Source: an uncultured Bacteroidota bacterium (lineage in GTDB: Bacteria > Bacteroidota > Rhodothermia > Rhodothermales > Salinibacteraceae). Taken from it: 42,767 nucleotides of DNA. Where the stretch lies: contig CAKZLV010000117.1 in NCBI GenBank assembly GCA_937127285.1, positions 1 through 42,767 on the forward strand, read 5' to 3'. Position 1 is the first letter of the stretch; every line of letters begins with the position of its first letter. Shown in pieces: positions 1 to 42,767 of the stretch. The position numbers and the translations under genes were made by a program. The notes under the pieces are model-generated. The model was given only the letters and a program-made list of their open reading frames with translations, ran no database searches and was not told the origin of the DNA.

Positions 1-899
<899 letters not shown>

Positions 900-1506
900 C
901 GTGGGGTGTTGTGCGTTACGTTAGAACGTTAGACATCGATGGCGAACCCACTGCCGGCGGGAACACGGCCGGCCGGGCCACGGGTAGTGAAAGGTGGAAG
1001 CGAGCAGGGGTGGATGCGGACTCCGCGCGCGGAGGTCGGCGGGCCATGGGTGAAGAGCCGGGCACCGCTCGCTCTCTTCCACCCCTCCTCGTCGCCTGCT
1101 GCGCCCGAACCCTTTCCGGCCTTTTCTCGGTGCCCGCACCGGCCGGTGGTTCTTCAGACTTCCGGTGGTTCCTTCAAACCCTCCTTCTCGAACCCTCCTC
1201 TTCGAGTCTTCCTTCTCGAATCCTCGGATCCACCGGCATCGTACACGATCCCGTCCCCCGGAGACCGGGTGTGGAGGGCGCGTGCGGCGTGTTTTGCCGG
1301 GCCGGCGATACATCTGTTCGAACGTTCGGGCCGCGGTGCCGGCACCGCTTCTTCGCAGAGCCCTCGCCCGACGTCTTCACTCGCCCCCACGCGAGGTGTT
1401 CGCTTGAGGCACTCGATTGAGGTTCTCGCTTGGGGTCTTCATCGGGCCCCCGAAGAGGGGGCGGCGCAGCAATCTGCAGATACGTAACGTCACCACCGAC
1501 GCCGTG

Positions 1507-2052
1507 ATGCGCAAACTCAGTTGGGATGAAATTGACCGTCCGCGCCCCGAAGCCGTCGCGGAGCTTCCGAAGCATCCCGTACGAACGATGGTTCACAACG
1601 TGCGCTCCATCTACAATGTTGGAGCCATCTTCCGAACCTCCGATGCTGCCCGCATCGAGCACCTGCACCTCAGCGGCTACACCGGTACGCCCGACCATCC
1701 CGACCTGCACAAGACGGCGCTCGGTGCCCAGGACGTCGTTTCGTGGTCGGCACATGAGGACGCGCACGCGGTGCTGGACGATCTGGAGACGGCGGGCTAC
1801 ACGCCAGCGGTTCTCGAAATCACCAGCGACCCGACGCGCCCCTCGGAGGTGACGGCGGAGCAGTTCCCGCTCTGCCTCATTGTGGGGAACGAGGTCCACG
1901 GCGTTGACGACGCCCTCGTTTCGCGTGCGAACTTGGCCCTGGAGATCCCGCAGTACGGCGCCAAGCAGTCGCTGAACGTTGCCGTGGCGTACGGGATTGC
2001 CGTCTTCGAGCTGGTGCGCCGCTACCGGCACCTCTCCGGCCCGCCGTCCTGA
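1507..2052 (+). CDS. SpoU (TrmH) family RNA 2'-O-methyltransferase
   Basis: Start chosen at the internal ATG 1507 (MRKLSWDEIDR). Motifs NVRSIYNVGAIFRTSDA, LIVGNEVHGVDD and IPQYGAKQSLNVAVAYGIAVFE are SpoU motifs 1-3. Confidence 0.9.
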   Translation: MRKLSWDEIDRPRPEAVAELPKHPVRTMVHNVRSIYNVGAIFRTSDAARIEHLHLSGYTGTPDHPDLHKTALGAQDVVSWSAHEDAHAVLDDLETAGYTPAVLEITSDPTRPSEVTAEQFPLCLIVGNEVHGVDDALVSRANLALEIPQYGAKQSLNVAVAYGIAVFELVRRYRHLSGPPS

Positions 2053-2200
2053 CGGCCCGGTGCCGCTCCCGCCCGCGCTTCTGCCGGCGGAGGGCGGCGG
2101 GCGTCCTCGACCGGGCGCCCCGCAGCGTCCGGCCGACGCTACGAGACGCCGATGCATTTCGCCTTTCCGACGTGCCCTTCCTTCTCTCCGCTCGCTCACT

Positions 2201-4315
2201 ATGCCTGCCCAATCCCCTCTGGAGCCCCTCTTCGACGAGTTCCCCCCTACATCGACCAACGCCTGGGAGGCGAAGATCGAGGAGGATTTGAAGGGAAAGA
2301 ATCGCTCCGACGTCCTCGTGTGGGAGGCCCTCGACGGCGTCACGCTTCAGCCGTACTACCGGCGGGAGGACCTGCAGCGCATCGATCACGTCGACGAATC
2401 GGCAGCGGTGCCGCCCCTTGCCGGCGGCGACGATCTGGCGGCGCAGTCCTGGACGGTCCGGCAGGACGTCACGCACCCGGACCTCGAGGAGGCCGCCCGC
2501 CTGGCGCGCCGCGGGCTGGAGCGGGGGGCCGATGCCCTCGGCGTGGTGGCCGCCCGTCCCGGCGGCGACGGAGACCGCACGCCCCTGGCCTCTCGGGAAG
2601 CGGTCGACCGCTTCCTGGATGCGTTGCCCTCTCCGCTTCCCCCGCTCCACTTCAGCAGCGGGCCGGCGGCCGTCGCCCTGTTCGCCCTCTTCGATGCAGC
2701 GGTCCGGGAGCGGACCGCCGCAGATGCGATCCGCGGCAGTATCGAGTTCGACCCGGTGGAAGCGCTGGCCAACGGCCGGATGCACGAGCCCGGCCGGGCG
2801 TTCGACCTCGGCGCCTCCCTCGTCCGCGACGACGCTCACCCGGAGGTCCGGACGTGGTCGGTGCGCAGCACGCCCTACCACGACGCCGGCGCGTCTCTCG
2901 TACAGGAGGTGGCCGCCACACTGGGCGCGCTCAGCGAGTCGCTGGCGCAATTTACCGATCGCGGCGTCTCCCTGGGCGAGGCCGTGGGGTCGATGCAGGT
3001 GGTGACGCCGGTATCGACGGGGTACTTTCTCGAAATTGCAAAACTTCGCGCCCTGCGCCTTCTCATCCCCCAGGTGGTTCGCGCCTTTGCCGACGCGGCC
3101 GGCGCGTCCCTCTCCTTCTCTCCGGATGACCTCGTCCTGCAGGCCGGCACGTCCGGTCGCTCCCACACCCGATACGACCCGTACGTCAACATGCTGCGAG
3201 GAACGACCGAGGCGATGGCCGCGGTCATCGGCGGCTGCGACGTCCTACGCGTCCGCCGCCACGACGCCCGGTTGCGGGCCGCCGAGGACTTTTCGGAGCG
3301 CATCGCCCGCAACACGCAGTTGATTCTTCGGGACGAGGCGCATGCCGACCACGTGGCGGACCCATCCGCCGGGTCGTACTATATCGAGGCGGCGACCGAC
3401 CGGGTGGCGGAGAACGCCTGGTCGCAGTTTCAGGACCTGGAGGCGCGCGGCGGCCTGCTGGAGGCCCTCCGCCACGGCTCGCTGCAGGAAGCGATCGCCC
3501 GCGTCCGAGACGAACGGACCGAGCGCGTCGCCACCCGTCAGCAGGTGCTAGTCGGCACCAACCACTACCCGAACCTCTCCGAGCGTCGACCGGACGTCCG
3601 CACCGACGACGGCACCCGCCCCGGCGACGGCGCCCGCCCCGATGCGACCGACGAAGGCGCAGGCCGGCCGAGCCGGTCGGAGGCCGGGAGCGGCGCCTCG
3701 GCGACGGACTTCACGGAGGCGCGGCTGAGCCGGCTTCGGGAGGCCGTCCGCGGCGGGGCCCGGCGGTCCGAGCTGGTCGATGCCCTGACGCAGACTGCGA
3801 GCGAGGAAGCAGGCGACGCAGACGAGCGCTCGGAGTCCGGCGGCATCTCCTCCCTCCCTGTCGTTCGCCTCAGCGACCCCTTCGACGACCTCCGGCTGCG
3901 AACCGCCGCCCATGCCGATGCGACCGGGGCTCCGCCCACAATTTTTCTGGCTCCGCTGGGTCATCCGGCCATGCGGTCGGCCCGGGCCAACTTCGCCCGT
4001 AACTTCTTCGGTGTCGCCGGGTTTGAAATCATCGAGAACCTCCGGTTTGATCACCCGGCCGCGGCCGCAGGCGCCGCCGTCGACGAGGATGCCGACGTTG
4101 TGGTCCTCTGCTCGTCCGACCGCGAAGTTCCCGACCTGGCGCCCGCCCTGCGGTCCGCCCTTGAAGATGCCGAGCACGAGGCCCTCCTGGTCGTGGCGGG
4201 CAACCCGGAGACGATCGAAGGAGACGTAGACGCCGACGGATTCATTCATCTCGGCTCTCCTCTCCTCGACACCCTGCGCGCGTACCAGGACCGGTTGCTC
4301 GCAAGCGGCGGATGA
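2201..4315 (+). CDS. mutA: Methylmalonyl-CoA mutase small (beta) subunit
   Basis: Start at ATG 2201 ([33 protein letters not shown]). Mutase-like TIM-barrel sequence; the C-terminal B12-like domain lacks DxHxxG, as expected for the small subunit. Directly upstream of mutB. Confidence 0.9.
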
Positions 4316-4394
4316 CCGGCCGGGGCCGCGTCGTGCGCGGCCGACCGCCGTCATCCCGGCCGCGCAACCGCCCCGGCGGGCCCATCCCGTCCCG

Positions 4395-4484
4395 CACCTT
4401 TGCATCTGCGCTCTTCAATCCCCTTGCGCTCTTCGGTTTCCTTGCGTTCCTCGATCCACCTGCGTTCCTCGATTCCTACCCCCG
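4395..4484. repeat. Degenerate 18-bp tandem array (about 5 units) in mutA-mutB gap
   Basis: cacctttgcatctgcgct / cttcaatccccttgcgct / cttcggtttccttgcgtt / cctcgatccacctgcgtt / cctcgattcctacccccg; ends a few bp before the mutB ATG at 4491. Confidence 0.7.
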
Positions 4485-4490
4485 CCCATC

Positions 4491-6653
4491 ATGCGTCCTG
4501 ATTTCTCCAGCATTGCCTACCGTCCTCCTCGTCGCGGCGAGGATCGCCGCGGCGACGACGCGCCGGACCGCACCTGGTCGACCGCCGAGCAGATCGACAT
4601 CGACGCAATCTACGGACCCGATGCCGTCGACGATCTGGATCATCTCGACTACGCGGCCGGCATCCCGCCGTACCTGCGCGGACCGTACTCGACGATGTAT
4701 AACTTCCGGCCGTGGACGATTCGGCAGTACGCCGGCTTCTCGACCGCCGAGGAGTCCAACCGGTTTTACCGCAAGGCCCTCGCCTCCGGCCAGAAGGGCC
4801 TCTCCGTCGCCTTCGATCTCGCCACACACCGCGGCTACGACTCCGACCACGACCGCGTGCAGGGAGACGTCGGCAAGGCGGGGGTGGCCGTCGACACCGT
4901 CGAAGACATGAACATCCTCTTCGACGGCATCCCCCTCGACGAAATGTCGGTGTCGATGACGATGAACGGTGCCGTGCTTCCGGTGATGGCCTTCTACATC
5001 GTCGCCGCCGAGGAACAGGGCGTCGCGCCGGAGAAGCTGACCGGGACGATCCAGAACGACATCCTGAAGGAGTTCATGGTGCGGAACACCTACATCTATC
5101 CGCCGCAGCCGTCGATGCGCGTCATCGGCGACATCTTCGCGCACTGTGCGCGCACGATGCCGCGTTTCAACGCCATCTCGGTGTCCGGCTACCACATGCA
5201 CGAGGCCGGCGCTCCGGCGGATCTGGAGCTGGCCTACACGCTGGCCGACGGCCTGGAGTATCTGCGAACCGGGCGGGACGCTGGTCTGGACATCGACGAG
5301 TTCGCCCCGCGGGTTTCCTTCTTCTGGGCGATTGGGATGAACCATTTCATGGAGATTGCCAAGCTGCGGGCGGGGCGGCTGCTGTGGGCGAAGCTCGTCA
5401 AGCAGTTCGACCCGGACAACCCGAAGTCGATGGCGCTGCGCACGCACTGCCAGACCTCCGGCTACAGCCTGGCGGAGCAGGATCCGTTCAACAACGTGGT
5501 GCGCACCACCATCGAGGCGATGGCCGCGGCGCTCGGCCACACGCAGTCGCTGCACACAAACGCGCTGGACGAGGCCATTGCCCTGCCCAGCGAGTTCGCC
5601 GCGCGCATCGCCCGCAACACGCAGCTCTACCTGCAGGAAGAAACCGACATCACGCGCGCGATCGATCCCTGGGCGGGCTCGCACTACGTCGAGCGACTGA
5701 CCGGCGAGCTGGCGCGGCGCGCCTGGAGCCTGATCCAAGAGGTGGAAGCAGAGGGCGGCATGACGCGCGCCATCGAGCAGGGACTGCCGAAGCTGAAAAT
5801 CGAGGAGGCCGCCGCCCGCAAGCAGGCCCGCATCGACACCGGGCGCGAGACGATCATCGGCGTCAACGAGCACCGGCTCGACGAGGAAGAACCGATCGAC
5901 ACGCTGGAGGTCGACAACGAGGCCGTGCGCCGCCAGCAGATCGAACGGCTGGGCCGAATCAAAGAAGCGCGCGACGAGGCGGCCGTGCGGTCGGCACTGA
6001 ACGGGATCACCCGTGCCGCCGAGACGGGCGACGGCAACCTCCTGGCCCGCGCCGTGGAGGCGGCCCGCGAGCGGGCGACCCTCGGGGAAATCAGTCAGGC
6101 CATGGAAGACGTGTTCGGGCGGCACACGGCCCAGACGAAGACGATCTCCGGGGTGTATTCCTCTGAAGCCGGCGATGACGACACCTTCGAGCATGCCCGC
6201 GACCTGGCCGACGCCTTCGCGGCCGCGGCGGGGCGGCGCCCGCGCATCCTGGTCGCCAAAATGGGCCAGGACGGCCACGACCGGGGGGCAAAGGTGATTG
6301 CGACCTCGTTCGCCGACCTCGGCTTCGACGTCGACATCGGCCCTCTCTTCCAAACCCCGGAGGAAGCCGCCCGCCAAGCCGTCGAAAACGATGTCCACAT
6401 CCTGGGCGTGTCCAGCCTCGCGGGCGGACACAAAACCCTCGTCCCGCAAGTTCTGGACGCCCTCGAAGCCTACGGTCGCGACGACATCCTCGTGATCGTG
6501 GGGGGCGTCATCCCGCATCAAGACTACGAGTTTCTCTACGAGCAGGGCGTGACGGGCGTCTTCGGGCCGGGGACGGTGATCTCGACCGCCGCCGCCCAGA
6601 TCCTGTCCGTTCTTCTCGACCGTTCGTCCGAGGAGGAGGCTGTCCGGGCCTGA
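4491..6653 (+). CDS. mutB: Methylmalonyl-CoA mutase large (alpha) subunit
   Basis: 720 aa. [47 protein letters not shown] and the B12-binding motif [13 protein letters not shown]. Confidence 0.97.
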
Positions 6654-6703
6654 CGGCCGCGCCGCTCCCCGTCCGGCCCTTCCCCGGACGGCCTCGCTGC
6701 CTC

Positions 6704-6771
6704 CCTGGCGAACGGCTTCTCCTGGCGAACGGCTTCTCCTGGCGAACGGCTTCTTCTCGAACGGTTCTCCC
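6704..6771. repeat. 17-bp tandem array, 3 identical units plus 1 degenerate unit, in mutB-meaB gap
   Basis: cctggcgaacggcttct x3 (6704-6754), then tctcgaacggttctccc. Confidence 0.93.
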
Positions 6772-6780
6772 TCCCGCTGC

Positions 6781-7908
6781 ATGTCCGACTCCGACGCCGA
6801 CGCCTCGGCTCTTTCGGAGACGCGATCTCCCGGTCGCGTCTCCAGCCTGAACCCCAACCTGGACCCCTCTCCACCGCGTCGGCGCTCGCCCGACGGCGTG
6901 GACGCGTACGTGGAGAAAATTCGCGACGGCGATCGCGCCGCTCTCAGCCGGGCCATCACCCTCATCGAGAGCACGCGCGCGGAGCATCAGGCGACGGCCC
7001 GCGAGATCCTACACGCGTGTCTTGCCCACCGGAGCGCCTCGATCCGCGTCGGCATTACCGGAGTGCCCGGCGTGGGGAAGTCGACGTTCATTGAGCGGCT
7101 GGGCACGCAGCTCGTGGATGAGGGGCATCGGCTGGCCGTTCTCGCCATCGATCCGAGCAGCGAGCGAACCAAGGGAAGCATTCTCGGAGACAAAACCCGC
7201 ATGGGCGCCCTCACGCAGCGCGAAGACGTGTTCATCCGCCCCTCGCCGACGGCGGGATCGCTCGGCGGCGTTGCCCGCAAGACGCGCGAAACCATCCTCC
7301 TCTGCGAGGCCGCCGGCTACGACACCATCTTCGTCGAAACCGTCGGCGTCGGCCAGTCCGAAACCACCGTGCACTCGATGGTCGACTTCTTTCTTCTCCT
7401 CGCCCTGGCCGGCGCCGGCGACGAGCTGCAGGGCATCAAGCGGGGAATCGTCGAAATGGCCGACGCCATCGCAATCAACAAGGCCGACGGCGAGAACAAG
7501 CGCGCTGCCGAGCAGGCAAAGCAGGAGTACGAACGCGCGCTTCATCTCTTCCCGGCCCCGGAGACCGGATGGGAGCCGCCGGTGCTCACCTGCTCGGCAC
7601 GGACCGGGGAGGGCGTTTCGGCCGTATGGGACGCGGTGGTCGACTTCGAGGAGCAGATGAAGGCGGCCGGGCACTTTCAGGAGAAACGGAGCGAGCAGGC
7701 GCGCTACTGGATGTACCAGACCATCGAGCACCGGTTGAAGCAGGACTTCTTTGCCAGCGACGCCGTCCAGTCGCGCATCGACGAGATCGAAGCGAAGGTG
7801 CGGGACGGGCGGCTCAGTTCATTCGTCGCCGCCGAGCAGTTGCTCGACGCATACCGGAGGGGCGGCCGTGCGGACTCTGCGTCCGCCTCCGGTTCGTCTG
7901 CGCAATAG
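6781..7908 (+). CDS. meaB: Methylmalonyl-CoA mutase-associated GTPase MeaB/ArgK family
   Basis: ITGVPGVGKSTFIERLG (P-loop), LAIDPSSERTKGSILGDKTRM, FVETVGVGQSE; immediately downstream of mutB. Confidence 0.95.
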   Translation: MSDSDADASALSETRSPGRVSSLNPNLDPSPPRRRSPDGVDAYVEKIRDGDRAALSRAITLIESTRAEHQATAREILHACLAHRSASIRVGITGVPGVGKSTFIERLGTQLVDEGHRLAVLAIDPSSERTKGSILGDKTRMGALTQREDVFIRPSPTAGSLGGVARKTRETILLCEAAGYDTIFVETVGVGQSETTVHSMVDFFLLLALAGAGDELQGIKRGIVEMADAIAINKADGENKRAAEQAKQEYERALHLFPAPETGWEPPVLTCSARTGEGVSAVWDAVVDFEEQMKAAGHFQEKRSEQARYWMYQTIEHRLKQDFFASDAVQSRIDEIEAKVRDGRLSSFVAAEQLLDAYRRGGRADSASASGSSAQ

Positions 7909-8050
7909 GCTGCAGGAGGCCGGACGCCGGGAGCGGCCAGAGGCCTCGGGGCGGGCACATTCGGCGGGGAGAAACCGTATCTTCCTCCGGGGCCGTTCAT
8001 GCCTGCTTCACCGCCCCGCCCTCCTACCGGCGCGAGGTTGCCACCGCTGC

Positions 8051-8084
8051 CATGACGTTCTCTCGACCATGACGTTCTCTCGAC
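8051..8084. repeat. Exact 17-bp tandem duplication spanning a start codon
   Basis: catgacgttctctcgac|catgacgttctctcgac; the second copy provides the ATG at 8069. Confidence 0.95.
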
Positions 8085-8614
8085 TGCTGTCTCTGCTTGC
8101 TGTCTGCCTCCTCGCCGCGGTGACGATCGCCGGATGCGCGTCGTCCGGCCCGGCCGCGTCCGCCGACCCCTCCGACGTGCTCGGGGTGTGGGAGTATCGC
8201 TCGAACGGCAGTCCCTACCTCGACCGCGGCCGGTTTCGGATCGTTCGTGAGCGCGGGGGGCGCCTGGACGGGGTCCTGCGAGATTCTCGCCTGGGCACCG
8301 TCGACGTCGAGGACGTGCGGCTGCGCAACGGCCAGCTCCATCTTCGCATCGAAATCCAGAGCGCCTACTCGGCCCAGACGAGCGTTCTTCAGATCAGCGG
8401 GCAGGTGCGCAACGACCGCTACACGGGCACCTTCCGCCAGCCGATGTGGGACGTGACGACGTCGCAGAACCTGCGCCGCTATCGCCAGAGCGCATCGGGC
8501 GGGTCCCTCCTTGCGCGCCGCGTGCAGGAGGGCGGATTTCAAGGACCGGCGGTGCCGCTGGGGTGCACCGATGCGCTCGTCGAACACGACTACCGGTGCG
8601 CATCGATTCCGTAG
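8069..8614 (+). CDS. Predicted lipoprotein of unknown function
   Basis: Start at ATG 8069: MTFSRLLSLLAVCLLAAVTIAGCASS (signal peptide plus lipobox IAGC), about 181 aa. Confidence 0.75.
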   Translation: MTFSRLLSLLAVCLLAAVTIAGCASSGPAASADPSDVLGVWEYRSNGSPYLDRGRFRIVRERGGRLDGVLRDSRLGTVDVEDVRLRNGQLHLRIEIQSAYSAQTSVLQISGQVRNDRYTGTFRQPMWDVTTSQNLRRYRQSASGGSLLARRVQEGGFQGPAVPLGCTDALVEHDYRCASIP

Positions 8615-8623
8615 CCGGCAAGA

Positions 8624-8674
8624 AGTGGGTGCCAGGAACGAGTAGGTGCCGGGAACGAGTGGAAGCCGGCAAGG
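8624..8674. repeat. 17-bp degenerate tandem array (3 units)
   Basis: agtgggtgccaggaacg / agtaggtgccgggaacg / agtggaagccggcaagg. Confidence 0.75.
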
Positions 8675-8701
8675 ACGGGGACCCGGCCCAGCGGGGAACT
8701 C

Positions 8702-8820
8702 GAACCGGCGGAGAATCCAAACCGGCGGGGAACCCAGACCGGTGGAGAACCCAAACCGGCGGAGAACCCAAACCGGCGGAGAACCCAAACCGGCGGAGAA
8801 CCCAAACCGGCCGGGACCCC
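8702..8820. repeat. 17-bp tandem array, about 7 units, upstream of glnS
   Basis: Consensus aaaccggcggagaaccc: three identical central copies (8753-8803), flanked by two point-mutant copies on the left, a diverged first copy, and a diverged right copy. Confidence 0.95.
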
Positions 8821-8982
8821 GGCCTCGTGGAGAACCGGAACCGGTGCCCGCCGGGCCGGCATCGTCGGGGCGAGGCGCAGGAGACCGTCGGAGGGGATCC
8901 GGAAACCCACCGAGAGCGATCCGTTGAAGGGACTCGGTTATTCACCGCTCGCCGTATCGCCTGATCAACCGTTTGTTCTACC

Positions 8983-11418
8983 GTGCCGGACTCTACCGCA
9001 TCCGTTGACGCTCCTGCCTCCCCCTCCGATGCATCGGGCGCCGGAGACGCCACCTCGTCCAGTTTCATCTACGACATCATCCGAGATGACCTGGAGACGG
9101 GAACGTACGGCGACCGCGTCGTCACCCGGTTCCCTCCGGAGCCGAACGGATACCTGCATCTGGGGCACGCCAAATCGATCGTTCTCAACTTTGGCATCAA
9201 GCAGGACTTCGCCGACCGCGCCGACACGCGCTGCCACCTCCGGTTCGACGATACGAACCCGGAGACCGAGTCGATGGAGTACGTCGAGTCCATCAAGGAC
9301 GCGGTGCGGTGGCTCGGGTACGACTGGGGGGAGCATCTCTACCATGCCTCCGACTACTTCGAGGAATTCTACCAGTTTGCCGTTCGGCTGATCGAGCAGG
9401 GAGATGCCTACGTCGACAGCCTCGACGAGGACGAAATCCGCGAGTACCGGGGCACGGTGAACGAGCCGGGCACCCCGTCTCCGTACCGGGACCGATCCGT
9501 CGAGGAGAACCTGGATCTGTTTCGGCGGATGCGCAAGGGGGAGTTCGACGACGGCGAGCACGTGCTGCGGGCCAAGATCGACATGAGCAGCCCGCACATG
9601 ATCCTGCGCGACCCCCTCCTCTTTCGCATCAAGCACGCCGATCACTACCGGCAGGGCGACGACTGGTGCATCTATCCGATGTACGACTACGCCCATCCGC
9701 TCGAGGATTACCTCGAAGACGTCACGCATTCGCTCTGCACCCTGGAGTTTGACAACAACCGCCGCGTGTACAACTGGGTGCTGGAGCATGTGCTCGACGA
9801 GGACGAGCAGGATGCCCGCCCGCGGCAGTACGAGTTTGCGCGGTTGAACCTCACCTACACCCTGATGAGCAAGCGCAAGCTCGGCCGCCTCGTCGAGGAA
9901 GAGGTCGTCGACGGGTGGGACGACCCGCGCCTGCCCACGCTCTACGGCCTGCGGCGGCGCGGCGTCACGCCGGACGCCATTCGCGCCTTCTGCCGGGAGG
10001 TGGGAGTGACCCGGTCCGAAAGCCGCGTCGAGGTCAGTCAGCTGGAGCACGCCATCCGCGACGACCTCAACTTCAAAGCGCCGCGCGTGATGGCCGTTCT
10101 CGACCCGGTGAAGGTGGTCGTGACGAACTGGGACGACCTTGACGACGTCGACGGAGACGTCGACGCGCTGTCGGTGCCCTGCTGGCCGCGCGAGATGGAT
10201 CGAGACGAAACCCGCACCGTCCCCTTCACCCGCGAGCTCTACATCGACCGGAGCGATTTTCGAGAGGACCCGCCCGACGACTTTTACCGCCTCTCGCCCG
10301 GACGGGAGGTGCGTCTTCGCTCGGCCTACTTCTTCACCTGCGACGAGGTTGTAAAGGACGAGGACGGAACGCTCCTGGAGATTCGGGGCCGGGTCGATCC
10401 GGCGACGCGAGGCGGCGAGGCGCCGGACGGGCGCTCGCCCGACGGAACGATTCACTGGGTGTCGGCCAGCAAGGGGGAACTGATGGAAGCGCGCCTCTAC
10501 GAGCGCCTCTTCGACGTTCCGGATCCGGACGGCGGTGAGGACGACTTCACCGAACACCTCAACCCGGAGTCGCTTCTCGTCCGGCAGGGCGTCATCGAGC
10601 CCAGCGTGCTGCAGGACGACCCGCAGACGCGCTACCAGTTCGAGCGGGTCGGCTACTTCTGGCAGGACCCGGAGGACTCCGATCCGCAGAACGGATCTCT
10701 CATCTTCAACCAGATCGTCCCGCTGCGCGACCGGTGGGCCGACGACGAGCAGCGCCCCAGCCACGAAGAACTGCAGCGGAAGAAGGAACGGAAAGAGAAA
10801 CGGAAGCAGCGCCAGCGCCGGCGGTCCATCGAAAACAAGCGCGACCCGGTCGAGCGGCTCTCCGATGCGCAGGCGGAGCGGTTCGCCCGGTATCGGGACG
10901 AGCTAGACGTTGCGCGCGAAGACGCTGCGGTCCTCGCCGGCGAGGACGACGCGGCTGCCTTTTTCGAGGCGACCGTTCGCTCGCTCGACGGCGACGCCTC
11001 GCCGCAGGCAGCGGCCAACTGGGTGGTCAACGAACTCTTGCGCGCCCTCAAGGATCGCTCGACCGACGAGCTCCCGTTCGGTGCCGATGCCTTCGCCGAC
11101 CTCGTGCGTCTGGTGAGCACGGACGTGATCTCCAACCGGGCTGCGCAGGACGTCTTTGAGGAAATGGTGGAAGAGGGAACCGCTCCGGAAGCCGTCGTCG
11201 AGGCGAACCGCCTCCGCCAGATCGACGACGCCGACGAGCTGGAAGAGGTTGTCAGCGGCGTGATCGAAGATCACCCCGACGAGGTCGAGCGCTACCGGAG
11301 CGGCAAGACGGGCCTCATCGGATTCTTTATGGGGCAGGTCATGCAGTCGACCGGGGGCACCGCCAACCCGGAACTGGCCCGCGAGCTGCTGCAGAAGAAG
11401 CTGGAGGGCGACGGATGA
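8983..11418 (+). CDS. glnS: Glutaminyl-tRNA synthetase with C-terminal YqeY/GatB-type tail domain
   Basis: GTG start. RFPPEPNGYLHLGHAKSI (HIGH motif), LMSKRKL (KMSKS-like), anticodon-binding beta barrels, then a basic linker and a helical tail ending GLIGFFMGQVMQSTGGTANPELARELLQKKL, typical of GatB/YqeY tails. Confidence 0.95.
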   Translation: MPDSTASVDAPASPSDASGAGDATSSSFIYDIIRDDLETGTYGDRVVTRFPPEPNGYLHLGHAKSIVLNFGIKQDFADRADTRCHLRFDDTNPETESMEYVESIKDAVRWLGYDWGEHLYHASDYFEEFYQFAVRLIEQGDAYVDSLDEDEIREYRGTVNEPGTPSPYRDRSVEENLDLFRRMRKGEFDDGEHVLRAKIDMSSPHMILRDPLLFRIKHADHYRQGDDWCIYPMYDYAHPLEDYLEDVTHSLCTLEFDNNRRVYNWVLEHVLDEDEQDARPRQYEFARLNLTYTLMSKRKLGRLVEEEVVDGWDDPRLPTLYGLRRRGVTPDAIRAFCREVGVTRSESRVEVSQLEHAIRDDLNFKAPRVMAVLDPVKVVVTNWDDLDDVDGDVDALSVPCWPREMDRDETRTVPFTRELYIDRSDFREDPPDDFYRLSPGREVRLRSAYFFTCDEVVKDEDGTLLEIRGRVDPATRGGEAPDGRSPDGTIHWVSASKGELMEARLYERLFDVPDPDGGEDDFTEHLNPESLLVRQGVIEPSVLQDDPQTRYQFERVGYFWQDPEDSDPQNGSLIFNQIVPLRDRWADDEQRPSHEELQRKKERKEKRKQRQRRRSIENKRDPVERLSDAQAERFARYRDELDVAREDAAVLAGEDDAAAFFEATVRSLDGDASPQAAANWVVNELLRALKDRSTDELPFGADAFADLVRLVSTDVISNRAAQDVFEEMVEEGTAPEAVVEANRLRQIDDADELEEVVSGVIEDHPDEVERYRSGKTGLIGFFMGQVMQSTGGTANPELARELLQKKLEGDG

Positions 11419-11578
11419 ACGCGGCGCCCCGGCGAGCTCGTCGGGACGGGCCCCGCCGGTTCCGGCACAGGCATACACGGCGGAGCGCTTCCCGGAAATC
11501 CAGAGGATGCCCGAGAAATCCGGGGAAACGGACCGCCGGGACGAGCCGCCGGGTCGAGGACCTGAGAGGGGCGAAGCT

Positions 11579-11620
11579 GGAGGGGCGAAACCGGAGGAGC
11601 GAAACCGGAGGAGCGAAACC
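11579..11620. repeat. 14-bp tandem array (3 units) in glnS-gltX convergent gap
   Basis: ggaggggcgaaacc / ggaggagcgaaacc / ggaggagcgaaacc. Confidence 0.88.
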
Positions 11621-11628
11621 GAACGGAC

Positions 11629-13116
11629 CTATCCGAGGCGTTCGGCGGCCGTTCGCATCCGGCGGATGCAGGCGTCGCGGCCGACGCCCACCATCAAGCC
11701 GAAGACGCCCGGGCCGTACGACCGCCCGCTCACGGCGAGACGAGCCGGGTGAATGATCCGCCCCGCACCGACGTCGTGGGCGTCGGCGAGGTCGCGCAGC
11801 TCCCGTTCCACCGTGTCGGTGTCGAAGGCGTCGGCTGCCTCCAGCCGGTCGGCGTAGGCGAGCAGCAGATCGGCGGAGTCGTCCTTCCAGCGCTTCTCGA
11901 CGCCGGCCTCTTCGTACGTCTCCGGGTCTTCGAAGAAGTAGCGGTTGTCGGTGACGATCTCGTGGGCCATCTGCACGCGGTCGAGCGTCAGGTCGATGAT
12001 CTCTTGCAGCGCGTCGTCGGAGGGGGTGTAGCCCTCGGCGGCGGCCACGTCGCGAACGCGTTCGAGGAGCGACGCGTCGTCCTTCTCACGGAGGTGCTGC
12101 TCGTTGATCCAGCGCAGCTTGTCGGCGTCGAACTGCGTACCGCTCGAACCGACCCGGTCCAGACTGAAGGCATCGACCAGCTCGTCCAGCGAGAAGAGCT
12201 CCCGGTCGTCGCCCGGGTGCCAGCCCAGGAGCGCGAGGTAGTTCACCAGCGCTTCCGGCTCGTAGCCCGCCTCCTTGTAGTCGGTGACGAACACCGGGAT
12301 GCCCATTTCGTCGGCGTCCCGCTTCGACAGCTTTCCGCCGTTCGGGCTGAGGATGAGCGGCAGGTGAGCGAGCGTGGGCACGTCCCACCCGAAGGCCCGG
12401 TACATGAGGATGTGCTTCGGGGTCGAGGACAGCCATTCCTCCCCGCGGATGACGTGGGAGATCTCCATGCGGTGGTCGTCCACCACGTTGGCGAGATGGT
12501 ACGTGGGCATGCCGTCCGACTTCAGGAGGACCTGGTCGTCCAGGCCCGAGGCGTCGAACGACACGTGGCCGCGCACCTCATCCTCGAAGTGGATTTTTTC
12601 GCCCTGCGGCACCTTCAGCCGGATGACGTACTCGGCACCGGCATCGAGGAGTTCGTCCACCTTCGCGTCGGAGAGCGTCAGCGAGTTGCGCATCTCCGTT
12701 CGCGTCTGGGCGTCGTACTTCGGGTTCGGGTTTTCCTCCGTCGCCAAAGACGCCCGCATGGCGTCGAGTTCGTCCTCGGTATCGAACGCGTAGTAGGCGT
12801 GTCCGTCCTCGACGAGTTGTTCGGCGTAGGTGCGATAGGCCTCTTTGCGCTCAGACTGGTAGTAGGGCGCGTGGGGGCCGCCGGCGTCGGGACCTTCGTC
12901 GATGTCGAGGCCGGTCCACTCCAGCGCCTCGCGAATGTCTTCCTCCGCCGCGTCGACGTAGCGGGCTCGGTCGGTGTCTTCGATCCGTAGAATGAACGCC
13001 CCGTCGTGCTTTCGAGCGAAGCAGTAGTTGTACAAGGCCGTGCGCAACCCGCCGATGTGAAGCAGGCCGGTCGGGCTGGGAGCAAATCGTACGCGAACGG
13101 GAGAGTCCGTCGCCAT
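11629..13116 (-). CDS. gltX: Glutamyl-tRNA synthetase
   Basis: [31 protein letters not shown] and [11 protein letters not shown]; 495 aa, convergent with glnS. Confidence 0.96.
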
Positions 13117-13400
13117 AGGGAAGGAGGGCTCGGTGGAAAAGGAATGCGTCGGTGAGACAACGTAGGACCCCGCTCCGATGCAGTTCCGGGGGCGAGGTTC
13201 GGACGCCGGGTTTTCCCGTACACCTAACGTTCCGGAGGTGTCGGCGACGCACGGGTGGCTCTCCGGCGCCTGCCCCCGGCGCCGCCGGAGGGGAAGCGAC
13301 CGCTCCGTACCGGGGCTGCGGAACGCGAGGATCGCGTCGGCCGACGGGGCAGGCGGGGGCAGACGGGCCTCCCCGTGCGGTCGACGGGCGGTCGGCAGGC

Positions 13401-13458
13401 GGATCTGCGTGGGAATCTACGTGGAGCTCTACGTGGGATCTGCGTGGGAGTCTACGTC
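13401..13458. repeat. 11/12-bp tandem array (5 units) overlapping the sbcC stop codon
   Basis: ggatctgcgtg / ggaatctacgtg / gagctctacgtg / ggatctgcgtg / ggagtctacgtc. Confidence 0.8.
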
Positions 13459-16400
13459 CCGACCACGTCGAAGGAGGAGCCGGTGACGGGATCCTTCTCC
13501 ACCTCGATCCGCACCGGAAAGGCCTGCTTCAGGCGCTCCAGGTGGGTGATAACGAGAATCTTGGAGAAGTCGTCGCGGATGGTTTGAATGGAGTCGACCA
13601 GCCGCTCAATTCCCTGCTCGTCCTGCGTACCGAACCCCTCGTCGATGACGAGCGTCCGCACCCGCACGCCGCTCCGTTCGGCCAGGAGCTGAGCAAGCGC
13701 AATTCGCAGCGCAAAGTTGACGCGGAAGCTCTCTCCCCCGGAGAAGGTTTCGTACGGGCGAGCCACTCCCTGCTCGTCCGTGATCACGATCTCGAGCGTC
13801 TCTTTCGTCCCCCCGCTCTTTTTTTCTTTCAGCGTCTCGAGGCGCACGTGCATCTTGCCGTTGGTGAGGCGATCGAGCAGCACGTTGGCCCGCTCTTCGA
13901 TTTCCGGAAGGGTTTCCTCGATGATGAGAGACGGGATGCCGTTTTTCCCGAAGGCGCTGCGCAGATGGTCGTACACGGTTCGGCGGTGCGAGGCGTCGCT
14001 GCGTCGTTCTCGCGCCGTCTTCAGGGCGGCTCGGTCTTTCTCCGCCTGGTCGAGCCGCTCCGTAAGCTGGCCGAGCGTCTTCTGCAGTTCGTTCAGTTCG
14101 CCTTCTGCCTCCTGCACCGCCTCGGCCTTCGCCGCGCGCTTCTCTTGAAGGTCGTCTTTCTTCGTCAGTGCTGCCCGAAGCGACTGCAGGGTTTCCTCTT
14201 TGTCGGCCTTCCGCGTGCGGGCCTCGTTGATCCGCTCGGTAAGCGACTCGCGCTGCGCCTTCCAGTCCTCTCGGTTGTTCTGCGCGTTGACCAGGTCCTT
14301 CATCTTCGCGCCGGCGTCCTTCAGGTCGTGCAGCTGCCGGCGCACCGTCTGAAACCGGTCAGGGTCGAACCCGATCTGGTCGAGCTGCGAGCGCAGGCTA
14401 TCGATCTGGTCGGGCAGGTCTCCGAAGGCGGATCCGTCGTCGAGCTTCTTTCGGAGGCGGGCAATGTGGGTTTCGTGCTGGTTGATCTTCCGCTTCAACT
14501 CCGTGCGCCGCCCCTCGAGCTCCTCCAAGTCGCGCAGCCGGTCTCGGTACCGATCCACCTGGGCGGCCTGGTTTTGAACGGACTCGAACTCGGCGGCGTC
14601 GAACGAGAGGTCGTTCAGGCGCTTCTTGAGGGCTTGGCGCTGCCGTCGCTTGTCCTGCCCGTACGTTTTCTCGGAGAGGGTTTGCTGGAGCGCCTCCGCC
14701 TGCTCGCGGTGCGCCTCCAGGGTCTCGGCGGTCTCTTGCGCCGCCCGGAGCTGCTCGCGCAGCGTCGCCAGCTGTTCCGGCACCGCGGCCAGAGCGTCCC
14801 GCTCCTCCCGCACCGACTGGTAGCGCTCGCGAAGCGCGGCGCGACGGCTGCGCTTTTCTTCGATCGCCGATCGTCCCTGCCGAATGGATCGCTCGAGGTC
14901 GCTGATGGATTGCTGCAACCGGTCGGCCACGTCCTGCCGGTGCGACGGCGTAAGCTCCGTCCCGCAGGTCGGGCACACGCCGCCGTCAACCGTGCCGAGG
15001 CGGTCGAGCTTCTCGCGCTGCCGCTCCAGTTCCTCGGCACGGGCCTCGACGAGCCCGGAGCGCTCCTGCAGGGCCTGCGACACGCGCTTGCCCCGCGCCT
15101 CAATCTCCTGAAGCGTCTCGTCCAGCTGCGCGCGGCGGGCGTTCTGGTCTTCAAGCGCCTCGATCTTGTCCTTCAGGTCGTCGATCGAGGCGGCCGCCTT
15201 TGCCTCCGTCTGGATCTGCGACCGCAGAGCCTCCAGCTCGCCCTTGAGCTCTTGTCGGCGACCGACGAGGGCCTGCTCGATCTCGGTGATCTTCTCTTTG
15301 AGCGCCTGCCGCTTCTCCCGCACGGCGGCCATCTCGTTCCCGGTCTGCCGGGCCGCCAGCGCCTGCTTGAGCTTCTTCTGGACGCTGCTGCGCTGGGCAA
15401 GGCGAGACGTGATGTCGCTGAGCGTCTGCTCGAAGTTGTTCTTCTCGACCTTGAGCCGATCGAGCTTCTTCTCCAGATCGTTCTTCTGCTGCTGCAACTG
15501 GTTTTCCTTCTGCTCGATCTGCTTCTCCACCCCCCGGTGCAGGTCGCGCTTTTCATCGAGCGTATTTCGCTCTTCCAGGAGCGCCTCGTACCGGTCGTAC
15601 GCCTCCTGGATGGCATCGCGGCGGTCGATCAACTCCTCCGCATCGGCGATGCGCTCGTCGAGCGATGCCCGCTCCTCCCGGTGCTTCTCGATGCGCCGCT
15701 CTAGCTGCTCGATGGCGGTCTGCGTCGCCTTCGCCTCGCGCGCCTTCGCCTCCAGGTCGGCCAGTCGCTCCGTCAGCTCGGTTTCCTCCTCGCGCAGCGA
15801 CGCCAACCGCTCGCGAACCGACGCCGCGGCCGCCTGCGTCTCCGCGCGCTGGCGCTTCCAGTCCGCCACGTCGCTGAGCGCGTCTTCCAGCCGCTCGATC
15901 TCAGCGTCGGCCCGCTGCACGTCGTCCTTAGCCGCCCGCCAACGGCGGCGCGCCTTCCGCGCCAGCTGTTCGTAGCGCCCCAGATTCAGAACGTTGACGA
16001 GGATTTCCTTGCGCTGGCTCGGACTCTTCTTCGTGAACTCGTCCGAGCGCCCCTGCAGGAGGAAGGCCGAGTTGATGAAGGTATCGTACGTGAGGCCGAT
16101 CGTGTCCTCGATTCGCTGCTGGGTCTCGCGCTGCGTCGAGCCTGTGAGCGGGCGATAAGCCTCTCCGTTCGGCTCGTAGAGCTGGAACTCGAGTGCCGAC
16201 GAGGTGGTCTTGCCGGTCGACGACCGCTGAAACGACCGGGTGACGCGGTAGCGCTCCCCTTCCAGATCGAAGGTGAAGGTTACCTCCATGTGGCGCGTGC
16301 CGATGCGGATGAGCTCGTCATCCGGCTTGCGCTTGCCGCTGGATTTTCGGGCCTCCCCCCAGACGGACCACGTCATGGCGTCCAGCAGGGCACTCTTGCC

Positions 16401-16511
16401 CTGCCCGTTGCGGCCGGAGAGGCAGGCGACGTCGAAGTCGTCGAAGTCAAGAGGCGGCGCGTCGGTACCGTAGCTGAGAAAGTTTTGGAGCTCCAGTCGA
16501 ACTGGAACCAT
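13452..16511 (-). CDS. sbcC: SbcC/Rad50-type SMC-like ATPase
   Basis: Start chosen at MVPVRLELQNFLSYGTDAPPLDFDDFDVACLSGRNGQGKSALLDAMTWSVWG (Walker A), long coiled coils, zinc hook GVCPTCGTEL, and signature FSGGESFRVNFALRIALAQLL...LVIDEGFGTQD. Confidence 0.93.
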   Translation of the reverse strand: MVPVRLELQNFLSYGTDAPPLDFDDFDVACLSGRNGQGKSALLDAMTWSVWGEARKSSGKRKPDDELIRIGTRHMEVTFTFDLEGERYRVTRSFQRSSTGKTTSSALEFQLYEPNGEAYRPLTGSTQRETQQRIEDTIGLTYDTFINSAFLLQGRSDEFTKKSPSQRKEILVNVLNLGRYEQLARKARRRWRAAKDDVQRADAEIERLEDALSDVADWKRQRAETQAAAASVRERLASLREEETELTERLADLEAKAREAKATQTAIEQLERRIEKHREERASLDERIADAEELIDRRDAIQEAYDRYEALLEERNTLDEKRDLHRGVEKQIEQKENQLQQQKNDLEKKLDRLKVEKNNFEQTLSDITSRLAQRSSVQKKLKQALAARQTGNEMAAVREKRQALKEKITEIEQALVGRRQELKGELEALRSQIQTEAKAAASIDDLKDKIEALEDQNARRAQLDETLQEIEARGKRVSQALQERSGLVEARAEELERQREKLDRLGTVDGGVCPTCGTELTPSHRQDVADRLQQSISDLERSIRQGRSAIEEKRSRRAALRERYQSVREERDALAAVPEQLATLREQLRAAQETAETLEAHREQAEALQQTLSEKTYGQDKRRQRQALKKRLNDLSFDAAEFESVQNQAAQVDRYRDRLRDLEELEGRRTELKRKINQHETHIARLRKKLDDGSAFGDLPDQIDSLRSQLDQIGFDPDRFQTVRRQLHDLKDAGAKMKDLVNAQNNREDWKAQRESLTERINEARTRKADKEETLQSLRAALTKKDDLQEKRAAKAEAVQEAEGELNELQKTLGQLTERLDQAEKDRAALKTARERRSDASHRRTVYDHLRSAFGKNGIPSLIIEETLPEIEERANVLLDRLTNGKMHVRLETLKEKKSGGTKETLEIVITDEQGVARPYETFSGGESFRVNFALRIALAQLLAERSGVRVRTLVIDEGFGTQDEQGIERLVDSIQTIRDDFSKILVITHLERLKQAFPVRIEVEKDPVTGSSFDVVGT

Positions 16512-16668
16512 GCGTTCGCTCGGTCGGATCTGCGGGAGGACGGAGGGCCCTGCCATCGGCAGAGCCGGATGTGTACGACACATGTGCCTAAACGACCGCC
16601 TGCAGATCCGGTTCAACCGAGGCGGACGGATCCCCGTCGCCGGCCCCTCCGCGGGCGGTCCGTCGATG

Positions 16669-17100
16669 CTACTTGAACTCGATGGGGGTGACGCTCACGG
16701 TCAGGTTGAGGTCTTCATCCAGATTCTGGCGGCCGAGGTAGTCCAGGAGGAGCGCCTCGGCATCGTCGGCAATCTCGGCTCGCTCCGGGGCATCCACGGC
16801 TGCATTGACCGCGGCGAGGTCGCTCTCGTCTCCCTCCACCGTGAGGTCCCCGACGATCCGCTCACGGGGAGCGCCGGGCACACGGTCGTCGATGAGTTCG
16901 AGATCGGTGGAGACGGCGACCCCGTCGATATCGTGATCCGAGAAAATCGCCGTCGTCTTGCGATCGATCATCTGCCGGATTTCGGTTGCGAGGTCGGGGT
17001 GCAGATTTCGGTTGCTGCGCATGGCCCCGCGAACCGAGTCGGCATCGGTGTCGGCGGTGAAGTGGACGTCGATGGTGATGCTGCTGCCTACAACGGCCAT
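16669..17100 (-). CDS. Hypothetical acidic protein, 143 aa
   Basis: ORF with strongly acidic composition and plausible start (MAVVGSSITIDVHFTADTDADSVRG); upstream of and codirectional with sbcC. No family recognised. Confidence 0.65.
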   Translation of the reverse strand: MAVVGSSITIDVHFTADTDADSVRGAMRSNRNLHPDLATEIRQMIDRKTTAIFSDHDIDGVAVSTDLELIDDRVPGAPRERIVGDLTVEGDESDLAAVNAAVDAPERAEIADDAEALLLDYLGRQNLDEDLNLTVSVTPIEFK

Positions 17101-17143
17101 GTGCGGTTGTACGGCTGTGAGGGAAAAGCGGCTTCGTTTCGCG

Positions 17144-17177
17144 GAGGATGGCGGGCGCTAGAGGATGGCGGGCACGG
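17144..17177. repeat. 17-bp tandem duplication upstream of 143-aa hypothetical gene
   Basis: gaggatggcgggcgcta / gaggatggcgggcacgg. Confidence 0.75.
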
Positions 17178-17760
17178 GCGATGCACCGGGCCCAGGGACA
17201 AGGCAATCCTCCGGGTCGGTCCCGTCGCAACCCGCATGATGGTTTGGGGCGCCCCGCGCTCTACGGAGCGGATCGTCCCGACTTTTTGCCTCTACACCTC
17301 TCCACTACCCGTAAGGATGCGACCGGCGAGTGATCTACGAACCGCGGGGATGAAAAAGATTTTTGTCATTTGTCTTCCCCATGAAGCCTCCCTGATTCCG
17401 ACGCCTTCTCGGGGGCCTTCTCGGGGAGAACCGCCGGACTGCCGTCCACGCGGGGTGAGACCGTTCAGTTTAGCGCCCCGGCGAGGAGGGTTGCGGGGAG
17501 CACGAGCTAACGCGTGGGGGGCGGTGAATGCCCGTCCTCCAGGCTTCGCCGGCGCTTTCGGTCGGCGAGGTGTCGAGGTCGGGCACGGGAGCCGGCCGCT
17601 TCCTGCGGTCTAATAACGGGACACGAAGAGACTTTGCAATAACGGACCTTGTCGGAGCCTTTCCGTGAACATTGTGTATCGTCCTTCCCCGGCCGCCGCT
17701 TCCCGCGGGGTCGGCCTTCCCGTCGCTCCTCCTTCCTCCTCTGTCCTCCTCCCCCCTCCC

Positions 17761-18693
17761 ATGACGCGCACCACCCTCACCACCACGCAGTCCGGCCTCG
17801 ACCACCGCCTCGTCCCCATGCGCCTGTGGCGCAAAGCGAAACAACTCGGAACGTGGGACCCGGCCGATATCGACTTTTCGGCCGACGCCTCCGACTTTCG
17901 CCAGCTGTCGGATCCCGAACAAGACCTGCTCCTGCGCCTCACCGCTCAGTTTCAGGCCGGCGAGGAATCGGTGGCCTACGACCTTCTCCCCCTCCTGCGC
18001 GTGGCGGCCCGAGAGGGACGCATCGAGGAGGAAATGTTTCTGACCGCCTACCTGTGGGAGGAAGCGAAGCACGTGGAGGGCTTCGACCGATTCCTCCGGA
18101 GCGGCATCGAGGTGAGCGGCGACCTGGAATCCTATTTCACCAACGCCTACCGCCGCCTCTTCCTGACCGAGTTGCCCGAGAGCTTGAATCGACTCGACGA
18201 CGACGCCTCCCCCGAGGCCGTCGCGGATGCCGCCGTGACCTACCAGATGATCGTGGAGGGGGTGCTCGCCGAAACCGGCTACGAAGCCTACTACTCCGTG
18301 CTGGAGGCCCACGACATCCTGCCAGGGATGCAGCAGTTCATCCGGAACGTGCAGCGCGACGAGGCGCGCCACGTTGCCTACGGGGTCTACCTGCTTTCTC
18401 GCCTCGTGGCCGAACACGGAGAGCCGATCTGGACGGTCATCGAGGACCGGATGAACGAGCTGATCAGGCTCGCCATCGAGCACATTCAGGCGACGCTGGC
18501 CCCCTACGACCCCATCCCGTTCGGCCTGACCGCGGATCAGTTCGTCGAGCACGGGATGAGCCAGTTTCAGAAGCGGATCCAGCGCATCGAACGGGCCCGC
18601 ACTCAGTCGCTGGAGGACGTTCTGACCGGGGGAGGAAACGGCGGTGGCCGCCGCCCCTCCGGCACCGCACCGGTCTCGCTGCCCTCCTCCTAG
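17761..18693 (+). CDS. R2-like ligand-binding oxidase (R2lox, ferritin-like Mn/Fe family)
   Basis: Start at ATG 17761. Ligand motifs GEESVA, WEEAKHVE, EGVLAE and RDEARHVAYG give the six-residue dimetal site in R2lox spacing. The Val three residues after the first Glu and the Tyr five residues before the third Glu match the known ether cross-link pair. Confidence 0.9.
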   Translation: MTRTTLTTTQSGLDHRLVPMRLWRKAKQLGTWDPADIDFSADASDFRQLSDPEQDLLLRLTAQFQAGEESVAYDLLPLLRVAAREGRIEEEMFLTAYLWEEAKHVEGFDRFLRSGIEVSGDLESYFTNAYRRLFLTELPESLNRLDDDASPEAVADAAVTYQMIVEGVLAETGYEAYYSVLEAHDILPGMQQFIRNVQRDEARHVAYGVYLLSRLVAEHGEPIWTVIEDRMNELIRLAIEHIQATLAPYDPIPFGLTADQFVEHGMSQFQKRIQRIERARTQSLEDVLTGGGNGGGRRPSGTAPVSLPSS

Positions 18694-18825
18694 CACGTCA
18701 TCATCCTCGCACGTCGTCGTGCCGGGACGTCGTCTTCGGCCACTACGTCTGCCGCCCCTCTTGCCGCTACCGACACGGACGGGCTCTTCCCCCGGTCGTG
18801 CCCTCGAGGCTGCAGAGAGTTGCAA

Positions 18826-19476
18826 TCACCAGCGCCGGGTTGCCTCCTCGCTTTCGGCGGCAGACGACGAGTCGGGAGCAGCCGCCGACTCCGGGGTCCC
18901 CGGCTCCGGATCCGATGTCGCGGGATCCGATGTCGCAGGACGCGGCAGCAGGGGCCGGACGTCGGCCCCGAACTGCTCCGAGATGCGGCGCATGCGGGGA
19001 ACGTAGTGGGCCGCTGCGTCCCACGTTTCCGGAAGAACGCCCGCCACCGGCCGGTATAGGGCCGACGCCTGCCGGACCTGCGTCCCCGGCAGGCCGGCGC
19101 TGGAGAGGACCAGGAACAGGACGCTGAGCAAAAGCGCCGCCTTAAATCCCCCCACCACCCCGCCGGCGGCGCGGTTGGCGATGCCCAGGTGGAGGGAGTC
19201 CAGGATCTGCTCGACCATGCGGGAGAGCGCAATCACCAGGATCTGAATCCCGACAAAGAGCGTCACGAAGCCGACGACCGGAGCCAACGACTGCGCGAGC
19301 CCGAGGCTGTTCACGACGCCGGTGCCCACCGGTCGCATAAACTGCACCGACAGAAAGAACGCCACGAGCAGCCCGGCGATGCTTGCGATCTGCCGAACGG
19401 CGCCGGCCATGAGGCCGCGGGCGAGGCCGCCCGCCAGGACCAGGAGGATAAAACCATCGAGCGCCGACAAACTCAT
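18826..19476 (-). CDS. CvpA family membrane protein with low-complexity acidic C-terminal tail
   Basis: Start chosen at MSLSALDGFILLVLAGGLARGLMAGAVRQIASIAGLLVAFFLS; four hydrophobic segments in CvpA style. Confidence 0.85.
   Translation of the reverse strand: MSLSALDGFILLVLAGGLARGLMAGAVRQIASIAGLLVAFFLSVQFMRPVGTGVVNSLGLAQSLAPVVGFVTLFVGIQILVIALSRMVEQILDSLHLGIANRAAGGVVGGFKAALLLSVLFLVLSSAGLPGTQVRQASALYRPVAGVLPETWDAAAHYVPRMRRISEQFGADVRPLLPRPATSDPATSDPEPGTPESAAAPDSSSAAESEEATRRW
18908..18937. repeat. 15-bp in-frame duplication inside CvpA-like tail
   Basis: ggatccgatgtcgcg / ggatccgatgtcgca; encodes the TSDPATSDP region. Confidence 0.8.
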
Positions 19477-19585
19477 CGCGAGAAAAGGTGAGGGACCGGG
19501 TAGACGAGAACCACCGGATGCGCACGTGGACGGTGCACGTCGGAGGGCGGGGCCGAAAGGGCCCCGGGGCGATCGGATTGAACAC

Positions 19586-20062
19586 TCACGTGAGAAGGTC
19601 TTGAACGCGCTCTTGCACGCGACGGCCGTCAACGCGACCGCGGAGCTCGGACATCGCCCGGCCCATCACGGCCCCCATGTCGGCCATCGACTCGGCGCCG
19701 ACCTCGTCGATAATCGCCTCCAGCGTTTCCGTCAGCTCGTCGTCGTCGAGCGGGTCGGGAAGGTACTCTTGCAGCACGTCGATCTCCGCCTGCTCTTTCT
19801 CCACGAGGTCTTCGCGGCCGGCCTTGTCGTACTGCTCGATCGAGTCTTTGCGCTGCTTTACCTGTTTGCGAACGAGAGCGAGTTGCTCTTGATCGTCCAG
19901 CGCCTTCTCCGTTCCGTCCTGGCGCTTGTCGATTTCCTTGTTGGTGATGGCCGCGCGCAGCGAGCGAAGGGTGCGAAGACGCACCTTATCCTTCTCGCGC
20001 ATGGCATCTTTGAGATCATCCGTGATCCGCTCAAGCAGCGTATCGGGCATCGGTCGAACCAT
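19586..20062 (-). CDS. YqeY family (GatB/YqeY domain) protein
   Basis: MPDTLLERITDDLKDAMREKDKVRLRTLRSLRAAITNKEIDKR...LPDPLDDDELTETLEAIIDEVGAESMADMGAVMGRAMSELRGRVDGRRVQ. The true start may be Met at 20050. Confidence 0.92.
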   Translation of the reverse strand: MVRPMPDTLLERITDDLKDAMREKDKVRLRTLRSLRAAITNKEIDKRQDGTEKALDDQEQLALVRKQVKQRKDSIEQYDKAGREDLVEKEQAEIDVLQEYLPDPLDDDELTETLEAIIDEVGAESMADMGAVMGRAMSELRGRVDGRRVQERVQDLLT

Positions 20063-20134
20063 GACAGTTGGTGAGTGGGAGTGAACGGTCCGGGCCGGTT
20101 GGGTCGGGCCGGGTGCAGCCGGGGAACAGCGGAC

Positions 20135-20404
20135 TCAGAGTTCTTCGCCGAACCCATCTTCAAAGAGATCTTCGAGGGCATCGGCAGCAGCCTCCTCGTC
20201 GCGGCCTTCCACGATCAGCGTCAGGGTCGCCCCCTGCTCGGCAGCCAGCGTCATCACCCCGATGACGCTCTTTCCGTTGATCTCGTAATTGTCGCGCTGC
20301 AGAAACACATCGGCGTCGAACTGGGAGGCTGTTTGTACGATCATGGATGCAGGTCGGGTGTGGATCCCGGCCTGGTTCCGGACCGTCAGTTCGCGCTCAA
20401 TCAT
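20135..20404 (-). CDS. ptsH: HPr family phosphocarrier protein
   Basis: 89 aa from ATG 20404: MIERELTVRNQAGIHTRPAS...GKSVIGVMTLAAEQGATLTL. His15 and Ser46 are in the canonical positions. Confidence 0.94.
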   Translation of the reverse strand: MIERELTVRNQAGIHTRPASMIVQTASQFDADVFLQRDNYEINGKSVIGVMTLAAEQGATLTLIVEGRDEEAAADALEDLFEDGFGEEL

Positions 20405-20595
20405 AGCCTCCGAGGGACCTGACAGAGGGGCAATTCGAGGAAACGAGGGGCGCGCAGGTGCAGGACACGGCGCCCGACTCGGCCCGCACCGAGGGGCTTT
20501 TCTCCGGGCGTGCCTGTGGTTCGGGTGCGCCCGTCGTCCGAGTCCGTCCGTCGTCCGGGGTCGTCCTGCAGGTGGTGCCGGGCGGTGGTGCAGCG

Positions 20596-21570
20596 TTATC
20601 GGGCGCGGTGCTGCGTGTAGTCGATGACGTGCTGCAGCGCGTCGGTGGCCGGGTGCGGCGGAAGGACGGCGAGCCCTTCGCGGGCGGCATCGAAGTAGGA
20701 CGTGAACGCGTCGCGCGTCGTTTCGAACACGCCGGCCTCTTCCATCCACCGCCGAACGGCGTCAACCTCGCTCGCGGAGACGTCGGGCCGATCCAGAATG
20801 CTGCGGAGCCAGGCCTCTCGGTCGGCCCCGGCGGCGTCGAGGGCGGTGAGGGTGACGAACGTTTTCTTGCCGTTCAGAAGATCTCCGCCGACGGGTTTGC
20901 CGGTTTCCGTTTGATTACCGACGATGTCAAGCCAATCGTCCTGGATTTGGAATCCCCGCCCCAGGTCGCGTCCGGCGCGCCGGAGGACGGAACGCTCGTC
21001 GGCGGATGCGTCCCCGAGGATCGCCCCCAGTTCGAACACGGTCGCGAAGAGAGCAACCGTCTTTCCATCGATCATCTGCAGGTAGTCGTCCACCGAGGCA
21101 TCGGGACGGTCCTCCAGAGCCTCGTCGCGGGCCTGCCCGCTGCAGAGATGCTCGACCATGGGATGGTAGGCAGCGAACACGGCACGGTGATCCGTCCGGT
21201 CGTCGAGGTCGGAGAGAAGCTCGTACGAGAGCCCCATCATCATGTCGCCGGTGAGGATGGCGGTGGCCGTGTCCCACCCGCGATCCGACGCCGTGTGCAC
21301 CGTGGGCCGACCGCGGCGCTCGTCCGAGTCGTCCATGATGTCGTCGTGGACGAGCGTGAAGTTGTGAAAGACCTCCACCGCCAGCGCCGCCGGCAGCGCC
21401 CGGTCCACGTCCGTTCCGAGCGCGTCGGCAACGAGAAGCAGGAGGATCGGTCGGAGGCGCTTTCCGTTGCCGTCGAGGACGTACCGGATGGGGTCGTACA
21501 GCACATCCGGCCCCCGGTCGTGCACGGCGTCGCGGAGGGCGCCGTCGATCAGGGAACGGAGCGCCTCCAT
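20596..21570 (-). CDS. Polyprenyl (geranylgeranyl/farnesyl-type) diphosphate synthase
   Basis: GNGKRLRPILLLL, FTLVHDDIMDDSDERRGRPTVH (first Asp-rich motif) and GRGFQIQDDWLDIVG (second Asp-rich motif). Start at 21570 is the ATG that avoids overlapping adk. Confidence 0.93.
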   Translation of the reverse strand: MEALRSLIDGALRDAVHDRGPDVLYDPIRYVLDGNGKRLRPILLLLVADALGTDVDRALPAALAVEVFHNFTLVHDDIMDDSDERRGRPTVHTASDRGWDTATAILTGDMMMGLSYELLSDLDDRTDHRAVFAAYHPMVEHLCSGQARDEALEDRPDASVDDYLQMIDGKTVALFATVFELGAILGDASADERSVLRRAGRDLGRGFQIQDDWLDIVGNQTETGKPVGGDLLNGKKTFVTLTALDAAGADREAWLRSILDRPDVSASEVDAVRRWMEEAGVFETTRDAFTSYFDAAREGLAVLPPHPATDALQHVIDYTQHRAR

Positions 21571-21643
21571 CCGGTCGGCGGGCGCCGCCGGCAGGCGGTT
21601 CGAATGAGAGGTGCGGCCCGACCGGCGGTCCGCAGAAGAGGGG

Positions 21644-22297
21644 TCACTCGGCACGGGCGGAGGTCTGCGCCTGTTCGAGGGCATCGAGGATGCGTCCGTG
21701 GACGTCTTCGATATCGCCCACCCCGTTGACGACGACGAGCAGGTCCCGCTCGCGATAGTATTCCTCCAGCGGCTCGGTCTCGTCGCGGTACACGGCCAGC
21801 CGGTTTCGCACCGTCTCGGGCCGGTCGTCGTCTCGCTGGATGATCATGTCGTCGTCGACGTCGGCCGGCGGCGGGTTGTGATCGAGGTGGTAGGTGTCCC
21901 CCGTTTCCTTGTGCATCCGCCGCTTCGACAGGCGGTCCACGATGACGTCGTCCGGCACGTGGAGGCTGGGGACGGCGTGGAGCGGAGCGTCGTTCTCCTC
22001 CAGAAACGCCGTCAGCCACTCCGCCTGCTGCGTCGTACGCGGGTAGCCGTCCAGAACGAAGTCGTCGAAGTCCTGGTCGGCGATGGCCTGCTCGGCCAGC
22101 TTGCGCACGACGCTGTCGGGGACGAGTTCGCCCTTCTCGACGTACGATTTCGCCTCCTTGCCGACGGGGGTTTCGTTCTTCATCGCTTCGCGAATGATGT
22201 CTCCCGTGGCAATCTGGGTGAGCGAGTGACGCTCCTCAAGAAGCCGCGCCTGCGTGCCCTTGCCGGCACCGGGAGGCCCGAATAGTACGATGCGCAT
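21644..22297 (-). CDS. adk: Adenylate kinase
   Basis: MRIVLFGPPGAGKGTQARLLEERHSLTQIATGDIIREAM...FVLDGYPRTTQQAEWL...DRLSKRRMHKETGDTYHLDHNPP. Confidence 0.97.
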   Translation of the reverse strand: MRIVLFGPPGAGKGTQARLLEERHSLTQIATGDIIREAMKNETPVGKEAKSYVEKGELVPDSVVRKLAEQAIADQDFDDFVLDGYPRTTQQAEWLTAFLEENDAPLHAVPSLHVPDDVIVDRLSKRRMHKETGDTYHLDHNPPPADVDDDMIIQRDDDRPETVRNRLAVYRDETEPLEEYYRERDLLVVVNGVGDIEDVHGRILDALEQAQTSARAE

Positions 22298-22415
22298 GGA
22301 TCTGAGTCGTGCGTGGTGAGAGGTTGTCGGTGAAAGGGTGAAAGAGCCGAGCGACCGGGTCGATCCGGGCCGGGCGGGTGGACGCGACCCTTCCGGGACG
22401 CCCCACAGGTTTCGA

Positions 22416-22940
22416 TTACGCCTCTGCCTCGTTGCCAACCGCCCCTTCGAAGGCGCCGTCGTCGAGGGCAGACTCCAGCAGGTCTTGAGCAACAATCGTG
22501 AGACCGGTGCGCAGAACGGCTTCGAGGCCTTCGCCCAGGATCGACCAGACGAAGCCCGGCTGGCGAGAGCGGTCTGCGTCGCCGGTGTAGACGACGAGGG
22601 GGACGCGGTCGCGGAGCGATTTTTGGAGCGCCTTTTCCGGTTCTTCGCCGGCGGCGGTGGCTTCTTCGATCTCGCTCGACAGCGCATCCAGGTACTGATC
22701 GATCAGCTTCTGGTGCCGCCGCCGTCGACGGCGGCGACGGCCGCCGAACAGCAAGCCGACGGCGAGACCGGCTGCCAGCATCCCGCCCACACTCTTGAGC
22801 GGGTTCTCTCGCACCCAGGTCTGCACGTCCGTCCCGGTCGATGTGACTTCCTCTTGCAGCGACTCCAGACGGTTGGACATGGCCTCCGCGGTATCGCGAA
22901 GGCGCGCCTCGACGTCCGATTTGGTCGGCTTGGAATCCAT
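22416..22940 (-). CDS. YqjD/ElaB/DUF883-like membrane-anchored protein
   Basis: Long amphipathic N-terminal helix followed by [33 protein letters not shown], the membrane anchor typical of the YqjD/ElaB family. Confidence 0.7.
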   Translation of the reverse strand: MDSKPTKSDVEARLRDTAEAMSNRLESLQEEVTSTGTDVQTWVRENPLKSVGGMLAAGLAVGLLFGGRRRRRRRRHQKLIDQYLDALSSEIEEATAAGEEPEKALQKSLRDRVPLVVYTGDADRSRQPGFVWSILGEGLEAVLRTGLTIVAQDLLESALDDGAFEGAVGNEAEA

Positions 22941-22996
22941 GAAGAAGGGGTGGGGTCAACAAAACAATACGGAGCAGTGACGGCGGCGCGGGGCGG

Positions 22997-23515
22997 TTAC
23001 CGGTTCGCGCCCGATGGCGCGTCGGGGGTCGCCTCGGAGGGAGGCGTGGTCCGCGCCTCCGCCTCCCGAGCCGGGCGATCCGGCTCGGCCTCTCGTTCGT
23101 CGGGCGCCTCCTCGGCACGGAGCGCGCCGAACAGGTCCACCGGAGGCCCCATTTGGGGACGGGCCTGCGCAAACCCGGCAGTCGCCAGCGCCAGGACGGC
23201 GAACACGATCAGGAATCCCCAGAACGGGTGACCGAGCGCCCAGCCGAGGCCGAGGGCGGCGGTGACCAGCGCGAACAGCAGCGTAAAGAAGCCGAGAAGC
23301 GCCAGGACGATGCCCTGGCCGGCTTGATTTTTCAGGCCGTTGGCCTTCTCCTCCAGTTCGAGAACGGCCAGGTCCAGGCGCAGATCGATCCAGTCCCGCA
23401 GATCCTCGACCACCCCCTGCGTGTGCGACGCAATGCGCGACAGCTTTCCGCCCTTCGGCGGGCGAGCAGGTGTCGATGATGACGAGCCCGATGAACGGTC
23501 CGGCAGCGACTCCAT
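22997..23515 (-). CDS. YqjE/holin-X-like (phage holin superfamily III) two-TM membrane protein
   Basis: VVEDLRDWIDLRLDLAVLELEEKANGLKNQAGQGIVLALLGFFTLLFALVTAALGLGWALGHPFWGFLIVFAVLALATAGF; adjacent to the YqjD-like gene. Confidence 0.7.
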   Translation of the reverse strand: MESLPDRSSGSSSSTPARPPKGGKLSRIASHTQGVVEDLRDWIDLRLDLAVLELEEKANGLKNQAGQGIVLALLGFFTLLFALVTAALGLGWALGHPFWGFLIVFAVLALATAGFAQARPQMGPPVDLFGALRAEEAPDEREAEPDRPAREAEARTTPPSEATPDAPSGANR

Positions 23516-23710
23516 AGGCGGCGGTCAACCCACGACGGAATGAGATCGGTACAATGAGGGATGTAATATACAACCTTGTTCACGCTTCGCAAGACTCTTC
23601 AGGTGAATATGTCGTCTAGGGGGAATTCTTACCGGTCTCCCCTCCCCCAGCGCCCGCCTCACCGGCTCATTCTCCCCGTTCTCCTGCCTATAGACCGTCC
23701 GCACCACCGC

Positions 23711-23755
23711 GCGGCGCTTTACGGTGCGGCGTTCTACGGTGCGGCGCTTCACTGC
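23711..23755. repeat. 15-bp tandem array (3 units) upstream of Nfu_N-like gene
   Basis: gcggcgctttacggt / gcggcgttctacggt / gcggcgcttcactgc. Confidence 0.82.
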
Positions 23756-23801
23756 ACGACGGTTCTTCGCTCCGCTGTTTTCGTTATCCGCCCTCGATCC
23801 G

Positions 23802-24068
23802 ATGCCTTCCGTAACGGCTCACCCGACGCCAAATCCGAACAGCCTCAAGTTCACCGCCGAGGCCGCGCCCTTCATCGACGACGGCCTGATCTCCGTCCGC
23901 TCGCCCGCGTCGGCCGGCGAGCACCCGCTCGGAGCACTCATTCGCGTCGACGGCATCTGCGACGTCCTCATCACCCCGGCCTTCGTAACCGTGTCCAAAA
24001 CCGAGTCCGCCTCCTGGGACGACCTCCGCCCCCTGGTAACGTCTCGACTGGAAGCCTACCTGGACTGA
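23802..24068 (+). CDS. Stand-alone Nfu/NifU N-terminal (Nfu_N-type) domain protein
   Basis: Start at ATG 23802: MPSVTAHPTPNPNSLKFTAEAAPF...LGALIRVDGICDVLITPAFVTVSKTESASWDDLRPLVTSRLEAYLD; no CxxC Fe-S domain follows. Confidence 0.85.
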   Translation: MPSVTAHPTPNPNSLKFTAEAAPFIDDGLISVRSPASAGEHPLGALIRVDGICDVLITPAFVTVSKTESASWDDLRPLVTSRLEAYLD

Positions 24069-24410
24069 CGGGTGGAGGGCACCTGCACCGGTTGGTGGTC
24101 TCGCTTCCGGTGGTCTCGCTTCGAACGAATCGGGCGGCGGTCCCTCCCAAAGCGGTCCCTCCCGAAGATTTCCTTTTCGAACCCTGGGTTCCGGCACGTC
24201 TCTTCTCGGAACCGGGCTTCCGACTGCGCCCTGCCCCTCGGCCTCCGCCCCGACACCCGCCCGCTGCCGCCACCGGGCAACCTTTCTCGTGAATTGACCG
24301 CGTACCCGGCCCGGCGCTGCGGCTCGCGCTCAACTTGGACTTATTTTTGATCTCCACCGCTTGTGCGGGTTGATGCGGATCGTGTCTCCGGCGCTCCCCC
24401 TGCAGGTTTT

Positions 24411-24610
24411 ATCTGCGGGCCCCATCTGCGGGCTGCCATCTGCAGGTCGTCGGTTGGCCGTCGGTTGGCCGTCGCTTGCGAGCGGCCGCTTACGAAGCAC
24501 CGGCCGCTTGCGAAGCACCGGCAGGGGCCGCTCCATCCCGGCGGATCCGCGTCGGTTTACACCGGTCGGTGTGCACCGGTGAATTCGCACCGGTGGGTGT
24601 CCCGGTCCGA
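24411..24610. repeat. Cluster of four unrelated short tandem arrays (13/14, 11, 18 and 14 bp units)
   Basis: atctgcgggc(c/t)... (24411-24449), gtcggttggcc x2 plus variant (24449-24481), ggccgctt(a/g)cgaagcacc x2 (24484-24519), and four 14-bp units around caccggt (24555-24610). Confidence 0.85.
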
Positions 24611-24696
24611 TTCCGCAGCCGACCCGACGACGGCCGCGCCCCGCGCCGTTCGCCTGCCCGTTCTCTTTCTCCCCACGGCTCGCCCTTCTCCCCCCT

Positions 24697-26856
24697 ATGT
24701 TCTTCCGCTCCATTCTCGGGAGCTTCCTCGTCCTCCTGGCCCTCCTCACCCTGAATGCGTGCGGGACCAGCCAACCGGCGCAGACGACCTCTCAGGCCAC
24801 GATTCGAGGGACGGTCGTCGACAGCACCACCGGCCGCAGCCTCGACAGTGCTCAGGTTCTGGTGCGCCGCCGGGGCGACACCCTGCAGACCGGCTCCGGC
24901 GGCGGGTTCACGCTGGAGGGGATGCCGCCCGGGCTCTACGTCTTCGACGTGAACGCCTACGGGTATCATCCGCACCGCCACGTCTCCGCCCTGGTCCGAT
25001 CCGGCGGCTCCGACGTGGACCTGAGCGTACCGCTGCTTCCCCAGACGCTGCAGGTCGACTGCGAGAACCGTCAGCAGGGCTATCACCGCACCGTGCAGTC
25101 CTTCGTCGACCAGGACTCGTCGGCCGTCCGGTTTCGGCTGATCGACCTGTTTGCTCAGGACGGCGAGGTGCGCGTGCAACCCATCCTCCGGACGCAGGTG
25201 AGCGCCCCGATCTTTCTGCCCGACAGCCTCGGGCCGCGCAGTCACTACGACGTCGAGCTGGTGGACGAAACCGGCGATCCGCTTCCGTTTCACTACAAGA
25301 ACGAGCGCGTCTCCAACCCCGATCTGCACCGCATCTACCAGCGCGAGGACATCCTCGTCGTCGTCCCACAGCAGGCAACGCGTCTTGCCCCCAAGGTGCT
25401 GCAACTGGAGGAAGAGGTCGCCCCGGGAACCCCCGTCTATGCACGCGTCCGGTATCAGTTTTCCCTCCGGGACACCCTGCGCCCTACGCCGCAAACGGAC
25501 TTCCCCGAGGAGCGCCTCGACTCCTTGCAGGTCGCCCGGTACGACACGCTCCGCGTCGGCGGCTCCCTCATCGCTCCGGATAGCCTCGTCGAACGGCGCG
25601 ATACCACCATCGTCCGGACGGTTGGCCTCGACACCACCGTCACCCGCGACGGCTACCTGCTGTACTCCACCGAGCGCGACACCAATGCCTTTGCCAACGC
25701 CCAGGGCGCTGTCCGCGAACTCTACGTCCCCGACTCCGTCAAGGCCCGGACCCGGCTCGACTCGCTGATCGCTGCCGGTGTGGACACCGTGCGCACCCAG
25801 CCGGAAGCCGAGCCGACTCCGGACCCGGACGCCCGCCGGGCGGCCCGATCTCCCATCGACATCGTGCTGCGGTCGGACCGCCGGGCGCTCGACTCGCTCG
25901 TCGTTGATAATAACCTCGCCCGCGTGCTGGAGTACGGCATTCCGCGTCCCGGCATGTCCCTCGACTCGCTCGAGCTGCTCACGGACAGCTCGCTGGCCGC
26001 GACGCTGTCGTCTCCGCGACTCGAACGCCGGCCCCTGCCGCGAACCGTCCCGCGCCCCGACTCCGTCCTGCGCCGCTATTCCGCCGACTCGCTCACGACC
26101 GTCCTCACCGACCTGGTGCGGGACTCGCTCGTGGTCGACTCGCTGGTTCAGCGCCGCCAGCCGGACGCGCCCTCTCCCGCCCCGGGCGCCGACTCGGTTC
26201 GCGCACCGGGCGATGCGGCAGCCCGCGCCGACTCCCTGGCAGTTCCCTCCCCGACGGAAGACTCCGTCTCGGCCGACACCCCGGCGACCGACCCCCTCGC
26301 AGCCGACACCCTGGCGGCCGACTCGGTGAACCGCCGAGCCCGCGCCGACACGACACAGCCCGAACGCCCCCGTCTCCGATCCGACACGCTCACCGTCGGC
26401 GACCTCGTTCCGGATACCGTATCGACCGACTCGATTCGGGCGTACCTGACCCGCGCCGGCGTCGAAACGGATTCGGTGGTGGTTGACTCGACCATCGGAT
26501 CGTTTCTGGATGACCCACCGGCCGGCACCTACCGCTACGTGCCCGGCTCAAAAACGCGAACCGGAGAGCGCGTCCTGGTGCTCGACCCGGCGTTCACCCG
26601 CGTCCGGGCCCCGGTGGTGCTGGACACCGCCCGGGTTGAGGACCTCCTCACCCTGACTCCGGAGCGGGTCGGGGACCCTCCGGAGCCGCGGATCGAACGG
26701 GTGGTCCAGCAGATCATTCTCGTCCCCACCGGCGGATACCGCACCCGCTACCTCGAGACGTGGAGGGCGGAGCAGCAAAAGAATCTCCGCGACCCGTACT
26801 GCGAGATCTTCCGTCTCCGGTTGCGCAGTTCCTGGCGGTCAACCACCATGCGGTAA
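24697..26856 (+). CDS. Large lipoprotein with carboxypeptidase-regulatory-like N-domain and Asp-Ser/Thr-rich body
   Basis: MFFRSILGSFLVLLALLTLNACG (lipobox), then ATIRGTVVDSTTGRSLDSAQVLVRRRGDTLQTGSGGGFTLEGMPPGLYVFDVNAYGY (CarboxypepD_reg-like); remainder rich in DSL/DTL/DSV. Confidence 0.8.
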   Translation: MFFRSILGSFLVLLALLTLNACGTSQPAQTTSQATIRGTVVDSTTGRSLDSAQVLVRRRGDTLQTGSGGGFTLEGMPPGLYVFDVNAYGYHPHRHVSALVRSGGSDVDLSVPLLPQTLQVDCENRQQGYHRTVQSFVDQDSSAVRFRLIDLFAQDGEVRVQPILRTQVSAPIFLPDSLGPRSHYDVELVDETGDPLPFHYKNERVSNPDLHRIYQREDILVVVPQQATRLAPKVLQLEEEVAPGTPVYARVRYQFSLRDTLRPTPQTDFPEERLDSLQVARYDTLRVGGSLIAPDSLVERRDTTIVRTVGLDTTVTRDGYLLYSTERDTNAFANAQGAVRELYVPDSVKARTRLDSLIAAGVDTVRTQPEAEPTPDPDARRAARSPIDIVLRSDRRALDSLVVDNNLARVLEYGIPRPGMSLDSLELLTDSSLAATLSSPRLERRPLPRTVPRPDSVLRRYSADSLTTVLTDLVRDSLVVDSLVQRRQPDAPSPAPGADSVRAPGDAAARADSLAVPSPTEDSVSADTPATDPLAADTLAADSVNRRARADTTQPERPRLRSDTLTVGDLVPDTVSTDSIRAYLTRAGVETDSVVVDSTIGSFLDDPPAGTYRYVPGSKTRTGERVLVLDPAFTRVRAPVVLDTARVEDLLTLTPERVGDPPEPRIERVVQQIILVPTGGYRTRYLETWRAEQQKNLRDPYCEIFRLRLRSSWRSTTMR

Positions 26857-26928
26857 CGCACACGGCGCGGTCGCATCGCGCAGTTGGTCCGGCACCGTTG
26901 GGCACCGGGCGACGTGCGCGCTGCCGTT

Positions 26929-26956
26929 GCACGGTCCCCTGTGCACGGTCCCGTGT
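26929..26956. repeat. 14-bp tandem duplication
   Basis: gcacggtcccctgt / gcacggtcccgtgt. Confidence 0.7.
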
Positions 26957-27096
26957 GCGCCCTGCCCTACATCCCCGCACGGCGTTCCGTACGGCAAGAG
27001 CGGCCCGCGCCGGCGATGGGCCGGTCGGGCGCAAGCGGGGAAGGCAACGACCGCAAACCGGAAAGCGCCCGCCGGGCGGCCCCCGGGCGTGCACGG

Positions 27097-27143
27097 GCCG
27101 GGATCCTGCACCTGCCGGGATTCTGCACGCCGGGATCCTGCGG
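27097..27143. repeat. 15/17-bp tandem array (3 units)
   Basis: gccgggatcctgcacct / gccgggattctgcac / gccgggatcctgcgg. Confidence 0.8.
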
Positions 27144-27167
27144 TTGTCGAGAACGGGCTGCTCCCGT

Positions 27168-27201
27168 ACATTACCGGATCCCGTATGTTACCGGATCCCG
27201 T
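27168..27201. repeat. 17-bp tandem duplication
   Basis: acattaccggatcccgt / atgttaccggatcccgt. Confidence 0.82.
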
Positions 27202-27366
27202 GCGTTGCGAGATGGGTTCCAGGAGAACCCTTGTGGCCCCTCCCGCCGAATCCCGCCAGAATCGGCCGGACGACCTCCCCGGGCCGCACGGGCACGCTCT
27301 CCCGCCCGAGACGCTCCGGTTCTCCGGCGCCACCTCTCCTCTTTGCGACCACCGCGCGTCCACGCC

Positions 27367-29301
27367 ATGTCCACCTCCTCTCCTGCGCCCGACTTTTCTG
27401 GGCCCGACGCCTCTGCCCTCGACGCGGTCGAAGTAGCCGAACTGGTAGACTTCCTGTCCACCACGACCCCGTTCGATACGCTGCCCTCTTCCTCCGTGCG
27501 GCATGCGGCGCGCGCACTGGAGATTCGCTACGCGCCGGCGGGGACGACCCTCCTCGACCTCGGGGAGCCGAACAACCGGCTGACGCTCCTTCGATCCGGG
27601 GCCGTCGATCTGTTCGACGACGAAGACCAGCTCGTTGCCCGCCTCGGCGAGCGCGACTTCTTCGGCTACCCCTCTCTGCTGACTGACGCCCCCGCCCGCC
27701 GACGCGTGGTGACCATCGAAGACGCGCTCTTGTACGATCTGCCCGAAGCGGTCTTCGATCAGCTCCGCAGTCAGAGCGACGCCTTCGACCGGTTCTTCGC
27801 ACGGGCCCACGCAGAGCGCATCCGAACGGCCCTCGACGAGAGCCGGGAGCAGATGCCCCTCTCGCGGTCGGTGGCGTCGCTGCTTCGACGACCGCCCGTC
27901 GCGGCGCCGGCCAACGTGTCCATCCGAGACGCCGCCGCGCAAATGCGCGACGAACGCGTCTCGTCGCTTCTCCTCACGGAGGACGGAGCCCTGAAAGGCA
28001 TCCTCACCGACCGCGACCTCCGCACCCGCGTCGTTGCCGAGGGCCGCGACCCCGACACCCCCGTGCGCGAGATCATGACGCCGGATCCGGTCACTCTCTC
28101 CGCCGACGCCACCGCCGCGGAAGCCCTCATCACGATGAGCCGGTACAACGTCCACCACCTCCCGGTCGAACGGGCCGACGACCCGGCCGGCAGCGACGCT
28201 CCGCCGGTCGCAGGCGTCGTCAGCACAACCGACCTGATGCGGGTGCAGGCAGACAGCCCCGTCTACCTCATCGGCGAGGTGAGAAAGCAAACCTCCGTCG
28301 ACGGGCTCGTCGAGGTCAGCCGTCGCCTTCCGTCGGTCATCGTTCACCTGGCCGACACGCACGCACGCGCTGAGGATGCCTCGCGGGTGGTGACGGCGGT
28401 CAGCGACGCTCTCACGCAGCGCCTCCTCGAACGGGCCGAGGCCGACCTCGGCCCGCCCCCCGTCCCGTATGCCTGGCTGGCTCTCGGCTCGCAGGCCCGG
28501 CGCGAGCAGACGGCGCACTCCGATCAAGACAACGCCCTGATCCTGTCGGACGACTACGAGCCGGATCGGCACGGCGCCTACTTCGAGGACCTGGCGACCA
28601 TCGTGTGCGACGGCCTGGATGCCTGCGGCTTCGAGTACTGCCCCGGCGAGGTGATGGCGGTAACGGATCGGTGGCGGCAGCCGCTCCGCGCCTGGAAGCA
28701 ACGCTTCCGTACCTGGATCGAGGAGCCGGAGCCCCCGGCGCTGATGCACGCCAGCATCTTCTTCGACCTCCGGGCCGTTTACGGCCAGTCGTCCCTCGCC
28801 GAAGAGCTGCGGCAGTACGTTCTCGATCGCACCCCGGGCAACTCGATCTTTCTCGCGTGCCTGACGGTGAACGCTCTCTCCTTCACCCCGCCCCTCGGCT
28901 TTTTCCGTCAGTTCGTCCTGGACACGCACGGCGATCAAGAAGACACCCTCGACCTCAAACACAACGGTCTCGTCCCCATCGTCGACATCGCTCGCATCGC
29001 CGCGCTGGCCCAGGGCCTCTCGCCCGTTCACACCCTCAGCCGCCTCCGCCAGGCCGCCGGCGGCACCGGCCTGGCCGCCTCGGATGCCAGCGACCTCGAA
29101 GATGCCTACGCCTTCATCGCCTCCATTCGGTTGCGGCATCAGGCCCAGCGGATCCGCAACGGCCAGCCGCCGAACAATTTCGTCTCGCCCGATGCCCTCT
29201 CCGCCTTCGACCGCCGCCACCTCAAAGATGCCTTCCGCATCATCAGCCGAATGCAGTCGGCCCTCGAACAGCGCTACCAGACCGGCCTGATCTCCCGCTG
29301 A
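27367..29301 (+). CDS. cNMP-binding / CBS-pair / DUF294 nucleotidyltransferase protein
   Basis: Start at ATG 27367. N-terminal cNMP-type domain (FDTLPSSSVRHAARALEIRYAPAGTTLLDLGEPNNRLTLLRSGAVDLFD), CBS repeats (ILTDRDLRTRV...IMTPDPVTLSADATAAEAL), DUF294 core (WLALGSQARREQTAHSDQDNALI). Confidence 0.94.
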   Translation: MSTSSPAPDFSGPDASALDAVEVAELVDFLSTTTPFDTLPSSSVRHAARALEIRYAPAGTTLLDLGEPNNRLTLLRSGAVDLFDDEDQLVARLGERDFFGYPSLLTDAPARRRVVTIEDALLYDLPEAVFDQLRSQSDAFDRFFARAHAERIRTALDESREQMPLSRSVASLLRRPPVAAPANVSIRDAAAQMRDERVSSLLLTEDGALKGILTDRDLRTRVVAEGRDPDTPVREIMTPDPVTLSADATAAEALITMSRYNVHHLPVERADDPAGSDAPPVAGVVSTTDLMRVQADSPVYLIGEVRKQTSVDGLVEVSRRLPSVIVHLADTHARAEDASRVVTAVSDALTQRLLERAEADLGPPPVPYAWLALGSQARREQTAHSDQDNALILSDDYEPDRHGAYFEDLATIVCDGLDACGFEYCPGEVMAVTDRWRQPLRAWKQRFRTWIEEPEPPALMHASIFFDLRAVYGQSSLAEELRQYVLDRTPGNSIFLACLTVNALSFTPPLGFFRQFVLDTHGDQEDTLDLKHNGLVPIVDIARIAALAQGLSPVHTLSRLRQAAGGTGLAASDASDLEDAYAFIASIRLRHQAQRIRNGQPPNNFVSPDALSAFDRRHLKDAFRIISRMQSALEQRYQTGLISR

Positions 29302-29423
29302 CCGCCCGGTCACCGCCCCGCCCGCGGTGACGGAGGCGCGAGCCGGGCGCCGGCCCGGCCGGTACCGGAGTCGATCTCCAGTCCTTCCGTCCGCCCTGCC
29401 GCACCCGTACCTCCGGCCCCGTC

Positions 29424-30092
29424 ATGCTTGAACGCGCCCGTCAGTGGTGGTATCACAACCAGGCTCCGCCCGGCCCAATGTCGGCGTATCTCGAGGCCGA
29501 CCTGCCCTCGCCCCGGGCGGATCCCCGCACGACCGACTACCTCGCCGTCGACCTGGAAACCACCGGTCTGCACGCCGACACCGATGCCATCGTCAGCATC
29601 GGCTACCTGCCCATTTCAGACGGGCGAATTCACTGCCAGGACGCCCGTCACGACCTGGTGCAGGTCGACGGATCGGTGGCCGACAGTGCAACCATTCACC
29701 ACATCCGCGATATGGATCTGCAGGACGCGCGGCCGGAGAGCGAGGCGCTGGCCTGTCTCTTGCACGCTCTGCAGGGGCGGGTCCTGCTTGTTCACCACGC
29801 CCCCATGGATTTGCAGTTTCTGCGCGCCGCCTGCCGCCGGCACTACGGCGTTCCGCTCATCGCGCGGGTCGTGGATACCCTGGCGCTGGCCCAGCGGGAG
29901 CGCAGCCGCGGCCACGCGCAGGCCCGCGACGGCGAGCTGCGGCTCCACGCCCTCCGCAGCGCCTACCGCCTGCCCCGATACCCGGCGCACAACGCCCTCA
30001 GCGATGCCCTCGCCACCGCCGAACTCTTCCTCGCCATGCTGCCGGACTGGCAGGGAAGCGACTCCCTGCCGCTCCGCACCCTTCTGCGTTGA
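29424..30092 (+). CDS. DnaQ-like 3'-5' exonuclease
   Basis: AVDLETTGLHADTDAIVSIG (Exo I, DxE), VLLVHHAPMDLQFL (Exo II), and AHNALSDALATAELF (Exo III). Confidence 0.92.
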   Translation: MLERARQWWYHNQAPPGPMSAYLEADLPSPRADPRTTDYLAVDLETTGLHADTDAIVSIGYLPISDGRIHCQDARHDLVQVDGSVADSATIHHIRDMDLQDARPESEALACLLHALQGRVLLVHHAPMDLQFLRAACRRHYGVPLIARVVDTLALAQRERSRGHAQARDGELRLHALRSAYRLPRYPAHNALSDALATAELFLAMLPDWQGSDSLPLRTLLR

Positions 30093-30476
30093 CGTCTCCC
30101 CCGACGAAAGATCGGGAGGGTCTCTCTTGCGAAGGAGACGTTCGGTTTCCACGGACCTGCTTCGATCATTTGCATGCTCAGAAGCAGAGGCAGACCCAAG
30201 TCGTACGTGTCTTCCGCAGACATTCGAGGCGGAAGCCTCTCCCGCCGGCCCGACGGTACAGGTTCTCAAAACGGTGTCGCCCTTGGGTATCGGCACGACC
30301 GTATCGCTACCCCGAAAACAGGGAAATTATTTCCGTTGGCGGCTGTATCCCCGCACGAACGGACGGGGGTGAGCCGCTCTCCGCCCGCAACCGAAACCTC
30401 ATACGCTTCGGCCGGGGCACCCCCTGCCACCCCCCGTTCAATTTTCGATCTTTGCTGGATGGTCCCTCCGTCGCCC

Positions 30477-31103
30477 ATGCCCTCCGCCTTCTTCTTCCCC
30501 GCCCGCTGGTCTCCGACGCTTGGCCTGCTCCTCCTGATCGGGGCCGCGCTCCTCTCCGGATGCAGCCGGTCCGGCCCGCCCGACCCTGCCTCCCCCACCG
30601 AGTCGGTGGTGGCCCGCTACCCCGACAGCACCCGGAAGGTGGTCGAGGTTCGCTCGCCGACCGATTCGCTGATCGAGCGCCGGGTCTATCGGCGGACGGG
30701 CGCCCTCCGGCGGGTGCAGCGGGCGGACTCAACCGCGGGATACCTGGACCTCCACGACGTCGACTCCGCCCGCGTCCTCAGGGACTACCTGCAGGGGCGC
30801 TGGCGCAACACGTCGGCGTCGATGTCGAACCCGACCGCAAATGCCTTCTACGAGTTCGACGACGCGTCGCTCACCTTCCGAACGCCGTCCGGCAACAAGC
30901 TCGAGACGATCGGCGTCTCCTACGGCACGAATCGCGTCCTTCGCACCGAGGACGGGATGCCCGTCACCGCCCGCATCGCCAGTTTCGATACCGTGACCGT
31001 GACCGGATACACCCTTGTTCGGCAAGACAGCACTCGGCAAGACAGCACTCAGCAAGACAGCGTGAGCGCATCGCCCTCTCCGTCCTCGTTGTCCCCCCGG
31101 TAG
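30477..31103 (+). CDS. Predicted lipoprotein of unknown function
   Basis: MPSAFFFPARWSPTLGLLLLIGAALLSGCSRSG (lipobox LSGC); C-terminus has RQDST repeats. Confidence 0.78.
   Translation: MPSAFFFPARWSPTLGLLLLIGAALLSGCSRSGPPDPASPTESVVARYPDSTRKVVEVRSPTDSLIERRVYRRTGALRRVQRADSTAGYLDLHDVDSARVLRDYLQGRWRNTSASMSNPTANAFYEFDDASLTFRTPSGNKLETIGVSYGTNRVLRTEDGMPVTARIASFDTVTVTGYTLVRQDSTRQDSTQQDSVSASPSPSSLSPR
31020..31064. repeat. 15-bp in-frame tandem array (3 units) in lipoprotein C-terminus
   Basis: cggcaagacagcact x2 / cagcaagacagcgtg, encoding RQDSTRQDSTQQDS. Confidence 0.9.
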
Positions 31104-31201
31104 AACCCGCAGGGCACCCGGACCCGCTGCATGCGTTCCGTGCGTCCTCCCTCTCCAGCCCTCCCCTTTGCCTTTTCTCCAGACCGTTCTCCAGAAACGC
31201 A

Positions 31202-31234
31202 TCCCTCCTTCCCCGCGGCGGGGAGAAGGAGGGA
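31202..31234. terminator. Strong GC hairpin between convergent lipoprotein and redoxin genes; candidate terminator
   Basis: tccctccttccccgc / gcggggagaaggaggga: about 15 paired bases with a 2-nt bulge. The minus-strand 3' side continues tgcgtttctgg. Confidence 0.5.
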
Positions 31235-31337
31235 TGGCCGCGCTCCGGCTTTGGTGATCCCGGCCGCGGTGCCCGCGTCCGCAGAACGGACGGAAGCACG
31301 CGGTGCGGGTAGGGCGCAATGGGGAGAGGACGCGCGT

Positions 31338-31991
31338 CTACTTGGAAGCGTACTTGACGGAGCAGCCGTAGGGCTGGGCGCGCTTCACCGCAACTTCTTC
31401 TCCGTTCATCGCCTGATTCAGCGCGGCGCGGACGTAGTTTGTGGCCCCGTCGACGTCCTCCACGTCCGTGGTCGGCCGGTCGTCGATGCCGCCTTTGTAG
31501 ATCAAGTTGCCCTCCGGGTTGATTACGTACATGTGCGGGGTCACCGTGGCGCCGTAGGTGCGCCCCACCTCGCCGGAGGAATCCAGTAGGATGGCGGTCA
31601 TCTCACCGTTGTGCTTCTTTTTCTGCTCGACCATCTGCTCGGGCGGATAGTATCCCTGCTCGCCCTTCGCGGAGGAGACGATCGACAGCCAGGCGACCCT
31701 CTTTTCGCGGTAGGTTTCCTGGAGAGACTGCATGTTGCCGCTGTCGTAGTGCTTCCCGACGAACGGGCAGCCGAAGTTGAGCCATTCCAGCACGACGTAC
31801 TGCCCCTCGAAGTCGGACAGGTTGACCGTCTCGCCGCTCGCACTCTGAAGGCTGAAGGTGGGCGCCGGCTCCCCGATCTGCGCCTCCTGCGCAGACGCCG
31901 GGGTGGCCAGGAGCACCGCCACGCAGACGGAGAGCGCGGTGGCGAAGACGCGACGCGAGATCGAAGAGGAAAACAGATTCAAACGCTTCAT
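31338..31991 (-). CDS. Exported redoxin / peroxiredoxin-like (AhpC-TSA) protein
   Basis: Start at 31991 (MKRLNLFSSSISRRVFATALSVCVAVLLATPASAQ signal peptide), IGEPAPTFSLQSASGETVNLSDFEGQYVVLEWLNFGCPFVGKHYDSGNMQ. Confidence 0.9.
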   Translation of the reverse strand: MKRLNLFSSSISRRVFATALSVCVAVLLATPASAQEAQIGEPAPTFSLQSASGETVNLSDFEGQYVVLEWLNFGCPFVGKHYDSGNMQSLQETYREKRVAWLSIVSSAKGEQGYYPPEQMVEQKKKHNGEMTAILLDSSGEVGRTYGATVTPHMYVINPEGNLIYKGGIDDRPTTDVEDVDGATNYVRAALNQAMNGEEVAVKRAQPYGCSVKYASK

Positions 31992-32192
31992 GGCAGTCAC
32001 GGGGTAGATGAAGGAGTGAGGTCGATGATGCCAGAGGGTGAGCATCGGGCGAGGGAGCCGGGTTGGCGCAGACGGGTGGTGCTGATGGGTCGGTGCTGAT
32101 GGGCCAGTCGCGCACGGAGGAACCGGGGGGATCGAGGGAGGCGGGTCTTCGTGCCCTTCTTGCTTCCGCCCGTCTCCCCCTTCTGCTCGTTC

Positions 32193-34514
32193 TCATCCCC
32201 GTCCGCGCGCCGAGGAGCGGCCGCTCTCGGACGGCGAGGGGTTGGAGGGGGGCGGGTCGGAGGGCGGCGACGCATTCGCCGAGGAGGACGCCGGGATCGT
32301 TTCCAGCGCGTTGAGGACGATATCTTGCGTGAGGACCTCCGGAAGGAGCCTCGGACCGGAGCCGTCTCCCGGATACAGGGCATAGACGGGGACGCCGCTG
32401 CGGCCGAGCGACTCCAGCGCCTCCGTGATGGCCGGGTCCCGGTTGGTCCAGTCTGCCTTGACCATGGCGACGTTTCGCTCGGCGAAGGCTTCTCGGACGG
32501 CGGTTGTAGACAGAACGGACCGCTCATTGACCTGGCACGTCAGGCACCAGGCCGCGGTGAAGTCGATAAAGACTGGCTGCCCGCTCGCGCGCAGGCGCTC
32601 GACGGTTTCGGGCGCGTAGGGCTGCCAGCGCGTCGTTTCTGCGTCGGCGGCTGCGCGGGCGGGAGCGGCCGTCGCCGGCGACGGCGCCGGTGCGGAGCCG
32701 GCCCCGAGCACGCTGACGCCGATGGCGCCGGCCACCATCACGGCCGCGAGGCCGCGCGAGAGGGCGAACCCGCGGTCCGAAAGCTGCGGGGCCGACCACC
32801 GGTGCACGATCCAGGCGGCCATTCCCAGCAGCAGCATGCCGAAGAGCAGCAGGGCGACGCCGCCGTTTCCGGTTTGCTGGCCGAACACCCAGACGAGCCA
32901 GACCGCGGTGGCGAACATCGGAAAGGCGAAGAACTGCTTGAGCGTTTCCATCCAGGCGCCCGGGTCCGGAAGACGGTCGAGCCAGGCCGGCGCCAGGGAG
33001 AGGGCGACGTACGGGGTGGCCATGCCGGCCCCCAGGGCGCTGAAGATTGCCAGGGCGCCGGCGGGCGAGAGCGTCAGCGCCACCCCGAGGGCAGCACCCA
33101 TGAAGGGGGCCGTGCAGGGAGTGGCAACCACGGTCGCTAGAACACCGGTCAGGAAGGCGCCCGTGTTTCCGTCGCTCGGCGAGGCACTCTGCACGCGACC
33201 GCCCCAGGTCATCACGCGGTTTCCGACTTCAAACGCCCCCAGCAAATTGAGCCCGATGCCGACGAACAGGAGCGCCATGAGTGCGATAAAGGTAGGCGAT
33301 TGCAGCTGGAACCCCCAGCCGACCTGGCTTCCGGCCGCTCGCAGACCGAGGAGGGCGCCGGCGAGAATCCACATGGACACGAGCACCCCTGCGCCGAAGA
33401 GGGCCCCGTGCCGCCGCATCACCGAGGCTTCGCCTCCCGCCTGCCGGGCGAAGCCGAGGATCTTGACCGACAGGATCGGAAACACGCACGGCATCAGGTT
33501 GAGGAGGAGGCCGCCGCCGAACGCGAAGAGCAGCGCCCACGGCAGCGACAGCGAGGCGCCGCTGGCATCGTCGGCCGGAGCGGAGACCGGGCCGATGGAG
33601 AGGCTGGAGTCGACCGGGACGTCGACCTGAAGCGCCCGCGTGGACGCCCCTTTCTCCCAGCTCGCCCCGTCGGGAGCGACGAGGACGCCCCGCAGCCGGT
33701 CGGCCGTCTCCGACGCGTAGGACGACTGTTGCAGGGCCATCACGTACGTGTCGCCGTGCCGGGTGAGGGGCTGGGGAGCCGCGTGGTCAAGAACCTGTTT
33801 CTCCGACGGGTAGAAATACGCCCCCTCCAGGTCGGGCCGATGGTCCGCCGGCGGGGTAAGAGCTAGGGCGTAGCTGCCGGAGCTCCGGGCCGCTTCAACC
33901 GACCAGGCGTTCAGATCTTTCGGGAGGCGCGTGCGCGTCTCGGCGATGGCATCGGCCACTTCGGAGGGACCGGCCGGCGAGGCCCGAACCGGCAGCGACA
34001 GCTGCACATCCGCTTGCGCCGGCAGGCAGATGTCCGCGCACACAAGCCAGCGGGCGCTGCCGGAGAGCGTGACGGACGTGCCGGGCGAGAGGTCTTCCGG
34101 CGGCGTGATATCGGCGAGCAGAAAGACCTCGTCTTTGTAGGCGTAGGTCGTCAGTCCGGTGGACGCGATGGTCTGCGGGTACGGCCAGTGCAGGCCTCCC
34201 GCTTCGAACCCGTCCGGGAGCGACCAGTCGATCGATATCGGCTGCCCGGAGTCGCCCGGGTTCTTCCAGTAGCTGTGCCAGCCCTCGTCGAGTTGGAGAC
34301 GGAGGGCCACGGTCGTCGGCCGGCCCGGGGTGAGGGCCGTCGTCTCGCTGACGAGCGACGCTTCGCTGTGGGGACTGGGATCGTCCGCTTGCTGAGCGAG
34401 GACCGGCTCGGTCGTACCGATCACAGCCGGCGCCCCGGCGGCCACGACGACGGCGGCCACGACGAAGAACGCAGTCCGAAGCGTCCGGTCCAGGCAGCGC
34501 GCGAGAGGACTCAT
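32193..34514 (-). CDS. DsbD/ScsB-like thiol:disulfide interchange protein
   Basis: N-terminal periplasmic domain (WLVCADICLPAQA), transmembrane Cys motifs (NLMPCVFPILSVK, ATPCTAPFMGAALG), C-terminal thioredoxin domain (FTAAWCLTCQVNERSVL). Confidence 0.92.
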   Translation of the reverse strand: MSPLARCLDRTLRTAFFVVAAVVVAAGAPAVIGTTEPVLAQQADDPSPHSEASLVSETTALTPGRPTTVALRLQLDEGWHSYWKNPGDSGQPISIDWSLPDGFEAGGLHWPYPQTIASTGLTTYAYKDEVFLLADITPPEDLSPGTSVTLSGSARWLVCADICLPAQADVQLSLPVRASPAGPSEVADAIAETRTRLPKDLNAWSVEAARSSGSYALALTPPADHRPDLEGAYFYPSEKQVLDHAAPQPLTRHGDTYVMALQQSSYASETADRLRGVLVAPDGASWEKGASTRALQVDVPVDSSLSIGPVSAPADDASGASLSLPWALLFAFGGGLLLNLMPCVFPILSVKILGFARQAGGEASVMRRHGALFGAGVLVSMWILAGALLGLRAAGSQVGWGFQLQSPTFIALMALLFVGIGLNLLGAFEVGNRVMTWGGRVQSASPSDGNTGAFLTGVLATVVATPCTAPFMGAALGVALTLSPAGALAIFSALGAGMATPYVALSLAPAWLDRLPDPGAWMETLKQFFAFPMFATAVWLVWVFGQQTGNGGVALLLFGMLLLGMAAWIVHRWSAPQLSDRGFALSRGLAAVMVAGAIGVSVLGAGSAPAPSPATAAPARAAADAETTRWQPYAPETVERLRASGQPVFIDFTAAWCLTCQVNERSVLSTTAVREAFAERNVAMVKADWTNRDPAITEALESLGRSGVPVYALYPGDGSGPRLLPEVLTQDIVLNALETIPASSSANASPPSDPPPSNPSPSESGRSSARGRG

Positions 34515-34591
34515 AGGGGCAGAAGGTGGATGGGAGACAGTTGGCGATGCGTCGTTCAGGAATGAACATGCTCGAGGACGGGGTTCGGTTC

Positions 34592-34621
34592 CAGCCCCAA
34601 CCGGTACAGCCCCAATCGGTA
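34592..34621. repeat. 15-bp tandem duplication upstream of DsbD-like gene
   Basis: cagccccaaccggta / cagccccaatcggta. Confidence 0.8.
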
Positions 34622-34705
34622 CAGCCGGTTTCGCCCCGTCGGGTTTGCCCTGCCCTCTGATTCATCGGCGAAGCCGTCCTGCCGAGCCAAGCCTCGCGGT
34701 CGGGC

Positions 34706-35482
34706 CTAGAACCGAACGCGCACGGTGACGGGCGGAGGCGCCTCCGCGGAGGCGGAGGGCCGCAGCGCCTCGGGGGTCAGCGCATCGCGCAGCAGGTGGA
34801 CGCCGGTGGCAATTCCGGCTCCAAGCAGTCCGCCGACAATTACGTCGCTGGGGTAGTGAACGCCCAGGTAGAGACGGCTCACCGCGACGGCCCCGGCCCA
34901 CGCAGCACTCGGTGCCACCACGTACCACTGTGGATGGGAGAGGCTCCAGGAGGTCGCCAGGGCCACCGACAGACTGGCGTGCCCGCTCGGGAACGACTCG
35001 AAGCGCCCCAGGACCTCCGGGGAGCGATCCGTGCGCGGTGGAATCGGTCGCGTGACGAACGGTCGGGGGCGCCCAACGAGTCGCTTCAGCCCGACGGTCG
35101 CTCCGAACGTCGTCACCTGCGTGAGCGTGAGCCGGTAGGCGTCGGTAAAGTCGTGCTCGTCTCGAAGCATCCAGGCGCCGAGCCAGGCCGCCGGCACCGC
35201 CCCGTAGAACGCGGGGTACGAGGTCACGTGCGCCCCCTCCAGGAGACGCGCGGCTGCGGGAGCGTCGAGGCAGTAGAGATGCGCCAGGCCCCGCACGTCG
35301 ACGCGCTCCCAAAACCCGCTTGCCGCAGGCGGAGCGGTTTCGCAGAAGTCGGTCGCGGGCTGAGCTTGCCCCGTCCCGACGACTGCCAGCGCCAGCAGAA
35401 GGGCGAGGGACAGCACACGCGTTCGCACACCTCGCGGCTGGATCGCGTCGCTACGCCGCTCGGCGGGAGAGATCCGAGACAT
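34706..35482 (-). CDS. PAP2 superfamily phosphatase
   Basis: KRLVGRPRP, FESFPSGHAS and SRLYLGVHYPSD give the three phosphatase motifs; start at Met 35482 is likely. Confidence 0.93.
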   Translation of the reverse strand: MSRISPAERRSDAIQPRGVRTRVLSLALLLALAVVGTGQAQPATDFCETAPPAASGFWERVDVRGLAHLYCLDAPAAARLLEGAHVTSYPAFYGAVPAAWLGAWMLRDEHDFTDAYRLTLTQVTTFGATVGLKRLVGRPRPFVTRPIPPRTDRSPEVLGRFESFPSGHASLSVALATSWSLSHPQWYVVAPSAAWAGAVAVSRLYLGVHYPSDVIVGGLLGAGIATGVHLLRDALTPEALRPSASAEAPPPVTVRVRF

Positions 35483-35716
35483 GAGGGCGGGGACGTGAGA
35501 ACAGGGGCGTGCGGGCAGAGGCACGTGCGGCAGAGGTGTGCGGGCAGGGGGTGAAACCGAAATTCGGAGACACGGGCGCGGGGAGTCTCGGGACGGACCG
35601 CGGGGGCGGGGGCGAGGCGGTGCCGCGGAGGATCCGCGCCGGATGTTCGCGCCGGATTTCTGGAGGACCTCCGGCTCCGCCTTCCTACCGGCCCTGCCGC
35701 GAGACGAGCGGACGTG

Positions 35717-36784
35717 TCACGACTCCTCCGCCTCCGCCTCTTCCTCGTCCATTTCCTCCTCCATCGCCTCGATCTCTTCGTCGGAGAGCATCCCGAGTTC
35801 CTTCCGGATTTCGCGCTTGATCTTCTGGCGCTCCTCGTCGTGCTCGCGGAGCCAGTCCTTCGTCGCCTCGCGTCCCTGGGCAATCGTTTCCTCCCCGTAC
35901 GAATACCACGAGCCCCGCTTCTGCAGGATGTCGGCGTCGGTCCCCAGGTCAATGATTTCTCCGAGGGCCGAAATGCCCTCGCCGTAGATAATGTCGAACT
36001 CCGCCTCTTTAAACGGCGGGGCGACCTTGTTCTTTTTCACCTTTACCCGGGTTCGGTTGCCCACAACGTCCTGCCCGTCCTTCACCGCCCCGATCCGGCG
36101 AATGTCCATTCGCACCGACGAGTAGAACTTGAGGGCGCGGCCGCCGGACGTCGTTTCTGGATTGCCGAACATCACGCCGATCTTCATGCGGATCTGGTTG
36201 ATGAAGATGAGGGCCGTCTTGGTCCGGTTGATCGTGCCGGCGAGCTTGCGGAGCGCCTGGCTCATGAGCCGTGCCTGCAGGCCGACGTGGGTGTCCCCCA
36301 TGTCTCCTTCTAGCTCCGCCTGCGGGACGAGGGCGGCCACCGAGTCGATCGCGATCACGTCGAGCGCGCCGCTGCGCACGAGCGTGTCGCAGATGTTCAG
36401 GGCCTGCTCGCCCGTGTCGGGCTGCGACAGCAGCAGCTCGTCGACGTCAACGCCCAGATCTTCGGCGTAGTTGGGGTCGAACGCGTGCTCGGCGTCGATG
36501 AACGCGGCCGTCCCCCCCTTTTTCTGCGCCTCGGCAATGATGTGCGTGGCCAGGGTCGTCTTGCCCGACGATTCCGGGCCGAAGATTTCGATGATCCGGC
36601 CGCGGGGCACGCCGCCGACGCCCAGGGCGTTGTCGAGCGCCAGCGACCCGGTGGGGATCGCCTCGACGTCTTCGCGGGGCTCGTCCCCCATTTTCATGAT
36701 GGAACCCTTGCCGTGCTCGCGCTGAATCTGCTTCACCGCCAGATCCAACGCTTTCTGTTTCTGTTCGCCGTTCTCGGAGGCCAT
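35717..36784 (-). CDS. recA: Recombinase RecA
   Basis: [43 protein letters not shown]...[45 protein letters not shown]; acidic C-terminal tail. Confidence 0.99.
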
Positions 36785-36878
36785 GGGGCAGTCGAAGGAA
36801 TTAGCAGGTCAGTGTACGCAGGAAGTCCAGCCGATCCATCCAGCCGATCCGTCCGTCCGGCGCCGGAAGCCGGTTTTC

Positions 36879-36950
36879 GAATGCTTCTGCCAGTTGGAAT
36901 GCTTCTGCCGGTCGGGATGCTTCTGCCGGTCGGGATGCTTCTCCGCGGGA
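36879..36950. repeat. 18-bp tandem array (4 units) upstream of recA
   Basis: gaatgcttctgccagttg / gaatgcttctgccggtcg / ggatgcttctgccggtcg / ggatgcttctccgcggga. Confidence 0.92.
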
Positions 36951-37326
36951 TGGACGGTCCGTTGCGGGGACCGTACATCGTAGACACGTGGAGCGCGCGA
37001 ATATAACGTGCCCGGTCGTCGAGCGTCGCCCGACCGGTTCGGAGAGGATCCGCGCGGTCGGGGCAACCCGTCGTCGACGCGAATTGCCCCCTTCCCTGAA
37101 TCGGACAGGGCGGGGTTGGATGGGGCTGGGTTGGACGGGGTGCGGAGCCGGGTACGAGACCCGGTACATGGGAACGGAACGCCCGGAGCGCCGGCGTGGT
37201 TCGTCCGGCATGTGCCGGCGGCCGCGGTTACACATATCCCTCACATGAAGGATAGATCCCGCCGCCGGGTTGTCGCCGGCGCACCGGTGGCCGCAGCGAT
37301 TCGCCCGTCGGGGTGGATCGGAGTCG

Positions 37327-38658
37327 TCAGCGTGGGGAGTCGGCGGTCGACGTCTCGGTTCGAAGAACCTGGCGGCGCACCATCTCCAGCGCCGAGGTGG
37401 CGAAGAGTTCCTTGTTGAGCTGGCGGTCTTCTACGAACTGGAGGCGGCGTGCGTACGTCCGCTCTTCTGCGTCGGGGTCGTCTGCATCGGAGTCCTCTGC
37501 GTCGGGATCGGGGTGGAACGCAAACCCGATCCAGACGGTGCCGACGGGCTTGTCGTCGCTTCCACCTGTGGGGCCGGCAACCCCGGTCGTGGAGACGCCG
37601 ATGTGGGCGCCGAGGGCTCGGCGCACCCCGCGCGCCATCTGAACGGCCACCGGCTCGCAGACCGCTCCCCCTTCCATCAGCATCTCGTGCGGTACGTCGA
37701 CGAGGTCTTCCTTCGCGCTGTAGGCATACGTGACGGCGCCGCCCACATAGTAATCGGACGAGCCGGGCACATCAGTAATGCGGCTGCCGACGAGGCCCCC
37801 GGTGGCGCTCTCGGCCGTGGCCAGGGTCAGCGATCGGCGGCGCAGAAGCGTCCCCAGCACTTCCTCGAGGGTGTCGGTGCCGGTGCCGAAGATGTAGCGT
37901 CCGGCGCGGTCTCGCAGGCGTTCCTCGAGTGCATCGAGCCGCGCCTCCGCGCGATCGGGGTCGGCGTGGTAGGCGGTGAGGCGAAGACGGACGCCGCTGG
38001 TTGACGGCAGATAGGCCAGCTGCAGCTTGGCATCGAGAAGGTCGGAGAGGTCGCCGACGGTCGCCTGCAGGTCCGACTCGCCGATGCCCGTGGTCTGAAG
38101 CGTGCGATGCGTGACGTCGCGAAGGCCCGGCCGGTCGCGGAGCTTCGGCCGAAGAGACGCCCGGACGATGTTTTTCATCTCCTGCGGCACCCCGGGCAGG
38201 ACGGCCAGAAGCCGGGTGCGGTCGGTCGGGGACGGGGCGTCGTACCAGAGACCGGGTGCGGTGCCAACCGGGTTGTCGAGGATGTCGAAGCCCTCCGGAA
38301 TCTGCGCCAGGGCGGCCACCTCCGCCGGCAGGTCGCGGTCGCGGCGGCGGTACGTGGCTTCGATCTGCGCCCGAAGGCGGTCGTCGACGCGCAGAGGCCG
38401 GTCAAAATAGTCGGCGACGACGGTCTTGGTCACATCGTCGTGCGTCGGCCCGAGGCCGCCGGTGGTGATGACGAGCGAGGCTTCTTCGTACGCCCGGTCA
38501 AGCTCCCGGCGGATGGCGGCGGCATCGTCTCCCACGACGACGGTCCGCGTCACGCGGATGCCCAAGAGACTCAACTCCTCCCCCAGCCAGGCGGCATTGG
38601 TATTGGTCGTTTGTCCGAGAAGGAGTTCGTCGCCGATGGTGAGAAGATGGGCTTTCAT
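37327..38658 (-). CDS. cinA: CinA family protein (competence/damage-inducible; NMN amidohydrolase-type C-domain)
   Basis: MKAHLLTIGDELLLGQTTNTNAAWLGEELSLLGI, ITTGGLGPTHDDVTK, LATAESATGGLVGSRITDVPGSSDYYVGGAVTYAYSAK. Confidence 0.96.
   Translation of the reverse strand: MKAHLLTIGDELLLGQTTNTNAAWLGEELSLLGIRVTRTVVVGDDAAAIRRELDRAYEEASLVITTGGLGPTHDDVTKTVVADYFDRPLRVDDRLRAQIEATYRRRDRDLPAEVAALAQIPEGFDILDNPVGTAPGLWYDAPSPTDRTRLLAVLPGVPQEMKNIVRASLRPKLRDRPGLRDVTHRTLQTTGIGESDLQATVGDLSDLLDAKLQLAYLPSTSGVRLRLTAYHADPDRAEARLDALEERLRDRAGRYIFGTGTDTLEEVLGTLLRRRSLTLATAESATGGLVGSRITDVPGSSDYYVGGAVTYAYSAKEDLVDVPHEMLMEGGAVCEPVAVQMARGVRRALGAHIGVSTTGVAGPTGGSDDKPVGTVWIGFAFHPDPDAEDSDADDPDAEERTYARRLQFVEDRQLNKELFATSALEMVRRQVLRTETSTADSPR
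37466..37510. repeat. 15-bp in-frame tandem array (3 units) inside cinA
   Basis: tctgcgtcggggtcg / tctgcatcggagtcc / tctgcgtcgggatcg; encodes the acidic DPDAEDSDADDPDAE segment. Confidence 0.85.
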
Positions 38659-38769
38659 ACGGGGTGGGGATAAAGGGATCAGCAGGTCAAACGAAACCCG
38701 TCCGGTGCGGCGAGACGAAGAGGCGGTTCGTCGGAGGAGCGGTGGGGAACGGGTGAGCGAGGGCCGCGC

Positions 38770-39522
38770 TTAGGAGCGGCCCGTCTCGGAGGCATCGCCC
38801 CTCGACGCATCGGTGTCGGCCGGATCGTCCGTCGACGCAGCGGTGCCGGCGGCGTGGGACCAGGCCGCCGGGTCGCGGCGCCATGCCGTCAGCGTCTTCC
38901 GTTGGTCGTCGTCGAGCCGGCCGGTATCGGTGGCGACCGTCAGGAGGGCTTGAAATCCCGTCAGCGTATGGAGGGGGATCCCGGCGGCCTCGAAGCGCTG
39001 GGTTGCCGCATCCAGTTCGTAGGTGAAGATGGCAAGGATGCCGGCGACCGTGGCCCCGGCCGCCGTCAGCGCCTCGGCAGCGGAGAGGGCCGAGGCCCCC
39101 GTCGAGATGAGGTCTTCGACCACGACGACGGGCTGCCCGTCGCGAATGACGCCCTCGATGCGGTTCCGACGGCCGTGGTCTTTCGAGGAGGACCGGACGT
39201 AGCACATCGGCGCCTCCACCCGGTCGGACAGCCAGGCTGCGTGCGGGATTCCTGCTGTTGCCGTTCCCGCGATCGTTGCCGGGAGAAGAGCGTGCTCGTT
39301 CATTACGTCGGTGAAGGCCTCGGCGATCAGGGAGCGGACGGCCGGGTAGCCCAACGTGATTCGGTTGTCGCAGTAGATGGGGGCGAGGAGGCCCGACGAC
39401 CAGGTGAAGGGATCGTCGGGTTGCAGGTGGACGGCCCCGATGTCGAGGAGGGCGCGGGCGATCTGGCGCGGGCGCTCGCCCTCGGCGGCGGGCAGCGAAG
39501 AGGATGCATCCGAACGAGTCAT
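38770..39522 (-). CDS. pyrE: Orotate phosphoribosyltransferase
   Basis: LLDIGAVHLQPDDPFTWSSGLLAPIYCDNR...MCYVRSSSKDHGRRNRIEGVIRDGQPVVVVEDLISTGASALSAAEAL (PRPP motif). Confidence 0.95.
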   Translation of the reverse strand: MTRSDASSSLPAAEGERPRQIARALLDIGAVHLQPDDPFTWSSGLLAPIYCDNRITLGYPAVRSLIAEAFTDVMNEHALLPATIAGTATAGIPHAAWLSDRVEAPMCYVRSSSKDHGRRNRIEGVIRDGQPVVVVEDLISTGASALSAAEALTAAGATVAGILAIFTYELDAATQRFEAAGIPLHTLTGFQALLTVATDTGRLDDDQRKTLTAWRRDPAAWSHAAGTAASTDDPADTDASRGDASETGRS

Positions 39523-39576
39523 GGAGGCGTCGGCGAATCAGACAGGGGAGAGCGCGATGACGGGTCGGCACGCGAG

Positions 39577-40179
39577 TCAGGCGTCCAGGACGTCCTCCTG
39601 AGGCTGGACGATGTAGAGAACCCCGGTTCCGACCGTGAAGGCGACCACGACAAGGAGGAAGCCGTAGGCCGCGATGCTTCCGTCCAGCAGCCACTCCGCC
39701 CCGTGGCGAATGGGCAGAGGCAGATGAGAGGCGGCGCGGAGGACGAGCATCCAGAAGAGAAACGAAAGCTGGACCAGCGTCTTCAGCTTCGCCATCCAGA
39801 AGGTGCGCAGGGTGCGGCCGTGAGACTCGGCCCAGGTGCGCACGCCGGTGACCACCAGGTCGCGCAGCGCGATCACCGCCACGGCCCACCAGGGAACGAT
39901 ATCCGGTTCCAGCACCGCCAGCGTCGCAAACACGCCCAGAACCAGGATCTTGTCGGCCAGCGGGTCCAGGAACTGGCCGAGGCGGCTGCGAGCACCGATG
40001 CGGCGGGCGAGGGCCCCGTCGTAGTAGTCCGACACCGATGCCGCCACGAACAGAACCACCGCTGCTGTCTGCCCCGCCAGACTCGGCACGGTGAGCAGCA
40101 GAAGCACCGCCGGCGTCAGCACGATCCGCGCGGCGGTGAGCAGGTTCGGAATGTAGCGCATCGCGGCGGGGGTAAGCAT
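39577..40179 (-). CDS. pgsA: CDP-diacylglycerol-glycerol-3-phosphate 3-phosphatidyltransferase
   Basis: MRYIPNLLTAARIVLTPAVLLLL plus the CDP-alcohol phosphotransferase signature DYYDGALARRIGARSRLGQFLDPLADKIL. Start may be Met at 40161. Confidence 0.95.
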   Translation of the reverse strand: MLTPAAMRYIPNLLTAARIVLTPAVLLLLTVPSLAGQTAAVVLFVAASVSDYYDGALARRIGARSRLGQFLDPLADKILVLGVFATLAVLEPDIVPWWAVAVIALRDLVVTGVRTWAESHGRTLRTFWMAKLKTLVQLSFLFWMLVLRAASHLPLPIRHGAEWLLDGSIAAYGFLLVVVAFTVGTGVLYIVQPQEDVLDA

Positions 40180-40523
40180 ACGGACGGGAAGGTACGAATC
40201 GGGGGACGAAGAACCCGCAGGGGAAACTGGATTTGGTACGATTTCCACGCATCCGGACGCCGTCCGTTCACGGTGGCGCCGGCGCGGGGCGTTTCGGGCA
40301 GGCCGGACGGGCAGCGGCGACCGGGACGCACCGGGGCGCGTTCGGCGACCCCGGTTCTGCTACAATTTCAGGGGTCGGTTTCCGGATTGACAGGAATGGC
40401 GGATACGAGATCGCGAACCGACGGTCTAGAGGAAGGCATGCCGCCTCGCTCTGTCAATGTGGCGGAATTCCCCGCGATCAATCGGTGCGGCATCGTCTTT
40501 GGAGAGAAGATAGGCTGCAGGAC

Positions 40524-40576
40524 GGATGGAACGGAGGCAGTCGGGGAAGGATGCCTTCCCTGGATCCCTTCCATCC
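40524..40576 (+). promoter_or_regulatory. Nested inverted repeat in dnaK upstream/leader region
   Basis: Outer arms ggatggaa (40524-40531) / ttccatcc (40569-40576); inner arms gggaagg (40544-40550) / ccttccc (40554-40560). Confidence 0.5.
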
Positions 40577-40633
40577 ACACACTCTGCGACTGGCAGCACG
40601 AACTGACGTTGAATTAACTGCAGCACGTTCACC

Positions 40634-42643
40634 ATGGGAAAAATTATTGGGATTGATCTCGGCACGACGAACTCCGTCGTGGCGGTAATGGAGGGCGGCG
40701 AGCCCGCAGTCATCGAAAACGCAGAGGGGGCTCGCACCACTCCGTCCGTGGTTGCTTACAAAGACGACGGGGAGCGCCTCGTCGGCGCCCCGGCGAAGCG
40801 GCAGGCAATCACGAACCCGGAGAACACGATCTCGTCGATCAAGCGGTTTATGGGCCGCTTCTACGACGAAGTCGAGGACGAGATCGAGGAAGTTCCGTAC
40901 ACGATCGTTCGGGGCGACAACGACACCGCGCGCGTCCAGGTCGGCGACCGGGAGTACACGCCGCAGGAGATTTCGGCGATGGTGCTTCAGAAGCTGAAGC
41001 AGACCGCCGAAGACTACCTCGGCGAAGAGGTCACCGACGCGGTGATTACCGTGCCGGCCTACTTCAACGACGCGCAGCGCACGGCAACGAAGGAGGCGGG
41101 CAAGATCGCCGGCCTGAACGTTCGCCGCATCATCAACGAGCCGACGGCCGCATCGCTGGCCTACGGGCTCGACGACGAGAGCGAACAGACGGTCGCCGTG
41201 TACGACCTTGGCGGCGGGACGTTCGACATCTCGATTCTGGAGCTTGGAGACGGCGTCTTCGAGGTGAAGGCCACCTACGGCGACACGCACCTCGGGGGCG
41301 ACAACTTCGACAAGCGCCTGATCGACCATATTGCCGACGAGTTTAAGAAGGATCAAGGCATCGATCTGCGCAACGACCCGATGGCGCTTCAGCGCCTGAA
41401 GGAGGCTGCCGAGAAGGCGAAGATCGAGCTGTCGTCCGCCAAGACGACCACGATCAACCTGCCGTTCATTACGGCGACGGACGAGGGCCCGCAGCACCTG
41501 AACATGAACATCAACCGGGCCACGTTCGAGCAGCTGATCGACGACCTGGTCGAGAAAACGGTGCCGCAGATGGAGAAGGCGCTCGACGACGCGGGCGTCG
41601 GCAAGAACGCCATCGACGAGGTGATCTTCGTCGGCGGCTCCACGCGGGTTCCGCTCGTGCAGGAAACCGTCAAGGACTTCTTCGGCAAGGATCCGAACAA
41701 GTCCGTCAACCCGGACGAGGTCGTCGCCATTGGTGCCGCCGTTCAGGGCGGGGTTCTCAGCGGCGACGTCGACGACGTCTTGCTGCTGGACGTGACGCCG
41801 CTCGACCTCGGCATCGAAACGCTCGGCGGCGTGTCCACCACGCTGATCGAGTCGAACACGACGATTCCGACGAAGGAGAGCGAGATCTTCTCGACGGCGG
41901 CCGACAACCAGACCTCCGTCGAGGTGCACGTCCTGCAGGGCAATCGCGAGATGGCCAAGGACAACCGCACCCTCGGCCGCTTCCACCTGGACGGCATCCC
42001 GCCGGCCCCGCGGGGAACGCCGCAGATCGAGGTCACCTTCGACATCGACGCAGACGGCATCCTGAACGTGTCGGCCGTCGACAAGGCGACCGGCAAGGAG
42101 CAGTCCATCCGCGTGGAGGCCGACAGCGGCCTCAGCGAGGAAGAGATCGAGAAGATGCGCGAGGACGCCGAAGAGCACGCCAAGGAAGACGAGAAGCGCA
42201 AGGAGCGTGCGGAGACCATCAACGAGGCAAACTCGATGGTCTACACCACGAAGCAAAACCTCGACGAGTACGGCGACAAGATCCCCGAGGACAAGCGGTC
42301 CGAGATCGAGGACGCCGTCGAGAGCGTGGAGGGCGAACTCGAAACCGCGGATGCCGACCAGGACATCTCGGCTCTCGAAGACGCGCTGGAGACGCTGAAC
42401 GAGAAGTGGTCGGCCGCCAGCCAGGAGATCTATGCCGCGCAGCAGCAGGCCCAGCAGGGCGCTGGCGCCGGCGCTGCAGGCGCCGGTCCCGCCGGTGCAG
42501 GTCCCGCCGGTGCGGGAGCCGCCGGTGCGCAGCCGGGAGACGCGCAACCGGGAGGTGCACAGCCGACGGGCGACGGCGCCGCGGACGAAGATGAAGACGT
42601 CCGCGATGCGGACTACGAGGTCGTCGACGACGAAGAGAAGTGA
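40634..42643 (+). CDS. dnaK: Molecular chaperone DnaK (Hsp70)
   Basis: [42 protein letters not shown]...[23 protein letters not shown]...[11 protein letters not shown]; Gly/Ala/Pro-rich C-terminus. Confidence 0.99.
42485..42574. repeat. 15-bp in-frame degenerate array in dnaK C-terminus
   Basis: ggtcccgccggtgca / ggtcccgccggtgcg / ggagccgccggtgcg / cagccgggagacgcg / caaccgggaggtgca..., encoding the [27 protein letters not shown] tail. Confidence 0.8.
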
Positions 42644-42712
42644 GGCTGAACAGGGGAGACGCGCGGAGGGCGTTCCTCCAGCGTCTTCCCTCCTTCCGAC
42701 CGCAACCAGCAT

Positions 42713-42751
42713 GCGCCCCGATCGGGATTGGCCGGTCGGGGCGCTTGTTTT
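42713..42751 (+). terminator. Rho-independent terminator downstream of dnaK
   Basis: gcgccccgatcgg-gattgg-ccggtcggggcgc (13-bp stem with one mismatch) followed by ttgtttt. Confidence 0.88.
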
Positions 42752-42767
42752 GTGTGTTCAGGTGTTG

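What the first reader, a model, noticed from the sequence alone, without database searches (positions are those of the whole stretch)
24069..24696. About 630-bp gap packed with several unrelated tandem arrays
Within roughly 200 bp (24411-24610) four arrays with different unit sequences and periods (13/14, 11, 18, 14 bp) follow one another, after two 15-bp duplications further upstream. No ORF with good coding character covers it. This is the densest example of the repeat phenomenon in the window and the best locus for studying its mechanism.
Basis: seen in the sequence. Interest (0 to 1): 0.6.

Follow-up and report, generated by a model that had tools for sequence, protein, structure and literature searches.

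The report
Genus-wide fifteen-base stutter in noncoding DNA
A 628-bp gene-free gap in an uncultured salt-lake bacterium holds six unrelated short tandem repeats; it is an extreme but statistically expected example of a genome-wide habit, shared with one other genus of the family, of duplicating about 15 bases of noncoding DNA at a time.

Summary
The arrays are real: 6 in the 628-bp gap against 0.06 per dinucleotide shuffle. The gap lies between an Nfu_N-domain gene and a predicted lipoprotein gene and holds no recognisable gene or known RNA. It is not special in kind. The whole genome (family Salinibacteraceae) is strewn with such arrays: 694 exact tandem duplications of units of at least 12 bp per Mb of intergenic DNA, 435 in genus g6, and 21 in 16 other genomes of the order. 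Unit length is sharply bounded: 98 of 114 units of 9 bp or more are 13-18 bp. Unit sequences are mostly unrelated, and in genes only multiples of three survive. This gap is the genome sample's most extreme, but 0.62 gaps this extreme are expected by chance. Paralogous copies of a dispersed repeat carry 0, 2, 2, 2 and 3 units of one array at the same site, while relatives carry 0 or 1, so whole units are gained in collinear DNA. Best reading: a lineage-specific duplication process with a length ruler, acting on unconstrained DNA and filtered by selection. No locus-specific function is supported. What sets about 15 bp is open.

The parts
23802..24068 (+). upstream gene, Nfu/NifU N-terminal-domain protein
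   Evidence: PF08712 E 9.2e-15; found in 34 of 41 genomes searched
24069..24696 (.). intergenic gap, 628 bp, six tandem arrays covering 194 bp
24094..24122 (.). array 1: GGTGGTCTCGCTTCC, 15 bp x1.9
24137..24167 (.). array 2: GCGGTCCCTCCCRAA, 15 bp x2.1
24328..24351 (+). AT-rich island (GCTCAACTTGGACTTATTTTTGAT), possible promoter-proximal block
   Evidence: matches the upstream region of the orthologue in G010 (22 columns, p=0.002) and G004 (p=0.011), 130-132 bp before ATG there against 346 bp here; region picked by eye; whole-gap search not significant
24400..24446 (.). array 3: CTGCRGG plus 6-7 bp, period 13/14, four cores
   Evidence: TRF core 24411-24443; extension read from sequence
24448..24478 (.). 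array 4: CGTCGGTTGGC, 11 bp x2.8
24483..24522 (.). array 5: CGGCCGCTTRCGAAGCAC, 18 bp x2.2
24551..24599 (.). array 6: ACCGGT-centred 14-bp unit, about 3 degenerate copies
   Evidence: TRF core 24551-24580; further copy at 24587-24599
24697..26856 (+). downstream gene: predicted lipoprotein (N-terminal signal ending LNAC) with CarboxypepD_reg domain
   Evidence: PF13620 E 1.9e-11; orthologues over most of the length in G024, G017, G004, G010
30093..30403 (.). internal control: copy of a dispersed repeat that lacks the 15-bp array present in paralogous copies

Best explanation
The gap is ordinary noncoding DNA (end of one gene, promoter region and leader of the next) in a genome whose noncoding DNA continually gains tandem duplications of about 13-18 bp. 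SHOWN: arrays are genome-wide, lineage-restricted, of bounded unit length, mostly of unrelated sequence, depleted near start codons, frame-filtered in genes, and able to gain whole units in otherwise collinear DNA. INFERRED: a short stretch is copied once more next to itself during replication or repair, by misalignment of a displaced or newly made strand of about 15 nt with little or no homology needed; the second copy then lets ordinary slippage add or remove units; point mutations erode the copies; selection removes hits in genes and near start codons. This gap has collected six. The arrays are probably not functional as such, although four of them may have lengthened the lipoprotein gene's leader.
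For: Excess over chance: 204 intergenic arrays against 4-10 in shuffles in a 370-kb sample. Lineage restriction: 694 (own), 435 (g6) and 21 (16 other genomes) exact duplications per Mb intergenic. Ruler: units of 9 bp or more number 12 at 9-12 bp, 98 at 13-18 bp, 4 at 19 or more, against about 2 in all in shuffles; unique units average 14.8 bp (sd 1.6, n=65) in own and 16.7 (sd 1.65, n=16) in g6, p=0.0003. Frame filter: all 18 exact coding duplications of 12 bp or more are multiples of 3, 12 of them 15 bp. Array coverage is 4.7% within 50 bp of a start codon against 17% at 150-200 bp. Little homology in clean two-copy cases: 25 of 34 have junction extension 0-2 bp; 9 of 34 have 3 or more against 6% expected. 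Unit gain: paralogous copies of one repeat carry 0, 2, 2, 2 and 3 units of a GCARTTGCTCCCATT-type array at one site; G005, G011, G022, G007 carry none and G003 one. No hairpin signal or GC bias in units.
Against: No mutation was seen happening: there are no reads or isolates, and no second genome of this genus was held among those searched. The 0/2/3-unit comparison is between paralogues. About 40% of exact arrays (51 of 123) belong to dispersed families or 7/8-bp mosaics, so more than one process operates. Excess junction homology argues for partial dependence on homology. No genetic cause was identified. Functions such as translation control by the leader were not tested. The assembly is a fragmented MAG (370 contigs, 88% complete).
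Confidence: 0.72

Rival explanations
1. The arrays are regulatory: operator-like or iteron-like binding sites or a structured leader that controls the lipoprotein gene.
For: Four arrays lie between a possibly conserved AT-rich block and the start codon; that distance is 346 bp here against about 130 in G004/G010. Array 6 holds palindromic ACCGGT at 14-bp spacing, with a related copy at 24085.
Against: Six unrelated unit sequences; none in the orthologues' upstream regions; the leader's fold is not unusual (z -1.47); no Rfam match; the same kind of array occurs in convergent gaps at 3.1 per kb, where no promoter is expected.
Confidence: 0.1
2. Footprints of transposition: target-site duplications left after precise loss of an inserted element.
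For: A bounded unit length of 13-18 bp with mostly two copies is what long target-site duplications would look like.
Against: In the intergenic sample, exact repeats of 13 bp or more lie 179 times at a distance of 13-18 bp; only 35 lie 100-3000 bp apart, with no preferred element length and many belonging to local repeats, so occupied sites are lacking; copy numbers reach 3-12; units vary by several bp in length.
Confidence: 0.06
3. Fill-in of staggered breaks followed by end joining, as in eukaryotic small tandem duplications.
For: Most clean two-copy cases need 0-2 bp of homology; duplications from breaks with single-stranded ends are known (PMC8355091).
Against: No Ku in any of the 25 Salinibacteraceae genomes, while the search finds it in B. 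subtilis and two genomes of the order; in PMC8355091 such duplications largely need Ku80. An end-joining route without Ku is not excluded.
Confidence: 0.12
4. Assembly artefact of a short-read MAG.
For: G000 is fragmented; tandem repeats are known to trouble assemblies.
Against: Other fragmented genomes of the family (G001, 540 contigs; G008, G016, G010) have 0-0.5 arrays per kb; copies have diverged (median 90% match); arrays are mostly shorter than a typical read; coding arrays keep frame.
Confidence: 0.03

Closest known systems
Tandem repeats of archaeal Borg elements (PMC9879509)
   Same: Genome-specific; unit sequence almost always unique to the locus; intergenic and genic; units in genes divisible by three, intergenic units mostly not; partial repeats at the edges; inferred to arise from local sequence.
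   Different: Borg arrays were analysed at 3 or more units and at least 50 nt, are nearly perfect and A-enriched; here units are 13-18 bp, usually 2-3 copies, often diverged, with no GC bias, in a bacterial genome.
Bacterial VNTR / minisatellite loci
   Same: Head-to-tail noncoding units whose number can change.
   Different: VNTRs are usually described as individual loci; here roughly four in ten noncoding gaps carry an array and unit length is confined.
Heptameric repeats of cyanobacteria and Xanthomonas (STRR type; PMC4692102)
   Same: The dispersed subset here with 7/8-bp sub-units (e.g. CCAATGCCCAATG) resembles them.
   Different: Those share one consensus unit; the focal gap's units are unrelated to each other and to the dispersed families.
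Small tandem duplications at DNA breaks in vertebrate cells (PMC8355091)
   Same: Single short duplications, often with little homology.
   Different: There mainly Ku80-dependent NHEJ with CST/Pol alpha; Ku is absent here.

Membership tests
Borg-type locus-unique tandem repeats | unit sequence unique to each locus | tested here: inconclusive
   Of 210 arrays, 66 fall into clusters of two or more and 144 are singletons.
Borg-type locus-unique tandem repeats | units in ORFs divisible by three, intergenic ones mostly not | tested here: met
   18 of 18 exact coding duplications of 12 bp or more are multiples of 3; intergenic peak at 13-17.
Borg-type locus-unique tandem repeats | at least 3 units, essentially perfect | tested here: not met
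   Median 2.6 copies, median 90% match, 59 of 355 perfect.
Borg-type locus-unique tandem repeats | A-enriched units | tested here: not met
   G+C 0.648 in arrays and 0.648 in other intergenic DNA; strand-specific A content not measured.
VNTR / minisatellite | unit number differs at homologous sites | tested here: met
   0, 2, 2, 2, 3 units at one site in paralogous copies in this genome; not tested for the focal gap.
VNTR / minisatellite | unit number differs between strains | not testable with these tools
   No second genome of the genus was held among those searched.
Heptameric STRR | 7-bp unit with shared consensus | tested here: not met
   Focal units are 11, 13/14, 14, 15, 15 and 18 bp and unrelated.
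Target-site duplication footprint | same direct repeats also flank present elements | tested here: not met
   Exact repeats of 13 bp or more cluster at distances 13-18 with no peak at element-like distances.

The most novel reading that the evidence does not exclude
Two genera of Salinibacteraceae carry a specific molecular activity that duplicates noncoding DNA in steps of fixed size (about 15 bp in one genus, about 17 bp in the other), i.e. a mutational process with a built-in ruler not described in bacteria, which has written about a tenth of the intergenic DNA of the genome.
Probability: 0.3. Interest if true: 0.7.

Novelty: new variant of a known kind. Interest (0 to 1): 0.42.

Why it matters
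If the bounded unit length holds up, it gives a mutational signature of one biochemical step, readable in two uncultured genera and lacking in their relatives, Salinibacter among them. The cause could then be sought as a gain or loss of a replication or repair gene. It would also show how noncoding DNA and gene leaders can grow in about 15-bp steps in a bacterium, in parallel with what is reported for Borg elements.

Tried and rejected
Orthologous gap: none, because Nfu and the lipoprotein gene are not adjacent in relatives. Hidden gene: rejected. Known RNA or tRNA: none. Leader structure: not significant. Sigma-70 promoter: none; the one terminator-like match is at chance level. Hairpin-driven units: no difference from shuffles. 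Ku/NHEJ: absent. Loss of the PolA 5' nuclease: rejected, present in own, G011 and G014 and partly matched in G005. Transposon footprint: not supported. Near-duplicate contigs as strain variants: none in the first sample. A first split of arrays into unique and mosaic had a coding error (a unit was compared with itself when lengths were equal); only one search is used. A first alignment of the dispersed repeat had three copies on the wrong strand; one search replaces it. A recA tree could not resolve whether own genus and g6 are sisters. Paper searches for tandem repeats in Salinibacter found nothing relevant.

Full report
What is there. The window is contig C117 of a fragmented metagenome-assembled genome (3.85 Mb, 370 contigs, 88% complete). 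The gap 24069-24696 lies between an Nfu_N-domain gene and a predicted lipoprotein gene with a CarboxypepD_reg domain.

Is the gap special? No. A gene model was trained on 370 kb and later 594 kb of the same genome, and TRF was run with genes and gaps counted apart. Gaps hold 2.1 arrays per kb, genes 0.29; about 10% of intergenic DNA lies in arrays. With the genome's own rate the focal gap is expected to hold 1.46 arrays; six has P=0.0039, and 0.62 gaps this extreme are expected among 370. Another gap, L109:8265-8965, also holds six. Arrays are slightly over-dispersed (chi2/df 1.17, p=0.015).

Is the phenomenon general? No. Exact tandem duplications with units of 12 bp or more occur 694 times per Mb of intergenic DNA here, 435 in genus g6 (G005, G011, G014) and 21 in 16 other genomes pooled. 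By TRF, g6 members have 1.0-2.0 per kb and most others 0-0.5, with Salinibacter-like G007 at 0.3; G006 came out at 0.73 on 20 kb and 0.44 on 70 kb. G031 of another family reaches 0.9-1.2, but with a 7/14/21-bp period, which looks like a heptameric repeat family. Other fragmented MAGs have few, so fragmentation does not explain the arrays.

The ruler. In 150 kb of own intergenic DNA exact duplications of unit 9 bp or more number 12 at 9-12 bp, 98 at 13-18 bp and 4 above; detection by exact match does not favour 13-18 over longer units in any way that would produce a sharp upper edge. After removal of dispersed families and 7/8-bp mosaics (51 of 123), the unique units still average 14.8 bp, sd 1.6; in g6 they average 16.7. 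In genes the same process is visible through the reading frame: 12, 15, 18 and 21 bp only, 15 most often.

Selection. Array coverage is lowest in the 50 bp before start codons (4.7%) and peaks at 150-200 bp (17%); convergent gaps are denser (3.1 per kb) than divergent ones (2.0). This is what a neutral process filtered by selection would give.

Unit gain seen in homologous DNA. A dispersed intergenic repeat at 30093-30403 has five near-full copies in the genome. At one site these carry 0 (window), 2, 2, 2 and 3 units of a 15-bp sequence, GCARTTGCTCCCATT or close to it in three of them and a diverged pair with an 18-bp first unit in C56; copy C36 also shows a further 17-bp insertion that reads as a partial duplication. 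Pieces of the repeat in G005, G011, G022 and G007 have no unit there, and G003 has a single unit-like stretch. So units were most simply gained in this lineage within aligned flanks; the window copy shows the unexpanded or contracted form.

How it may work. In 34 clean two-copy cases 25 have 0-2 bp of extra match at the junction, near what no homology predicts; 9 have 3 or more against about 2 expected (binomial p=0.0002). So homology helps but is mostly not required, and the unit length does not vary with it. I favour a replication or repair intermediate of about 15 nt (a displaced or re-paired strand that is kept rather than removed) as the first step and ordinary slippage afterwards; this is inference. 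Ku-dependent end joining is unlikely. Loss of the PolA 5' nuclease is not the cause. Transposon footprints lack occupied sites.

What the arrays do to this locus. The lipoprotein's orthologues in G004 and G010 have a block similar to 24328-24351 ending 130-132 bp before ATG; here the distance is 346 bp, and the extra 215 bp correspond in size to the stretch 24395-24610 that holds four arrays. The match is short, was picked by eye, and is not significant when the whole gap is searched, so leader growth is a suggestion only. No regulatory role is supported.

Known relatives. The closest description found is the tandem repeats of Borg elements (PMC9879509): locus-unique units, genome-specific, frame-kept in genes. 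Borg repeats are more perfect, have more units and are A-rich; those features were tested or compared and are not met. I file this as a new variant of a known kind, not as a member of the Borg type.

Limits. One genome of the genus, incomplete g6 genomes, no reads, gene calls by a simple codon model of my own, and pooled comparison samples of 10-120 kb per genome.

Noticed in passing
window 30093-30403; L248-L251: Dispersed intergenic repeat of about 310 bp, five near-full copies plus fragments in this genome and pieces in G003, G005, G007, G011, G012, G022; begins TTGACTTCTCCCCCG..CGGGGGATTCTC, which reminds of the palindromic ends of IS200/IS605-type elements (from memory), and has a well-conserved 3' half (CCTCCGCAGACATTAGAGGC...CTCCCGTCAGCCC).
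   Followed up: partly
L028:1-51, L103:2808-2876, L109:8651-8720 and others: A cluster of 39 related arrays built of degenerate 7-8 bp units (GGGAGCGTGGGGGCTT and kin), and smaller families (CCAATGCCCAATG, CCCTCCATCCTCCA, CCCGGTTCCCCGTCTC), similar in style to cyanobacterial STRR repeats; not the type found in the focal gap.
   Followed up: partly
L128-L131 (G031): A genome of another family of the order has intergenic repeats with 7/14/21-bp periodicity, at 0.9-1.2 arrays per kb.
   Followed up: no
window 24697-26856 and 35717-36784: The lipoprotein gene faces recA in convergent order about 1.4-1.7 kb apart in G017 and G024; here the same order is kept with 8.9 kb between them.
   Followed up: no
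L201:6540-7080: A 288-bp near-tandem intergenic repeat containing CATTGATCAATGATCATTG motifs.
   Followed up: no
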